Shown here: positions 1-55,914 of the stretch, one piece after another | Position numbering within the stretch: the first letter of the stretch is position 1 | Layout of the letters: the number at the start of each line of letters is the position of its first letter | Source of the DNA: a virus | Reading direction: 5' to 3' (one strand) | Length of the DNA: 55,914 nucleotides | IMG/VR virus record: IMGVR_UViG_3300046010_005980 | Location: 1 to 55,914 of that record | The notes under the pieces: generated by a model | The model's database searches: none | What the model saw: only the letters and a program-made list of their open reading frames with translations | What the model was told of the DNA's origin: nothing | Made by a program: the position numbers and the translations under genes

Positions 1-621
1 GGCTTCCACATGCGGAGCGATCTCGAGCTTCGACATGGGAATCCGGTTGGCTTCCACCTTGTCGAGAAACTCCTCCAAGCTCAGCGCCTCACCCGTCTCC
101 GAGATGGCATAGCGCACGGTGGCGTCGGCGTTGAAGTACGGCGTGTTGATGAAGTTGCCCACATCCCCACGGTCGAACAGTATCTTGTCCTGCTTCGGGA
201 ATATCTCCCGACCAGCAAAGCCCAGCACGGCCGCCATCTCGGTCAGGTATTCCCGCACCATGGCGGCCGGATACCAGCCGTCCAAGAACAGGTACAGGTG
301 TGCCCCGCCAGACTTCGAGCGGCACTGGATCAGCGGCAGCTTCTGGTTCTTGATACGTGCAGCCAAGGCCTTGTGGTCGAGGTCGTAGTCGTCGACATCG
401 ATGGCCCCGAAGCAGCACTCGTTCTTCGAATTGATCGGGATCGCGCCGACGCCCTGCTTTCCTGCAAGATGCGCCTCGACGTGCTCCTCCGTCATCACCT
501 CACGGATGACATAACTGTTGGCTTCTGCCTTGCCGTTTCTCGCAACTCGGCCCACGGTCGTTCGTCCATGGGCCAAGTCCGAGCCTTGAAAGGCAAGCAG
601 AAGACGTCTGGCGTTATTCAT
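1..621 (-). CDS. AEP-type DNA primase, N-terminal 207 residues (3' end outside window)
   Basis: The visible part looks like an archaeo-eukaryotic primase (AEP) domain of the kind found in TOTE-type and phage primase-polymerases, which make primers or short DNA at the fork. Around residues 70-75 there is an acidic DxD-type motif (GAIDVDDYD), followed by a Ser-Gly-Gly-Ala-His motif (SGGAHLYLFL) that matches the nucleotide-binding sxH motif. A later FDRGDVGNF segment could supply the third acidic position. ATG at 621 is preceded by a purine-rich AGGAAGAGGG site and overlaps the stop of the HNH gene by 8 bases. The 3' end lies beyond the left edge, so any helicase or zinc domain fused downstream cannot be seen. 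The AEP call is by motif only. Confidence 0.65.
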   Translation of the reverse strand, partial: MNNARRLLLAFQGSDLAHGRTTVGRVARNGKAEANSYVIREVMTEEHVEAHLAGKQGVGAIPINSKNECCFGAIDVDDYDLDHKALAARIKNQKLPLIQCRSKSGGAHLYLFLDGWYPAAMVREYLTEMAAVLGFAGREIFPKQDKILFDRGDVGNFINTPYFNADATVRYAISETGEALSLEEFLDKVEANRIPMSKLEIAPHVEA

Positions 622-1048
622 CAGCCCTCTTCCTACGATGTTTTGCCCACGCACTTTTCTCGCCTGTTCTCTCTCGGCAGTAAGACGTGAATCCGGGCAT
701 GTTTAGATTTTCTTTTTGTGTCCCCCAGCGAAGGTTGTCCGCCCTATTGTTCAGGGCGTTCTCGTCCAGATGGATTACAACGGCGTTCGGAAAAGGAGGC
801 GGACCATAGAAGGCTTCACAGATCAGCCGATGGATTTTCTTCTGCCCAAAGGACTGTGTCCGAATACCGTAGTAACAGTGTCTGGCGGTCTTTGAGGACC
901 TTGTCTTCACTCCTAAAACGGGCTTTGTTTTGTACGTGCGGACAACGCCACTTCGCAGCACCACAGTTGTTTCGGGGAGCTTTATAAAGCCAAGGCTGCT
1001 GGCAAGCATCCCCGGACACGACGGCACAGGTCGCCACTCTTCTTCCAT
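614..1048 (-). CDS. HNH homing endonuclease (NUMOD4-like plus HNH_3)
   Basis: A 144-residue protein starting EEEWRPVPSCPGM, like the NUMOD4 DNA-recognition module of phage HNH endonucleases. The second half carries the HNH signature: KIHRLICEAFYG, VVIHLDENALNN, then NLRWGTQKEN. Such enzymes cut DNA and spread their own gene. It sits between the ssDNA-binding-like gene and the primase, which is a typical insertion position. Two in-frame ATGs are possible, at 1060 and 1048. I chose 1048 because GGAGGG lies six bases upstream, while the first ATG has no ribosome site. The family is clear; activity is inferred. Confidence 0.85.
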   Translation of the reverse strand: MEEEWRPVPSCPGMLASSLGFIKLPETTVVLRSGVVRTYKTKPVLGVKTRSSKTARHCYYGIRTQSFGQKKIHRLICEAFYGPPPFPNAVVIHLDENALNNRADNLRWGTQKENLNMPGFTSYCRERTGEKSAWAKHRRKRADE

Positions 1049-1069
1049 GATTCCCTCCATAGGTTATAA

Positions 1070-1098
1070 GGTGTCAAGCCTAACTCAGGCTTGACACC
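1070..1098 (-). terminator. Perfect 12-bp hairpin after the ssDNA-binding-like gene
   Basis: Arms GGTGTCAAGCCT (1070-1081) and AGGCTTGACACC (1087-1098) pair perfectly around a five-base loop. On the minus strand the stem follows the stop codon of the ssDNA-binding-like gene and is followed by TTATAA, so it would act as a weak-tailed terminator or attenuator before the HNH gene. A near copy of one arm (ATCAAGCCTA) lies at 1101-1110, so the site also has a direct-repeat, operator-like look. Confidence 0.6.
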
Positions 1099-1107
1099 GT
1101 ATCAAGC

Positions 1108-1893
1108 CTAAAACGGGATAGAATCGTCTCGGCCGCCGCCCTCGGAATGGTTCTCGGCTTGCGCCTTCACCTCGCCGCGCATGATGCTCTCGCGGAAATT
1201 CTTGGCCTCAACCAGAAGGTCACGGGTATCGACCGTGCCGACCTTGTCGATGGACCAGTTGTAGAAGTCGCCCTTGTCGTTGGTCTCTTCCGTGGTTGTC
1301 AGGAGCCACATCGTAGCGAACACTGGCGGGGTAATGATGGCACCCGTCGTCGGATGCTTGATCTTCTGCATGGCGATCTGCGTCTTCCAGCGACGCGAGA
1401 CCTTGAGCTGCGTGGACTTCATGTCAACCACAACGGGCTGGGTCATGCCGTCTTCGTCTACGATCAGGCAGAAGTGCTGGTCAGACTTCACCAACTCGTT
1501 GCCTGTCGGCAGGATTTCCTTGCTGCCGTTGCGGCTGGTGCGCTGCAGGATCGGATCGTTGGCGTTGATCTCGCCCCGGAACCCGCCGCCGCTTTCGCGA
1601 GGGACAAACTCCAGATACTTCGTGGTCTGGTAGCAGGGGATGATGACCAGCCCCTTCTCGCCTGCCCACATCTGCCCGGTGAGCGTGTTGTACGCATCGC
1701 CAGTGGAGAGGCCTTCGATGTACTCGGGCTTCTTCTTGTTCAGTTGCGGAGACAGGGACTGCGCCACACGCACGAACGGGATTTGCATCTCGGACGAGTC
1801 GAAGGCTGCGCCCTCTCCCGCCATGCCGAAGATGTCGTCCATCACTTCGTTGGACAGGGCGGTCTGGTTGGCTTTTGCCACAGCAGTGGTCAT
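1108..1893 (-). CDS. Putative single-stranded DNA-binding protein with SSB-type acidic tip
   Basis: A 261-residue protein with no family I can name with certainty. It ends in GGGRDDSIPF, which closely matches the acidic C-terminal tip (DDDIPF) that bacterial SSB uses to recruit partner proteins. The body is rich in beta-type segments with aromatic residues, as expected for an OB-like fold. ATG at 1893 has a strong GGAGG site that lies in the end of the upstream gene, so the two are translationally linked. Its neighbours are a primase, helicase and polymerase, which fits a replication-fork role. The tip is seen; the ssDNA-binding function is inferred from it. Confidence 0.6.
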   Translation of the reverse strand: MTTAVAKANQTALSNEVMDDIFGMAGEGAAFDSSEMQIPFVRVAQSLSPQLNKKKPEYIEGLSTGDAYNTLTGQMWAGEKGLVIIPCYQTTKYLEFVPRESGGGFRGEINANDPILQRTSRNGSKEILPTGNELVKSDQHFCLIVDEDGMTQPVVVDMKSTQLKVSRRWKTQIAMQKIKHPTTGAIITPPVFATMWLLTTTEETNDKGDFYNWSIDKVGTVDTRDLLVEAKNFRESIMRGEVKAQAENHSEGGGRDDSIPF

Positions 1894-1895
1894 GA

Positions 1896-2453
1896 TTATT
1901 TCCTCCGGATATCAGCAGCGTTGACGACGTATGCACCGAACATGTCGAGATCGATGGGCTTGCCACCCTCGACACGCTCTTTGACAAAAGCCTTCAGCGT
2001 CTGGGAATGAATGTGGGTCTTGATTTCGGGGTCGAAGCCCTGCTCACGCAGGATGCCGACAGCGTTCTTGGCAGCGTTGTCTTCGCCACGTCCGAAGGAC
2101 ACCGTCACATCGTTCTTGATGATGTCGTCCAGACCGTTGTCGCGAAGCCAGCCGAAGGCCTTCTCGCGGTTGTCCTCAGAGATCGAGGCCGACACGATGA
2201 GCTTGCGTGTCACAGCCACGCCGTCAACGTCGAGGCGGTCAACGCCCATCTCGTCCATCACGCCGGGGATCAGTTCGGTGGTGAGCTTCTGACGCTCCTG
2301 CTTCAAGGCCTTGAGATCGGCTTCCACCTTCTCGATGTCCTTGTCCACCTGCCGCAACGTGCGGACGAGGTCGCTCAGGTTCTTGGTCTCTTGGGTGCCC
2401 ACGTTTGACAGCGCGTCGGCTTCGCTGAAGATGTCGTCGAAGATGTCGGTCAC
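1896..2453 (-). CDS. Conserved replication-region protein with N-terminal coiled coil, function unknown
   Basis: A 185-residue protein. Residues 20-60 form a heptad-rich charged helix (LRQVDKDIEKVEADLKALK), followed by a compact mixed region with FGWLRDNGLDDIIKNDVTV and TLKAFVKERVEGG. Proteins of this build recur beside SSB or RecA-like genes in podoviruses, without a known role. I start it at GTG 2453, which has an AGAGG site. The same frame stays open far upstream, but that part runs antisense to the helicase gene and is not coding. It is two bases from the next gene. It faces the SNF2 helicase across a 75-base divergent gap. Confidence 0.75.
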   Translation of the reverse strand: MTDIFDDIFSEADALSNVGTQETKNLSDLVRTLRQVDKDIEKVEADLKALKQERQKLTTELIPGVMDEMGVDRLDVDGVAVTRKLIVSASISEDNREKAFGWLRDNGLDDIIKNDVTVSFGRGEDNAAKNAVGILREQGFDPEIKTHIHSQTLKAFVKERVEGGKPIDLDMFGAYVVNAADIRRK

Positions 2454-2528
2454 AAGTATATCCTCTTCAGGTTTGTGGTTGATCAACAAGTCGTCTTGTT
2501 GTAGATGCAGTATATCGGAGGATATGCC
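2454..2528. promoter_or_regulatory. Divergent intergenic region with two inverted repeats
   Basis: This 75-base gap separates leftward replication genes from the rightward helicase and must hold both start signals. It contains the palindrome GTTGATCAAC at 2478-2487, overlapped by CAACAAG (2484-2490) and CTTGTTG (2495-2501) around a four-base spacer. Such nested inverted repeats are typical repressor sites. A ribbon-helix-helix protein is encoded nearby at 4176-4373. No convincing -10/-35 pair was seen. Confidence 0.45.
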
Positions 2529-3983
2529 ATGACTGTCAAGCTGAATTTTAAGACGACGCCATACGCCCATCAGGTGACGGCGCTCGAACGCTCTCTCGAC
2601 CGGGAGTCCTATGGATTCTTCATGGAGATGGGCACTGGTAAGTCGAAGGTGCTGATCGACACCATCAGCAACCTGTACCTCGAGGGCAAGATAGACTTCG
2701 CCCTGATCATTGCACCCAAAGGCGTGTACCGCAACTGGGTGTCGAAAGAAATCCCAGAGCACATGCCCGACGAGTTGGAGAAGCGGGTGATTCGCTGGGT
2801 GTCCACTGCGAACAAGGAACAAGAGGCCGAGATCAAGTCGGTCGGCAAGTTCTTCGGGGGCCTGACCCTCTTCGTCATGAACGTCGAAGCTTTCTCTGCC
2901 CTCAAGGGCAAGCAGGCAGGCGAGTGGTTGGGCAAGAAGTTCGGGGCCCGAGGTCTGATCGGCATCGACGAATCGACCACCATCAAGAACCACAAAGCCA
3001 AGAGGACCAAGGCCCTCGTCAAGATCGCCTCGATGTTCAAGTACCGTCGGCTGCTGACGGGGTCGCCTGTGACCAAGTCGCCCATGGACATCTACGCGCA
3101 ATGCGAGTTCCTCGGACCTCGGCTCTTGGGCTGCGACAGCTACTACGCTTTCCAAGGGCGGTACGCTGTGACGCAGAAGCGGAAGATGGGAGCACACAGC
3201 TTCGAACAGATCGTCGGCTACCGCAATCTGGAGGAGCTCGGACATCGGATCGACAGCTTCGCCTACCGGGTCCTGAAGAAAGAGTGCCTCGACCTGCCGG
3301 AGAAAACCTACAGCGCCCGCTACGTGACGATGACGCCCGAGCAGCAGAAGATGTACGAGGAGATTAGGAAGGAGGCGTTCACCCTGATCGACGGGACAGA
3401 GCTGGTGTCTACCCCTGTCGTGATCACGCAGCTTCTCCGCCTGCAACAGGTGCTGTCCGGCCACCTCAAGACGGACGAGGGTGAGCTCGTCACCTTCAAG
3501 TCGAACCGCATGGAGGCGCTGCTCGAGATACTCGAGGAGCACGATGGCAAGGCCATCATCTGGTCTCGCTTCCGGCACGACATCATCTCGATCACCGAGG
3601 CGCTTCGCAAAGAGTACGGCCCGCAGGTGGCGGCCGCCTACTTCGGGGACACCTCGGACGAGGAGCGCAACGACATCGTGCGAAACTTCCAGAACCCCGG
3701 GCATCCGCTGCGCTTCTTCATAGGCAACCCAGCCACGGCAGGCTATGGTCTGACGCTGACGGAGGCGAACCTCGTGGTCTACTATGCCAACTCCTTTGAC
3801 CTCGAACATCGGCTGCAAAGCGAAGATCGGGCGCACAGGATCGGGCAGAAGAACCCGGTCACCTACATCGATCTGATCACCGAGAAAACGGTGGACGAGA
3901 AGATTGTGGCAGCATTGAGGAACAAGATCGACATTGGGGCGAAGGTCCTCAGAGAGGAGGCGCGCAAATGGCTGCAACTCTAG
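2529..3983 (+). CDS. SNF2-type DEAD/DEAH helicase
   Basis: A superfamily 2 helicase of 484 residues that would use ATP to move on or remodel DNA. Walker A is MEMGTGKS near residues 32-39 and the Walker B/DEAH position is IGIDES near 145-149. TGSP near 177-180 is motif III, and the C-terminal lobe has AGYGLTLTEANLVVYY and EDRAHRIGQ (motifs V and VI). The RIGQ ending is typical of SNF2-like phage helicases. I start at ATG 2529 because GGAGG lies eight bases upstream, rather than at an in-frame ATG 24 bases earlier that lacks a site. It is the only rightward gene in this replication block apart from the small gene that follows it. Confidence 0.9.
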   Translation: MTVKLNFKTTPYAHQVTALERSLDRESYGFFMEMGTGKSKVLIDTISNLYLEGKIDFALIIAPKGVYRNWVSKEIPEHMPDELEKRVIRWVSTANKEQEAEIKSVGKFFGGLTLFVMNVEAFSALKGKQAGEWLGKKFGARGLIGIDESTTIKNHKAKRTKALVKIASMFKYRRLLTGSPVTKSPMDIYAQCEFLGPRLLGCDSYYAFQGRYAVTQKRKMGAHSFEQIVGYRNLEELGHRIDSFAYRVLKKECLDLPEKTYSARYVTMTPEQQKMYEEIRKEAFTLIDGTELVSTPVVITQLLRLQQVLSGHLKTDEGELVTFKSNRMEALLEILEEHDGKAIIWSRFRHDIISITEALRKEYGPQVAAAYFGDTSDEERNDIVRNFQNPGHPLRFFIGNPATAGYGLTLTEANLVVYYANSFDLEHRLQSEDRAHRIGQKNPVTYIDLITEKTVDEKIVAALRNKIDIGAKVLREEARKWLQL

Positions 3984-4282
3984 CCGAGCTGGACAACATC
4001 ACAGGCGACGACCTCATGGCCCACTGGCAGTTCATGAAGGCGGTGCTGGAGTACAAGTTTGGGGATCGGACGAGGGACGATGCCCTCGAACACATGAGCT
4101 ACTACAGCGGGCTCGAGGTGTTCTTCTGCGAGATCATGCTCAAAGAGCTGTGTCGGGAGCGCCTCGGCGCTCTCGTCATTTCTTTTCCGAAGCTACCGCC
4201 ATGTCCTCCGCCATACTACCCTCTTCCGGTTGAATCGCGCGGTACTTTTCGCGGATCATCACGGCGAGTTGCCGAGCCATAG
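3968..4282 (+). CDS. Small protein co-translated with the SNF2 helicase, unknown function
   Basis: A 104-residue protein whose ATG overlaps the helicase end by 16 bases, with a GAGAGGAGG ribosome site. Residues 1-70 look like a folded helical domain (GDDLMAHWQFMKAVLEYKFG). The last 35 residues are proline-rich and lie antisense to the leftward ribbon-helix-helix gene, so the C-terminal part may be read-through or the frame may be damaged. No family recognised. Confidence 0.55.
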   Translation: MAATLAELDNITGDDLMAHWQFMKAVLEYKFGDRTRDDALEHMSYYSGLEVFFCEIMLKELCRERLGALVISFPKLPPCPPPYYPLPVESRGTFRGSSRRVAEP

Positions 4283-4373
4283 AGCGGTCCTCTTTCTCGG
4301 CGATGATGGCAAGAAGTTTGTGGTCGTCCTCGGGGACGGCCACATTCCGAAAGACAAGACCTTTATTGGCCAT
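4176..4373 (-). CDS. Arc/MetJ-like ribbon-helix-helix protein
   Basis: A 65-residue protein with the ribbon-helix-helix pattern of Arc-type DNA-binding proteins: a short strand (GLVFRNVAVPED), then two helices (DHKLLAIIAEKEDRSMA and RQLAVMIREKYRAI). Such proteins bind operators as dimers. GGAGG precedes the ATG. Its 3' end overlaps the converging small rightward gene by 107 bases. It may control the small-gene train or the divergent region at 2454-2528, but that is inference. Confidence 0.7.
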   Translation of the reverse strand: MANKGLVFRNVAVPEDDHKLLAIIAEKEDRSMARQLAVMIREKYRAIQPEEGSMAEDMAVASEKK

Positions 4374-4551
4374 CGTGTGTAGCCTCCAACAAGCAGCTTA
4401 TGACAGGGTTATAGCTGTCCTGTGAGCAGGAAACAAGGCTCTTCGGTTTTGGGTATCGCGAGGGGCGCGATGGTGGATGGTGAGCCGTAGCGCAGTCTGA
4501 CCTTCGACCAAGACAAAACCGCAGGTTTCGTGTGCGCCCCTCGCAATCTTT
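4374..4551. repeat. Intergenic 178 bp with an 11-bp inverted repeat
   Basis: This gap between leftward genes has GCGAGGGGCGC at 4458-4468 and its exact complement GCGCCCCTCGC at 4534-4544, 65 bases apart. The arms could form the base of a long stem. On the minus strand TTGTTT, 17 bases, then TATAAC lie about 40 bases before the ribbon-helix-helix gene and might be a promoter. No convincing gene was found here. Confidence 0.4.
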
Positions 4552-4839
4552 TTAGCCGCGCTTTCCGGCAGCTTCAAGTGCTCTTTGGATGGCGGCGGGG
4601 CTGCACGACCATAGGGCCGGGGTCCTCTTGTCACTGACCTGCTCGTCTGGCTTGGGCTTCGTCTTGGACGGCATCGTGGGTGCGTACTTGCTGAGCGGCA
4701 GCGCGATGCCGAAGCGCTCACATGCAGCGTCAATCGAGCTACGATGCATCGAATAGTGGGCCGCGGTCAACGATACGCTCCAGCCCTTGTCTCGCGCCGC
4801 AATGATCATGTCGCGCGTGATGATCTTCCTACCAGCCAT
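4552..4839 (-). CDS. Helix-turn-helix-like small protein
   Basis: A 95-residue basic protein. The first half, TRDMIIAARDKGWSVSLTAA followed by HYSMHRSSIDAACERFGI, reads as a helix-turn-helix of the kind seen in recombinase or Sigma-70-region-4-like folds. The second half is a Lys/Pro-rich linker and a short helix (AAIQRALEAAG). GAGG lies upstream of the ATG. It is followed at a distance by the ribbon-helix-helix gene, so two putative DNA-binding proteins sit together at the end of the small-gene train. Confidence 0.65.
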   Translation of the reverse strand: MAGRKIITRDMIIAARDKGWSVSLTAAHYSMHRSSIDAACERFGIALPLSKYAPTMPSKTKPKPDEQVSDKRTPALWSCSPAAIQRALEAAGKRG

Positions 4840-5008
4840 TCCGGTCCTCTGCTTCTTGTTTGATACGGTTGATGTCCGGCAGGTTCTGCCGGGCCATGTA
4901 TTGTAGCAGCTCGAACTGCTCTTGTGTCAGCCACCAAGCCGGGCATTTCACATACCCAGCCAGCCTCAGGGCCCTCGCTCCGGGGCTGTTGCTGGCTTCA
5001 CGGGGCAT
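4829..5008 (-). CDS. Small phage protein, unknown function
   Basis: A 59-residue protein starting MPREASNSPG, with a GAGG site and an 11-base overlap with the upstream gene and with the next gene. It contains LRLAGYVKCPAWWLTQEQFELLQYMARQ, a helical stretch with a Cys and two Trp. A longer in-frame form exists, but its extra residues run antisense to nothing and lack a ribosome site, so I prefer the short form. No family recognised. Confidence 0.6.
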   Translation of the reverse strand: MPREASNSPGARALRLAGYVKCPAWWLTQEQFELLQYMARQNLPDINRIKQEAEDRNGW

Positions 5009-5192
5009 TGGTTCCCTCAATCTCGGCGATGATGGCGCGGGCTGTTGAGCAACCGCACTCACCCGCAATCTCCCGCAGCGCCTCCACCGCCTTCGCCAGA
5101 TTGGCGGTCAGGGTTTCGATGCGGTCGGCGGCAGCGATGGTGTCTTTGTTGCCGCGACCCCGCAGTCGGGCGAGTAGTCTTTCGTCAGTCAT
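4998..5192 (-). CDS. Small coiled-coil-like phage protein
   Basis: A 64-residue protein made mostly of one amphipathic helix (IAAADRIETLTANLAKAVEALREIAGE). It shares the DRIETLT / LAKAVE pattern with the next gene upstream (DRIEALT, LAKAVELLKEA), so the two look like relatives by partial duplication. The ATG overlaps the upstream stop by four bases (ATGA). Confidence 0.65.
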   Translation of the reverse strand: MTDERLLARLRGRGNKDTIAAADRIETLTANLAKAVEALREIAGECGCSTARAIIAEIEGTNAP

Positions 5193-5635
5193 GTCTGCTC
5201 TCCCTCAATCTCGGCCAGCGTGGCGTCAATGCGGCGGCACAGTTCCATGTCTCGCTCCCACTTACGCTCGTAGACTGGATGCTCGTCCTTCGGCCATTCG
5301 TGGGTGACATACTCCTCAAGGTCTTGCCGCGCCTCCTTGAGCAACTCCACCGCCTTCGCCAGCTTGGCTTCAAGAGCATCACCCCTGCGGTCCGCTTGAC
5401 GGATCATCGCCTCTTGGTTCTTGTTCATAGCCTCCAGCTCCTCCGCATAGGCCTCGGCCTCCTTGGCGTCAGCACGGGCGGCTTCGAGTTGCTCGGTCAG
5501 GGCTTCGATGCGGTCGGCTTGCTTATGACCGTCCGCAAAGCCCACTGCATATGCCGCTCCCTTCTTGAGATCGGCGTGCGTGGGCGTGGCGGCGGGGTTG
5601 TGGGCGTGCCACCGTTGAACGGGGTTGTCACTCAT
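5189..5635 (-). CDS. Coiled-coil phage protein
   Basis: A 148-residue protein. After a short N-terminal segment (NPVQRWHAHNPAATPTHADL) there is a long Ala/Glu/Lys-rich coiled coil from about residue 40 to 110, and then an acidic tail with RRIDATLAEIEGE. The C-terminus resembles that of the downstream 64-residue gene (AIIAEIEG). Likely an oligomeric or partner-binding protein. Function unknown. Confidence 0.7.
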   Translation of the reverse strand: MSDNPVQRWHAHNPAATPTHADLKKGAAYAVGFADGHKQADRIEALTEQLEAARADAKEAEAYAEELEAMNKNQEAMIRQADRRGDALEAKLAKAVELLKEARQDLEEYVTHEWPKDEHPVYERKWERDMELCRRIDATLAEIEGEQT

Positions 5636-5636
5636 G

Positions 5637-5828
5637 TCAGTCCCTCCATGTTCCCATGAGCCTTGAGTTTAGGTCAACTACCTCAGTCAGCCGCGCATAG
5701 CGCCAGCGACCCCACTTCCACCGTCCCACCCCCCAGTCTGGCACCGCCACACGGACCATAAACACAGGCAGGAAGCCCCACTTCAGGTGGATCGCGCCCT
5801 GTTGGGCTTCGCTTGTCAGTTCTTTCAT
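5637..5828 (-). CDS. Trp-rich small protein, unknown function
   Basis: A 63-residue protein with six Trp, mostly in the motif VAVPDWGVGRWKWGRWRYARL. ATG at 5828 overlaps the upstream stop by four bases (ATGA), which fixes the start better than the in-frame TTG 18 bases earlier. The central hydrophobic segment (AIHLKWGFLPVFMVRVAV) could touch a membrane. No family recognised. Confidence 0.55.
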   Translation of the reverse strand: MKELTSEAQQGAIHLKWGFLPVFMVRVAVPDWGVGRWKWGRWRYARLTEVVDLNSRLMGTWRD

Positions 5829-6043
5829 TTCCGACCCCGTTCCCAAGCTGCCCGCGACAGCCGATTGGCCAGCGCGTCCATGTCCTCAGTGCTGATCTGG
5901 CGGTTGGTCATAATGGCCCAGTAGACCAAGTCCATAAACCTTTTGGGCGGCAGCACGGATGCCGCATTGTTGATCCCTAATGCCGCCTCTGCCTGCACGT
6001 CCCTGTGCGGCATGGTCTCTTGTCTCTTGCGTAGGAAGAACAT
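5825..6043 (-). CDS. Small helical phage protein
   Basis: A 72-residue protein with a basic start (FFLRKRQET) and a helical body (FMDLVYWAIMTNRQISTEDMDALANRLSRAAW). GGAGG lies nine bases upstream, inside the end of the previous gene. Unknown family. Confidence 0.65.
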   Translation of the reverse strand: MFFLRKRQETMPHRDVQAEAALGINNAASVLPPKRFMDLVYWAIMTNRQISTEDMDALANRLSRAAWERGRK

Positions 6044-6044
6044 G

Positions 6045-6665
6045 TCAGTAGCCCTCCGGCTTCAGCGCGTCGAGATCGACAGAGAAGTAGACGGCATGTG
6101 CGATGTCCACGTCATGACGGAACATCTCAATGCGGTGCATCTTTCCCGCCCGGCACAGCGCCCGCAGGTGATTGCCAATCGTGGCGGCGTTGAGCTTGTC
6201 CTCGTTCCTCTTGTAGTCGATGTCCCGCTTGAAGAGATTGTAGAAAACCTCGCGGCTCGTCCACACCTGCCCTTCCAGAACCAAGTCGTTGACCAAAGTT
6301 TTCAGGTCGGGCGTGCCAACCTCTTTCTTTGGGGCAGGGGCTGGCGCAGGGGGCGGCACGGGCACAAGCTCTGCGATCCCGCGCTCCTCATGCTGGGTCT
6401 GCTGCGGGAAGATGTAGATCGTCCGCCACGGCACGTCCTGCCGACGGTCCTCGTAATTGGGGATGTAGCGGGTCCGCACTGTGTCCCCCGGCTTGATGTC
6501 AAACCTCTCCGTCTGGCTCTTGTGGAAGAAGATCGAACCTTGGTTCTTGCCGCTCGTGTCTCGGCCATAGGCGTTGCCGGAGAAGGAGACAGAGTAGACG
6601 AGAACCTCGCTCTCGCGCATGTCTTCCAGATCGAAGGCGAGACGCTTGTCGTGTTCGTTTTCCAT
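6045..6665 (-). CDS. Two-domain phage protein, OB-like N-terminus and winged-helix-like C-terminus, unknown function
   Basis: A 206-residue protein. Residues 1-90 are strand-rich (SEVLVYSVSFSGNAYGRD, GDTVRTRYIPNYEDRR), possibly an OB or similar barrel. Residues 104-115 are a Pro/Ala linker. Residues 118-206 look like a winged-helix (LKTLVNDLVLEGQVWTSREV, TIGNHLRALCRAGKMHRIE, HAVYFSV), suggesting nucleic-acid binding. It is the second-largest gene of the leftward train. Fold calls are from pattern only. Confidence 0.65.
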   Translation of the reverse strand: MENEHDKRLAFDLEDMRESEVLVYSVSFSGNAYGRDTSGKNQGSIFFHKSQTERFDIKPGDTVRTRYIPNYEDRRQDVPWRTIYIFPQQTQHEERGIAELVPVPPPAPAPAPKKEVGTPDLKTLVNDLVLEGQVWTSREVFYNLFKRDIDYKRNEDKLNAATIGNHLRALCRAGKMHRIEMFRHDVDIAHAVYFSVDLDALKPEGY

Positions 6666-6667
6666 GG

Positions 6668-6946
6668 TCAGTGTACCTTTTTCTTGGTTTCTGGTTCTTC
6701 TAAATGTTCGGCCGCGCCCCGCAGGACGATGGCCATCTTTTTGTCAGGCATGCCAATCGAGCGGGCGTAGACCATCGTCGTGGTCAAGAGCAAGCTCAGG
6801 GCAACCGACCTGTCGTCGCCCATGTAGGCGTCCACAACGGTCAGAAGCAGGGCAGAAAGCTCGTCCGGCTTCATGTCGTCGGGCAGGCACTCAAACGCCG
6901 CCTCGATCATCTTTGTCTTCTCTTCGTGGCTCGTCAAAACGGGCAC
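6668..6946 (-). CDS. Small helical phage protein, unknown function
   Basis: Up to 92 residues, all-helical in appearance (FECLPDDMKPDELSALLLTV, SVALSLLLTTTMVYARSIGM) with a basic end (ETKKKVH). The start is unsure: GTG at 6946 overlaps the upstream gene by 13 bases and has a weak AAGG site, while ATG at 6910 gives an 80-residue form. Confidence 0.6.
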   Translation of the reverse strand: MPVLTSHEEKTKMIEAAFECLPDDMKPDELSALLLTVVDAYMGDDRSVALSLLLTTTMVYARSIGMPDKKMAIVLRGAAEHLEEPETKKKVH

Positions 6947-7107
6947 TCCTTGCCTTGCTTGTACCAGTCGCTGGTCTCGGCCTTGGGATAAACCTTAGAC
7001 TGGGGGGTTGTCTTAGTATTTTCGATGTGCTTGGGCCGCAGGCCCATCTGTTCCATGAACAGCCCGAAGTCGCCGTAGACCTCGGGGGTGAGGGTGCGGT
7101 CGGTCAT
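6934..7107 (-). CDS. 57-residue phage protein, unknown function
   Basis: A short gene read directly from the sequence, starting MTDRTLTPEVYGDFGLFMEQ and ending GKECPF. Its ATG overlaps the upstream stop by four bases (ATGA), and it has no stop in 57 codons, which together support it as real. No family recognised. Confidence 0.65.
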   Translation of the reverse strand: MTDRTLTPEVYGDFGLFMEQMGLRPKHIENTKTTPQSKVYPKAETSDWYKQGKECPF

Positions 7108-7313
7108 GCTGCGTCTCCCACTGTTGCGTTCAGGTGATCCACGATCTCCTGAAACAGACGCTTCAGTTCGTCATACTCCTGCTGCGCGGCCAGACCAGCC
7201 TCGCTCTGAGGTAGCAAAGGAATCTGCAAAAGCATCCCCGTCTTGGGCGTGACCAGCACAACCTCGCGCTCGTTGATGTGGCTCTTGGTTCTCGGCACTT
7301 GGACCTTGGTCAT
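7104..7313 (-). CDS. 69-residue phage protein, unknown function
   Basis: Starts MTKVQVPRTKSHINEREVVL. A strand-rich first half is followed by a helix (YDELKRLFQEIVDHLNATVG). It overlaps both neighbours by four bases (ATGA at each end), so it is translated as part of a tight operon. It shares its first four residues (MTKV) with the next gene upstream. Confidence 0.65.
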   Translation of the reverse strand: MTKVQVPRTKSHINEREVVLVTPKTGMLLQIPLLPQSEAGLAAQQEYDELKRLFQEIVDHLNATVGDAA

Positions 7314-8185
7314 GCTGCGTTCCCCATCTTCGGTGCGTGATACGATTTCTTGATGCCAAAGGCCGGGTGCCCCGACCAGAAGCCCTCGATCCACTGATAC
7401 CAGAGGCCGTCCTTCCGCTGGGTGGTATTCTTCCAGCCCTCCTCGGCCCTGCGCCAGTGACCACGGGTATAGTGCAGTGGCATGCAGCGCACAGGCTCGT
7501 CGCGGGTGAGCTTGGCCTTGACCTCTTCGCCAATGTTCCACGTAATCTTGTGCCATGCGTCAGTGGCGTACCCCCCGTTGCGCTTGGCAGCGCGGCGCTC
7601 TTGCCTCGACCCTGCGGGCTCACGCTTGGTGAACGAGGGCTGGTTCAGGAGAGAGCACATCGTTGCGACGGTCAGGACGTTCATGGTGTGGACTTGCTGC
7701 TGCGTCTCGTCCATCCCAGCCGTGTATCCAGAAATAAGAATAGGCTGCTCCACGCCGACCTGATACGATCCCATAAACACGGCCCCAAAGTACGGGGATA
7801 TGAGAAACACTAGGTTCTTCCCTGATCCATCGGGGTCGGCAAAGGCAAGGTACATGAACGGCAGGTTGCTTGCCCTTCCCGTGAAAGATATCTTGGAGCC
7901 GGGAGACCAGAACGCGCAAATGTTTGACGGCAGGCGGCAGTCCGCGTCCAAGATAATTTCGTCAGTGGTCTTCCCGCCGTATGTTTGCTCATACACTTGG
8001 TCAACCGCCCGAACGACGCTGTCGTCAAGCTGGTAGAAGTCACACGCCCCCAGTGCGTCAAGCACATCTTCGGCATTGTCGATGTCGTCCTGTGTTACCC
8101 CCTCCATGTACTTAACCAGAGGCTGCGCCAGACGGCACAGCTCCGCCATCTCGACGATGGAGCTTGGCTCTCGGACCTTGGTCAT
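7310..8185 (-). CDS. Conserved phage protein with HYxRGHWRRAE motif, unknown function
   Basis: A 291-residue protein, the largest of the leftward train. The C-terminal 90 residues carry AWHKITWNIGEEVKAKL, PLHYTRGHWRRAEEGW, and QWIEGFWSGHPAFGIKKSYH. This block, rich in His, Trp and Arg, recurs in many phage proteins with no assigned role and could bind nucleic acid. The N-terminal part is a mixed domain with DADCRLPSNICAFWSPG. It overlaps both neighbours by four bases. The motif block is seen; function is unknown. Confidence 0.7.
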   Translation of the reverse strand: MTKVREPSSIVEMAELCRLAQPLVKYMEGVTQDDIDNAEDVLDALGACDFYQLDDSVVRAVDQVYEQTYGGKTTDEIILDADCRLPSNICAFWSPGSKISFTGRASNLPFMYLAFADPDGSGKNLVFLISPYFGAVFMGSYQVGVEQPILISGYTAGMDETQQQVHTMNVLTVATMCSLLNQPSFTKREPAGSRQERRAAKRNGGYATDAWHKITWNIGEEVKAKLTRDEPVRCMPLHYTRGHWRRAEEGWKNTTQRKDGLWYQWIEGFWSGHPAFGIKKSYHAPKMGNAA

Positions 8186-8412
8186 TGCTTCACCTCCCGC
8201 AGCACGTCGCCCTCTTCATGGTAGACCTTGATCTCTGCCCACGTGCCGTCCCAGAACTGCTCGATGCGGTGCCTGAACAGGGCGATGGGGTTGCCCTTGT
8301 TGCCGAAGGCATCGACAGGCACCGTCTCACCGTCCACGTAGTTTACCACGCGGATTTCCCCGGGCCTCGGACCTTGGTTCTCGGCTGTGCAGTCCAGTTC
8401 CCACTTAGCCAT
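8182..8412 (-). CDS. Small strand-rich phage protein
   Basis: A 76-residue protein (MAKWELDCTAENQGPRPGEI...), rich in beta-type segments (IRVVNYVDGETVPVDAFG, WAEIKVYHEEG). Overlaps the neighbours by four and eight bases. No family recognised. Confidence 0.65.
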   Translation of the reverse strand: MAKWELDCTAENQGPRPGEIRVVNYVDGETVPVDAFGNKGNPIALFRHRIEQFWDGTWAEIKVYHEEGDVLREVKQ

Positions 8413-8626
8413 CTGACTTCTCCCCCACCAATCTCACAAGCACCCCTTCTTTGATCACGGACCTGTAGTGGTGCTTCAGGATGGCCTGAACCAAAGCCAA
8501 AGCCACGTCGGGGTCGAGCGCTACCACCTTGCTTTCGTGATGGCCTACGGCAAGCCAGAGGTGATACCCGTCGTCGGACAGGTAAACACCGTCGCCAAGA
8601 TATCCGAGCTCTTTGTATTCAGTCAT
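8405..8626 (-). CDS. Small phage protein, unknown function
   Basis: A 73-residue protein with a beta-type front (GYLGDGVYLSDDGYHLWLAV) and a helix (DPDVALALVQAILKHHYRSV). This pattern of surface-display strand and helix recurs in short phage proteins near replication genes. Overlaps both neighbours by eight bases. Confidence 0.65.
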   Translation of the reverse strand: MTEYKELGYLGDGVYLSDDGYHLWLAVGHHESKVVALDPDVALALVQAILKHHYRSVIKEGVLVRLVGEKSDG

Positions 8627-8843
8627 GATCCATCTCCTCGTCCTTGAGCTTGTGGTAGAGCCAATCGCCCTCCTCTTCGTCGTAATCGTCGTCCTCGATC
8701 TGCCCGTCTCCGCCGCAGTTTTCGCAAGCGTCCTCGTACTCCTCGATGAAGCCCACGTCGCGGCCGACGTTGTGGCTGTGGACGCGCTCGTAGAGCACCG
8801 AACCTTGGCCCTCGCACTCCGGGCAGGGTTTGAAGTGGGTCAT
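8619..8843 (-). CDS. DnaJ-like zinc-finger small protein
   Basis: A 74-residue protein with two CxxCxGxG-like motifs, CPECEGQGS near residue 7 and CENCGGDGQ near residue 41. These are the repeat units of the DnaJ central zinc domain, here in one pair, followed by a very acidic tail (EDDDYDEEEGD). It probably binds one zinc ion. The motif is seen; the partner is unknown. Confidence 0.75.
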   Translation of the reverse strand: MTHFKPCPECEGQGSVLYERVHSHNVGRDVGFIEEYEDACENCGGDGQIEDDDYDEEEGDWLYHKLKDEEMDHD

Positions 8844-9010
8844 GCGTGAAACTCCTCTACGCCAAAGTCCTCTCCGCCTATCACTGCGAAGGCGAAGTCC
8901 TCAGGGTGGTCAGTCTTGAACCGCAGCGCGGCCTCAAGCTTGGTTGGGCAGGAATAAACCTCATACGCCATGTTGAGGTCCTCGTTCATCCAGATGAACA
9001 GCCAGCGCAT
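8840..9010 (-). CDS. 56-residue phage protein, unknown function
   Basis: Read directly from the sequence: starts MRWLFIWMNEDLNMAYEVYS and ends VEEFHA. The stop overlaps the next start by four bases (ATGA) and the start abuts the upstream stop by one base (TGATG). GGAGG precedes the ATG. No family recognised. Confidence 0.65.
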   Translation of the reverse strand: MRWLFIWMNEDLNMAYEVYSCPTKLEAALRFKTDHPEDFAFAVIGGEDFGVEEFHA

Positions 9011-9252
9011 CACTCCACCTCCTTGAAGCTTGCGTTCTTGAAGTCATCCTCATGCAGGGCAGGCTTGCCCACCCCCTCGAAGATGTACTTGTTGAAGACG
9101 TGGCGGGCCTCGTCGAGAGTGTCCCCGCCGACGCATGCGCTAGCGTACCCCATCAGGGTGCCATCGTCGTTGTAGTACACCTCCTTCAGCACAAACCAAT
9201 CCTCTCCGTCGTTCTCGGACGGGGTGTTCACAAGGCGGTAATTCCAGTGCAT
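9010..9252 (-). CDS. Small phage protein, unknown function
   Basis: An 80-residue acidic protein (MHWNYRLVNTPSENDGEDWF...). Strand-helix pattern with VLKEVYYNDDGTLMGYASAC and DTLDEARHVFNKYIF. The ATG shares one base with the upstream stop (TGATG), and GAGG is seven bases upstream. Confidence 0.65.
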   Translation of the reverse strand: MHWNYRLVNTPSENDGEDWFVLKEVYYNDDGTLMGYASACVGGDTLDEARHVFNKYIFEGVGKPALHEDDFKNASFKEVE

Positions 9253-9680
9253 CAATCCACCTCCCAGCCCAGCACGGCAGCGTAACCCTTGATCGCTTCG
9301 ATCAGCATAGGCACCTGCAAAGGGCTTTGCAGATACAGGGCGTCTTCGTGCTGTTCCACGTAAATACAGGCAAACGCGCCGTCTTCAGTATACACCAAAA
9401 GCTGCCCCACATCGGACGCCCTGCCGATGATCGTCCCCCCCTGATCCTTGAATGTCCGGAACACCCGAGACTTGCGCTTGAGGGCACGAAGTAACCTGCG
9501 CGTATGCGACTCACACGTCAAAAGCACAATGTCCGTCAGCCAGTCTTCGCCATGCTCCCCACCATTTATCTGCTGGATGGCAATGCTGTCCGGCCAAGGC
9601 CCCGCAGCGGTCCTGATGTAGACGCAGAACCTGTTGCAGCCGTCGCCCGGATCGACGAGGGTTTTCGAATTTCTGTCCAT
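9252..9680 (-). CDS. Phage protein of 142 residues, unknown function
   Basis: Starts MDRNSKTLVDPGDGCNRFCV and contains alternating strands and helices (IIGRASDVGQLLVYTEDGA, ACIYVEQHEDALYLQSPLQV). ATG at 9680 shares one base with the upstream stop, which I prefer over an earlier in-frame ATG. Unknown family. Confidence 0.65.
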   Translation of the reverse strand: MDRNSKTLVDPGDGCNRFCVYIRTAAGPWPDSIAIQQINGGEHGEDWLTDIVLLTCESHTRRLLRALKRKSRVFRTFKDQGGTIIGRASDVGQLLVYTEDGAFACIYVEQHEDALYLQSPLQVPMLIEAIKGYAAVLGWEVD

Positions 9681-9982
9681 CACGCGGTCTCCTTGCAAGC
9701 GCAGCCGCTGCGGATGTTGTTAGGGAATACGCTGGCCTTGCGGCACTCGCAGTTCCCGTCGTCGCAAGCGTTGACGTACACGTCCTCTTCGGCAGCGTTG
9801 GCTTCCCGAATCGCTGCCCACAGCAGTTCCCGTAGCTCCGCGCGGCGCAGGTAGAAGGTCATCTCGCCCACGTCCCGGAAATTGGGGTAGCCGCTGCCGC
9901 TCAGCTCAATGTCGTTGTCGAGGCAGTCGATGATCACCTGCGCGTAGGCGACGGACAGGGATAGATTGATGGTGTCAGGCAT
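9680..9982 (-). CDS. Phage protein with cysteine-rich tail, unknown function
   Basis: A 100-residue protein starting MPDTINLSLSVAYAQVIIDC. The body is helical (RAELRELLWAAIREANAAEE) and the last 30 residues hold six Cys (NACDDGNCECRK, SGCACKETA), consistent with a metal site. GGAG is upstream of this ATG. Confidence 0.65.
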   Translation of the reverse strand: MPDTINLSLSVAYAQVIIDCLDNDIELSGSGYPNFRDVGEMTFYLRRAELRELLWAAIREANAAEEDVYVNACDDGNCECRKASVFPNNIRSGCACKETA

Positions 9983-10053
9983 GTTGGTTCTCCGTTCTGG
10001 TTTAAGGTTTAGGTGGTACTTGTGTAAAATAAACAAGTGAGGGTGTCAAGGGG

Positions 10054-10380
10054 TCAGGATAAGCGCCAGACCCGCATGCCATACGTCTGGCCCTCAGTGC
10101 CCGACCGCGTCAACACGGCAACCTGCCTGCGACGCGCTGCGCTCATGATCCGGGCCCGATGCCCGTTCTCCTCGGTCCTCGGCACTGGGACAAACACGCT
10201 CTCCCCCACCACCATGGCGTCCAAGACAGCGCCAAAGCCAAGCGTGGGGTCGTCGCCCAATACCTCGACAGTGTGGGTAAAGCCCGGAGGCGGAGGCAGG
10301 TCGCCGCCATGCTCAAGACGCGCACGACGCAAAGCCTTGCTGGCAGGGATGCGGTGGTCGGAGGAGATTAGGAGAAGCAT
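10054..10380 (-). CDS. Phage protein, paralogue of the next upstream gene
   Basis: A 108-residue protein. Its C-terminal half (DAMVVGESVFVPVP, ARIMSAARRRQVAVLTRS, YGMRVWRLS) matches the 111-residue gene at 10385-10720 position by position (DDLLPGDSLYIHPR, AAAFSKAKKHGWAVMTRK, PGIRVFRIA). This is a recurrent phage domain that ends in G-x-R-V-W/F-R. The pair is a tandem duplication with divergence. Role unknown. Confidence 0.7.
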   Translation of the reverse strand: MLLLISSDHRIPASKALRRARLEHGGDLPPPPGFTHTVEVLGDDPTLGFGAVLDAMVVGESVFVPVPRTEENGHRARIMSAARRRQVAVLTRSGTEGQTYGMRVWRLS

Positions 10381-10384
10381 GGGT

Positions 10385-10720
10385 CTAGGCTATGCGAAAG
10401 ACGCGGATGCCGGGGATGTCGTTCTCGTAATCCTTCCGGGTCATCACCGCCCACCCGTGCTTCTTGGCCTTGCTAAAAGCCGCGGCACGAGCCTGCGCAA
10501 CCCCGTAGCGTGGGTGTATGTAAAGGCTGTCGCCGGGAAGAAGGTCGTCGATGATCGAGTAGTCCACACGCAGGATCGAGGCGTCACGCTCGTCAAAGGT
10601 AAGCTCCAGCTTCTCGTTGAACCCCTTCACAGCATAACGCTGTAGCTCCTTCCACTTCAAGAAGCTCAGGCCACGATCAATCTCCGAGTCAATCGGGGTC
10701 TTCAAAGATAGTGCCGACAT
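10385..10720 (-). CDS. Phage protein, first gene of the leftward small-gene train
   Basis: A 111-residue protein starting MSALSLKTPIDSEIDRGLSF, with the G-I-R-V-F-R-I-A ending shared with its downstream paralogue. I use the second of two nearby ATGs because GAGG lies seven bases upstream of it. It is the first gene left of the divergent region, so the early leftward transcript probably begins just before it. Confidence 0.7.
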   Translation of the reverse strand: MSALSLKTPIDSEIDRGLSFLKWKELQRYAVKGFNEKLELTFDERDASILRVDYSIIDDLLPGDSLYIHPRYGVAQARAAAFSKAKKHGWAVMTRKDYENDIPGIRVFRIA

Positions 10721-10904
10721 GCTCATACCTCATGCTGTCATAGTTTGTAGTTTGTAATTAGTTGATGGAGACGGGTTCGTCAAGGGTGGTTCTCGGGCCT
10801 TGGGCCTTGGGCCTTGGTGCTTCGCGAGTTTCCCTAATACGGCCGTAGACCCCAGCGTGAGTGTGAAGCCCGCGTTGATTTGAGGAAAAAAAACTATTTG
10901 GTGT

Positions 10905-10919
10905 AAATGACAGTCATTT
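10905..10919. promoter_or_regulatory. Palindrome AAATGAC-A-GTCATTT
   Basis: Seven-base arms with a one-base centre. The shape and the position between divergent genes fit an operator for a dimeric regulator. It lies two bases from the next palindrome. Confidence 0.5.
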
Positions 10920-10920
10920 C

Positions 10921-10938
10921 ACCCTTATAAATAAGGGT
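10921..10938. promoter_or_regulatory. Palindrome ACCCTTAT-AA-ATAAGGGT
   Basis: Eight-base perfect arms around AA, followed on the plus strand by TTTTCAG. It could be an operator paired with the palindrome just to its left, or a short AT-rich terminator. The stem is weaker than the other terminators in the window. Confidence 0.5.
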
Positions 10939-11159
10939 TTTCAGCATTTACAGGCATGTTTTGTTCTTTTACACTTGGACAGCATTCGTAAATGAAAACA
11001 CCATCTTCTCTACCCTGCCCTGCCCCTGAGCGTTGTTGAAACGGTTGAAATGACGCTGGGAGCCACGGGCCTATAAGGGAAACTCGACTTTGCCCCACCT
11101 TGCCAGCCCGCTTTTGACGCTGTAGAGTTGTGGGAATACCACAAGTTGGAGGTTGATAC

Positions 11160-11801
11160 ATGGCCGAGCGTAAAAAGCCGGGACCTGTGCCCCGTGCGAA
11201 GTTTGACAAGACGGTCGATGCTGCCCCTCTCTTGAAGTCCGCCTTCGAGCTTGAGCTTGAGGAAGAGTACGGCCGGGAGATCACTGTCAGGCAGCGCACG
11301 TTCTGCGAACTGTATGTCGAAGGCAGGCTGACGGCCACCGAATGCGCGAGGCAGGCGGGGTACAGCCCCAACGCTGCCAGCGACATTGCCACCAAGCTAC
11401 TGAACGGGTCGTCCTTCCCACATATCCCCCGATACATCTCCCAGCTTCGGGACGAGAAGGAGCGGCTGTACGGTGTCAGCCTGTCCGGCCAGCTTGAACG
11501 GCTGTACAAGCTGTCGCGCGGGGCCGAAGAGGCCAGCCAGTTTTCTGCCGCCATCAACGCGGAGAAGATCAGATCGGCACTCGGGGGCCTGACGGTTGAC
11601 CGTCGCGAGAACGTCAACACCATCGACCAGATGACACGCGACCAGATCACCGCCCGCCTTGCGGAGTTGCAGCAGAAATACCCGCAGGCTTTCATCGTCG
11701 ATGCCGAATACACAGAGGTGCCCAGTGGCCGGACCAGAAGCAAAGGTGTGGGCAAATATGCGGAAATATCTGCCCCCGAAGTGTCACGCGACGAGGATTG
11801 A
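11160..11801 (+). CDS. Terminase small subunit
   Basis: A 213-residue protein of the Terminase_2-like family, which binds phage DNA at the start site and hands it to the large subunit. Residues 40-70 contain ITVRQRTFCELYVEGRLTAT and ECARQAGYSPNAASDIATKL, the helix-turn-helix typical of this family. The middle is helical for oligomerisation, and the tail is acidic (EVSRDED). GGAGG lies upstream of ATG 11160. Unusually, the large subunit is 12.6 kb downstream. Confidence 0.8.
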   Translation: MAERKKPGPVPRAKFDKTVDAAPLLKSAFELELEEEYGREITVRQRTFCELYVEGRLTATECARQAGYSPNAASDIATKLLNGSSFPHIPRYISQLRDEKERLYGVSLSGQLERLYKLSRGAEEASQFSAAINAEKIRSALGGLTVDRRENVNTIDQMTRDQITARLAELQQKYPQAFIVDAEYTEVPSGRTRSKGVGKYAEISAPEVSRDED

Positions 11802-12183
11802 GAACCGCCACGGCGGCGGTATTCCTGACGTGCATATTTGTATCCCCGGGGTGAGCTTTTGGGTCGAACTGAAAGCCTCGAAAACAGATGGCGTTTCTCT
11901 GCGCCCGCAACAGGCTGCTTGGCATGCGCGGCAGGCTTCATGCGGTGGCCTCTCATACGTGCTCTGCGGCTTTGCGCACCCACCCTACGTCAAAATATGG
12001 AGGGCCTCTGCGCCCTCTCCTACGGCCTCTGCGGGCCTGCTCTGCGGCCCCGCGCTGATCGAGTCTGACAGCATGGCCGATGCTCTGCGCCTGCTCTGCG
12101 CCGACGCTCTGCGGCTGAACGCTGAGCGGAGCTCTGCGGCTCTGCGCTCTGCGGGTGGAACGGAAAAGACCCCCGACCCGTGA
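11758..12183 (+). CDS. VRR-NUC-type endonuclease with a repeat-derived C-terminal extension
   Basis: A 141-residue protein. The first 75 residues match the VRR-NUC phage nuclease family: HATRIENRHGGGIPDVHIC (the GIPD acid), SFWVELKASK (E-x-K), then SLRPQQAAWHAR. Such enzymes cut branched DNA, as in junction resolution. The start overlaps the terminase gene by 44 bases; GTG at 11746 is an alternative start. From about residue 85 the coding sequence runs into the CTCTGCGG repeat cluster and the protein becomes Ala/Leu/Arg-rich (ALRLLCADALRLNAERSSAA), so the tail looks like repeat invasion rather than original domain. Confidence 0.75.
   Translation: MRKYLPPKCHATRIENRHGGGIPDVHICIPGVSFWVELKASKTDGVSLRPQQAAWHARQASCGGLSYVLCGFAHPPYVKIWRASAPSPTASAGLLCGPALIESDSMADALRLLCADALRLNAERSSAALRSAGGTEKTPDP
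11962..12154. repeat. Left cluster of CTCTGCGG octamer repeats
   Basis: Exact CTCTGCGG at 11962, 12027, 12040, 12107, 12132 and 12147, with one-base variants CTCTGCGC at 12006, 12083, 12094 and 12140. The spacing is irregular. The copies lie in the 3' part of the nuclease gene. The same octamer occurs again at 13115-13196, on the far side of the next gene. Confidence 0.8.
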
Positions 12184-12193
12184 GGGCCGGGGG
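12170..12193 (+). terminator. GC-rich hairpin after the nuclease gene
   Basis: CCCCCG / CGGGGG outer stem and CCC / GGG inner stem around GTGA, with one opposed A and C. It spans the nuclease stop codon. There is no U-tract, so termination would rely on stem strength or on the second hairpin downstream. Confidence 0.5.
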
Positions 12194-12200
12194 CAAGGTG

Positions 12201-12228
12201 GCCGCGCCCGGGCGGATATGGGCGCGGC
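12201..12228 (-). terminator. Perfect 9-bp hairpin between convergent genes
   Basis: GCCGCGCCC (12201-12209) pairs exactly with GGGCGCGGC (12220-12228). It lies eight bases beyond the stop of the leftward cysteine-rich gene, so it may stop both converging transcripts. No T-run is present. Confidence 0.45.
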
Positions 12229-12236
12229 GCGGCAAA

Positions 12237-12959
12237 TCAATGCTGCACGATAGCAACGGATTTAGGCGACCGTGTCGCAAGCCCGGCGCAAAGCTTGCAA
12301 GCTTCGCACGTTGTGCGCTTGCCCGCCTCTTTACTGGCCGGGCAAAGCACTTCCCGGGAAGGATCGATTTCTGAGACGTTCTGCACCACGCGGAACGTGC
12401 GCGCCCCGGCTTGCCAGAAGATCAGCGCTTGCCCGTAGGTGTCGGCCGATTGCATGACAATTTCTGGCCGATATCCCGATTGATGGCTGTATCCGGTCCA
12501 CCCTGCGGCCTCAGACAAAAGCGAATCCCATACATGCGACGGCACGGCGGCGGGGTCCCCGTAGGTGCCAAGCCTGACCATGCGGCCGCGCCCGATAGCG
12601 GCCGGATCGACGGGCGCATACAGGCCCCGATGATAGGCGCGGAAAACAACAAGCGGCCCCTGCCCGAGCACCACGTAGCACGTGCGCATTTTTGCTTGTT
12701 TTGCGCCCGGGTCCGCCGTCGCGGTGCCCCGGTGCACACATGTTCCGCAGATCGAAATATCGGCCCCGGTTTTGCTGGCCTCAAGCGGGTTGATATCTTC
12801 CCGAATGATGTAGGTCTGCACCATGCCGCCCGTCTTTTTGTTCCGCTTGGAATAGACCGCGACCACGACAATAGGCGCGCCGTCGATCAGCGACGGCCCC
12901 CGATAGATGATGCCAGAAGAAATTGTTTCCCCCGCCCGCTTGCCAAGACCTTTTTTCAT
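12237..12959 (-). CDS. Cysteine-rich conserved phage/plasmid protein of unknown function
   Basis: A 240-residue protein of a widespread but uncharacterised family in phages and mobile elements. It has GIIYRGPSLIDGAPIVVVA at the start, then a MVQTYIIREDINPLEASKTG segment, ICGTCVHRG, RTCYVVLGQGP, and RMVRLGTYGDPAAVPSHVW. The end carries VLCPASKEAGKRTTCEACKL, so seven or more Cys in pairs suggest one or two metal sites. GGAG lies upstream of the ATG. It is the only leftward gene between the terminase small subunit and the next leftward group, and CTCTGCGG clusters flank it on both sides, so it may be a separately acquired cassette. Confidence 0.75.
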   Translation of the reverse strand: MKKGLGKRAGETISSGIIYRGPSLIDGAPIVVVAVYSKRNKKTGGMVQTYIIREDINPLEASKTGADISICGTCVHRGTATADPGAKQAKMRTCYVVLGQGPLVVFRAYHRGLYAPVDPAAIGRGRMVRLGTYGDPAAVPSHVWDSLLSEAAGWTGYSHQSGYRPEIVMQSADTYGQALIFWQAGARTFRVVQNVSEIDPSREVLCPASKEAGKRTTCEACKLCAGLATRSPKSVAIVQH

Positions 12960-13114
12960 TTTGCCGTTCTCCGTTTTCCATTTGCCAAAGGCCCGAGGTT
13001 CAAGCCCCGATGCCTGAGAAACCTAGCATACTTGTTTGTTTTGCACAAGCACAAAGGCCCCCGGTCCGCGGAGCTTTTCACATTGCGCAGCGGTCCGGGG
13101 GCCGGGGTCCGGGG

Positions 13115-13196
13115 CTCTGCGGCCCGGCGCGGTTCTTTTATTGCTCTGCGGCCCGGCGCGCTTTTTAAATATTGCGCAAGCTCTGCGGCTCTGCGG
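13115..13196. repeat. Right cluster of CTCTGCGG octamer repeats
   Basis: Exact CTCTGCGG at 13115, 13144, 13181 and 13189. Three of these, and the copy at 12040 in the left cluster, share the longer context GCTCTGCGGCCCSGCGC, so the repeat unit is really about 17 bases. All copies have the same orientation in both clusters. Confidence 0.8.
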
Positions 13197-13216
13197 CCCC
13201 GCGCGGCTTTTTCCAC

Positions 13217-13247
13217 GTCCGAGGCCCGAGGAACGAGGGCCTCGGAC
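13217..13247. repeat. Perfect 11-bp inverted repeat hairpin
   Basis: GTCCGAGGCCC and GGGCCTCGGAC pair without mismatch around a nine-base purine-rich loop. A second stem (13249-13257 with 13270-13278, nine pairs including one G-U on the plus strand) starts one base later. There is no T-run, so these are not ordinary terminators. Confidence 0.6.
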
Positions 13248-13353
13248 CGCGGGTCTCGTGCGTAAGCAAGAGGCCCGCTGACCGCTTGCGCGGAACGCGC
13301 TCCGTTTCACTATGGCTTGTGCGCGACTAGCGCACTCCATTTTAAAAGGTCGT

Positions 13354-13381
13354 AGAGCGACCCGGTTGCCCGGGCCGCTCT
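13354..13381 (-). terminator. Terminator of the leftward small-gene group, GCAA tetraloop
   Basis: On the minus strand AGAGCG-G-CCCGG, loop GCAA, CCGGG-T-CGCTCT form a continuous 12-pair stem with one G-U. It begins four bases after the stop of the gene at 13385 and is followed by ACGACCTTTT. The GCAA loop is a stable GNRA tetraloop. The G-U pair only forms in the minus-strand RNA, which supports this direction. Confidence 0.7.
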
Positions 13382-13384
13382 GTC

Positions 13385-13588
13385 CTAGAACCGTTCGCCT
13401 GTCTCCTCGCCCCACTGACTGCGTGGGGCAAGTTGCTGGCCGCCGCCGTTGTATTCGGTGCCGCAGTTGCACTCGTTGGCCCAGCTGTCGTGCAGGGTCA
13501 GGTGCGTGCCGCAGTCGCATTGGATGGTGACGAACCGGCGCACGCGGCCGTTCCAGTTCTCTTCGACGAAGCCTGTTCTCTTTGCCAT
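13385..13588 (-). CDS. Zinc-ribbon-like small protein
   Basis: A 67-residue protein starting MAKRTGFVEENWNGRVRRFV. Two Cys-x-Cys-Gly-Thr units (QCDCGTHL and ECNCGTEY) 16 residues apart make a likely four-Cys zinc site. I start at ATG 13588, two bases past the upstream stop, with a GAGGACTGAC site. Last gene of the second leftward group. Confidence 0.7.
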   Translation of the reverse strand: MAKRTGFVEENWNGRVRRFVTIQCDCGTHLTLHDSWANECNCGTEYNGGGQQLAPRSQWGEETGERF

Positions 13589-13589
13589 G

Positions 13590-13817
13590 TCAGTCCTCCT
13601 CCCAGTAGTCATCCGACCCGTCGATCTCGCGGGCCATCCGCTGGTAGATCGCATTCTGACGCTCGGCGGTGTCCCTGTCGTCTTCCATCTGGACGCAGCG
13701 CGACTCGGGGAACTCTTCCTGAACGTAGGCCCAAGCGGCCTCGCGACAGGTTGCGTTGAACGTGTGGCCGAACTCGCAGCCCGTCTCGTCCAGCATTACG
13801 GCGTGGTATTGTGTCAT
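13590..13817 (-). CDS. Small acidic phage protein, unknown function
   Basis: A 75-residue protein (MTQYHAVMLDETGCEFGHTF...). Two Cys (CEFGHTFNATC) near residue 14-24, then a helix (REAAWAYVQEEFPESRC) and an acidic tail (GSDDYWEED). An ACGGAGAA ribosome site lies upstream, right after the duplicated 31-base intergenic block. Confidence 0.65.
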   Translation of the reverse strand: MTQYHAVMLDETGCEFGHTFNATCREAAWAYVQEEFPESRCVQMEDDRDTAERQNAIYQRMAREIDGSDDYWEED

Positions 13818-13830
13818 TTCCGTTCTCCGT

Positions 13831-13861
13831 TGTGTGAGTGGGGCGACGTTGCCGCCGCCCC
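13831..13861 (-). repeat. 31-base intergenic repeat with GCAA-loop hairpin, copy 1
   Basis: Identical to 14729-14759. On the minus strand GGGGCGGCG, loop GCAA, CGTCGCCCC pair with one G-U. It lies between a stop codon and the ribosome site of the next gene. It could be an RNA-processing or stability element or a weak terminator. Confidence 0.7.
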
Positions 13862-13868
13862 GAGGTTG

Positions 13869-14171
13869 TTAGCCGAGGCGCTCGATGGTGCCTGCGATGT
13901 TGGAGCGCTTGCCGTGGGCCTCGAGCCACTCCGGCGTGGCTGCGACGAGCCTGCCGTAGGTGATGATCTCGTTGGCGTAGGTGTCGCCCATCTCGAAGCT
14001 GCCCCAAGTGTTTTCCGACTTGGCCGCGACCATCCAGCGGGCGTAGCGGTCCTTGAGCTCGTTTGCGGGTGCCTTGTAGGTCTTGAGGACCCGCCACTCC
14101 CATCCGCCCGGTGCCTGATAGATGGCGTAGGGTGCGTCGGTCTTGCGGGATTTTGCGAAGGGGTTAGCCAT
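13869..14171 (-). CDS. Phage protein of 100 residues, unknown function
   Basis: Starts MANPFAKSRKTDAPYAIYQA. The middle reads GGWEWRVLKTYKAPANEL and DRYARWMVAAKSENTWGSFE, a beta-rich small domain seen in several phages without an assigned role. Overlaps the upstream gene by eight bases. Confidence 0.65.
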   Translation of the reverse strand: MANPFAKSRKTDAPYAIYQAPGGWEWRVLKTYKAPANELKDRYARWMVAAKSENTWGSFEMGDTYANEIITYGRLVAATPEWLEAHGKRSNIAGTIERLG

Positions 14172-14379
14172 TGTTTTGCTCCGTGAGTTTGTTGAGGTCG
14201 TCGAGTGCCAGTAGGTATTGACCGCGTTTGTATTCCCACCCGGTCAGTGCGGATACTTTGGCCAGCAGCGTCTTGCCGGACATTTTGCTGTGCTTGAGGC
14301 CTAAAGCCATCATCTTGAGGTGCAGCTTCAAGAACAGCGCCTGCGTCGTCGGGTCGGTAGGGTCGATAATCGTTGTCAT
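14164..14379 (-). CDS. Small helical phage protein
   Basis: A 71-residue protein (MTTIIDPTDPTTQALFLKLH...), mostly helical with many Lys and Leu. LLAKVSALTGWEYKRGQYLL has a helix-turn-helix look. A hairpin with GCCGGGG and CCCCGGC arms (14397-14420) lies just upstream on the minus strand. Confidence 0.65.
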   Translation of the reverse strand: MTTIIDPTDPTTQALFLKLHLKMMALGLKHSKMSGKTLLAKVSALTGWEYKRGQYLLALDDLNKLTEQNNG

Positions 14380-14427
14380 GTTGTTCTCCGGGTTGGGCCG
14401 GGGACATCGCTGCCCCCGGCGTTGTTG

Positions 14428-14715
14428 TCAGAACGGCAGGTCGCCGTCGTCCACGACAACCTCGATCCGAGGCAGCGACCTGATCCAGTGCGTGTAGTGC
14501 GAGTACTTCTCGACCACCGACATCGGGCCGACCTTGGCCTCGTAGGTGTGCATGAAGACCGGCGCGTCGCAGTCTTCCTCTAGGTATACGACAGCGCCCT
14601 GCTGGTAGCTGTAGGCGCTGAAGTCGCTGGGCGTGAGGCCGACAGTGTCAAGGTCCGCGACGCGAACTTCAAGCCAGCCGTGCGACGGGTCGGTGTGGAA
14701 AGTGAACTGTGTCAT
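14428..14715 (-). CDS. Phage protein of 95 residues, unknown function
   Basis: Starts MTQFTFHTDPSHGWLEVRVA at ATG 14715 with an AGGAG site. It contains DLDTVGLTPSDFSAYSYQQG and ends EVVVDDGDLPF, whose acidic-hydrophobic tip resembles the SSB-type tail of the protein at 1108. A longer in-frame form runs through the duplicated 31-base block and is not preferred. Confidence 0.65.
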   Translation of the reverse strand: MTQFTFHTDPSHGWLEVRVADLDTVGLTPSDFSAYSYQQGAVVYLEEDCDAPVFMHTYEAKVGPMSVVEKYSHYTHWIRSLPRIEVVVDDGDLPF

Positions 14716-14728
14716 AGTGTGCTCCTGC

Positions 14729-14759
14729 TGTGTGAGTGGGGCGACGTTGCCGCCGCCCC
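14729..14759 (-). repeat. 31-base intergenic repeat with GCAA-loop hairpin, copy 2
   Basis: Exact copy of 13831-13861, again between a stop codon and the next ribosome site. Identity over 31 bases of non-coding DNA, while flanking genes differ, points to recent duplication or selection. Confidence 0.7.
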
Positions 14760-14767
14760 TGTTGAGA

Positions 14768-15172
14768 TTAAGCGTGGTGCTCAAGTGCGTTGGATGCGAG
14801 ACGCTTCATCATGTCCGTCAGCGGGTTGATGAAGTGCTCGTCCATCCCCATGTCCTTGGCCCGATCCATGACGCGACCCAGCATCAGCATGAACTCTTCG
14901 TGCTCGAGCTCGGTCTTGGACTTGAGGCCGTCAACGTAGGTGTGAGCCTCGGTCAGGCTGTCCGAGATCAGCGCCGCGTCGTCGCCGTAGAAGGACTTGT
15001 AGGTGTACTGCGAGTCGTCCCGAACCTTGAAGCTGACCTCGATGCAGGTCTTCCGCCAGTCCTTGGTCGAGACCGAGAGCGACACCTCCGGGTCTATGAA
15101 GTCCCGAGCCTTGAGCCGGAACTGCAGTGCCAAGACTGCGCCGTGGAGTGCTTGTGCGTTGATGTTTGTCAT
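14768..15172 (-). CDS. Phage protein of 134 residues, unknown function
   Basis: Starts MTNINAQALHGAVLALQFRL with an AAGGA site. Strand-rich centre (VSLSVSTKDWRKTCIEVSFK), then helices (HEEFMLMLGRVMDRAKDMG). It is the first gene of the second leftward group, so its promoter should lie in the adjacent structured region. The frame stays open further upstream, but that part falls in the non-coding region and lacks a ribosome site. Confidence 0.65.
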   Translation of the reverse strand: MTNINAQALHGAVLALQFRLKARDFIDPEVSLSVSTKDWRKTCIEVSFKVRDDSQYTYKSFYGDDAALISDSLTEAHTYVDGLKSKTELEHEEFMLMLGRVMDRAKDMGMDEHFINPLTDMMKRLASNALEHHA

Positions 15173-15307
15173 TTGCCGTTTCCTTCTTCGAGTTAGACCG
15201 TCGATCATCGAACGGTCGTTCCCACCTTGCGAGAACGCCCCTTCGCGAACATAGCACCCTGAAAAGTCAAGATTCGGCTTTGTGCATGTCTGTTCTTGCA
15301 ACTGATC

Positions 15308-15355
15308 TTGGTCCGCCCGCGCTGAGCCTGCGAAGCGCGGTTAACAGCGGACCAA
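15308..15355 (+). ncRNA. Two-stem motif, copy A
   Basis: Outer stem TTGGTCCGC / GCGGACCAA (nine pairs), one bulged C, inner stem CGCGCT / AGCGCG, ten-base loop, and a seven-base 3' internal loop GTTAACA. The internal loop and its flanks are identical in copy B, while paired bases change together. Confidence 0.6.
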
Positions 15356-15418
15356 CACCCAAGAAGAACTGATATGCGCAAAGGTGAATCGACCCCCTTG
15401 CGGGGTTGACTTTTCGAT

Positions 15419-15457
15419 GTCGCAGGGCCGTCGCCCTTTTGGCGGCGGCAATGCGAC
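15419..15457 (+). other. Long hairpin with internal loop
   Basis: GTCGCA / TGCGAC outer stem, a GG/AA internal loop, then GCCGTCGCC / GGCGGCGGC (nine pairs with one G-U on the plus strand) around CTTTT. It lies between the two copies of the two-stem motif. Confidence 0.55.
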
Positions 15458-15525
15458 TGGGTGATATGGTAAGATGGCTCGGGGCGGAGCATGGTGGGAC
15501 GGTCGTTTGATGATAGATAGAAGAC

Positions 15526-15565
15526 AGGCCCGCCCGCGCCCCCGGGCGCGGTTAACAGCGGGCCT
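15526..15565 (+). ncRNA. Two-stem motif, copy B
   Basis: Same plan as copy A: outer stem AGGCCCGC / GCGGGCCT, bulged C, inner stem CGCGCC / GGCGCG with a short CCCG loop, and the identical GTTAACA internal loop. Relative to copy A, one T-A pair is now C-G and the inner T-A pair is now C-G, so both changes keep pairing. Confidence 0.6.
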
Positions 15566-15591
15566 TCCACTTTGCCATGGCAATGGCAAGT

Positions 15592-15628
15592 CCCCATGCT
15601 GCGCAGCTATGCTGCGACTGGCATGGGG
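15592..15628 (+). other. Hairpin with 8-bp base
   Basis: CCCCATGC pairs exactly with GCATGGGG, enclosing a second stem CGCAGC / GCTGCG. Directly followed by the tandem ACTTTCACCT repeat. Confidence 0.55.
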
Positions 15629-15930
15629 TTATACTTTCACCTTACTTTCACCTCTCCCCTTGGGCCAGCGCTCCCGGGGTAACTGGACCCAAAGTCCACC
15701 GAAATCCGCTCAATGCGGATGAGGGGGACCCCCCTTTTTGGGGGTGGTTCCGCCCGGCGGCCGGTATATTACTGGTTTTACAAATTCATTCGTCCCTAAA
15801 TCCATTGGCCAAGGCCCAAGTACCAAGTCCCGCACAAATTATATACAACCTAATTTCATTCGGACTTGTTGACAACCAACAACACCTAGACTACCACTGA
15901 AATAGAACCGCGGCCCAAGGAGCTTTGTCC

Positions 15931-16269
15931 ATGCCACTTTTCCGCAAGAAGCCTGTCATGATCGAGGCGGTGCAGTTTGAGCGCTTAACTCTGCTCGAGG
16001 GTGATGTGTACAACATCCAGTTCGACATGTCGGAGTCTTTGCCCAAGTGGGTGCGGAACGCGATCATCGACGACATTCTCTGCCCAAACTTCAAGGACGG
16101 GAAAACTTTGGTGGTTACGACGCTGGAGGGGGAACACATTGTTTCGCCGGGCGACTGGATCATCTGCGGCGTGAAGGGTGAGTTGTATCCCTGCAAGCCT
16201 GATATTTTTGCCATGACTTACGATCCTGTTGACGAGCAGGACGTCGAGGTCACGGGCGTAGCAATCTGA
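15931..16269 (+). CDS. Conserved small phage protein with PGDWIICGVKGE motif
   Basis: A 112-residue protein of a very common phage family of unknown role. MIEAVQFER near the start, LEGEHIVSPGDWIICGVKGE and YPCKPDIFAMTYDPV near the end are its signature. AGGAG lies seven bases before ATG 15931; an in-frame TTG six bases earlier is too close to the site. First rightward gene after the structured region. Confidence 0.8.
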   Translation: MPLFRKKPVMIEAVQFERLTLLEGDVYNIQFDMSESLPKWVRNAIIDDILCPNFKDGKTLVVTTLEGEHIVSPGDWIICGVKGELYPCKPDIFAMTYDPVDEQDVEVTGVAI

Positions 16270-16279
16270 GGAGAGAGAC

Positions 16280-16567
16280 ATGCCACTGAAGTACAAAGAA
16301 GACGCCGACTTCGCTGCCCATAACCAGCGGGCGAACGACACGGCGGAGCGGGAGCTGAAGGAGATGCTTGCTCAGATCGAGTCTGCCATCGAGCAGAAGA
16401 AGGATGCGTCGCGTGACGAGAGCGACATCTACACTGTCGCAAAGAGCAAGGGCTACAACATCCGGGCGCTCAAGCGGCTGGTCAAAGAACGCCAGAGGGA
16501 CGCGGAGGAACTCCGTGAGGAGGTGGACGCTTTGCAGCTATACAAGCAGCTTGTTGGTATGATATAG
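16280..16567 (+). CDS. GapR-like DNA-binding protein (DUF2312)
   Basis: A 95-residue protein matching the GapR/DUF2312 pattern: an N-terminal helix (AQIESAIEQKKDASRDESDI), YTVAKSKGYNIRALKRLVKE and DAEELREEVDALQLYKQLVG. In alphaproteobacteria GapR clamps overtwisted DNA ahead of replication and transcription. The phage copy lacks the usual longer N-terminus. GAGGAGAGAGAC precedes the ATG and a strong terminator follows. Confidence 0.75.
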   Translation: MPLKYKEDADFAAHNQRANDTAERELKEMLAQIESAIEQKKDASRDESDIYTVAKSKGYNIRALKRLVKERQRDAEELREEVDALQLYKQLVGMI

Positions 16568-16638
16568 TTCTGCCACGCCCTGTGTTCTCCCGCGGGGAAA
16601 GTTTCCGCCGGTCCTCCTCCTCCCGGCGTTGAGGCTTG

Positions 16639-16666
16639 AAGACCCGTCGCTGCCGCGGCGGGTCTT
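16639..16666 (+). terminator. Strong terminator after the GapR-like gene
   Basis: AAGACCCGTCGC pairs with GCGGCGGGTCTT (12 pairs, one G-U on the plus strand) around TGCC, followed by CTTCGTT. It isolates the GapR operon from the late genes. Confidence 0.8.
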
Positions 16667-16671
16667 CTTCG

Positions 16672-16700
16672 TTGAGAAACCCCTGCCGGGCTGCTATAGT
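16672..16700 (+). promoter_or_regulatory. Sigma70-like promoter for late genes
   Basis: TTGAGA (16672-16677), 17 bases, TATAGT (16695-16700). Each box is one base from consensus and the spacing is ideal. It lies just after the terminator and 31 bases before the next start codon. Confidence 0.7.
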
Positions 16701-16731
16701 TCCAAGGACCACGGACCTTGGAGCTTTAGGC

Positions 16732-19215
16732 ATGGCCCCCAATCGCATGACGGCATACCAAAACGCTCGGGCGGCAACCCCGCCCCAGAAGGGTCTGACC
16801 TACTCCGAGCTTCTGCTCGACAACATCATCGGCTTGGACAACGACTACCTGTCTGCCGGGGAGCAGCTGGGGCAGGCGTTCAATGCGGACGAGATCGGCT
16901 TTCTGAAGAACGCTGGCATCTCGGCCTACGAGGGCGCGAAGAAGGTCGTTGCGGACCCCATCGGCGCGGGCGAGGAACTCCTGTTCGGCATCTACGACAG
17001 CGTGGAGAACCTTGCCACCGAGGATTTGGACGCGCGGCTCAAGCGCATGTACGGCATTGGCTACGATCAGGCGTCCGAGGACCAAGTCACGAGCGCCCGG
17101 GAGTCGGTGTTCGGGGATGCAGTTACGGCGTCCGGGCTTATCCCGGGCGCGGCTCTGGCGGGCACGGGCGTCAAGGGCCTCGCATCTTTGCCCTTCCGGG
17201 GAGAGCGCAGGGCGCAGGAGCGGATTGCCGAACTGGACGCACTTCGGGCGGAGCGGCAAGCGGAATACGATCCGGGGGATGACTTCGAACCGGGGGATGA
17301 CTACTGGGCGGCGCAGGATCGGATGCTGGCCCGACAGACGCCTATCCGGGAGCTTCAGCTAAGGGAGGCCGAGGGCGGAGATGTGACTGCCGCCGAGCGT
17401 GATCGCCTCGAGGCGGCCGGGCTGCCTGACGGACTTGACCGCCTTCCGTCCCTTCTCGAGCGGGTGCAGCGCGGAGACGTTCTGACGGACGAAGAGGCCT
17501 TCGACGTCATGACCTTTGAACGCTTTGGCGAGGATGGGGTATATGACCCCACTAACACCTTCGAGCGCTGGGGTCAGCAACAAAACGCGGACACGGAAGG
17601 TGCAGCCCGAATCGCCTTCCTGACCGGAGCCAACACGGACATTGGTCAGACTCCAGTCACCCCCGTCGAGGGTCCGTACTTCCAAGACAACCCAGCCTTC
17701 CAAGTCCCTGACCTCCCCGGCGAAGCACCGTTCCTCGCCGTTGAGGACATGCTGGACTTCCACCCAGACGACATTAACTTTGACGCCCCTCTATACAACG
17801 CTATGGGGCTTATGCCGGATGAGGCCGATGAGTACGGAGCCCTTGAGGATTATCTAAGAGTCGGGGGTGGGCTCACCGAGACGGAGGCCGAAGAGGCACG
17901 AGCCCAGCTTGACGAGTTGAGGGAGACCGGAAGACGACGCCTCGCCGCAAATCGGCCGTTCGAGGTCCGCCCGGCCGTGGGCCAAGCCGAAGGCATCGCT
18001 GGCCTATACAGCCCGACGCGCAAGGCCGTCGATCTGTTGGATCGCCCGTCCTACGACAACCTCGACAGCCTGAAGACGCAGCTTCTGAACCGCGGTGCAA
18101 AGCCCGAAGAACTTGAACGTCTTATGGCAAAAATCCCCGGAACTCAAAACAACCCCATGTCCGAGGAGCAGCTCGAGTCGTTCTTGAGTGACCCAAGGTC
18201 CGGGCAGTTTAGCAAGGAAGACCTTGCCAGACTGGCGGACGAAGTTTCTCAGGACGTGGTCGTCAGCACTCGGACGCTGAAAAACAGCCAAGACAACCCT
18301 TCGTTCCTTGACAGCACCTACTTCCCACAAGGTGCCGAGGATATAGGGGCCAACGTCTTCGAGGTCCCTGTATCCGACGCTCCACCCCAAGCCTTCAGAC
18401 ATTTCAAACGTTCTTCGGACGGCACCGCCCCTGTCTTCCACACTCGCTTCGGCCTGTTCCGCTCTCCGGGGTCGGACAAGCCAGACACCTACCACGTCGG
18501 CGAAATCCAGTCAGACTGGGCGCAGGCTCGTCAGAAGCTGTACCCAACACGCGAGGAGTATACGGCAGCGAGGAGCAAGCTTGACGAGCTCCTTGCGAGG
18601 AGCAACGAGCTTGAAAATGAACGTAAGCTCCTAAGAGAAACCTTTGACGGGGAGACCCTCGAGCAGTTTGAAAAACGTAACAAACGTTTCTTCGCCGCAA
18701 TGGACGAGCAGGTCGAAGTTAACAAAGCGATTCGACCGCTTTCCGAAAAGGTGTCTGCCACAGGAAGTTACGGAACCCGGGACGAGTTCGACGCCAAGCA
18801 CCCTGCGCCATACGTCGGAACCACCAGCAAATGGGTACAGCTCGGCCTGCGCCAGTCACTCCTCGATGCGGTGAACAAAGGTGCAAGGCGCATGACGGTC
18901 ACGACCGGTGAGCAGGCACAAAAGTTCATCGGCGGGACGTTGGAGGGGCAGACGAAGTTCTACGACGATATCGTCCAGAAAGAACTCGAAGCGGTGCTCA
19001 AAAAGTTCGCCAAAGAGGCGGGCATCCGGAAGCCCGAGATTACGACGTCAAAGATCGTAGGAAACCGCAGGCAGGAGTACATGGTCCCCACGGTTGAGTT
19101 CACCGACGAGTTCGTCGAGGCCCTCAAGCGTCTGGGCATGCCCACCTACGCCAAAGGCGGCATCGTCAAGGGAAGCTATCTGGACAACGACCCCCTCGAA
19201 CCAGCCCTTTATTGA
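16732..19215 (+). CDS. Large polyvalent-type virion-associated protein
   Basis: An 827-residue protein. Residues 20-160 are helical with Gly-rich hydrophobic parts (AVTASGLIPGAALAGTGVKG). Residues about 490-780 hold a block seen in phage polyvalent proteins: FHTRFGLF, then HVGEIQSDWAQAR, WVQLGLRQSLLDAVNKGARR, and MTVTTGEQAQKF. Such modules are thought to be injected with DNA and to act on the host. The end has TYAKGGIVKGSYL, a motif shared with several proteins here. GGAG precedes ATG 16732; an earlier in-frame ATG lies inside the terminator. Catalytic role unproven. Confidence 0.65.
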   Translation: MAPNRMTAYQNARAATPPQKGLTYSELLLDNIIGLDNDYLSAGEQLGQAFNADEIGFLKNAGISAYEGAKKVVADPIGAGEELLFGIYDSVENLATEDLDARLKRMYGIGYDQASEDQVTSARESVFGDAVTASGLIPGAALAGTGVKGLASLPFRGERRAQERIAELDALRAERQAEYDPGDDFEPGDDYWAAQDRMLARQTPIRELQLREAEGGDVTAAERDRLEAAGLPDGLDRLPSLLERVQRGDVLTDEEAFDVMTFERFGEDGVYDPTNTFERWGQQQNADTEGAARIAFLTGANTDIGQTPVTPVEGPYFQDNPAFQVPDLPGEAPFLAVEDMLDFHPDDINFDAPLYNAMGLMPDEADEYGALEDYLRVGGGLTETEAEEARAQLDELRETGRRRLAANRPFEVRPAVGQAEGIAGLYSPTRKAVDLLDRPSYDNLDSLKTQLLNRGAKPEELERLMAKIPGTQNNPMSEEQLESFLSDPRSGQFSKEDLARLADEVSQDVVVSTRTLKNSQDNPSFLDSTYFPQGAEDIGANVFEVPVSDAPPQAFRHFKRSSDGTAPVFHTRFGLFRSPGSDKPDTYHVGEIQSDWAQARQKLYPTREEYTAARSKLDELLARSNELENERKLLRETFDGETLEQFEKRNKRFFAAMDEQVEVNKAIRPLSEKVSATGSYGTRDEFDAKHPAPYVGTTSKWVQLGLRQSLLDAVNKGARRMTVTTGEQAQKFIGGTLEGQTKFYDDIVQKELEAVLKKFAKEAGIRKPEITTSKIVGNRRQEYMVPTVEFTDEFVEALKRLGMPTYAKGGIVKGSYLDNDPLEPALY

Positions 19216-19290
19216 TTGCCCGCGCCCATCGTGCTAGGCTGCACGAAACCTTGGTCACTGGGACGAGGTTCCCACCGAACGGAGAGAGAC

Positions 19291-19746
19291 ATGAAGGGCA
19301 AGATCAAAGTTACTGCCTCTGGGGGCACTAACCCCGGTGCTAACTTGAAGCCGTTGGAAAAGCGCCCGCGCCCGATGACGGTGCCGGGGGTGCAGGGCTC
19401 CCCCCACCCAGTCAACATGAGCGGCCGCATGGACAAAGCTCCCCCGCGCCGCACCCCCGCCGCCGAGATCAAAGGCTATCTCGCAAAGGTCGACCGCGAG
19501 GACCGGGAGGATCAAAAATCCAAGGAAAGGAACCTTGAGCGCGCCATGGGCGGAGCTGACGCCAAGGCCATTAAGCAGGACCTCGCGGCCGCTCGTCAGG
19601 ACCGCATGTCGAAGCCTTCGGCTCCGAGCAAGTCGCCCCGTCCGATGGGCAACCCCATGAGGAAAGCCGGTGGCGGCATGGTCAAGTACAAAGACGGCGG
19701 CTGCGTGATGGCTGGCCGCGGCGGCAAGTACAAAGGGCAGATGTGA
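19291..19746 (+). CDS. Basic, Pro/Lys/Arg-rich small virion-region protein
   Basis: A 151-residue basic protein (MKGKIKVTASGGTNPGANLK...) with little secondary structure apart from a charged helix (EIKGYLAKVDREDREDQKSK). It ends with repeated Gly-Lys units (RKAGGGMVKYKDGG). GGAGAGAGAC precedes the ATG. Likely DNA-associated or structural; unknown function. Confidence 0.65.
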   Translation: MKGKIKVTASGGTNPGANLKPLEKRPRPMTVPGVQGSPHPVNMSGRMDKAPPRRTPAAEIKGYLAKVDREDREDQKSKERNLERAMGGADAKAIKQDLAAARQDRMSKPSAPSKSPRPMGNPMRKAGGGMVKYKDGGCVMAGRGGKYKGQM

Positions 19747-19916
19747 TGAAAGCTGTAGGCAAACTGAAGACCGTCAAGGTCAAGACGGGTGACAAGAAGG
19801 CGGCCGACTACGACGCCAAGATGTCCGAGCTCGACTACCCGGGGACCAAGGGCGTAGCTCTGCCGGAAGTTGGAAAGCAGCAGGTTTCCGGATTTAAGTT
19901 TTCCGGGACCTACTAA
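19746..19916 (+). CDS. 56-residue basic phage protein
   Basis: Read directly from the sequence: MKAVGKLKTVKVKTGDKKAA and an end at KFSGTY. The ATG shares one base with the previous stop (TGATG). Eleven Lys in 56 residues. Unknown function. Confidence 0.6.
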   Translation: MKAVGKLKTVKVKTGDKKAADYDAKMSELDYPGTKGVALPEVGKQQVSGFKFSGTY

Positions 19917-19941
19917 TCCCCCTCGATAGGAGAACACCTAC

Positions 19942-20232
19942 ATGCGTCCTCGTCCCAAGAAACCCGGCGAAACCGTCGCGGAATACAACGCATTCATCGC
20001 CAACCTGCCCAAGCGCGGCGGGCAGCCCGGCACCGGCCCGAAGCCCAAGCCTATGCCTATGCCGCCGAGCGGCGGTGGCCGCGGTCGCGGCGGCGCAACC
20101 CCGCCTCCGGGCATGATGTACGGTCCGAATGACGCGCTTATGCCTATCCCTAAGAAGGGCGGCTCTGCCACTGGTGGCGGCAGGCCTGTCATGCGCGCCA
20201 AAGGCGGCATGGTCAAAGGCAAGAAGAAGTAA
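19942..20232 (+). CDS. Pro/Gly-rich small protein with AKGGMVKG tail
   Basis: A 96-residue protein with RPKKPGETVAEYNAFIANLP, a disordered Pro/Gly/Lys middle and the tail RAKGGMVKGKKK. AGGAGAACACCTAC precedes the ATG. The tail is shared with other proteins of the late region. Confidence 0.65.
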   Translation: MRPRPKKPGETVAEYNAFIANLPKRGGQPGTGPKPKPMPMPPSGGGRGRGGATPPPGMMYGPNDALMPIPKKGGSATGGGRPVMRAKGGMVKGKKK

Positions 20233-20235
20233 GTC

Positions 20236-20913
20236 ATGAACTACGGCGAACTGGCAGCGTCCTATGCCCGAGCATATGGGCTCGACCCCGAAATCTTCGT
20301 GCGTCAGATGATGCAGGAAAGCGGGTTGAACCCTGATGCGGTCAGCCCAAAGGGCGCTGTCGGTATCGCGCAGATCATGCCCGCCACGGCCCGTGATCCG
20401 GGGTACGGGGTCCGCCCAATCGAGGACCCGACAGACCCCGAAGAGGGCCTCCGTTTCGGCGCGGAGTACATGCGGGCCATGCTTGACGAGTTCGGCGGCG
20501 ACTACAAGCTCGCCCTGTCCGCCTACAACGCGGGAGCAGGAGCGGTGAAAAAGTATGGTGGCGTCCCACCTTTCCAAGAAACCCAGAACTACGTCTCAAA
20601 AATCCTTGGCGGCGCGATGCAGCCTGACGTTCCGGGCGGTTTGTCCATGGGTGTCCCTGCTTCCTCCCTGCCCAGCGAAGAGCTGATGATGGGGACGACG
20701 CAAGATGAGGACACCGAGGCCCTGCTCCGCTCCGTTTTGGGGCGTTTTGACCCCGAGAACCAAGAAGAACAGGCCGCGGCACTGGCCCGACTGACGGCGC
20801 TCAACGCCCGAGGTCCGGGAGCCGGGGCCCAGCCGTCTCCGGAAGGCATTTTCGCGCTTCCGCAGGCCCGTTCGACCCCTACTGCAGTGGAACGCCTGCG
20901 GGAATTAGGGTAA
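20236..20913 (+). CDS. Lytic transglycosylase (SLT domain)
   Basis: A 225-residue protein. Residues 1-125 are an SLT-type transglycosylase: catalytic Glu28 in QMMQESGLNP, then SPKGAVGIAQIMPATA and LALSAYNAGAGAVKKYGGVP with ETQNYVSKI. These cut peptidoglycan without water. The rest is a flexible Gly/Ala-rich tail. No signal peptide, so it is probably a virion enzyme that opens a hole during DNA entry rather than the lysis enzyme. Confidence 0.85.
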   Translation: MNYGELAASYARAYGLDPEIFVRQMMQESGLNPDAVSPKGAVGIAQIMPATARDPGYGVRPIEDPTDPEEGLRFGAEYMRAMLDEFGGDYKLALSAYNAGAGAVKKYGGVPPFQETQNYVSKILGGAMQPDVPGGLSMGVPASSLPSEELMMGTTQDEDTEALLRSVLGRFDPENQEEQAAALARLTALNARGPGAGAQPSPEGIFALPQARSTPTAVERLRELG

Positions 20914-20969
20914 CTTAGGCTGGAAGAGCGGGGTTTTTCCCCAGATCGCCGAGAAAAAGGGAAAATACC

Positions 20970-23900
20970 ATGCCTGCAGCCAATAAAGGCACCCGCGACA
21001 TGACCCGCGCAGCGGCCGACAATGCCGCACGGCAGAAAACCAAGTCAAAAACCGTCGTCGCGCCTAAGAAAGCGGTGATTGCGGGACAGCCCCACATGCT
21101 GGCCTACATCAACAAGGACGAACGGCGGCTGCTGAAGGCCTTGGGCGGCGCTGACATCCCCGGCCCGGCCGGGATTCGGTCGTTTCCCCCGGCGGGGGAC
21201 CGTGCAGGCAGCAGGGGCGGCTCTTCGGGCGGAAGCAAAGGCGGCTCGGTAGATCGCGACCGTCAGGGCGGCACATCCTCTGCCGGGTCCAGCAAGGGCG
21301 GCACATCCTCTGCCGGGTCCAGCAAGGGCGGCACATCCTCTGCCGGGTCCAGCAAGGGTAACACCGCCAGCGTAGATCGCGACCGTCAGGGTTCGTCTAA
21401 CACGGCCGCGGCGAACAAAGCTGCTGCAGAAAAAGCAGCGGCCGACAAGGCGGCGAAAGACAGGGCCGACAAGGCTGCAGCAGATAAAGCGGCAGCAGAC
21501 AAGGCGGCAGCCGAAAGGGCTGCCCGGGAGAGGATTGCCGCCGCAGAAAAAGCAGCGGCCGACAAGGCGGCAGCAGACAAGGCGGCAGCCGAAAGGGCTG
21601 CCCGGGAGAGGATTGCCGCCGCAGAAAAAGCAGCGGCAGAAAAAGCAGCGGCAGATAAGGCAGCAGCAGACAAGGCGGCAGCAGACAAGGCGGCAGCAGA
21701 CAAGGCCGCCTCTGAAAGGGCTGCCCGGGAGAGGATTGCCGCCGCAGAAAAAGCAGCGGCAGAAAAAGCAGCGGCAGAAAAAGCAGCGGCAGAAAAAGCA
21801 GCGGCAGAAAAAGCAGCGGCAGAAAAAGCAGCGGCAGATAAGGCAGCGGCAGATAAGGCAGCGGCAGATAAGGCGGCGGCAGATAAGGCGGCGGCAGATA
21901 AGGCGGCAGCAGAAAAAGCAGCGGCAGATAAGGCGGCAGCAGAAAAAGCAGCGGCAGATAAGGCGGCAGCAGACAAGGCGGCAGCCGAAAGGGCTGCCCG
22001 GGAGAGGATTGCCGCCGCAGAAAAAGCAGCGGCAGATAAGGCGGCAGCAGACAAGGCGGCAGCAGACAAGGCGGCGGCCGAGAAGGCCACTCGTGACAAG
22101 ATTGCCGCCGCTGAAAAAGCTGCGGCAGATAAGGCGGCAGCAGACAAGGCGGCAGCAGACAAGGCGGCGGCCGACAAGGCGGCGGCCGAGAAGGCCACTC
22201 GTGACAAGATTGCCGCCGCTGAAAAAGCTGCGGCTGAGAAGGCCGCCGCCGCAGCTACACCCAACAAGCCGACGGTATCAACCACGGCTCCAACGCTTTC
22301 TCAGCCCTCGGCCATCCAACCGATCAAGGCGGTGACTCCGACCACGGTTGCCACCCCGGCCGGGCCGCAAACTGTTTCGTCCACGTCCTCGGCCGCCGCG
22401 GTAACCCCCGCGCCTGCCGCCGCGGCAGTCTCCACAGCCCCGAAGCCCGAAGCTCCGACGGTAGCCCCCGCCCCCGGAATCACCGCTACGGGGGCTGCTT
22501 CTGGCACCACGGGCGTAGGCGCAAGCGCCACGTCCCCCGCAAAGTCCGGAACAGTCACTGTCGCTACTCCGGCCGGGCCGCAGCAGGTTGCCGTCGGATC
22601 AAACGCTGCCGACGTGAAGGCCACCCCCGCCGCAACGGCGGTTTCTACGGCCCCGAAGGCCGAGGCTCCAGCTTCGGCGACCACGGGCTTGGGACCGTAC
22701 AAAGAAGGCATGACGGTCTCGGCCAATATGTCCAAGGCTTTTGGTCTCCCCGAGGGCAGCAAGCTCAGCGCCACCGACGCGCTGCGCGCAAACAACGCCG
22801 CTCAGGCCGCTGGTCTGGTTGACCCGGCCACGGGCCAGCCCTCCCCGGCCATCAAGGGCGCGGTTACCACGATTGGCACTGCCGCAGGTGCCACGCCTAC
22901 CTCTCGGCAGGCCGCGCTTCAGGCCGCCTTGAAAAGCGCCCCTACGTTCACCAGCAGCAACAACATCCGGACCTTCTTCCCGGGCCTGACCATATCAAAC
23001 GAGCTAAACCTCGACATCGCAACGGGTGCGTCGGGTCAGACAGTCGTTGTCAAAGACCCCAGCGGCAAGGTCATTGGGACTTTTAACCAAGCCCCGACGA
23101 TGGCGCAGATGCAGGACTTGGCCACCAAGAACGGCTTTAAGTCGGTTCAGGTCCCGTCGGGCGTGGACCTTGTAAGCGATGTAAACGCTAGTTCTCAGTT
23201 CGAAACGGCGCTGGACTACAATACCAGCCGCCTGACACTGGATAAAAAGGACCCTCTAAAAGTTGATCTTGTGACGGAAGAACAGCTCGACAAGATGTTC
23301 CCGCCGAAGACGAATCCGACGTCGCCTCCGGCCGTCACCCCACAGCCTCCCACCACTCGCCCGGACAGCGGCGGGATTACGGCGGTTGCCCCACAGCCTC
23401 CCACCACTCGCCCGGACAGCGGCGGGATTACGGCGGTTGCCCCACAGCCTCCCACCACTCGCCCGGACAGCGGCGGGATTACGGCGGTTGTTCCCAAGCC
23501 GGAGACTCCCAAGCCAGTGACGCCGACGCCTCCCAAGCCGGAGACTCCCAAGCCCGTCACGCCGGAGACTCCCAAGCCCGTCACGCCGGAGACTCCCAAG
23601 CCCGTCACGCCGGAGACTCCCAAGCCCGTCACGCCGACGCCAGTGACGCCAGTCACCCCGACGGTCCCAACGACTCCAACAACCCCCAAGCCAGAGACCC
23701 CCAAACCGACGGTCCCAACGCCTCCCAAGCCGGAGACTCCCAAGCCGGAGACTCCCAAGCCAGTGACGCCGGAGACTCCCAAGCCGGAGACTCCCAAGCC
23801 CGTCACGCCGGAGACTCCCAAGCCCGTCACCCCTACGGTTCCAACGACCCCTACTCCGGGCGGCGGAACTCAACCGGGCACCGGGACGGGAACGGGCACC

Positions 23901-24422
23901 GGGACGGGCACCGGGACGGGAACGGGCACTGGGACGGGCACGGGAACGGGCACTGGGACGGGCACGGGCACGGGAACGGGCACGGGAACGGGCACGGGAA
24001 CGGGAACGGGAACGGGAACGGGCGGTGGCGGCGGTGAAACAACCCCACCCACTCCCTCCGGCCCCAAGACCTGTCCTCCGGGGTACAAGCTCCACACGTT
24101 CCCGGACGGAAGTACCACTTGTATTCCCACCACAAGTGGTACAGGAATGGTCCGTCCAATTGTTGCTCCGTTCTATCAGCCCGTTGGTGGGCGGAGAGCC
24201 CAAGGTTACGAGCCTTCTCTTGGGATCGGCACTTTGCCGACCACTCCTCCGAACGCTGGGTTCGAGCCCTGGTGGGGGGACATGCCAGAAGGATTTATTC
24301 CGCCGCCTCCGGGCAGTGTCACTACGCAGGCGTTCGTTAGGTTCGTGAATCCCACGACAGGAGAAGTCTTCAACGCCCCCAACGGAGGGTACACACCCCC
24401 GAAAGGTTGGGTGCGGGGGTAA
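20970..24422 (+). CDS. Giant low-complexity protein with four repeat types
   Basis: A 1,150-residue protein of unknown function. After a basic start come three 10-residue copies of [10 protein letters not shown]. Then about 275 residues consist of [10 protein letters not shown] pentads with [11 protein letters not shown] breaks, a long TolA-like helix. A Pro/Ala/Thr-rich part and a small folded part ([20 protein letters not shown]) follow. Next are three [16 protein letters not shown] copies, a PETPKPVTP tract, and a pure Gly-Thr tract. The C-terminal 130 residues look folded ([20 protein letters not shown]). It lies between the transglycosylase and the large terminase, so it may be a long virion or periplasm-spanning protein. 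Confidence 0.7.
21267..21356 (+). repeat. Three exact 30-bp tandem repeats
   Basis: Three in-frame copies of a 30-base unit coding [10 protein letters not shown], at 21267, 21297 and 21327. No difference between copies, so the array is recent or kept identical. Confidence 0.8.
21420..22255 (+). repeat. 15-bp [10 protein letters not shown] repeat tract
   Basis: More than 800 bases of in-frame 15-base units such as GCAGCAGACAAGGCG, with inserted [11 protein letters not shown] segments in at least four places. The long open frame on the opposite strand is a side effect of the repeat composition. Confidence 0.85.
23339..24023 (+). repeat. PT-rich and Gly-Thr tandem repeats
   Basis: Three 51-base copies (starts near 23339, 23390 and 23441), then ETPKPVTP units to about 23836, then a Gly-Thr dipeptide tract of about 150 bases made of GGGACG/GGCAC-type six-base units. 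Length variation between isolates would be expected. Confidence 0.8.
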
Positions 24423-24455
24423 GCACTGCAGCAGAAAGAAAGACATAAAGGTCCG

Positions 24456-25928
24456 ATGAGTCTCGAAACACTTCCAGAAGCAGCCCTCAAAGAGCTGCTT
24501 CTGCTGACAGAAGCGAAAAAGAGGCTGGACCTGCGCGATAAGGCGCAGGACAGCTTCATGGCGTTTGCCCACCACGTCTACGAGAACTTTATCGAGGGCC
24601 GACACCACCGAATCATTGCCGAAAAGCTCGAGCGCGTGGCGCGCGGGGAGCTGAAGCGGTTGATCATCAACATGCCGCCTCGTCACTCGAAGTCGGAGTT
24701 CGCCTCGTTCCTGATGCCTGCGTGGTTCTTGGGCCGGAACCCGAAGCTCAAAATCATTCAGGCCACGCACAACACCGAGCTTGCCGTCCGGTTTGGCCGC
24801 AAGGTCCGAGACCTGATTGACGACCCCAAGTACAAAGAGATTTTCCCCAAGACGAACCTGAAGGAAGACTCGAAGTCCGCGGGCCGATGGCAGACGGACC
24901 ATCTCGGCGAGTACTTTGCGGCCGGTGTTGGCGCAGCTGTGACAGGTCGCGGCGCGGACCTTTTCATCATCGACGATCCGCACTCCGAACAGGACGCCTT
25001 GTCCGACACGGCGTTTGATCACGCCTACGAATGGTACACCTCTGGCCCCCGTCAGCGTCTGCAGCCCGGCGGCGCGATCATCGTCGTTATGACCCGCTGG
25101 GGGAAGAAGGACCTGACCGGCCGCCTGATACAGGCACAGGGCTCGGACATCATGTCGGACCAGTGGGAGGTCGTGGAGTTCCCGGCCATCATGCCGTCCG
25201 GAGACCCTCTCTGGCCGGAGTTCTGGGAGAAGAACGCCCTCCTGTCGATCAAGGCGTCGCTGCCTGCAGCCAAGTGGTCGGCACAGTGGCAGCAACAGCC
25301 AACGACATCTGACGCAGGCATCATCCGCAAGGACTGGTGGCGGATGTGGGAGAAAGAGGATGTTCCTCGTCTGGACTACATCCTTCAGGCCTACGATACG
25401 GCCTTCTCGAAGAAGGAGAGCGCCGACTATTCGGCGATCACCACGTGGGGAATCTTCAAGCCGGAGATCGACGGGCCCGACAACATAATCCTTCTGGACG
25501 CCCAGAGGGGACGATGGAGCTTTCCGGAGCTAAAGCAGGTCGCTTTTGACGAGCACGAGTACTGGCAGCCTGATATGGTTCTTGTCGAAGCCAAGGCCAC
25601 AGGACAACCGCTCATCGACGAGTTGCGCCTGAAAAACATTCCTGCCCTCGGGTTCTCCCCGGGCGGCCGGGGCGGTGGCCGAGACAAGGTGAGCCGGATG
25701 CACATGGTCGCGCCGCTCTTTGAGGCGGGCATGGTCTGGGCCCCGGAGGCCAAGAGTTTCTCGGAAGATGTGATCGAAGAGGTGACCTCTTTTCCCAATG
25801 GCGATCACGACGACTTTTGTGATAGCATGACGCTGGCATTAATGCGTTTCCGTCAGGGTGGTTTTGTGGCACTTGAGGGCGAAGACGTAGGGGATGATCT
25901 TATCCCACGCAAACGGGAGTACTACTGA
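24456..25928 (+). CDS. Terminase large subunit
   Basis: A 490-residue DNA-packaging motor. The ATPase has NMPPRHSKSE at residues 72-81 (Walker A variant) and LFIIDDPH at 159-166 (Walker B). Coupling follows in VVMTRWGKKD. The nuclease domain has Asp304 (AYDTAF), Glu368 (LVEAKATG) and an Asp cluster near 441-446 (GDHDDFCDS). Length and motif order match phage terminases. It ends in a four-base-type overlap with the portal (TGATG). The small subunit is far upstream, at 11160. Confidence 0.95.
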   Translation: MSLETLPEAALKELLLLTEAKKRLDLRDKAQDSFMAFAHHVYENFIEGRHHRIIAEKLERVARGELKRLIINMPPRHSKSEFASFLMPAWFLGRNPKLKIIQATHNTELAVRFGRKVRDLIDDPKYKEIFPKTNLKEDSKSAGRWQTDHLGEYFAAGVGAAVTGRGADLFIIDDPHSEQDALSDTAFDHAYEWYTSGPRQRLQPGGAIIVVMTRWGKKDLTGRLIQAQGSDIMSDQWEVVEFPAIMPSGDPLWPEFWEKNALLSIKASLPAAKWSAQWQQQPTTSDAGIIRKDWWRMWEKEDVPRLDYILQAYDTAFSKKESADYSAITTWGIFKPEIDGPDNIILLDAQRGRWSFPELKQVAFDEHEYWQPDMVLVEAKATGQPLIDELRLKNIPALGFSPGGRGGGRDKVSRMHMVAPLFEAGMVWAPEAKSFSEDVIEEVTSFPNGDHDDFCDSMTLALMRFRQGGFVALEGEDVGDDLIPRKREYY

Positions 25929-28423
25929 TGGCTGTCGCACCTCGTATGGCAGGTTCTTTGACTGACCGCGGCTTTATGCAGGGCGGGATGGACGAAGGCG
26001 TTCCGGATGTCGAGTTCTCGATGCCGATGGCCGAGGACTTCTCTGGCGGCGCGGTTGTCACGGAAACGGACGACGGAGGCGCGACGGTGCAGGGCATGGC
26101 GGAGGTCCTCGCGGCGCTTGAGGCCGAGGTTCAAATCCCCCACGACGCCAACCTCGCAGAATATCTCGACGACGCGTACCTCGGCGAGATCGCGTCAGAC
26201 CTCACGGCCTTCTACGAAGACGACCTCCTGTCCCGGGAAGAGTGGGAAGAGGCCTACACCAATGGTCTGGACCTGCTTGGCGTCAAGACCATCGAGCGTA
26301 CTGAGCCCTTCCAAGGCGCGTCCGGCGTGACCCACCCTCTGATCTCCGAGTCGGTCACCCAGTTTCAGGCGCAGGCCTACAAAGAGCTTCTGCCCGCTGG
26401 CGGACCCGTCAAGACTGGCGTCATGGGTCTGAGGGACCCGGAGCGCGAGTCGCAGGCATCGCGCGTTCGGGACTTCATGAACTACCAGATCACCGACGTG
26501 ATGGAAGAGTACGATCCAGACATGGATCAGCTGCTGTTCTATCTCCCCCTCTCCGGCTCCTGCTTCAAGAAGGTGTACTGGGACGTCGGTCTGCAGCGGG
26601 CTGTGGCCAAGTTCATCCCGGCGCAGGACCTTGTCGTCCCCTACATGGCCACGGACTTGTACACAACGCCACGGGCCACGCACCGACTGCGGATGGACAA
26701 GAACGAAATCCGCAAGATGCAGGTTGCCGGGATGTACCGGGACATCGACCTGATCTCCAGCGACGAGCCTGTCGATCAGGTTCGCGAGAAGGTTGACGAG
26801 CTGCAGGGCACGTCTAAGACATACACCGACGACACCTACACGCTGCTCGAAATGCACGTGAACCTCGACCTTGAAGGCTTCGAGGACCTCGATCCTGAGG
26901 GAGAACCTACAGGAATCGAGCTTCCGTACATTGTCACCATTGACCGTGCCTCGTCCAAAATTCTGTCGATCCGCCGTAACTTTGAGGAGGGGACCGAGCT
27001 GGCCAAGAAGCGCCAGTACTTCGTCCACTACAAGTTCATGCCGGGTCTGGGCTTCTACGGCTTCGGTCTGATCCACATGATCGGCGGGCTCGGCCGCGCG
27101 GCGACGTCGATCCTCCGTCAGCTGATTGACGCCGGAACGCTGGCAAACCTCCCGGGTGGCTTTAAGGCCAAAGGTATCCGGGTTCGCAACAGCGACGAGC
27201 CTATCCGGCCGGGCGAGTTCCGCGACATCGACGCCCCCGGCGGAGACCTCCGCAACTCGATCATGCCTCTGCCGTACAAGGAGCCGAGCGCAACCTTGGC
27301 TCAGCTGCTTGGTAGCCTGATCGAAGCGGGTCGCCGCTTCGTCTCGCTGGCCGACGAAAAGACCAGCAACATGAACCAAGAGGCCCCTGTCGGGACCACT
27401 GTGGCCCTGCTGGAGCGCGGCACGAAGGTTATGTCGGCGATCCACAAACGCCTGCACTATGCCCAGAAGACCGAGTTCCGCATCCTCGCCCGCATCTTCG
27501 CGGACAACCTGCCGCAGGAATACCCCTACGAGGTTGCCGGGGCCGAGCGCACGGTGTTCGCGGCGGACTTCGACGACCGCATCGACGTGATCCCGGTCAG
27601 CGATCCGAACATCTTCTCGATGGCCCAGCGGGTTACTCTGGCCCAGACGCAGCTCCAACTTGCCCAGTCGGCCCCGCAACTGCACAACCTGCATGCCGCA
27701 TTCCGGCGCATGTATCAGGCGCTTGAGGTCCAGAACATCGAAGAGCTGCTGCCCGCCCCTCCGGAGCCGCAGCCGACGGACCCGGTCACCGAGAACGCCC
27801 GTATCCTAATGGGCGAACTGGCACAGGCCTTCCCTGATCAGCTGCACGACATCCACATCGCCCTTCATGTGGCCTTCATGAAGACCCCGCTGGTCTCCAC
27901 GTCGCCGACGGCGATGGGCGTGTTCTACGCCCACATCCTCGAGCACATTGCGCTCAAGGCCCGCAACGACGTTCAGGCCCAGATCATGCAGCTCATGGAA
28001 AGCGCGGAGGCGCAAGCGATGGCTGGACGGGCCAACCCGCAGCTGGTGCAGCAGATGCTCATGCAGGCGCAGCAGCAGATGCAGGACCCGGCCCAGATCG
28101 AGCAGCTTGTCGCAATTCGTCAGAAAGAGCTGATGGACGAGCTGCTGCCGATGATCTCGCCGCAGGGCCCTGATCCGATGGCCGACCCGTTGGTGATGAT
28201 CCGCATGCGGGAACTCGAGTTGAAGGGCAAGACCGAAGAGCGCAAGACCGAGATGGAGAAGGCGCAGCTTTTGCTGGACGCCGCCAATCAGAAGCAGCGC
28301 GCCACCACCGACGCCGCCCGTCTTGAGCTGCAGGAGCAGATCGCGGACGAGCGCAACGAGGTCAATCGTGAACGGATCGAGGTCCAACGACAGTCGTCCG
28401 CAGCAAAACAGAGGGCCTTCTGA
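25928..28423 (+). CDS. Portal protein
   Basis: An 831-residue protein, directly after the large terminase. [32 protein letters not shown] and [13 protein letters not shown] are typical of podovirus portals, which form the twelve-fold ring for DNA passage. The last 200 residues are Gln/Met-rich helices ([20 protein letters not shown]) and a coiled coil, forming the long barrel seen in large portals. One base is shared with the next gene's start. Confidence 0.9.
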
Positions 28424-28620
28424 TGCCGCTAAAGTCCGGGAAATCGCAAAAGACGGTGTCGTCGAACATCAGCATGTTGGTCAAAGAAGGCCGTCCGCAG
28501 AAGCAGGCAGTGGCCATCGCCTTGTCGAAAGCGGGCAAGAAACGCTACGCCCAAGGCGGAATGGTCAACAGCCGCTTCAGCGACGCCGCTCGTCCGCAGC
28601 GTTTCCTCGGCGTTTTCTGA
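28423..28620 (+). CDS. Small conserved protein with SKNIS-like motif and AQGGMV tail
   Basis: A 65-residue protein. [20 protein letters not shown] and [16 protein letters not shown] belong to a common phage protein family beside portal or capsid genes. The tail reads [12 protein letters not shown], related to the recurrent YAKGGMV motif. Function unknown. Confidence 0.75.
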
Positions 28621-28676
28621 GGTGACAGTCAGGCACTTTCATGCGATGAACAAAAAACTTATGGGGAGGTTCTTGC

Positions 28677-28889
28677 ATGGATGTTGTTAGCTTGTCGAAA
28701 GCGCTGTATAAGTCCTTACGGGAGCGCGAAAACGACATCGTCGAGATGGTCGCGACGGGCTCTCCCGCGAACTGGGAGCAGTACCAGAGCATGGTTGGCG
28801 AGATACGGGGCCTCGCTTTTGCCAGAGAAGAACTTCGAGCCCTGCTGGAGAGAACGACAGAAGATGCCTTCGAAGCTTTATCTTCCTGA
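28677..28889 (+). CDS. Small helical protein between portal and GroES-like genes
   Basis: A 70-residue helical protein (MDVVSLSKALYKSLREREND...). Strong GGGAGG site. It overlaps the next gene by 26 bases. Similar short proteins occur beside portals in podoviruses; role unknown. Confidence 0.7.
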   Translation: MDVVSLSKALYKSLRERENDIVEMVATGSPANWEQYQSMVGEIRGLAFAREELRALLERTTEDAFEALSS

Positions 28890-29346
28890 CCACTTAGTGG
28901 AACGCATTAACAAGACCAAGGCGGACAGTGAGCCCGTATCTGCTCAGTCCGCCTACGTCAAACCCGAGGAACGCGTCCTCGACCCCGAGCTCATCGAAAA
29001 GCCCTTGGTAGACCGCCTGCCCCAGCCGACAGGTTGGAGGATTTTGGTCATGCCGTACAAGGGCAAGGCCAAGACTGACGGAGGCCTGATCCTGCCTGAT
29101 CAGGTGCGCGAACGCGAAGCGCTTGCCACGGTCGTGGCCTACGTCATGCGCTTGGGGCCTCTGGCCTACAAGGACCCCAACAAGTTTGGCGACAACGCGA
29201 CCCCATGGTGCCAAGAAGGCCAGTGGGTCTGCATCGGCCGATATGCCGGTTCGCGGTTCAAGATCGACGGAGGCGAGGTTCGCATCATCAATGACGATGA
29301 GATCATCGCAACCATCCTTGAGCCTGACGACGTACAACATGTGTGA
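28864..29346 (+). CDS. GroES-like co-chaperonin
   Basis: A 160-residue protein with a GroES (Cpn10) fold pattern after a 50-residue N-terminal arm: GWRILVMPYKGKAKTDGGLI followed by LPDQVREREALATVVAYVMR, then GQWVCIGRYAGSRFKIDGGE and NDDEIIATI. Phage GroES-like proteins replace the host lid on GroEL to fold large capsid proteins. No GroEL gene is present. The start is inside the preceding gene. Confidence 0.8.
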   Translation: MPSKLYLPDHLVERINKTKADSEPVSAQSAYVKPEERVLDPELIEKPLVDRLPQPTGWRILVMPYKGKAKTDGGLILPDQVREREALATVVAYVMRLGPLAYKDPNKFGDNATPWCQEGQWVCIGRYAGSRFKIDGGEVRIINDDEIIATILEPDDVQHV

Positions 29347-29354
29347 GGAATGAC

Positions 29355-30212
29355 ATGAGCACAGAGAACGAAGAGGACCTCGGCACCGAGATCATCGTTG
29401 AGACCGATGCCCCTGCGGAAGGCCAGACCACTCAGTCATCGGCTGATGACGATGATGAGCTTTCGTCGTACAGCACCAAGGTCCAGACCCGGATCAGTCG
29501 GATTACCGAGAAGTACCGCAAAGAGCAGCGGGACCGGGAGGAGGCCACTCGCGTAGCCCAGAAGCTTCTGGAGGAAAACCAGCAGCTCAAGAGCCGCGTT
29601 CAGGCGCTCGACACTGGTTATCTGTCGGAGTACGGCGCTCGACTGGAGCACCAAGAGCATCTGGTCAAGGGCGCGTACCGCGTGGCCTATGAATCCGGCG
29701 ACTCTGACGCAATGCTTGCGGCGCAGGAGGACCTTTCCAAGATCGTCTTGGAGAAGCAGCGCTACGCCACTGCCAAGCAGCGGTCTGAGGCGTCGGCCAA
29801 CGCGCAGCGGGTCGAACGGGAGACCCCTGTTCAGACGCAGCAAGCGGCCCCTCAGGTCAAGCCCGACCCCAAAGCACAGGGCTGGGCTGAGAAAAACAAG
29901 TGGTTTGGCGAAGACCGCATCATGACGACTGCGGCAATCGCCATCCACCAGACGCTCGTCGAGGACGAAGGCTTTGACCCGAGCTCGAATGAGTACTATA
30001 CTGAGATCGACCGCAGGCTTCGTTCGGAATTTCCGCAGAAGTTCGCGGCCAGAAAACCGGGTGGAGGAAGTCAGGTCGCACCTGCTGGCAACTCCGCATC
30101 CCGCAGCACGACACAGGAGCGCCGAACAGTGAGGTTGACCCCTTCTCAGGTCGCTATCGCGAAACGGCTGAACGTTCCGCTGGAAGAATACGCCAAGTAC
30201 GTGAAGGATTGA
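29355..30212 (+). CDS. Scaffolding protein
   Basis: A 285-residue acidic protein just before the capsid genes. The N-terminus is acidic and disordered (ADDDDELSSYSTKVQTRISR), residues 50-150 are a coiled coil (EEATRVAQKLLEENQQLKSR), and the C-terminus is basic with RRTVRLTPSQVAIAKRLNV. This is the usual plan of podovirus scaffolds, which guide shell assembly and then leave. I start at ATG 29355 with a GAGGA site rather than an upstream ATG. Confidence 0.8.
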   Translation: MSTENEEDLGTEIIVETDAPAEGQTTQSSADDDDELSSYSTKVQTRISRITEKYRKEQRDREEATRVAQKLLEENQQLKSRVQALDTGYLSEYGARLEHQEHLVKGAYRVAYESGDSDAMLAAQEDLSKIVLEKQRYATAKQRSEASANAQRVERETPVQTQQAAPQVKPDPKAQGWAEKNKWFGEDRIMTTAAIAIHQTLVEDEGFDPSSNEYYTEIDRRLRSEFPQKFAARKPGGGSQVAPAGNSASRSTTQERRTVRLTPSQVAIAKRLNVPLEEYAKYVKD

Positions 30213-30216
30213 GAGA

Positions 30217-30669
30217 ATGGACCGCACACCACGCACTGCTGATACCCGCGCGACTGAGTCTCGCCGTAAGCCTTGGGCTCCTCCGAGTGTCCTTGACGCC
30301 CCCGCCCCCGCTGAAGGATACAAGCACCGCTGGGTGCGCGCGTCCATCCGGGGAGAGGAAGACAAGGGCAATGTGTTCAACCGTCTGCGTCAGGGCTATG
30401 AGCCCGTTCGCGCGGAAGAGCACCCGGACTACCAAGCGCCCACCATTGAAGACGGCAAACATGCCGGAGTCATTGGGAACGGCGGTTTGATTCTGACTCG
30501 CGTCCCTGTCGAGACAGCCCACGAAAGAACCGAATTTTACGGGAACCGGACCCGCGAACAGATGGCTGCTGTGGATCAGGACTTGATGAAAGAGCAACAC
30601 CCTTCGATGCCGATTAACCAACAGCGGCAGAGCAGGGTATCTTTTGGCGGACGAAAATCGTCCGACTGA
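30217..30669 (+). CDS. Capsid-region protein, unknown function
   Basis: A 150-residue basic, loop-rich protein (DAPAPAEGYKHRWVRASIRG, NVFNRLRQGYEPVRAEEHPD). Related proteins stand next to scaffolds and capsids in many podoviruses. AAGGA precedes the ATG. Confidence 0.7.
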   Translation: MDRTPRTADTRATESRRKPWAPPSVLDAPAPAEGYKHRWVRASIRGEEDKGNVFNRLRQGYEPVRAEEHPDYQAPTIEDGKHAGVIGNGGLILTRVPVETAHERTEFYGNRTREQMAAVDQDLMKEQHPSMPINQQRQSRVSFGGRKSSD

Positions 30670-30684
30670 TAAGGAGCAACGTCT

Positions 30685-31302
30685 ATGCCTAACTCTTCTG
30701 GTGCGTTCGGGCTTCGCCCGATCAACCTCGCGGGTGGCGCTCCCAACAGCCAAGGTACGAACGCGTACTTTATCGCTTCGGGCGCTTCTGCGATCTACAA
30801 CGGTTCCCCGGTCATCGCGGTCAATGGCGGCGATATCGCCATCACTGGCTCGGCCTCCGGCGACACCTACAAACACCTCGGCGTATTCGCAGGCTGCGAG
30901 TATGTCTCGTCCGTGACTGGAAAGAAAACTTGGTCGAACTACTGGCCCGGTTCCGGCGCGAACACCAACTTCGACATCGTTGGGTATGTCTATGACAACC
31001 CGACCCAGCGGTTTACGATTGCCACCGACGCGTCGTTCACCAACCGGGCCACGGCTCGTGCGGCGATCTTCGAGAACACCCAGTTCGACTCGGGCACTTC
31101 GGGCTCGACCACCACGGGTCAATCGTCGGCAGCCATGGATGTCGCCACGCTCGATGCTTCGAACGCGTCGCTTCCGCTCAAGATTCTCGGCATCTACGAT
31201 GATCCGACCAGCCAAGACTTCGCGGCTGCAGGCATCCAGATGATCGTGATGTTCAACAACCATGCACTCCTTCAGGCTGATTCTGAAGGCACGGTGGCAT
31301 AA
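30685..31302 (+). CDS. Virion structural protein, possible capsid decoration or stabilising protein
   Basis: A 205-residue Gly/Ser/Thr-rich beta protein (SSGAFGLRPINLAGGAPNSQ, YDNPTQRFTIATDASFTNRA) directly before the major capsid gene. Composition and place suit a decoration protein. AAGGAGCAACGTCT precedes the ATG. Confidence 0.65.
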   Translation: MPNSSGAFGLRPINLAGGAPNSQGTNAYFIASGASAIYNGSPVIAVNGGDIAITGSASGDTYKHLGVFAGCEYVSSVTGKKTWSNYWPGSGANTNFDIVGYVYDNPTQRFTIATDASFTNRATARAAIFENTQFDSGTSGSTTTGQSSAAMDVATLDASNASLPLKILGIYDDPTSQDFAAAGIQMIVMFNNHALLQADSEGTVA

Positions 31303-31315
31303 GGAGACCTGACCA

Positions 31316-32227
31316 ATGGCAATTTCGCGCGCACAACTTGCGAAAGAGCTTGAGCCCGGTCTCAATGCTCTGTTCGGCATGGAGTATGCTCGGTATGAAA
31401 ACCAGCATGCTGAAATCTTCACCACCGAGTCCTCGGATCGTGCATTCGAGGAAGAGGTTATGCTGTCCGGTTTTGGAGCAGCACCGACCAAATCGGAAGG
31501 CTCGGGCATCTCGTATGACGATGCACAGGAAGCCTACACCGCTCGGTACAACCACGAGACCATCGCACTGGCCTTCTCGATCACCGAGGAAGCCATCGAG
31601 GACAACCTGTACGACCGCCTCGGCAGCCGTTACACCCGTGCCCTCGCCCGTTCGATGGCTCACACCAAGCAGGTGAAAGCCGCCTCGATCCTGAACAGCG
31701 CCTTCACTGGCGGTGCGACGGCTGGCGGCGACGGCGTGGCTCTCTGCGCCACCAACCACCCGCTGGTCAACGGCTCGACCTTCGCCAACAAGCCGACCAC
31801 CGACGCCGACCTGAACGAAACCTCGCTCGAGGACGCTCTGATCAGCATCGCTGGCTTCGTTGACGAACGCGGTCTGAAGGTCGCTCTGCGCGGCACGAAG
31901 TTGGTGATTCCTCGCCAGCTGCAGTTCGTTGCAGAACGCCTGATGGTGTCGAACCTCCGCGTCGGCACCGCCGACAACGACGTGAACGCCATCCGCTCGA
32001 TGGGCATGCTGCCGGAAGGTTATGTGGTCAACGACTTCCTAACCGACCCGGACGCCTACTTCATCAAGACGGACGCACCGCGCGGCTTCATCCACTTCCA
32101 GCGCACCGCGCTGAGCACTGGCATGGAAGCTGACTTCGACACCGGCAACATGCGCTACAAGAGCCGTGAACGTTACAGCTTCGGATTTTCTGATCCGCGT
32201 TGCGTGTTCGGAACCACTGGCGCTTGA
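31316..32227 (+). CDS. Major capsid protein
   Basis: A 303-residue protein with HK97-fold features of the Mu gpT/podovirus type: an E-loop-like segment (YDDAQEAYTARYNHETIALA), EAIEDNLYDRLGSRYTRALA, and a P-domain with LVIPRQLQFVAERLM. It contains GMLPEGYVVNDFLTDPDAYF near the end. It follows the scaffold and decoration genes and is followed by a terminator, so it can be made in excess. Confidence 0.85.
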   Translation: MAISRAQLAKELEPGLNALFGMEYARYENQHAEIFTTESSDRAFEEEVMLSGFGAAPTKSEGSGISYDDAQEAYTARYNHETIALAFSITEEAIEDNLYDRLGSRYTRALARSMAHTKQVKAASILNSAFTGGATAGGDGVALCATNHPLVNGSTFANKPTTDADLNETSLEDALISIAGFVDERGLKVALRGTKLVIPRQLQFVAERLMVSNLRVGTADNDVNAIRSMGMLPEGYVVNDFLTDPDAYFIKTDAPRGFIHFQRTALSTGMEADFDTGNMRYKSRERYSFGFSDPRCVFGTTGA

Positions 32228-32248
32228 TCTGATCGAGCACCAAGTTTT

Positions 32249-32274
32249 AAAGGGCGGGGGAAACCTCGCCCTTT
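32249..32274 (+). terminator. Terminator after the capsid gene
   Basis: AAAGGGCG pairs with CGCCCTTT around a ten-base loop, followed by TTAGTTT. Classic intrinsic terminator shape. Confidence 0.85.
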
Positions 32275-32328
32275 TAGTTTGCGTTTACATTAAGTCTGTG
32301 TCATTTTGGACCCGAAGGAGTGTTGAGT

Positions 32329-32925
32329 ATGCCATACAGCAGAGATCAGGCCGGTATCTACGTGATACGGAACAACACCACAGGCAAGGGCTATGTGGGC
32401 CAATCTGCGCGCATGAAGAAGCGTATCGCGGACCATTTAAACCTCCTGCGTCGAGGTGTGCACCCCAACCCGCATCTACAGAACGCTTTTTTAAAGTATG
32501 GGGCGCATGCTTTTAGCCATAGTTTTGAGGTTGTCTGTGAGGACCCGTCCGAGCTCGACGCTTTGGAAGAAGCCTTCCTGACTGGAGACGCGGTGTTCGA
32601 TGAAACGCCTGTCTACTACAACGTTTCCAAAACAGCGCATGTCCCCATGCGTGGTAAAAACCACTCCGACGAGACCAAGAAACGCATTAGCGGGTCCAAA
32701 AAGGGGAACGTTTCACACGTTACCCCTGAGTACCGCAAGGCGCTGTGTGAGGGGCAGCTGAGACGGGTTTTGTCGGACCCGGATAGGCTTGCAAAAATCC
32801 TCTATATAGTCGACAATCCACACATGACCTATGCGGCGCGCGGTCGTGCTGTAGGGACGGATACAAGCTCCGCCAGAAAAATTGCGCTTCGCTACACCCC
32901 GCTAAAGGAGAAACTCCGTGGCTAA
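32329..32925 (+). CDS. GIY-YIG homing endonuclease with NUMOD3
   Basis: A 198-residue enzyme. GIYVIRNNTTGKGYVGQS (the GIY-YVG motif), a catalytic Arg in RMKKRIADHLN and Glu in DALEEAFLTG make the nuclease. RGKNHSDETKKRISGSKKG is NUMOD3, and the C-terminus (MTYAARGRAVGTDTSSARKI) looks like a DNA-binding helix-turn-helix. AAGGAG is eight bases before ATG 32329. It sits between the capsid terminator and the next structural gene, so it is probably an intron-free homing gene. Confidence 0.9.
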   Translation: MPYSRDQAGIYVIRNNTTGKGYVGQSARMKKRIADHLNLLRRGVHPNPHLQNAFLKYGAHAFSHSFEVVCEDPSELDALEEAFLTGDAVFDETPVYYNVSKTAHVPMRGKNHSDETKKRISGSKKGNVSHVTPEYRKALCEGQLRRVLSDPDRLAKILYIVDNPHMTYAARGRAVGTDTSSARKIALRYTPLKEKLRG

Positions 32926-33517
32926 TACAAACTTCTCGGGTCCCGTCCGTTCGCAAAACGGCTTCCAGACCATCTCCGTCAACCCCACCACTGGCGCTGA
33001 AACCCTCACCGGCTCGTTCGGCTTCGGCATCGCAAACCCCGCAGGCGCTGGCATCACTGCTGGTACGGGTACGGTCTACGAAACCTCCGTTGCCCGCAAC
33101 AACGGCATCGTAACCACCTCGATCATGATCGACCTTACCGGCCTAAACTCTGGCGGTACGGCTGGTGACATCATTGGAACCAATGGGTCGGCGACACCCT
33201 CTTTTATTGCCCGAATCACGGCAGAAAACAATGGCACGGTCTTCGGTGTTCGTATGACCTGCTATGAGCTCCCAGCTGGCGGCGACACTGACATCGACCT
33301 GTACTCGGCCACCGAAGGAACGGGCACCGAAGACAGCGCTATTAGCGCGCTGACTGAGACTCAGATCATCAACTCCGGAACCTTGGCGCTTGGCTCGGCT
33401 GTCTATGGCACCGACATCGCTGCCAACCAGTACCTCTACCTCGTTGGTCAGGGCACCGCTAACGCAATCTACACCGCGGGTCGTCTGCTGATCGAAATCT
33501 TCGGCTACGACGCCTAA
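32918..33517 (+). CDS. Virion structural protein (beta-rich)
   Basis: A 199-residue Thr/Gly-rich protein starting at GTG 32918 (ANTNFSGPVRSQNGFQTISV). AAAGGAG lies upstream. The C-terminus (NAIYTAGRLLIEIFGYDA) is common in phage capsid-associated proteins. It overlaps the homing endonuclease by eight bases. Probably a head fibre or decoration protein. Confidence 0.7.
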   Translation: MANTNFSGPVRSQNGFQTISVNPTTGAETLTGSFGFGIANPAGAGITAGTGTVYETSVARNNGIVTTSIMIDLTGLNSGGTAGDIIGTNGSATPSFIARITAENNGTVFGVRMTCYELPAGGDTDIDLYSATEGTGTEDSAISALTETQIINSGTLALGSAVYGTDIAANQYLYLVGQGTANAIYTAGRLLIEIFGYDA

Positions 33518-33532
33518 TAGGAGCAGTATAAC

Positions 33533-34060
33533 ATGGGCGCGTCAGATATCCTTTCCGGACACCTCCACAGCAGCGGCTTTATCCGTAAGGCGAGAACCCG
33601 CATCAAGGCTTTCGACGTCGTTGGAACCAGCTCTGCGGGGATGCTGGAGTTCTGGGACACCACTGTCGCGCCCACCGCTGCCACTTATGGCCGGGCCGCG
33701 GCCGTAGTGACAGTGACCAGCGTTGGGCACGGCCTGAGAACAGGCGACGTTGTGGGCATCTCCTTTGAAGAAGCTTCCGGGGTCATCGCGACTCCCGGGA
33801 GCTACGTCATCACCGTAACGGGTAATGACACCTTCACGCTAACCGACATCAACAGCGGGACTATCGCCACCAGCACCGTCTGCCGTTATGTGTCCAACAA
33901 ACAGAATGGGTATAACGCCCGTTGGCTTGCCACCTATCACACTTCCGCCACGGACATCTTCTTCAATGGATTCAACCTTCCCGGCGAGGGTTTCCTCGCT
34001 CGGATTGGCGTGTACGTCTACGCGGAGAATCTGGACTCCATCAACGTCTACTACGGGTGA
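33533..34060 (+). CDS. Virion structural protein, unknown role
   Basis: A 175-residue beta-rich protein (HLHSSGFIRKARTRIKAFDV, VVTVTSVGHGLRTGDVVGIS). The T-x-T-SVGHGLRTGD unit is a small Ig- or tail-like domain. AGGAG precedes the ATG. Adjacent to capsid genes. Confidence 0.7.
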   Translation: MGASDILSGHLHSSGFIRKARTRIKAFDVVGTSSAGMLEFWDTTVAPTAATYGRAAAVVTVTSVGHGLRTGDVVGISFEEASGVIATPGSYVITVTGNDTFTLTDINSGTIATSTVCRYVSNKQNGYNARWLATYHTSATDIFFNGFNLPGEGFLARIGVYVYAENLDSINVYYG

Positions 34061-34067
34061 CGATGCA

Positions 34068-34319
34068 ATGGCAAAGACCCCAGCGTGGACCCGTAAAGAA
34101 GGGAAGAACCCCGCTGGGGGCTTGAACGCCAAGGGCCGAGCTTCGGCGAAAACCCAAGGTATGAACCTGAAGCCCCCGGCTCCGAACCCGAAGACCAAGA
34201 AAGACGCCGCGCGGCGCAAGAGTTTCTGTGCCCGTATGGGCGGTATGCCCGGTCCAATGAAGAACGAGAAGGGCAAACCCACCCGCAAGGCCCTGTCACT
34301 TCGCGCATGGAATTGTTGA
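34068..34319 (+). CDS. Small Lys-rich phage protein (RKEGKNPxGGLNxKGR family)
   Basis: An 83-residue basic protein: AWTRKEGKNPAGGLNAKGRA, RRKSFCARMGGMPGPMKNEK and KPTRKALSLRAWNC. This exact plan recurs in many phages after the capsid genes; function unknown. It may bind DNA or the capsid interior. Confidence 0.8.
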   Translation: MAKTPAWTRKEGKNPAGGLNAKGRASAKTQGMNLKPPAPNPKTKKDAARRKSFCARMGGMPGPMKNEKGKPTRKALSLRAWNC

Positions 34320-34371
34320 CATGAACCGCTCGAGTGTGTCCAAACAGATAGAGAACCCCGGAGGGAAGACG

Positions 34372-34524
34372 ATGGCAAATCCCGGCTTGTATGCTAACAT
34401 CAACGCCAAGCGGAAGCGCATCGCCGCAGGTTCTGACGAGAAGATGCGGAAACCGGGAACCAAGGGCGCACCTACCGCGAAGGCCTTCCGGCAGTCCGCC
34501 AAAACAGCAAAGGGGAAGAAGTGA
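34372..34524 (+). CDS. Small basic phage protein (MANPGLYANI family)
   Basis: A 50-residue basic protein with ANPGLYANINAKRKRIAAGS and MRKPGTKGAPTAKAFRQSAK. GGAGGGAAGACG precedes ATG 34372, which I prefer to an in-frame ATG 51 bases upstream. Common phage family without known role. Confidence 0.7.
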   Translation: MANPGLYANINAKRKRIAAGSDEKMRKPGTKGAPTAKAFRQSAKTAKGKK

Positions 34525-34646
34525 TGAGCTACGGTAAAAAGGGCGGTAAAGGCTGCTCGGCCGACATGATCAGCCCGCGCAAAGCCATGGCCATGGGTAT
34601 GAAACCCTCCGGTGCCAAGAAGGGTACCAAGAAAGGCTCGAAGTAA
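34524..34646 (+). CDS. 40-residue Lys/Gly-rich phage protein
   Basis: Read directly from the sequence: MSYGKKGGKGCSADMISPRK, ending GTKKGSK. The ATG shares one base with the previous stop (TGATG). Basic and probably disordered. Third in a row of small basic proteins. Confidence 0.6.
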   Translation: MSYGKKGGKGCSADMISPRKAMAMGMKPSGAKKGTKKGSK

Positions 34647-34649
34647 GCC

Positions 34650-35315
34650 ATGACAACCTCCGGAACCGCGACGTTCAACCTAGACGTTGGAGAGCTGATC
34701 GAAGAGTCGTATGAGCGCTGCGGGCTTGAGGTCCGCACGGGCTACGACGCGCGCACGGCCCGGAGGTCCCTGAACCTCATGTTCGCGGAGTGGGCCAACC
34801 GCGGCCTCAACCTGTGGACCGTGGCCCAAGCGACGATCACCGTCACACAGGGCACGGCGACCTATACGGTCGGCGCAGACCACGCGGACATCTTGGAGAT
34901 GGTCCTTCGTCGTTCAGGTACGGACTACGAGGTCGAACGGATCAGCCGCGGCGACTACTTCTTGCTGCCCAACAAGACCGCACAGGGTCGCCCGTCGCAG
35001 TTCTACTACGACCGGAAGATTTCCCCGGTCATCAACTTGTGGCAGGTTCCTGAGAACTCGACAGACCAGCTGGTTTATTACTACGTGCGGCGCATTCAGG
35101 ACGCAGGGACGATGCAGAACACCACGGACATGCCGTGGCGCTTCTACCCCTGCATGGTTGCGGGCCTGTCCTATTATCTTGCCATGAAGCGGGCCCCGGA
35201 GCGGATGGCCATGCTCAAGGCGATCTACGACGAAGAGTTCGCCCGCGCGTCCGAGGAAGACGAAGATCGCGTCCCGCTGAAGCTGCAGCCCGACGTAGCA
35301 TACTTGAGGTTCTGA
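34650..35315 (+). CDS. Head-tail adaptor / tail tube-like protein
   Basis: A 221-residue protein like podovirus adaptors that fix the tail to the portal (P22 gp4 / T7 gp11 type). VGELIEESYERCGLEVRTGY, ARRSLNLMFAEWANRGLNLW and RRIQDAGTMQNTTDMPWRFY are characteristic. It ends overlapping the next gene by one base. Confidence 0.75.
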   Translation: MTTSGTATFNLDVGELIEESYERCGLEVRTGYDARTARRSLNLMFAEWANRGLNLWTVAQATITVTQGTATYTVGADHADILEMVLRRSGTDYEVERISRGDYFLLPNKTAQGRPSQFYYDRKISPVINLWQVPENSTDQLVYYYVRRIQDAGTMQNTTDMPWRFYPCMVAGLSYYLAMKRAPERMAMLKAIYDEEFARASEEDEDRVPLKLQPDVAYLRF

Positions 35316-35617
35316 TGTCGTTTGCCAGCGGTAAAAAGGCTTGGGGAATTTCGGATCGCTCCGGCGTTCGGTTCCGCCTGCGCGACATGCGCAAGGAGTG
35401 GACCGGGCTGCTTGTGGGCCCGGACGAGTTTGACCCGAAGCACCCGCAGCTTTTCCCGCCAAAGGCCTACCCTGATCCGCAGGCGCTGCGCAATCCGCGC
35501 CCGGACCCTGAGGCTGGGCACGTCTACGTCCCCGTTGGAAATACCGTATTCCCGCCGGTTGCGCCTGTGTATCCCATGGTCGTCAGCCTCGGCTTTGTCA
35601 CGGTGGAGATCACATGA
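35315..35617 (+). CDS. Small tail-region protein
   Basis: A 100-residue protein: FASGKKAWGISDRSGVRFRL, RDMRKEWTGLLVGPDEFDPK and HPQLFPPKAYPDPQALRNPR. Matches a small family found between adaptor genes in phages. Overlaps the next gene by four bases (ATGA). Confidence 0.75.
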   Translation: MSFASGKKAWGISDRSGVRFRLRDMRKEWTGLLVGPDEFDPKHPQLFPPKAYPDPQALRNPRPDPEAGHVYVPVGNTVFPPVAPVYPMVVSLGFVTVEIT

Positions 35618-36264
35618 GCTTTACATACGGCCAGCTGAAGCAGGCTCTGCAGGACTATCTCGAGACCACAGAGACCACCTTCGTGAACAACCTTCCCCTG
35701 TTCATCCGCCTGTCGGAAGAACGGATTCTGAAGAGTGTGCAGCTGAACCTGTTCCGCAAAAACGCCACGGCCAACGCTACCATTGGCAATCAGTTTCTGG
35801 CTGCCCCCAGCGACTTCCTTGCTCCCTTTTCGCTCTCGTACCGGGGCGACAACAACGACAAGGCCTTCGCGGAGTTTAAGGATGTAAGCTTCCTTCAGGA
35901 GTATAACCCTGACTCGACGACCACAGGACAGCCGCGCTACTACGCACAGTTCGACAACGAGAACTTCCTTCTGGCTCCTACCCCCAATGATGACTACATT
36001 ATGGAGCTTCACTATTTCTACCGCCCGGCCAGCCTCACGGCCGGTTCGGATAGCGGAACCACGTGGCTGAGCATCAACGCTGAGCTGACCCTGTTCTACG
36101 GCGCGATGATCGAGGCCTATATCTTCTTGAAGGGCGATCCGGACCTGATGGCGGCCTACGACAAGCGCTTCCAAGAGTCGTTGATCGGCCTGAAGATGCT
36201 GGGCGAAGCCAAGCAGACGACCGACGAGTATCGCGTCGGCAGGGTTGTGAGGTCCAAAGAGTAA
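35614..36264 (+). CDS. Second head-tail adaptor-like protein
   Basis: A 216-residue protein with MSFTYGQLKQALQDYLETTE, FIRLSEERILKSVQLNLFRK, and QPRYYAQFDNENFLLAPTPN, typical of phage tail completion proteins. It resembles the 34650 gene in plan: helix pairs, then a beta sandwich. It ends with one base shared with the next ATG. Confidence 0.7.
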   Translation: MSFTYGQLKQALQDYLETTETTFVNNLPLFIRLSEERILKSVQLNLFRKNATANATIGNQFLAAPSDFLAPFSLSYRGDNNDKAFAEFKDVSFLQEYNPDSTTTGQPRYYAQFDNENFLLAPTPNDDYIMELHYFYRPASLTAGSDSGTTWLSINAELTLFYGAMIEAYIFLKGDPDLMAAYDKRFQESLIGLKMLGEAKQTTDEYRVGRVVRSKE

Positions 36265-36557
36265 TGTTCTCAGCCTCCATGAACCTGCCTTCCACGCCCA
36301 TCGTGACCGTAACGACGACCAGCAACCGGGGCCAGACGCCCGAGGAGGTCGCGCTCCGTTGCGTGAACAAGCTCATCAGCGTGTCTGACTCTGCGCCGCA
36401 GGGGATCAGGGATCAGGCCTTGGCCTACCGAAGCGCCCTGCTCACTGTCGTGACGGCCTACATGAAAGAGGCAGTTACCAACGACCGCCTTACCGTGTAT
36501 AATGCGCTCGTAGAGGCTGGGCACCCACAACTGGCTGCGGCCATTCAAAAGCTATAG
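36264..36557 (+). CDS. Small helical tail-region protein
   Basis: A 97-residue protein (TPEEVALRCVNKLISVSDSA, AALLTVV-type helix near residues 55-65). Position between adaptor and next structural gene. Function unknown. Confidence 0.7.
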   Translation: MFSASMNLPSTPIVTVTTTSNRGQTPEEVALRCVNKLISVSDSAPQGIRDQALAYRSALLTVVTAYMKEAVTNDRLTVYNALVEAGHPQLAAAIQKL

Positions 36558-36566
36558 GAGGCTACT

Positions 36567-37010
36567 TTGGCCATTTCGCAAGCAATGTGCACTTCGTTCA
36601 AGGACGAGCTTCTCGAGGGCGTCCACGACTTCCGCTCGAGCGGCGGCGACACGTTCAAGCTGGCTCTCTACACGAGCTCGGCCGATCTCAGTGCGGCTAC
36701 CACTGCCTACTCGTCCTCGAACGAGGTGGCGAACTCGGGCAGCTACTCGGCCGGTGGCGGCTCCCTGACCAACATCAGCCCGACCACGTCTGGCACCACG
36801 GCGTTCACAGACTTTGATGATCTGTCGTTCACCTCGGCGACCATCACGGCCCGCGGTGCGTTGATCTACAACACGACTCCGGCGCATACCTACACCAACC
36901 CGTCCGTTGCGGTTCTGGACTTCGGTGGAGACAAAATCTCCACTGCAGGCACCTTCACCATCCAGTTTCCCGCAGCCGACTCCACGAATGCCATAATTCG
37001 TATTAGCTAA
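36567..37010 (+). CDS. Virion structural protein with TTG start
   Basis: A 147-residue beta-rich protein (QAMCTSFKDELLEGVHDFRS, NEVANSGSYSAGGGSLTNIS). This family is widespread in phages of this type. The start codon appears to be TTG at 36567, with an AGGAGG site six bases upstream; no ATG or GTG is better placed. Confidence 0.75.
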   Translation: MAISQAMCTSFKDELLEGVHDFRSSGGDTFKLALYTSSADLSAATTAYSSSNEVANSGSYSAGGGSLTNISPTTSGTTAFTDFDDLSFTSATITARGALIYNTTPAHTYTNPSVAVLDFGGDKISTAGTFTIQFPAADSTNAIIRIS

Positions 37011-37019
37011 GGGGCGGCC

Positions 37020-37856
37020 ATGGCCAACACGACCCTTACAGGCTGGGGCCGTGGTACGTGGTCCTCTGGGGCGTGGGGTGAGGCAATCCCCGTCGTCGTC
37101 ACTGGCGTGTCTGCCACTGGCGCAATTGGCACTGTCACCGTCACTGGCACCGCCCTTGTCCAGCCCACAGGTGTATCAGCCACCGGGGACGTCGCCACAG
37201 TTGTTGCCACGGGCTCCGCCCTTGTTCTACCTACCGGGGTCTCTGCGTCTGGGGCAGTTGGAACTGTCATTGCGCGGGCTGGGGCTGACGTACCGGTCAC
37301 GGGCGTTGAGGCATCTGGCGCTGTAGGTTCTGTCACAGTGGCCGCAGGGGCGATTGTCGAGCCGACGGGGGTATCAGCCACCGGAGAGACAGGCGACGTT
37401 TTCGTCTCAGGCTCTGCCCTCATTTTGCCAACTGGCGTCTCTGCATCTGCTGTTGTGGGTGATGTCGTCGCTCAGGCTGGCTCTGATGTGGCAGTCACTG
37501 GCGTTGAGGCCTCGGGCGCTGTAGGCGACGTGGTGATCATCATCCCGACGATTGCAGAGCTCACTGGGGTCTCAGCCACCGTGGCCGTGGGCACTGTGGT
37601 CCCCGAGGCTGGCGCTGACGTTCAGGTCACTGGTGTCTCAGCCACCGGGGCTGTCGGCGTCGTTCTTGTCTGGAGCCAGATTGTCCCCGGTCCCGGAACC
37701 GCGTGGGACCCACTGAATCCAGCGCCACCTACATCTTGGTCTGACGTCTTGCCTTCTCCGGGTTCGTCATGGACGGACGTCGATCCGGGTGTTATAAATT
37801 CATGGACAACCCTTGAGCCAGCGCCACCTACGGTCTGGACCCCAGTCGCCGCGTGA
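37020..37856 (+). CDS. Repeat-rich fibre-like protein (VTGVSATGAVG repeats)
   Basis: A 278-residue protein. After GWGRGTWSSGAWGEA there are about eight repeats of roughly 22 residues, each with xTGVSATGxxG followed by a strand, e.g. PTGVSATGDVATVVATGSA. The last 60 residues are Pro/Trp-rich (PGPGTAWDPLNPAPPTSW). Such repeats suggest a fibre shaft or adhesion stalk. It lies just before the main fibre gene. Confidence 0.7.
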   Translation: MANTTLTGWGRGTWSSGAWGEAIPVVVTGVSATGAIGTVTVTGTALVQPTGVSATGDVATVVATGSALVLPTGVSASGAVGTVIARAGADVPVTGVEASGAVGSVTVAAGAIVEPTGVSATGETGDVFVSGSALILPTGVSASAVVGDVVAQAGSDVAVTGVEASGAVGDVVIIIPTIAELTGVSATVAVGTVVPEAGADVQVTGVSATGAVGVVLVWSQIVPGPGTAWDPLNPAPPTSWSDVLPSPGSSWTDVDPGVINSWTTLEPAPPTVWTPVAA

Positions 37857-37865
37857 GGATGAACA

Positions 37866-39812
37866 ATGCCCAGCACATACACAGGTAATCTCGGAATCGA
37901 GCTCCCCGCCGATGGCGAACTCGACGGTGTCTGGGGGGATGTTGTCAACGACAACATGAACATCCTTGACCGGGCCATCAACGGCTCGATTGCGCTGTCC
38001 CTGAGCGGAACATCCTCGACCCTGACAACTTCGGACGGCGCGCTATCTGACGGGCAGTACAAGTTGCTGGTTTTGGCGGGCTCCCCGAGCGGCACCCACA
38101 CGATCACCATCGCGCCCAGCGATGCCCAGAAAATTTACTTTGTGCGGAACACCACTGCCCAGAGCGTCGTGTTTACTCAGGGCTCCGGCGGGAACGTGAC
38201 CATCGCCACGGGCGACAGCGCGATTATCTACTCGGATGGGGCCGGGGGCAGTGCCGCCGTCGCAAACATCACTAATGACTTTGCCATGAGCTCGGTGAAG
38301 ATCACGGGCGGCACCATTGACGGGACCGTGATCGGTGGGACGTCCGCCGCCGCAGGCACTTTTACCACGGCGAACGCCACGACCGTAGACACCACCAACA
38401 TCGAAGTTACCACCATCAAGGCTAAGGATGGCACCTCTGCTGGTTCCATTGCGGACTCGACGGGTGTAGTCACGCTGGCTTCTTCTGTGCTGACAACGAC
38501 TGACATCAACGGCGGCACTGTGGACGGCGCTGTCATTGGTGGATCGTCTGCCGCAGCCATCACCGGGACAACCATCACGGCCACTGGCGATGTGACCATT
38601 GCCGACAAGATCATCCACGCTGGCGACACCAACACCGCCATTCGTTTCCCTGCGGCTGATACCGTGACGGTGGAGACGAGTGGGGTTGAGCGTATGAGGA
38701 TCTCCTCTACGGGCAACGTAGGGATTGGGGTGAGTTCTCCTGCCAGTGCTTTAGACGTGGCTGGTAACATTAGCACCACCTTGGCAACCTATAACTTTGT
38801 GAACGTCAACAGCGGGACTGTTCAAGGGCAATTTGCAGCCAATGGCAGCGGTAGTGCGGTGCAGATTCGTGCTGTGAGCGATCACCTGATGGCGCTTTTC
38901 ACCAACAACCTCGAACGTATGAGGATCACCTCTGCAGGCAACGTGGGTATTGGGACGAGTGCGCCAGACGCCCTCCTGTCCGTAAACGGCGTGGCCTCCT
39001 TTGGAGACGGCTCTGCTGCTGCTCCGTCGATCACAAATTTTGGTGACCTGAACACGGGTATGTTCTTCCCGGCTGAGAATACCATTGCCTTCGCAGAAGG
39101 TGGCACCGAGCGTATGAGAATCCTCTCTGGGGGCAACGTGGGGATCGGGACGACTACTCCGCAGCGAATTTTGCATATCGCAACCGCAGAGCCGACTGTT
39201 ATTTTGCAAACCACTTCTGCTGCGGTAGATCAAAACCGTTGGCGTACTCGTGTAAACACATCCGGAAATTTTATTATCGGAACCGCTAACGATGCCTTTA
39301 GTGCGGGTGAGGAGGCGTATCAAATTGTTCGAGGCACGGGTATTGCTGTCAGTACCCATATATTTAGTACAGCCAACACTGAACGCATGAGGATCGCGAC
39401 TACGGGCAACGTAGGGATTGGCAACACCTCCCCTATCACCCCGCTCCATGTCACGGGTGCTACCGTCACCACTGGTGTGGTTTACAAGAACCAGCCAGCC
39501 CAGAGTGTGGAGAGTGCTGCTGCAACACTCACCATTGCAGAACTGCTGACGGGTATCATCCAGTATACTGGCGCTCTGGCCACGCTGACCATGCCGACAG
39601 GCACAGACATTGAGGGCGGCGTTCCAGCCACCTTCCCGACGGATATGTCCTTCGACTTCTCGGTCATCAATACTGGTGCTGGTGTAGTTACTCTTGGGAC
39701 AGCCACTGGACTTACTCTGGTTGGTGGCATGACCGTCGCTGCTGCTGCCTCGGGATTGTTCCGGGTGCGTAAGACCTCTACCAACACCTACACCGTTTAC
39801 TGCATCTCTTAA
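37866..39812 (+). CDS. Tail fibre protein
   Basis: A 648-residue fibre. The N-terminus (YTGNLGIELPADGELDGVWG) is a phage fibre anchor type. The shaft has GGTIDGTVIGGTSAAAGTFT repeated units and four copies of ERMRI-x-S-x-GNVGIG. The C-terminal 120 residues form a beta-rich tip domain (SVESAAATLTIAELLTGIIQ). It binds the host surface. The N- and C-terminal parts are typical; receptor unknown. Confidence 0.85.
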   Translation: MPSTYTGNLGIELPADGELDGVWGDVVNDNMNILDRAINGSIALSLSGTSSTLTTSDGALSDGQYKLLVLAGSPSGTHTITIAPSDAQKIYFVRNTTAQSVVFTQGSGGNVTIATGDSAIIYSDGAGGSAAVANITNDFAMSSVKITGGTIDGTVIGGTSAAAGTFTTANATTVDTTNIEVTTIKAKDGTSAGSIADSTGVVTLASSVLTTTDINGGTVDGAVIGGSSAAAITGTTITATGDVTIADKIIHAGDTNTAIRFPAADTVTVETSGVERMRISSTGNVGIGVSSPASALDVAGNISTTLATYNFVNVNSGTVQGQFAANGSGSAVQIRAVSDHLMALFTNNLERMRITSAGNVGIGTSAPDALLSVNGVASFGDGSAAAPSITNFGDLNTGMFFPAENTIAFAEGGTERMRILSGGNVGIGTTTPQRILHIATAEPTVILQTTSAAVDQNRWRTRVNTSGNFIIGTANDAFSAGEEAYQIVRGTGIAVSTHIFSTANTERMRIATTGNVGIGNTSPITPLHVTGATVTTGVVYKNQPAQSVESAAATLTIAELLTGIIQYTGALATLTMPTGTDIEGGVPATFPTDMSFDFSVINTGAGVVTLGTATGLTLVGGMTVAAAASGLFRVRKTSTNTYTVYCIS

Positions 39813-39840
39813 CCCCTAACCCCCTGAAAGGAGGATCACG

Positions 39841-40053
39841 ATGGCACAGAAACAAACCCAAACCATCACGATCAATGACGTGGACTACACTGAGGATCAG
39901 CTGACGGACGAGCAGAAGATGCTCATCAATCACATCGCTGATCTGGACCGCAAGATGGGTTCCGCTCAGTTCAATCTAGACCAACTGCGCGTGGGCCGCG
40001 ATGCCTTCGTCAACATGCTCACCGCCTCGCTGGCACAAGGAGAAGCCGAATGA
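39841..40053 (+). CDS. Small coiled-coil protein after the fibre gene
   Basis: A 70-residue protein with KQTQTITINDVDYTEDQLTD and a helix (HIADLDRKMGSAQFNLDQLR). This family commonly follows fibre genes. AAGGAGGATCACG precedes the ATG. Overlaps the next gene by four bases. Confidence 0.75.
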   Translation: MAQKQTQTITINDVDYTEDQLTDEQKMLINHIADLDRKMGSAQFNLDQLRVGRDAFVNMLTASLAQGEAE

Positions 40054-40352
40054 CCGCCACTATCACTTGGGCCATCGCCCAGCTTGACCGCAATGCCACG
40101 GATGGTGGTGTGACGGTCGCCCACTGGACTGCCTCTGCCGTCGATGGGGACCACAGCGCCTCGTCCTACGGCACCGCAGGCTTCACTCCTGACGCCACCG
40201 CACCGGGCTTCAAGCCCTATGCCAGCCTCACCGAAGCCGACGTGCTGGGATGGGTCTGGGGTTCAGTGGACAAGGCCGAGACGGAGGCCTCTCTGCAGAG
40301 CCAGATCGACGCCCAGAAGGCACCCGCCACCCTGACCGGGACGCCGTGGTAA
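40050..40352 (+). CDS. Small fibre-associated protein
   Basis: A 100-residue protein with ITWAIAQLDRNATDGGVTVA and EADVLGWVWGSVDKAETEAS. A recurring phage family after the fibre, role unknown. GGAG precedes the ATG. Confidence 0.75.
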   Translation: MTATITWAIAQLDRNATDGGVTVAHWTASAVDGDHSASSYGTAGFTPDATAPGFKPYASLTEADVLGWVWGSVDKAETEASLQSQIDAQKAPATLTGTPW

Positions 40353-40353
40353 A

Positions 40354-40596
40354 ATGACGACCGAGATGCTTTGGAGCCTCGGTCTATCAGCAGCACTCGG
40401 CCTGATCGGCTGGGTGCTGAAAAACCATGTTGAGGAAGTGAAGCGCCTGCAAATCCTGCTAAACAGGACGCGGGAAGAAGTAGCCCGTGACTACGTCACG
40501 CGGGCCGACATGCACACCGACATGAACCGGGTCATCTCTCGGCTGGACAATCTTGACAAGAAGATCGACGAACTGATGCGAAGCCTAGCGAAGTGA
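40354..40596 (+). CDS. Membrane-anchored coiled-coil protein, lysis region
   Basis: An 80-residue protein with one N-terminal membrane helix (MLWSLGLSAALGLIGWVL) and then a charged coiled coil (VKRLQILLNRTREEVARDYV). Like XhlA-type or holin-associated proteins. First gene of the lysis cluster. Confidence 0.6.
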   Translation: MTTEMLWSLGLSAALGLIGWVLKNHVEEVKRLQILLNRTREEVARDYVTRADMHTDMNRVISRLDNLDKKIDELMRSLAK

Positions 40597-40736
40597 CACT
40601 GCCATTGATCTGGGTGGCCTACACCCACCTGTGGATCGACGGCAGCATGGTATTTGTCAAGATTTGCAGGTATAGTGCGGACGTGGCGCTGGCGGTCCAT
40701 CCGCTCTACCCATGCCCACCGTTCTGGAGCCTGTAA
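40593..40736 (+). CDS. 47-residue putative small membrane protein
   Basis: Read directly from the sequence, starting at GTG 40593 (TLPLIWVAYTHLWIDGSMVF...), overlapping the previous stop by four bases (GTGA) and the next start by one (TAATG). It has a hydrophobic front. Overlap at both ends and the clean frame support it, but no family is recognised. Confidence 0.45.
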   Translation: MTLPLIWVAYTHLWIDGSMVFVKICRYSADVALAVHPLYPCPPFWSL

Positions 40737-41227
40737 TGTTTGACCCCGCCAGCATAGGCATTGCCCTTAGCGTAGGCAGCAAGGCTTTCAGCCTGCTGAA
40801 ACAAGGCATTGCGGCGGGCCGTGAAATCCAAGACATGGCGTCCCAGCTCTCCGAGTGGGGCAAAGCTGTCTCTGACATCGCCTACGCTGCGGAGAGAGCG
40901 AACGAGCCTCCGGGCGTGTTCAAGACGCTGTTCGGCGGCGGCAACCAAAAGAGCGCCATCGACATCTTTGCCGCCCAGAAGCAGTGCGAACAGCAGCGGA
41001 AAGAGTTGCGCCAGCTGATTAGCTATCAGTACGGAAACGATGCGTGGTTGGAGTTTCAGGCGATTGAGCGCCGGGTCAGAGAGCGACAGCGCGAACAGGT
41101 CTACCGTCGTCAGGAGATTATCGAGTCTATCGTAGAGTTTTTCCTCTGGTTTGGTATAGTCCTGCTGTCCGTGGTGATTTCTGGCGTCGGCCTGTACTTC
41201 TGGGGCCGTTACATAGGGAGGTGGTGA
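40736..41227 (+). CDS. Membrane protein with cytoplasmic coiled coil, lysis region
   Basis: A 163-residue protein. Residues 1-60 are helical, about 85-130 form a charged coiled coil (QCEQQRKELRQLISYQYGND) and residues 135-158 are a membrane helix (FFLWFGIVLLSVVISGVGLY). A WGRYIGRW tail follows. GGAG precedes ATG 40736. Possibly a spanin-like or holin-regulating protein; not proven. Confidence 0.6.
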   Translation: MFDPASIGIALSVGSKAFSLLKQGIAAGREIQDMASQLSEWGKAVSDIAYAAERANEPPGVFKTLFGGGNQKSAIDIFAAQKQCEQQRKELRQLISYQYGNDAWLEFQAIERRVRERQREQVYRRQEIIESIVEFFLWFGIVLLSVVISGVGLYFWGRYIGRW

Positions 41228-41418
41228 TGGCATTGGAACACTGGATATGGCCTGCTTTTGCAATTGGTATTGCATTGGTATTCTATTTCAGCGGAGACGG
41301 ATGGTATCGCTATCCGTGCCAAGACCCACAAAATTGGAGCGCACTTGAGTGCCAGCCTCCGATCTGCCTTCGTACCAAGAACTGCGCTGATGATCTGACT
41401 GGAGGGGCTGCGCCATGA
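41227..41418 (+). CDS. Small membrane protein with periplasmic cysteines
   Basis: A 63-residue protein with a membrane helix (WPAFAIGIALVFYFSGDGWY) followed by a Cys-rich end (YPCQDPQNWSALECQPPICL). One base shared with the upstream stop. Could be a spanin-type or disulfide-held lysis protein. Confidence 0.6.
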   Translation: MALEHWIWPAFAIGIALVFYFSGDGWYRYPCQDPQNWSALECQPPICLRTKNCADDLTGGAAP

Positions 41419-41681
41419 GAAAGAACGATCCTGACTATCTGGAAAGTAAGCTGCGCTATTTTATCGGCGTGTCGCTCACCATGATCTTGGGCGGCAGCAT
41501 ATTCATCATCCTCTACAGCTTGGTTTTCGTGACCCAGCCGCTCGGAGAGAGCAGCGAGAACGACCGGGCGCTGTTTGCCATCCTCACCCCGATTGCCAGC
41601 TTTATCACTGGTGCTTTGGGCGGCGTGATGGCTGCAGGCAACAACCGCAAACGCGACGAACCGCAGGAGTACACCGAATGA
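41415..41681 (+). CDS. Holin-like two-helix membrane protein
   Basis: An 88-residue protein with two membrane helices (FIGVSLTMILGGSIFIILYS and ILTPIASFITGALGGVMAAG), a charged start (RKNDPDYLESKL) and an acidic-basic end (NNRKRDEPQEYTE). This is the best holin candidate, because it lies near the endolysin and has the expected size and topology. Confidence 0.7.
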   Translation: MRKNDPDYLESKLRYFIGVSLTMILGGSIFIILYSLVFVTQPLGESSENDRALFAILTPIASFITGALGGVMAAGNNRKRDEPQEYTE

Positions 41682-41905
41682 TCGGACGCATTATTGGAAT
41701 GTTCATGGGCCGCAAGCTCAAAGAGAAGGCCGTGGACGCGGTGCTGGACAAGGTGAACTTGCCTGATCCAGTCGAGAACGCGATCAAAGCGGCAGCCACT
41801 GGCAACGTCGGTGACCTGCTCGGCGGCACGGGCAAGGACATGGCGCAAGAGGCTGTGCTTGGTGAGATCACCAAGAAGGTTCGCATCAGAAAGCCGAAGA
41901 AGTGA
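41678..41905 (+). CDS. Small lysis-region protein
   Basis: A 75-residue protein (GRIIGMFMGRKLKEKAVDAV, DPVENAIKAAATGNVGDLLG) with an amphipathic helix start and a basic tail. Overlaps both neighbours by four bases. Similar proteins stand beside holins; role unknown. Confidence 0.7.
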   Translation: MIGRIIGMFMGRKLKEKAVDAVLDKVNLPDPVENAIKAAATGNVGDLLGGTGKDMAQEAVLGEITKKVRIRKPKK

Positions 41906-42318
41906 AGTGGCTTGCTCTAACAGCAACGCTCGTTGGTGGCAGTTTTGCCGCTTCTGCTAACGCCTACGAGATCACCCGCGTCATCGACGGAGACACGGTA
42001 GAGATCGCGGTGGACTTTTTACCAAAGCCTCTCCCGCCAAAGCTGTCGATCCGCGTGATAGGTGTTGATACGCCCGAGAAAGCACCTCGCGCCAAGTGCG
42101 AGGCTGAAGCCAAGAGGGCGGTGGAAGCAACACGTTTCACTCAGCGCGCCGTTGCCGAAGCCAAAGAAGTCAACATTCACATCAAAAGCTGGGATAAGTA
42201 TGGTGGCCGCGTGCTAGGCATGGTCGTTTTGGACGGGCGCGGGCTTTCTGAGATGCTGATTGAGGCGGGTCTAGCCCGCCCCTACAAAGGCGAGGCTAAG
42301 TCCTCGTGGTGCGAATAA
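41902..42318 (+). CDS. Secreted thermonuclease (SNase-like)
   Basis: A 138-residue protein from GTG 41902. Residues 1-21 are a signal peptide ending in ASANA. The rest is a staphylococcal nuclease fold: YEITRVIDGDTVEI, RVIGVDTPEKAPR and WDKYGGRVLGMVVLDGRGLS. These Ca-dependent enzymes digest DNA and RNA. Placed between the holin candidate and endolysin, it would act in the periplasm around lysis or against incoming DNA. Confidence 0.85.
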   Translation: MKWLALTATLVGGSFAASANAYEITRVIDGDTVEIAVDFLPKPLPPKLSIRVIGVDTPEKAPRAKCEAEAKRAVEATRFTQRAVAEAKEVNIHIKSWDKYGGRVLGMVVLDGRGLSEMLIEAGLARPYKGEAKSSWCE

Positions 42319-42329
42319 GGAGCCAATAA

Positions 42330-43220
42330 ATGAGCCTGATTACCGAAGCCCAACTGGCCGTTATGATCCCGACCAACAAGGAAGTTGGAGCGTGGTGCGC
42401 GGCACTCAATGAGATGCTGCCGAAGTACGGCATCACCACCGACAAGCGAATCGCTGGCTTCATCAGCCAGTGCGCCCACGAGAGCTCTGACTTCCGGGTC
42501 TTGCAGGAGAACCTGAACTACAAGGAGGCCACCCTCCTGAAGGTGTTCCCGCGCTACTTTGGCCCCGGCAAGGAGAACGCCGCCGAGTACGCAGGCAAAC
42601 CCGAGAAGATCGCCAACTATGTGTACATGGATAAGAACCGCTCCAAGGGCGGCGCTTTGGGCAATGTGAAAGAGGGGGACGGCTGGCTTTTTTCCGGAAA
42701 AGGTCTGAAGCAAGTCACTGGCCGTGCGAATACGACGGCCTTTGGAAAGACCGTGGGCATGACCGCCGAGGAAGCCGCCGCCTACCTGCTGACCAAGAAG
42801 GGCGCACTTGAGAGCGCACTGTGGTTCTGGGGCAGCCGCAATCTGAACGACGTGGCCGACACGGGCGACGTGGTGAAGCTGACCAAGATCATCAACGGTG
42901 GCGACATTGGCTTAGCCGACCGCAAGGCGCGCTACGCTAAGGCCATGGCGGCGCTGGGCGGGAAGGTATCGGCTCCGGCACCAAAGGCCGCGGCCCCCGC
43001 AACTCGGCCCTCGGCCCCCGCAACTGTTGGGAACGAAACCCTGAAACGAGGAAGCACTGGCGCATTGGTGAAGCAGCTTCAGGAGAAGCTGGGCATCGAG
43101 CCTGCTGACGGTATCTATGGGTTTTGGACTTCGAACGTGGTGAAGGAGTGGCAGGGCAAGAACGGTCTCGTTGCCGACGGCGTGGCTGGGCCGAAGACAT
43201 TGGCGAAGCTGCTCGGTTGA
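42330..43220 (+). CDS. Endolysin: GH19 catalytic domain plus peptidoglycan-binding domain
   Basis: A 296-residue lysis enzyme. Residues 1-205 are a GH19 chitinase-like muramidase: the two likely catalytic Glu are Glu51 (CAHESSDF) and Glu60 (LQENLNY). GKGLKQVTGRANTTAFG and IINGGDIGLADRKARY are further family motifs. After an Ala/Pro linker, residues 228-296 are a PG_binding_1 domain (LKRGSTGALVKQLQEKLGIE). No signal peptide, so it needs a holin. Confidence 0.9.
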   Translation: MSLITEAQLAVMIPTNKEVGAWCAALNEMLPKYGITTDKRIAGFISQCAHESSDFRVLQENLNYKEATLLKVFPRYFGPGKENAAEYAGKPEKIANYVYMDKNRSKGGALGNVKEGDGWLFSGKGLKQVTGRANTTAFGKTVGMTAEEAAAYLLTKKGALESALWFWGSRNLNDVADTGDVVKLTKIINGGDIGLADRKARYAKAMAALGGKVSAPAPKAAAPATRPSAPATVGNETLKRGSTGALVKQLQEKLGIEPADGIYGFWTSNVVKEWQGKNGLVADGVAGPKTLAKLLG

Positions 43221-43249
43221 TGTAATATCTCCGGCAACAGGAGACCGTC

Positions 43250-45112
43250 ATGCCCCTTACCAAGCTCGTATTCCGCCCCGGCATCAACCGCGAGACCACC
43301 GCCTACGGCAACGAGGGTGGGTGGTGGGACTGCAATCTCGTGCGTTTCCGAGCGGGGAAGCCCGAGAGCATTGGTGGGTGGCAGCGGTACACTCGGACCG
43401 CGCTCCTTGGTACTGGGCGGTCTCTTCTGCCGTGGATCGCTCTTGACGGGACGAACCTTGTCGGGTGCGGCACAAACCTGAAGTACTACATCCTTCAAGG
43501 TGGTAGTCCTTTTGACGTCACCCCCATCCGAGCAACAACGACAGCCGGTGCCGTTACATTCGCAGCCACCACGGGCTCGTCTACTTTGGTCGTGACTGAC
43601 ACAGCACACGGTGCGGTGGCCAATGACTTCGTGACCTTCTCGGGCGCGGCCAGCCTTGGCGGCAACGTCACCGCAACCGTGCTCAACAAAGAGTACCAGA
43701 TCACAAGCGTCATAAACGCCAACAGCTATACGATCACGCTCAGCGTCACGGCCAACGCCTCCGACATAGGGGACGGAGGTGCGGCAGTGGTTGGCGCATA
43801 CCAGATCAACACCGGTCTCAACACGGGTGTTGTCGGTACGGGCTGGGGTGCGGGTACATGGTCCCGCGGAACGTGGGGCTCAGGAACTCCAATCACTACC
43901 TCGTTCACGCAGCTTCGAATCTGGTCTCAGGACAACTTCGGCGAAGACCTCATCATGTCCGTGCAGGACGGCGGCCTTTACTACTGGAACAAGTCCAGCG
44001 GCATCACGTCTCGGGCGGTTGCCTTGGCCGACCTCGCTGGCGCACAGGCCGCGCCGACAGTGGCAAAGAGTGTTGTCGTTTCGGAGCGGGATCGCCACAT
44101 CATAGCCTTTGGTTGTGATCCGGAAAGCACTCCCGGGGTCCAAGACCCTCTGACCATCCGCTTCTCCGATCAGGAGAGCGCTACAGAATGGCGAACCATG
44201 GCGACGACGACTGCGGGGGAGCTTCGACTCGGCACAGGCTCAACCATCGTCGGGGCCATCCAGACGAAGCAGCAGGTTGTCGTATTTACTGATGCGTCAG
44301 TCCACGCGATGCAATTTATTGGGCCTCCGTTCACATTCGGGATTCAGGAGGTTTCGTCGGCCACGTCCATCGTCAGTCCAAACTCGATGGTGGCTGTCGG
44401 AGACCTTGTGTTCTGGATGGGTCGTGGGGAGTTCTACCTCTATGACGGCGCTGTGACCCAAATCCCATGCGACGTGAAAGAGTATGTCTTTTCAGGCATG
44501 AACATTGACCAGCAGCTCAAGGTATACGCTGGTCACGCCAGTGCCTTCTCGGAGGTCTGGTGGCTCTACCCGAGCAGCAACAGCCAAGAGAACGACAGCT
44601 ACGTCGTCTACAACTACGAGCAGCGTGTGTGGTACTACGGCCGCATGCCTCGTACTGCATGGGCCGACAGGAACGTTTTTCCGTTCCCGCTGGCCGTGTC
44701 CCCAGACGGTTACGTCTACTATCAAGAGAGCGGACTGAACGACGGCAGCGTCAGCCCGGCGGTGCCGCTGGACGCGTACATCGAGTCGAGCGTCGTGGAC
44801 ATTGGCGACGGCGACCAGTTCATGTTTGCCACGCGGATTATCCCTGACCTGACCTTCCGCAATTCGACCAACGCGTCGCCGACAGCTACACTCACGATCA
44901 AGGCTCGGAACTTCCCGGGCGGGGCGTACTTTGCCTCGGACGACGAGGCCGTAACGAAGACGGCCTCCCATCCGGTAGAGCAGTTTACAAACCAGTTGTT
45001 CACGCGCCTTCGTGGCAGGTCTATGTCCTTGCGGATAGAGTCGAATCAGCTGAACACTGCGTGGCGGCTGGGCGACCCGAGGCTCGATGTCCGAACTGAC
45101 GGGCGGAGGTAG
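43250..45112 (+). CDS. P22 gp10-like tail stabilisation / tail hub protein
   Basis: A 620-residue beta-rich protein. FRPGINRETTAYGNEGGWWD and FRAGKPESIGGWQRYT start many podovirus packaged-DNA stabilisation proteins. GAGTWSRGTWGSG and MVAVGDLVFWMGRGEFYLYD suggest propeller-like repeats. It lies after the lysis cassette and before the internal virion proteins. Moderate confidence; it could also be a tail tubular hub. Confidence 0.65.
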   Translation: MPLTKLVFRPGINRETTAYGNEGGWWDCNLVRFRAGKPESIGGWQRYTRTALLGTGRSLLPWIALDGTNLVGCGTNLKYYILQGGSPFDVTPIRATTTAGAVTFAATTGSSTLVVTDTAHGAVANDFVTFSGAASLGGNVTATVLNKEYQITSVINANSYTITLSVTANASDIGDGGAAVVGAYQINTGLNTGVVGTGWGAGTWSRGTWGSGTPITTSFTQLRIWSQDNFGEDLIMSVQDGGLYYWNKSSGITSRAVALADLAGAQAAPTVAKSVVVSERDRHIIAFGCDPESTPGVQDPLTIRFSDQESATEWRTMATTTAGELRLGTGSTIVGAIQTKQQVVVFTDASVHAMQFIGPPFTFGIQEVSSATSIVSPNSMVAVGDLVFWMGRGEFYLYDGAVTQIPCDVKEYVFSGMNIDQQLKVYAGHASAFSEVWWLYPSSNSQENDSYVVYNYEQRVWYYGRMPRTAWADRNVFPFPLAVSPDGYVYYQESGLNDGSVSPAVPLDAYIESSVVDIGDGDQFMFATRIIPDLTFRNSTNASPTATLTIKARNFPGGAYFASDDEAVTKTASHPVEQFTNQLFTRLRGRSMSLRIESNQLNTAWRLGDPRLDVRTDGRR

Positions 45113-45114
45113 CC

Positions 45115-45411
45115 GTGCCCTCATCCGCACCAGCCCCATTTTTCCCGACTCCTCCGGAAGAATATAATCGTCAATACATGGCGCAGGTCATCCGCGCCTT
45201 TGCCGTTTTTGTCCAGCAGGTCAACAACCCCGGTGACGCGATCTTCACGACGCTGCGCCTGACGAATCTTCCGACCAACGATCAGGGCCTGCCGACTGGA
45301 GCCTTGTTCCAGCACGACGGTTTTGTTAAGATCACGCAAGAAAACACGCCGCACGTGGCAGGGGTATCTGGAACCTCGGTCCTCGGCACAGTCACGGTGG
45401 TAATCACATGA
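45115..45411 (+). CDS. Small tail-region protein, GTG start
   Basis: A 98-residue protein (PSSAPAPFFPTPPEEYNRQY, FVQQVNNPGDAIFTTLRLTN). Start GTG 45115 with GGAGG five bases upstream. Overlaps the next gene by four bases. Unknown function. Confidence 0.7.
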   Translation: MPSSAPAPFFPTPPEEYNRQYMAQVIRAFAVFVQQVNNPGDAIFTTLRLTNLPTNDQGLPTGALFQHDGFVKITQENTPHVAGVSGTSVLGTVTVVIT

Positions 45412-46151
45412 GCCTTCTCTCTACAATCGGAAGTCTTGTTGGCCTTGTGGCTGGCGGCCCGGCAGGCGCAGCGCTCGGCGGTGGTCTCGGCACACTGTTC
45501 GGCGGTGGCAGCATCTCGGACGCCTTCAAGACGGGCATCGGATCGCTCGTCACGGGCGGTCTCGGCGGGAAGGCTGGCATCGTGGCCGACCTTCTTGGCG
45601 GAGGTGGCTCCTCGCAGGCGGCTGGTTCTGCTGTGTTCGACGCCTTCAGCGGTGGCGGGAAAGGTGGCGGGAACCTTCTGGGCGGCCTGCTGCCGGGCCT
45701 CGGTGGGACGCCCTCGGCCGCAGCTGCGGCCACCGGGGCCAAGAAGTCTCAGGGCCTTGGCGGCCTGCTTCAGGCCTTTGACAATCCTCTGATGCTTGCC
45801 GCGATCCTGAAGGCGACCGAGCCCAAGAACGTGACCATCACAACCCCCGAGCAGCAGCGCCAACTTGAGACGGGTGAACGTCTTCCAGACTACCGTGGGA
45901 CCCCGACCTTTGACTACCGCTACGGCTCCAACTACGCCAAGGGCGGCATGGTCCAAGGTCCGGGAACCGGGACCAGCGACTCGATCCCCTCCCGCATCTA
46001 CCAGAACGGCAAGCCTGTCCAAGAAGCTCGGCTCTCGGACGGGGAGTTTGTCATGACGAACCGCGCGGTTCGTGGTGCAGGCAATGGCGACCGCGCCAAG
46101 GGCGCAGCGGAAATGTACCGCATGATGCAGCGCTTTGAGCGGAGGGCATAA
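45408..46151 (+). CDS. Internal virion / tail-end protein with YAKGGMV motif
   Basis: A 247-residue protein. The first 130 residues are Gly/Ala-rich (GSLVGLVAGGPAGAALGGGL) and could insert in membranes. NYAKGGMVQGPGTGTSDSIP is followed by RLSDGEFVMTNRAVRGAGNG and MYRMMQRFERRA, a block common in podovirus ejection-type proteins. It starts a row of four large proteins likely released with the DNA. Confidence 0.7.
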   Translation: MSLLSTIGSLVGLVAGGPAGAALGGGLGTLFGGGSISDAFKTGIGSLVTGGLGGKAGIVADLLGGGGSSQAAGSAVFDAFSGGGKGGGNLLGGLLPGLGGTPSAAAAATGAKKSQGLGGLLQAFDNPLMLAAILKATEPKNVTITTPEQQRQLETGERLPDYRGTPTFDYRYGSNYAKGGMVQGPGTGTSDSIPSRIYQNGKPVQEARLSDGEFVMTNRAVRGAGNGDRAKGAAEMYRMMQRFERRA

Positions 46152-47227
46152 TGGCCGATCAAACAGTCCGCCAAGAGACTATCTCTCTTCTTCCTGAGTA
46201 TCAGGAACGGTTTCTAAAAGACCTTCTTGCCAACATCTACAACGTGGACCCAGCAACCGGGCAGCCGTCAGGCATCGCCGCGGTCTCGCCTCTTTACGGC
46301 AGGCCCGTTACGGACGCGCAGGGGAACCCGCTCTACGAGCTCAACGCCGACGGCAGCCCACGCCTCGACATTCGCGGCCAGCCGATCCAGAAGGTCGAGG
46401 GCGGCGTTCCTCGGCCCGAGATCATGCCGTTCACGCCGTCTCAGGAACGCGCGGCAAGGATGGCCACTGAGGGTATCGGTGCCTACGCCCCATACCTGCA
46501 GGCAGGGACGCAGACTATGGGGCAGGGCGTTGCCGCACTGGGCGGGACAACGGGGGCCTACGACCCGCAGTCCTACAGGTCCTTCTACGACCCCTTCGTC
46601 GAGCAGGTTATCGGCTCAGCCGAGCGGGACATTGCACGTCAGGGCGACATCGAGCGCGACCGCATCGGGGCGCAGGCAGTACAGTCCGGAGCCTTTGGTG
46701 GCTCCCGTCAGGCTGTCGCCGAGCAGGAGCTGCAGCGCAACACGGCCGACCAGATGGCCCGCACCGGTGCGCAACTGCGCTCGGCCGCCTACACGGGCGC
46801 GCAGCAGCAGGCTCAGAGCGTGTTCGAGAACCAGATGCAGCGTGGTCAAAACGCCGCCTCGATCTTCCAAGGTCTGGGCACGGCTCAGGCTGCTCTGGGC
46901 GAAGCCGCTCAGGGCCTCGGTCAGCGGGACGTCAACGCCCTGTTCAACATGGGCGCGCTCGAGCAGGGGCAGCGCCAGTCGGAGTACGACGTGCAGCGGG
47001 CCGGGGCTATCGAGTCGGCCTACGAACCGTTCCAGCGCTTCTCCTTCATGTCCGACATTTTCCGCGGAGTCCCGTCGTCGGCGTCAACTCTGGCCGTCAC
47101 CAGCGCCCCGACCCCCAGCCCGGTGTCCTCGATCCTCGGGACAGGGATGGCGCTCGGTGCATACGGAAACAAGTACGGCGGCGGCCAAGGCATTCTTGGC
47201 AGCCTCATGAACCCAAGCGGAGCCTAA
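46151..47227 (+). CDS. Probable internal virion protein, Gln/Ala-rich helical
   Basis: A 358-residue protein, with a mixed start (LLPEYQERFLKDLLANIYNV), then long Gln/Ala/Arg helices (VAEQELQRNTADQMARTGAQ) and a Gly-rich tail. The block AVQSGAFGGSRQAVAEQELQ is seen in podovirus internal proteins. ATG shares a base with the previous stop. Confidence 0.7.
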   Translation: MADQTVRQETISLLPEYQERFLKDLLANIYNVDPATGQPSGIAAVSPLYGRPVTDAQGNPLYELNADGSPRLDIRGQPIQKVEGGVPRPEIMPFTPSQERAARMATEGIGAYAPYLQAGTQTMGQGVAALGGTTGAYDPQSYRSFYDPFVEQVIGSAERDIARQGDIERDRIGAQAVQSGAFGGSRQAVAEQELQRNTADQMARTGAQLRSAAYTGAQQQAQSVFENQMQRGQNAASIFQGLGTAQAALGEAAQGLGQRDVNALFNMGALEQGQRQSEYDVQRAGAIESAYEPFQRFSFMSDIFRGVPSSASTLAVTSAPTPSPVSSILGTGMALGAYGNKYGGGQGILGSLMNPSGA

Positions 47228-47228
47228 T

Positions 47229-48635
47229 ATGTCCGGTGTCTACAACCGCAAGCTCTTCCGTCAAAGCGGCGCTCGGGACGAGCTCCGCAAGATGGGCGGC
47301 ATCATGTCCAGCTCCGAGGAGCTGATGCGCGAGGCCCTGATGACGGCGATGCAGGCTCCGCGGCCCGCGGACCTTGGGCCTATGTCCATGCCGCAGCAGC
47401 CTATGGGGATGCCTGCCCCTCCTGTTATGCAGCCGCAGCAGCCTATGATGCAGCCGCAGCGACCCATGGACATGGGGATGGGCATGCAGCAGCCGATGCC
47501 GCAGCAACCCATGGACATGGGGATGCAGCAACCCATGGACGACGGGATGGGGATGATGCAGCCGCAGTCGATGATGCCGCAGCAGCCGATCCAGCCCGCG
47601 ATTGCAGAGCCCGCCTACATGCCGCCGCAGATGCCGCAGTCGCTGCAGATGCAGCCTGCGCAGCCCCCGGGGTTTTTCCTCGGCGGCCTGATCAACCTCG
47701 CCCCGACGATGGGTTCCGCAGAGGCCTCTGAAGACCCGGCCGCTCCTCCCGCTCCGGCAGCCCGGCCGAACCCTGCTCGTGCCATAGGCATCGGGCCTTC
47801 GACCGTCCGGTCGGCTGAGCCTGTCGATATCGGGGCGACCGCTGGTACTGTCGTTGTGCCGCCAAAGGTGAATGCAATTGGCGTGGACGCGTTTGTGGAA
47901 CGGATTGGAGCGAAACTCGACACGGCTCCGCCGGAAGAGGTTGCCGACGAGATCGTGAAAACAGCGGTCGAAGAACCCACGGGTGACCTGCGGTTCGACC
48001 TTGCCAAGACCCTAGAAGAAATGACTGGCGATTCGTCGGCCTACGAAAAGAACATTGACCAGCTCAACCGCGGCATCATCGGTGCGGCGATTGCGGCCGG
48101 GACCTCCGCACGTGCCACAGAGAACATTGCCAAGGGGTTGCTTGTCGGCATGGAGGGCGCGCGAGCGACCGAAGAGCGCCGGGCTGGCGATGCTCGGGCC
48201 TTGCAGCTCAAGGCTCTGGAGGTCCGTGCTGCGGAGCAGGCGGCCAGAGAAGCAGGGGCTAAAGCTGAGACGGAGGCCGAAGGCAAGCTCATCAAGGACA
48301 TGCGCGACACGTTCGACACCATGTACACCACTGTGTTTGATGCCGGGGTGTTTGCCGTTCCGGAAGGCGGTGGGGAGCTGAACGATTACGCTACGCAGGT
48401 TGCTCGGGACAAGGTTGTAGAGCTCTACGGGGCCGAGAACGCCGCTAAGCTGTTCGGGTCTGCTTCGTCGTCTGAGGAACCACCGCCTGCGGCAGCCCAA
48501 AGAACTGGCACTCCGCCAACCCTTGAGCAGTACACGGCCATGGTTAAAGCTAAAAATCCAAACGTCGCAATGACTGGCGAAGAGTTTGAAGCGCGGTACA
48601 ATTCTTGGGTGGCCCAGAACTATGCGGGGAGCTAA
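47229..48635 (+). CDS. Probable internal virion protein, Met/Pro/Gln-rich
   Basis: A 468-residue protein. Residues 45-150 are made of Met-Pro-Gln stretches (PQQPMGMPAPPVMQPQQPMM). GGLINLAPTMG follows, and the C-terminal half is helical (GAAIAAGTSARATENIAKGL). The low-complexity block could be a flexible linker inside the capsid or a membrane-active part. Confidence 0.7.
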   Translation: MSGVYNRKLFRQSGARDELRKMGGIMSSSEELMREALMTAMQAPRPADLGPMSMPQQPMGMPAPPVMQPQQPMMQPQRPMDMGMGMQQPMPQQPMDMGMQQPMDDGMGMMQPQSMMPQQPIQPAIAEPAYMPPQMPQSLQMQPAQPPGFFLGGLINLAPTMGSAEASEDPAAPPAPAARPNPARAIGIGPSTVRSAEPVDIGATAGTVVVPPKVNAIGVDAFVERIGAKLDTAPPEEVADEIVKTAVEEPTGDLRFDLAKTLEEMTGDSSAYEKNIDQLNRGIIGAAIAAGTSARATENIAKGLLVGMEGARATEERRAGDARALQLKALEVRAAEQAAREAGAKAETEAEGKLIKDMRDTFDTMYTTVFDAGVFAVPEGGGELNDYATQVARDKVVELYGAENAAKLFGSASSSEEPPPAAAQRTGTPPTLEQYTAMVKAKNPNVAMTGEEFEARYNSWVAQNYAGS

Positions 48636-48637
48636 CA

Positions 48638-51600
48638 GTGGTAGACCTCATCGAGCCCACTCCGGGCGACTTCCTCGAGCCCACCACGGCGGACTTCATT
48701 GATCCCACTCCGGCGGACTTCATTGATCCCACTCCGGCTGATTTTGCTCAGGGGTCCGAGGAAGACCAGTCCTTTTTGGCAAGCGCGGTAGACACCGGAA
48801 TCACCGCCGGGCAGGAGTTTGGCCGAGCGGTGCCTTCGGCCGCGCTGTCTCTTCTTCAGGGGGTTTCTGAACTTGGGTCCTCCGGCCTTGATTTGGTGTT
48901 TGGAACCAGCACTTCCCGCTCCGTCACTGACGGCTTTGAATACCTGAAGTCCTACGTAAAACCTCAAACCGTGGGAGGGCAGATCGCGGAGGACGTCATC
49001 TCGTACGGCCTCGGTTTCGTCCCGGTCGTGGGGTGGCTTGGCAGAGCTTCCGCCGCAGCGAAGGCGGTCAACGCAGGGAAGACCCTCCTCCCAGCCACTA
49101 GCCGCTATCTCAGAACGGCAGATAACTTCGGGGCCTCGTCTATTGGAAGGGCGGCCCTCGGAACCAAGAAGGGACTCATTGGAACCACCGCGGCTGCCGC
49201 GGCTGGGTTTGAGACCATCTTCACCCCGGATGGTCGCGCGACACTGTCAGACACGTTCAGCCTCGGCGGGCCGCTTGAGACAGAGGAAGACACCGGGCTG
49301 TCTGGACGAGAAGAGGCGCTGCGGAGAATCAGAAACAAGCTGCGTTCCGGGATTGAGGGCGGTCTTGTCACAGGTGCTTTTGACACCGCGCTCGTCGGGG
49401 TTGGAAAAGGCGTTGGCTACGTGGGAAGCACGGACGCGGCGTCTGCTGCTGCGCGCGGCATCCGGTCTGGTTTTCAGGCAGCCAAAGAAGGGTTGAGCAA
49501 AATTCCCGGGGCAGAAGCCGTTGGGCGAACGGCCGAGAGCTACTTCACTGCCGCGAGGGGAGCTGACCCGCGTGTCTTTGAAGAGGTCATGGACGTAACT
49601 GCGCGCGAGGATGCCATCAACTCGGCCGCCATCTCCGCATTCGACGAGTTCACCGCCACGGTCAAGGCCGAGGTTGGTGGCCCCATCGCCCGCGCCGTCA
49701 AAGGTCGTCGAGCCGTGAAGCAGGCAGATAAGGACATTATCCGATACCTGACGGGCTTTGGTCCGGACCTCTCGTCCTACGGCCCCAAAGTAAACGCCGC
49801 CGCAGAACGCGTCAAAGATGCAGCCCTGCGTGAAACGGACCGCCTGTTTACCACACTCGAGCGCGAGGTTGACCTTGCTCCCCCGGGCGCGCGTCGGCAG
49901 GTTTTGGAAGCCGCCATGAAGACCATGGCCGAGCATGCCGACAAGCAGAAGGGCGTTTTGCGGCGCGCCTTTAAGGTTTATGAAGACCCCATCACCTACT
50001 ACAAGGGCTTGGACCTCAAGGGCAAGGACGCCGCCCTATACAAAAACGCTGTTGATGAGGTTGCCAAAAACCTAGACCAGAGCAACGCCTCGGCACCGCA
50101 GGTTCAAGCTCTCGCTCGGTACAAGGTCAACGAAGCGATTGGCCTCGGTCAGATCAACACAGGCATGGACCCGAGCGCCGCGATTAAGGAGAAACTTTCG
50201 AGCCTCAAGTCCGAAACCGTCAACCCCAAGGGCGGTTTGTTTGCCATGGAGATGCCGCGTTTTAAGATGACCCGGTCTCTTTTGACGCCTCGGGAACCTA
50301 TGATCGATAAGTCCCCGGTTCTTCGTCAGCTTCTTGGCGAGATCGATGACCCGCGTGAGTTGTTCATTAAGACCATCGGGGACCTGTCCAAGACGGCAGA
50401 GGCTCTTCGCTTCTACCAGAACATGGCCACTTCTGGAATGACCGCAACCCTTGCGGACGCCATCCCTGTGCTCCGCGAGGGCGGGAAGCCGCTCTTCGTC
50501 AAGGTTCCTGAGCCGGGGCAAGACCTGACGGGTTTTGATATGTCCCCCTTTATCCAAGAGGCTCAGCGCCTGAGCGCTGCAACAACGCTCCCCGACCCGA
50601 CCTCAGGGGTCTCCCCGCAGTTTTCCGGAGCGGTCAAACCGGAAAAGGTGATACAGACGTACACGAACGAGCTCAAGCAGAGCGGCTATGTCAGGCTCGG
50701 CGAAGCAGACCCTATGCTCAAAGAGGTTATAGACACCGAGCTCCCTAAAATCGATCCGTTTGGCGGTCAGTACGGGCAGCTCTCTGGGCTGTACGTTTCA
50801 CCGGAAACGTACCGGGTTCTCTCCGCTCCTGCCCGTATCGGCATTACGGGTCTGGACGAGTTTGTTTCCATCTTGGCCCAGATGAAGGGCCTATCGCAGA
50901 AGATGACCGTTGTTCCAAACATCGCAAGTCAGATGCGCTCGGGCATCGGTAACGCCCTCGCCCTTGTCGGGACCGCGAACCTTGGACGTTCCACCGACGT
51001 CTTTGACGTGTATCAGGTCTTTACCGCCAACCTTAAAGATTTGGACGACGCTGGCCTTGAGCGCATGGCAAGGGTCATCGCCCTAAGCGGGACCTCTGAG
51101 ACGAACCTCGTTATCAAGGCACTGCAAGAATACAAGGACGCCGGGGCGGACCTTCGGTTCTCCGGTAAACTTCGCAACATAATCGACAAGGGGGAAAGCC
51201 TTGTCCCCTTCCTGAAGTTCTTTGAAAAGACGTTCTCTGGCGTCGACTCTTTCTTCAAGGGTGTGGGAGTTATCTCCGAGCAGAACAAGCTTCTGGAAGC
51301 ATTCGCAAAGGCCGGGTTGGATCAGCCCATTCCAGACCTGCTTGAAGACTTGGTCGCACAGGGGGTTGGCAAGCGCACGTCTAGCCTTACAAACCCCGGA
51401 TTGTCCGGCATCGAGATCATGGCGGCCGACGCGGTCAAGGACATGTTCCCAATTCAAAACCGGGTTGGCCTGTTTGTTCGCGAGCTCGACAAGCTTCCTG
51501 TGATTGGTGCGTTCACGTCCTTCGCCTCCGAGAACATTCGGAACTCCGTCAACATCCTCGACAGGGCCCTAAAGGAGATGTCCTATAAAGTCTCCGACGT

Positions 51601-53044
51601 TCCTCGCGGACGTCTTGGTGAAGAGCAGGCTAAGGCGTTCGAGCGCGCCATTAGAGAGCACGGCGCGCAACGCCTCATGGCCTATGCCGCTGTCGCTGCC
51701 ATCATCCCGAAGTCCGTGGTCGGTGGCTCCATGATGGCAACCAACACATCACAGGAGCAGCTTGACGCGCTGCATGCCGAAACCAAAAAGCTTTTGCCGG
51801 GGCATGATCTTGCCATCATTGGCAATGACCAACAGGGGAAGATCGAGTACGTCGATCTCGGCTATGTCATGCCGTATGCGTTCGTGACCGACTCGGCTGT
51901 TGCGGGGTTGCGCGCCTACAATGAAGCCGGAAGTCTTGGGAAGAGCGAGGCAGCAGCCATTGCCGACTCCGTCTGGGCAAGTGTGATGGCATACTCTGAC
52001 CCCTTCGCGTCTGAAGCAATGTCCATCGAGCGTGTGCTAGACGTCATGCCTTTTGCCCGAGGGGGCAAAACAAAGAACGGGAGCATTGTGTATCGCCAGT
52101 CAGCTCCGCTTTTTGAGCAGGTCATGAACTCCATCAACCACGTTAGCGCACCATACATCCCGGGGTATATTCGTGACTTCGTAGAGGTTCGGGGTGGAGA
52201 GATTCGCCCGGGCCCGATCACGCGGTCTGTCATAGAAATGCCGACCGGGCAGGGGAAAGACTTGAACCTCTCCGCTGAGTTTGCAAAGCTCGTTACGGGC
52301 CTGAAACCTATGGAGTTGAACCTCCGTCGCGACTTCCAGTTCGCAGGCGGCGAGTATTCCCCGCGACGAACAGACGCAAAGTCCGCAGCCCTTGCCACAA
52401 TTCGCGCCGCGGACAGAACGCCAGAGGAAATGGTTCAGGGCTGGAACCAGTATCTTGACAATCTGTACCGCGAGCAGGGCGCGCTTTACGCCCGAATCCA
52501 GAACGCTCGGGCCTTGGGTCTTTCCGAGCAAAGCATCCGCAGGCAGCTTGCTAAGGAGGCCAACATCGGAACCAACGAGGTTGGGAGTATCATGCGCGGG
52601 GAGTTCTATCCGGGAAACATCACCGAAGAGCTGCTTAACGAAATCCGTATGGTGGAACGCGCGGAGAAGCTGAACCGAGTAACTCCATCGGCTCAAATCC
52701 CCTTTCGGGATTTCATCAAGGCGTCTCGTGCCCGGACCCGTGAAAAGTTGAGACCCCCGTCTCCGGAAGAGGGCGGCCAAGACTTCATTGAACCCAGCCC
52801 GTCCGACTTCATCGAGCCCAGCCCGTCCGACTTCATCACGCCGGGTGGCGCGGGTGGTGGGAGCCAGTCTACACAAGGGGCGGCACTGCCGCCCCCCGCC
52901 TTCGATTCAATGCCAGCACCGTCGGCACCACAGCTGCCGACAGCACCGGCGAATAGGGCCTCCTTGTCTCCGAGCCTTCTCGGAGGTGACCTCGCATCGC
53001 AGATGGCGAATATGGAAATTGCACGGCGTATCTCGGGTCAGTAG
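48638..53044 (+). CDS. Giant internal virion protein (1,468 residues) with DFIxPxPxDF repeats at both ends
   Basis: Largest protein in the window. I start at GTG 48638, with GGGGAG upstream and right after the previous stop. The first 35 residues repeat the eight-residue unit (I/L)-(E/D)-P-T-P-x-D-F four times; the end has the same motif again as DFIEPSPSDFIEPSPSDF (about residues 1385-1403). Between lie several helical regions, including MTVVPNIASQMRSGIGNALA and SVLPFLKFFEK-type segments, and hydrophobic stretches (LMAYAAVAAIIPKSVVGGSM). It resembles ejection proteins of podoviruses in size and place. No enzyme motif was recognised. Confidence 0.75.
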   Translation: MVDLIEPTPGDFLEPTTADFIDPTPADFIDPTPADFAQGSEEDQSFLASAVDTGITAGQEFGRAVPSAALSLLQGVSELGSSGLDLVFGTSTSRSVTDGFEYLKSYVKPQTVGGQIAEDVISYGLGFVPVVGWLGRASAAAKAVNAGKTLLPATSRYLRTADNFGASSIGRAALGTKKGLIGTTAAAAAGFETIFTPDGRATLSDTFSLGGPLETEEDTGLSGREEALRRIRNKLRSGIEGGLVTGAFDTALVGVGKGVGYVGSTDAASAAARGIRSGFQAAKEGLSKIPGAEAVGRTAESYFTAARGADPRVFEEVMDVTAREDAINSAAISAFDEFTATVKAEVGGPIARAVKGRRAVKQADKDIIRYLTGFGPDLSSYGPKVNAAAERVKDAALRETDRLFTTLEREVDLAPPGARRQVLEAAMKTMAEHADKQKGVLRRAFKVYEDPITYYKGLDLKGKDAALYKNAVDEVAKNLDQSNASAPQVQALARYKVNEAIGLGQINTGMDPSAAIKEKLSSLKSETVNPKGGLFAMEMPRFKMTRSLLTPREPMIDKSPVLRQLLGEIDDPRELFIKTIGDLSKTAEALRFYQNMATSGMTATLADAIPVLREGGKPLFVKVPEPGQDLTGFDMSPFIQEAQRLSAATTLPDPTSGVSPQFSGAVKPEKVIQTYTNELKQSGYVRLGEADPMLKEVIDTELPKIDPFGGQYGQLSGLYVSPETYRVLSAPARIGITGLDEFVSILAQMKGLSQKMTVVPNIASQMRSGIGNALALVGTANLGRSTDVFDVYQVFTANLKDLDDAGLERMARVIALSGTSETNLVIKALQEYKDAGADLRFSGKLRNIIDKGESLVPFLKFFEKTFSGVDSFFKGVGVISEQNKLLEAFAKAGLDQPIPDLLEDLVAQGVGKRTSSLTNPGLSGIEIMAADAVKDMFPIQNRVGLFVRELDKLPVIGAFTSFASENIRNSVNILDRALKEMSYKVSDVPRGRLGEEQAKAFERAIREHGAQRLMAYAAVAAIIPKSVVGGSMMATNTSQEQLDALHAETKKLLPGHDLAIIGNDQQGKIEYVDLGYVMPYAFVTDSAVAGLRAYNEAGSLGKSEAAAIADSVWASVMAYSDPFASEAMSIERVLDVMPFARGGKTKNGSIVYRQSAPLFEQVMNSINHVSAPYIPGYIRDFVEVRGGEIRPGPITRSVIEMPTGQGKDLNLSAEFAKLVTGLKPMELNLRRDFQFAGGEYSPRRTDAKSAALATIRAADRTPEEMVQGWNQYLDNLYREQGALYARIQNARALGLSEQSIRRQLAKEANIGTNEVGSIMRGEFYPGNITEELLNEIRMVERAEKLNRVTPSAQIPFRDFIKASRARTREKLRPPSPEEGGQDFIEPSPSDFIEPSPSDFITPGGAGGGSQSTQGAALPPPAFDSMPAPSAPQLPTAPANRASLSPSLLGGDLASQMANMEIARRISGQ

Positions 53045-53250
53045 TCAAACTTCGGGTTGACCTCCACGGTCAACCCGTGAGCCCCGAACAGCTGCACCAT
53101 CTCGTCGATGTCCCCGAAGACTTCTTCGAAAGCATCCGCGCTGTAGGCGTCGGCAAGGTTGAGGGCATGCGCCATCACCCTCGTCAGCGCCGCGATCTGC
53201 ATGGGGTCCATGTCCTTGAAACCAATGCACTTTATTTCCTGCTCGTTCAT
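53038..53250 (-). CDS. Small protein co-translated with DNA polymerase
   Basis: A 70-residue protein (MNEQEIKCIGFKDMDPMQIA...), with helices and AALTRVMAHALNLADAYSAD. It overlaps the polymerase stop by four bases (ATGA) and the giant virion gene by seven bases tail to tail. Unknown function, possibly a polymerase accessory. Confidence 0.7.
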   Translation of the reverse strand: MNEQEIKCIGFKDMDPMQIAALTRVMAHALNLADAYSADAFEEVFGDIDEMVQLFGAHGLTVEVNPKFDY

Positions 53251-55157
53251 CCGGCCTCTCCCCAATTGTTGCCGAGTTCTTGATCCACTTTGCTGGGGAC
53301 CTTGAGGGACAGCCCTTCTTCCATGATCTTGGTGATCCGGGCAGCCTGCTCGTCGGTCTCCACGTTGAAGCACAATTCGTCATGCACCGTGAGGAGCGGG
53401 ACCAGACCCTCCTCGTAGCACTGCGCCATGGCGAGTTTGTTCTGATCGGCAGCCGATCCTTGGATCACACGGTTCAGGGCCTTGTAGGTAAACGCCCGTC
53501 TCAGGCGACCCATCCCACCGTACTCACGCTGCGCGTCGTCGTACTTCATGGGCTTATTGTAGCCGAAGCTGGCGGGTTCCCAAAGATCAAAGCGGCACAG
53601 GCGGCCGCCGATTGTGCGAATCTTGCCCTCCCGATCTGCCCGCGTCGAGGCCAGCGTGGCCAGCTTCTTCACGAAGGGCACCTTGTCTTGGTACTCGGCC
53701 ATCAGGGCCTTGGCCTGCACGTCGGTCAGCCCGAGCTGGTTGGCAAGCTTGCCCACGCCCATGCCGTACATGATGCCGAGATTGATGGTCTTGGCGGACT
53801 TCCGGCTGATGCCCGCCATGTCGGCCACCATCTGGTGCAGGTCGGCGTCGCCCCTGTTGTACTCGTCCACAATGGACAGGACCAAAGGATCGCGCTCCGT
53901 CTCTGGGTGGCTGGCTGCGAAGTGCACCAAGAGCCGCGGTTCTTGGGAAGAGTAGTCGAACGACCCCCACTTGCATCCATCCTCCGGGACAAAAAGTCCC
54001 CGGATTAATCCTTTGATGTAGGGGTCTCTCGAAGGTATCTGCTGCAGGTTTGGGTTCGAGCTGCTGAAGCGCCCGGTCACAGTGCCGCCGTCGTCGGAGC
54101 GGAGCTGGTGCATTTCGCAGTGGATGCGGCCGTTGCTCTGGTAGCGCAGGATCGAGTCGATGAACGTGCTGTCAGCCTTGTCCATCTCGCGCAGGTTGAC
54201 GAGGGCCTTGGCCACCGGGTGGTCCATGGCCTGCAGGAACTGCTTGGTGAACGACGGCGCTCCGGCCTCGGTCCTTGGGTAGGGTAGGCCGAGGGCATCG
54301 AACATCTTCTGCACCGATGCGGCTGCCCATGGGTCAACCTTGACCCCGGACTCTTTGGCGATCCACGCGGCCAGCTCGTCGGCCTTCTTGCGCAGCTCCT
54401 TCTTGGCGATCTCGGCCTTGTCCAGATCGACGCGGACCCCGCGCATTCGCATGTCGATGACGGCCGGGAGCACACGGTGCTCCAGATCGCAGACGGACAG
54501 CAGGCTCTGGTCCTCGAGCTGGGGCTTCAGCCGCTCCCACAGCTTGAGCGTCAGCACCGCATCCTGCTCGGCGTAGACGCCCACGTAGCGGGCCGGGAGC
54601 TTCCACATCTCGGCCTTCGGATCGATGCCCCACTCTGCGGCTGCACTCTTCAGGACCTTCTCGTCCTTGCGCATGCCCAGATAGTCCTTGCCCAAGAGGT
54701 CAAGGCGGTAGGACAGGCGGTTCTCGTCCAAGAGCGGGGCGACCAGCATGGTATCGATCACCGGACCTTGGACCGTGATCCCCGAAGCCATGAGCCAGCC
54801 CAAGTCGTAGCTGGCGTTGTGCATGATCTTGGTGATGTGCGGCGTCGCAAGCTGCTTCTGCAGCCAGCGGAACACCACCTTCCTGTCAAGGTTCGGACCC
54901 TTGGCGTGGGCGATGGGGAAGTAGCCGGAGAAGTCCCCGGCCGCGATGGCGATACCGATGATCTCGCCATGCTTGGTTGCCCAGCCCGGACCCATGGTGG
55001 TCAGGTTAGGGTCCCGCGTTTCGAGGTCGATGGCCATCGTCCTGTTGTTCGTCAGGTCTGGAAACTCGGAGGGCATGAACCACTCGACGTCCGGGTTGGA
55101 CAGGTCCATCTTCAGCAGGAAGTCGTCCGTGCTGACGTCGAAGCGGTCTTTACTCAC
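53247..55157 (-). CDS. Family A DNA polymerase with 3'-5' exonuclease
   Basis: A 636-residue polymerase that copies the phage genome. Exonuclease motifs: Asp44/Glu46 (AIDLETRD), Asp118 (HNASYDLGWL) and Asp199 (YAEQDAVLT). Polymerase motifs: A, Asp401 and the SSQEPR segment at 403-408; B, RKSAKTINLGIMYG at 452-465; C, VHDELCF at 591-597. The residue equal to Escherichia coli Pol I Phe762 is Leu460. No 5'-3' nuclease. GTG 55157 overlaps the upstream gene by eight bases, with a GGGGA site. Confidence 0.95.
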   Translation of the reverse strand: MSKDRFDVSTDDFLLKMDLSNPDVEWFMPSEFPDLTNNRTMAIDLETRDPNLTTMGPGWATKHGEIIGIAIAAGDFSGYFPIAHAKGPNLDRKVVFRWLQKQLATPHITKIMHNASYDLGWLMASGITVQGPVIDTMLVAPLLDENRLSYRLDLLGKDYLGMRKDEKVLKSAAAEWGIDPKAEMWKLPARYVGVYAEQDAVLTLKLWERLKPQLEDQSLLSVCDLEHRVLPAVIDMRMRGVRVDLDKAEIAKKELRKKADELAAWIAKESGVKVDPWAAASVQKMFDALGLPYPRTEAGAPSFTKQFLQAMDHPVAKALVNLREMDKADSTFIDSILRYQSNGRIHCEMHQLRSDDGGTVTGRFSSSNPNLQQIPSRDPYIKGLIRGLFVPEDGCKWGSFDYSSQEPRLLVHFAASHPETERDPLVLSIVDEYNRGDADLHQMVADMAGISRKSAKTINLGIMYGMGVGKLANQLGLTDVQAKALMAEYQDKVPFVKKLATLASTRADREGKIRTIGGRLCRFDLWEPASFGYNKPMKYDDAQREYGGMGRLRRAFTYKALNRVIQGSAADQNKLAMAQCYEEGLVPLLTVHDELCFNVETDEQAARITKIMEEGLSLKVPSKVDQELGNNWGEAG

Positions 55158-55443
55158 AGGCGCATTCCCCGGCGATGGCGGCGTAGGCAGCCGCGTCCAC
55201 ATAGTTGTCTTCGTGATAGCCCCCGTTCAGGGAGCGGGCGGCCTTGAGCAAGACCATCATCCACGCCACGTCCTCGGAAGTGATCGTCACTTGAAGCTCG
55301 TTCCTCTGGCTCAGGTATAGCGCCCAGAACTCTGCGATGTTGGACAGATTTTGTTCAACCGGGCCGTAGGAGTCCTGACGTTCGCCACCCGTCACCTCGG
55401 CTGCGCGCTTCAAGATTTCGATTCTTTTATGGTCAGACGACAT
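55150..55443 (-). CDS. Conserved phage protein (DUF6378-like)
   Basis: A 97-residue protein: GERQDSYGPVEQNLSNIAEF, SEDVAWMMVLLKAARSLNGG and HEDNYVDAAAYAAIAGE are the signature of a common phage family of unknown role. Overlaps the upstream helicase by 11 bases and the polymerase by eight. Confidence 0.8.
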   Translation of the reverse strand: MSSDHKRIEILKRAAEVTGGERQDSYGPVEQNLSNIAEFWALYLSQRNELQVTITSEDVAWMMVLLKAARSLNGGYHEDNYVDAAAYAAIAGECACE

Positions 55444-55914
55444 AGCGGTAGTCCTTGTCTGTGTGCACGAAGCACAGGTGTTTCTTTGCCCGGCTGCCCA
55501 TGACATAGGCCAGACGGTGTTCGTCGTCGGGGAAGGCGGTGTTGACGCAGTCCTTGGTGGACGACAGATCGACTGCGACGTTGTCCTCCTCCCCACCCTT
55601 GGCCGCATGCCCCGTGGACACGGTGATCCGGGGTTCGCCCGAGATGTCCTCGCCCCGGCGCTCGAGGCCCCGGATGTACTCCGCCTCGGTCTCCCCGAGG
55701 TTCAAGACCCGAAGCGCGTCGAGCTGCTGTGGGGCGATCAGGCCCACGGCTGACACCAAATAGTCGTAGTCGTAGCTCTCCATCGGGCTGAGCGCCTCGA
55801 GGAGCTTGGTCGATCCCCGCTTCACCGCCGCAGCATCGCCCTGCTTGGGCAGCATCTCGTAGAGCGCCTTGATCGCGGCCAGCGGCAGCGCCTCCCCGCG
55901 CTGCAGCGCCCGCC
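55433..55914 (-). CDS. SF1 (UvrD/RecD-like) DNA helicase, C-terminal 160 residues (5' end outside window)
   Basis: The visible part contains STGHAAKGGEEDNVAVDLSS, the motif V-type threading loop of SF1 helicases (usually STxHxAKGLE), then HRLAYVMGSRAKKHLCFVH, motif VI. AAxKGSTKLLEA-type helices precede it. The start is beyond the right edge. Together with the primase at the left edge it frames the missing part of the genome. Confidence 0.8.
   Translation of the reverse strand, partial: RALQRGEALPLAAIKALYEMLPKQGDAAAVKRGSTKLLEALSPMESYDYDYLVSAVGLIAPQQLDALRVLNLGETEAEYIRGLERRGEDISGEPRITVSTGHAAKGGEEDNVAVDLSSTKDCVNTAFPDDEHRLAYVMGSRAKKHLCFVHTDKDYRYVV

Follow-up and report, generated by a model that had tools for sequence, protein, structure and literature searches.

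The gap between two diverging sets of phage genes raises the question of what a duplicated two-stem motif belongs to and what it does there. The window analyzed here, a 55,914-nucleotide stretch covering positions 1 to 55,914 of the IMG/VR virus record IMGVR_UViG_3300046010_005980, holds both motif copies within a gap of about 750 nt, from which a leftward gene (14768-15172) and rightward genes (15931-16269 and 16280-16567) diverge. Copy 1 (15308-15355, + strand) reads TTGGTCCGC-C-CGCGCT(GAGCCTGCGA)AGCGCG-GTTAACA-GCGGACCAA and consists of an outer stem (15308-15316/15347-15355), a bulged C (15317), an inner stem (15318-15323/15334-15339), and a 3' GTTAACA loop (15340-15346). Copy 2 (15526-15565, + strand) forms a hairpin reading AGGCCCGC-C-CGCGCC(CCCG)GGCGCG-GTTAACA-GCGGGCCT, with the outer stem at 15526-15533/15558-15565, the bulged C at 15534, the inner stem at 15535-15540/15545-15550, and the loop at 15551-15557. 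A sequence-only reading had proposed this common plan, noting that the loop and its flanks agree over 16 bases and that at least two pairs are compensatory. The plan is exact at both copies, the shared 16-mer is GCGCGGTTAACAGCGG, and the copies differ by three compensatory changes (outer T-A to C-G, outer T-A to A-T, and inner T-A to C-G). The RNA folding z-scores are -4.2 for copy 1 and -4.0 for copy 2, with no shuffle equalling either, and the two-stem, C-bulge context around GGTTAACAG arises at a rate of 0.004 per site with shuffled flanks. As two copies within one genome constitute weak evidence by themselves, homologues and the surrounding structure were sought.

Both copies are arms of one structured noncoding RNA of about 430 nt; the sequence-only reading had listed membership of a larger RNA among its options, without noticing that the two copies share one. 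The core of this RNA (15200-15628, + strand) comprises 153 pairs in 13 helices in the consensus fold on the alignment with its homologue L133. Domain 1 is closed by a stem spanning 15205-15513 (15205-15230/15489-15513, then 15236-15241/15481-15486 and 15250-15259/15459-15468), as indicated by the consensus fold and pair counts. The motif-1 arm (15260-15416; helices 15260-15268/15408-15416 and 15271-15297/15364-15390) carries copy 1 at its tip. Beside it stands a hairpin in which every pair is invariant (15391-15407; 15391-15396/15402-15407), and the domain-1 junction contains another, with two pairs doubly changed (15419-15457; 15419-15435/15441-15457). On the 3' side of copy 2 follow a hairpin with one double change (15571-15590) and the final hairpin of the core (15592-15628), where one A-U pair is replaced by U-A in L008 and by C-G in L133; all these elements are on the + strand. 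The two arms are unequal: module 1 is located at the tip of a long stem, module 2 on a short hairpin. Relative to shuffles, the intergenic gap folds with z-scores of -6.9 (15241-15900) and -10.9 (15173-15800), compared with -0.5 for a coding control.

Relatives were found by pattern and protein scans of viral contigs: four close ones (L003, L008, L011, and L013) and a single distant homologue (L133). The core (15190-15640) is 99.8% identical in L003 and 97.1% identical in L008 and L013, with a 331-nt stretch 99.7% identical across these three contigs, while identity of the neighbouring genes is lower (90.6-90.9% for the left gene and 78.5-93% for the other compared genes). L133 is 78% identical to the window over the core. 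On the alignment containing L133, 99.2% of the pair cells are kept and 19 of the 153 pairs are changed on both sides, compared with a shuffle mean of 5.8; none of 500 shuffles reaches 19, and slid structures give 0-2. The double changes are spread over nine of the 13 helices, and outer pairs of copy 2 have changed on both sides in L008 and in L133. The survival of pairs through double changes in these two contigs bears out the earlier suggestion of a conserved RNA structure. A protein-coding reading of the region is rejected: indels of 1, 2, 4, and 5 nt in L008 and L133 break the frame, so that no reading frame is conserved. The fold of 15200-15628 is regarded as nearly certain, and its assignment as a previously undescribed large structured phage RNA is well supported.

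The folding strand is revealed by a strand-neutral procedure, in which G-U pairs were forbidden so that both strands were treated alike, and isolated mismatches within helices were counted in seven motif-bearing contigs. G.T mismatches number 17 and A.C mismatches 2, and the + strand is the better folder in all seven; the RNA is therefore assigned to the + strand, reading toward the rightward genes. Such a bias favours an RNA over a double-stranded DNA site. Transcription is inferred from this bias and from conservation in the absence of expression data, and neither a promoter nor a terminator of the RNA's own has been identified.

The twin module recurs in other phages. Contigs L104, L124, L132, and L134 were first picked solely for holding GGTTAACAG twice, the stems, the C bulge, and the remaining RNA being outside that search; a covariance model built on the motif (R1) picked up L104 and both copies in each of the other three. 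Outside the core, the four contigs have no evident similarity to the window, and no blastn match was reported. Their outer stems include GGATGC/GCATCC and GCTGGC/GCCAGC in L134 and GATTGC/GCAATC in L104, and the inner stem of L104 copy 1 has only three pairs (CAC/GTG). L004 has a single copy, which caps a different long-stem RNA (z -12), and this shows that a pair of modules is not obligatory. The absence of homologues, or homologues with broken pairs, would have refuted the original proposal; neither is the case, as L008 and L133 keep the pairs, and L124, L132, L134, L104, and L004 keep the module on unrelated stems. Among 35 contigs with paired GGTTAACAG, both copies stand in the two-stem context in eight, L104 has one strict and one relaxed-stem copy, and 26 have none. 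The twin copies are about 200-225 nt apart in the window, L003, L008, L011, L013, L133, L124, L132, and L134, and also in L104.

Thirteen distinct copies satisfy the definition of the module: an outer stem ending G-C, C-G; a bulged C; an inner stem starting C-G; and a 3' GTTAACA. In these, 90.3% of the cells are paired, 31 cells carry double changes, and covariation scores 0.428 (0.120 when shuffled and at most 0.075 when slid). The core GC-C-C opposite G-GUUAACA-GC is invariant, both GTTAACA loops of the window being identical in 13/13 copies, and the base two positions ahead of the loop varies. Most copies were found with loop-containing patterns, and loop invariance is partly a matter of selection; still, a loop-blind scan of 1.49 Mb of viral DNA on both strands yielded nothing but GTTAACA/C twins, apart from plain direct repeats (L005, L027, and L083). 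The same twin module sits in different large RNAs of unrelated aquatic phages, so that the RNA around it probably counts for less than the module itself. Another RNA module, GCGATAG...GAGTAG...CATCGCC, is shared by L133 (4580-4674), L132 (1480-1562), and L138/L139 (3975-4083, reverse-complement numbering). In L132 and L133 it follows motif copy 2 on the 3' side, and L138 has it without the GTTAACA motif, a distribution that amounts to module swapping between phage RNAs. A Shine-Dalgarno-like GACGAAGGAG also recurs in intergenic RNA regions (twice in L138 and once each in L132 and L141).

In the window, the rightward genes run on to the terminase large subunit (24456-25928) and the portal (25928-28423). 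Among the first of them past the RNA, 16280-16567 codes for a small phage protein whose DNA-binding domain is GapR-like (Pfam PF10073, E 6e-12). In L004, L124, L132, and L134, the RNA lies immediately upstream of the terminase small subunit gene, and leftward genes diverge from it. The slot of the RNA is occupied by a different structured sequence in some relatives of the window (L138 and L139, z about -8; L141, z -2.7), and L100 and L102 have no comparable RNA there. A conserved element 3' of the RNA (GGGGTAACTGGACC...GGGGGACCCCCCTTTTTGGGGG, 15665-15745, strand not given) is present also where the RNA is replaced (L138, L139, and L141). A promoter-like site for the rightward genes, TTGACA-N17-TACCAC (15869-15897, + strand), is located downstream of the RNA and has the same spacing in L003, L099, L100, L102, L133, L139, and L141; in the form TTGACA-N17-TACCA(A/C), such a site stands between the RNA and the rightward genes, and contigs have it whether or not they contain the RNA. 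A sigma-70 consensus scan did not report the site at 15869-15897. Since the site follows the RNA and is found in RNA-less contigs (L099, L100, and L102), the rightward genes need no RNA leader. A 41-bp direct repeat, 93% identical between 13822-13861 and 14719-14759, occurs in or near the leftward genes and also in L003, L008, and L011.

The lack of a known family, as first proposed, is upheld by Rfam 15, which at the gathering score gives no match to GOLLD, ROOL, OLE, or any other family for the window, L133, L008, L138, L141, L100, or L102, and at relaxed thresholds no credible match for the window region, L004, L104, L124, L132, L134, or L184. A match to SOX2OT_exon2 is spurious and lies on the opposite strand. 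A DNA similarity search of isolate phages and plasmids returned no match to the RNA, the motif is absent from the terminase-nearest isolates (Pelagibacter phages EXVC031P, HTVC027P, and HTVC023P; also 023Pt_psg01 and DSL-LC04), and a literature search for the RNA or the motif found nothing relevant. On alphaproteobacterial genomes, R1 gave four weak matches (E 0.004-0.009), all without the GTTAACA loop, and R2 gave none; nor did R2 match in 0.86 Mb of terminase relatives and isolates. Pattern matches in L195-L197 and L237-L239 lack the window RNA; most fall in coding-like sequence, and they are apparently due to chance. Several intergenic gaps of isolated pelagiphages and of a related phage fold strongly (z to -8.6) without the two-stem motif (L256 12672-13219, HTVC027P; L258 16153-16477, 023Pt_psg01; L255 3638-3974, EXVC031P), and those of HTVC027P and 023Pt have in common GATCCCA...AGGGATCAG followed by a hairpin. 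The Oscillospiraceae contig L163 contains a tandem array of CCGCGGTTAACAGCACAAAACCC... units (5070-5320).

As to function, the preferred reading, to which a probability of roughly 0.4 is given, is that the twin modules constitute docking sites, mainly for each other; both docking and function are inferred. The RNA would act as a separate, trans-acting transcript (a transcript of its own being inferred), and the modules, each a 7-nt/1-nt internal loop, would serve as its docking sites. As GUUAAC is self-complementary, the other module is the simplest partner. The exposed GUUAAC loops might form a 6-bp loop-loop helix, either from arm to arm within one molecule or between two. Counted in favour of this best explanation is the all-or-none occurrence of the twin module in otherwise unrelated RNAs, L104 being the exception. 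Loop-loop pairing is beyond the reach of a covariation test because the loop is constant in all copies found. A broader claim, possible though less likely than not, is that of a new superfamily of large modular phage RNAs whose defining feature is a transplantable twin three-dimensional module (GUUAACA facing C) rather than any sequence; by means of it, the RNA would close upon itself or assemble RNA-only dimers or larger complexes during infection. Any role in infection is inferred.

Docking has against it that the closing pairs and the bulged C are invariant as well; simple loop-loop pairing has no need of this, and protein binding accounts for it equally well or better. The main rival, possible though on the unlikely side, has each of the twin modules binding one molecule of a protein, of phage or host, as in the U1A pre-mRNA, with the large RNA as a scaffold or sponge. 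Invariance of all core positions is expected of a shape-specific site, the module occurs in unrelated RNAs, and one copy is enough in L004; however, the self-complementary hexamer would have to be coincidental, there is no known partner protein, nor was a protein identified whose place next to the RNA is conserved across all families. An RNA that captures tRNA-Asn through its loop is the least credible of the readings, even though CGGUUAACAGC is the exact reverse complement of a common tRNA-Asn(GUU) anticodon arm and 47 of the 50 stretches returned by a genome scan for the paired 11-mer have tRNA-Asn genes. The module leaves only about 7 nt unpaired, the position two bases before the loop is not conserved, and a palindromic loop matches GUU/AAC by construction. 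Moreover, ARAGORN detects no tRNA genes in the window, L004, L008, L104, L124, L132, L133, or L134.

Position suggests two further roles. A cis-acting leader for the late operon of packaging and structural genes, such as an antitermination element of the HK022 put type, would fit the co-orientation of the RNA with the rightward genes, its placement where leftward and rightward genes diverge, and its direct proximity to terminase small subunit genes in four contigs. It is nevertheless improbable: the window family retains the promoter-like site between the RNA and the genes even in RNA-less contigs, and about 430 nt far exceeds the size of put elements. The same adjacency to terminase small subunit genes, together with the strong inverted repeats, would suit a DNA-level element extruding hairpins, i.e., a replication origin or a packaging or recombination site. 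This is held to be quite improbable given the 17:2 ratio of G.T to A.C mismatches, which indicates that one strand folds, although a single-stranded DNA form is not excluded.

Mutual docking of the modules has parallels in known systems, as do its rivals. The guanidine-II (mini-ykkC) riboswitch has two hairpins with identical self-complementary loops that dock on each other; unlike the window RNA, for which Rfam has no match, it is cis-regulatory and uses tiny terminal tetraloops. The U1A pre-mRNA element (PIE) likewise presents two 7-nt loops, each opposite one unpaired base, but it is eukaryotic, its loop sequence is different, and its protein partner is known. The HK022 put antitermination RNAs are phage RNAs with two stem-loops near the operon start, whereas they are only about 70 nt long and have different loops, and in the window a promoter-like site separates the RNA from the genes. 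The same GTTAACA-opposite-C internal loop, with the same closing pairs, occurs in L184, one of the three stretches without tRNA-Asn genes, which was set aside as a repeat dispersed in Actibacterium mucosum; 119 other genomes of the family do not have it. Its hairpin, CAGCCG-GTTAACA-GCGCC(GAA/GTA)GGCGC-C-CGGCTG (821-853 and 1036-1068, with more copies in L198-L208), opens the repeat and has compensatory changes of its own. In contrast to the module, the outer and inner stems are swapped, and the repeat has about 12 dispersed chromosomal copies and is not a phage RNA; the resemblance may be convergent.

Large structured phage RNAs form a very short list, with functions still unresolved. The window RNA and its kin constitute a further independent set in uncultivated phages, where an invariant, defined, and testable module recurs in otherwise unrelated RNAs, so that short transcripts plus a handful of mutations can answer what ornate phage RNAs dock with. 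OLE and GOLLD have symmetric palindromic kissing loops, some of them invariant and others switching the palindrome, and both GOLLD and ROOL carry symmetric kissing loops (PMC12286853). In OLE, a palindromic kissing loop links two RNA chains (PMC12286853). OLE is a bacterial RNA, mainly of extremophiles, and the Rfam scan of the window has no OLE match. GOLLD and ROOL form homo-oligomeric RNA cages with kissing loops, whereas only a self-complementary loop has been demonstrated for the window RNA; they are often located near phage tRNA genes, which the window lacks. The window RNA, unlike these two, is found in uncultivated viral contigs and absent from the isolate phages searched, has no Rfam match in sequence or structure, and carries the twin 7/1 internal loop. 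All three are large, elaborately folded phage or prophage RNAs of unknown function, and, though not a member of the known families, the window RNA may work like these large ornate phage RNAs.
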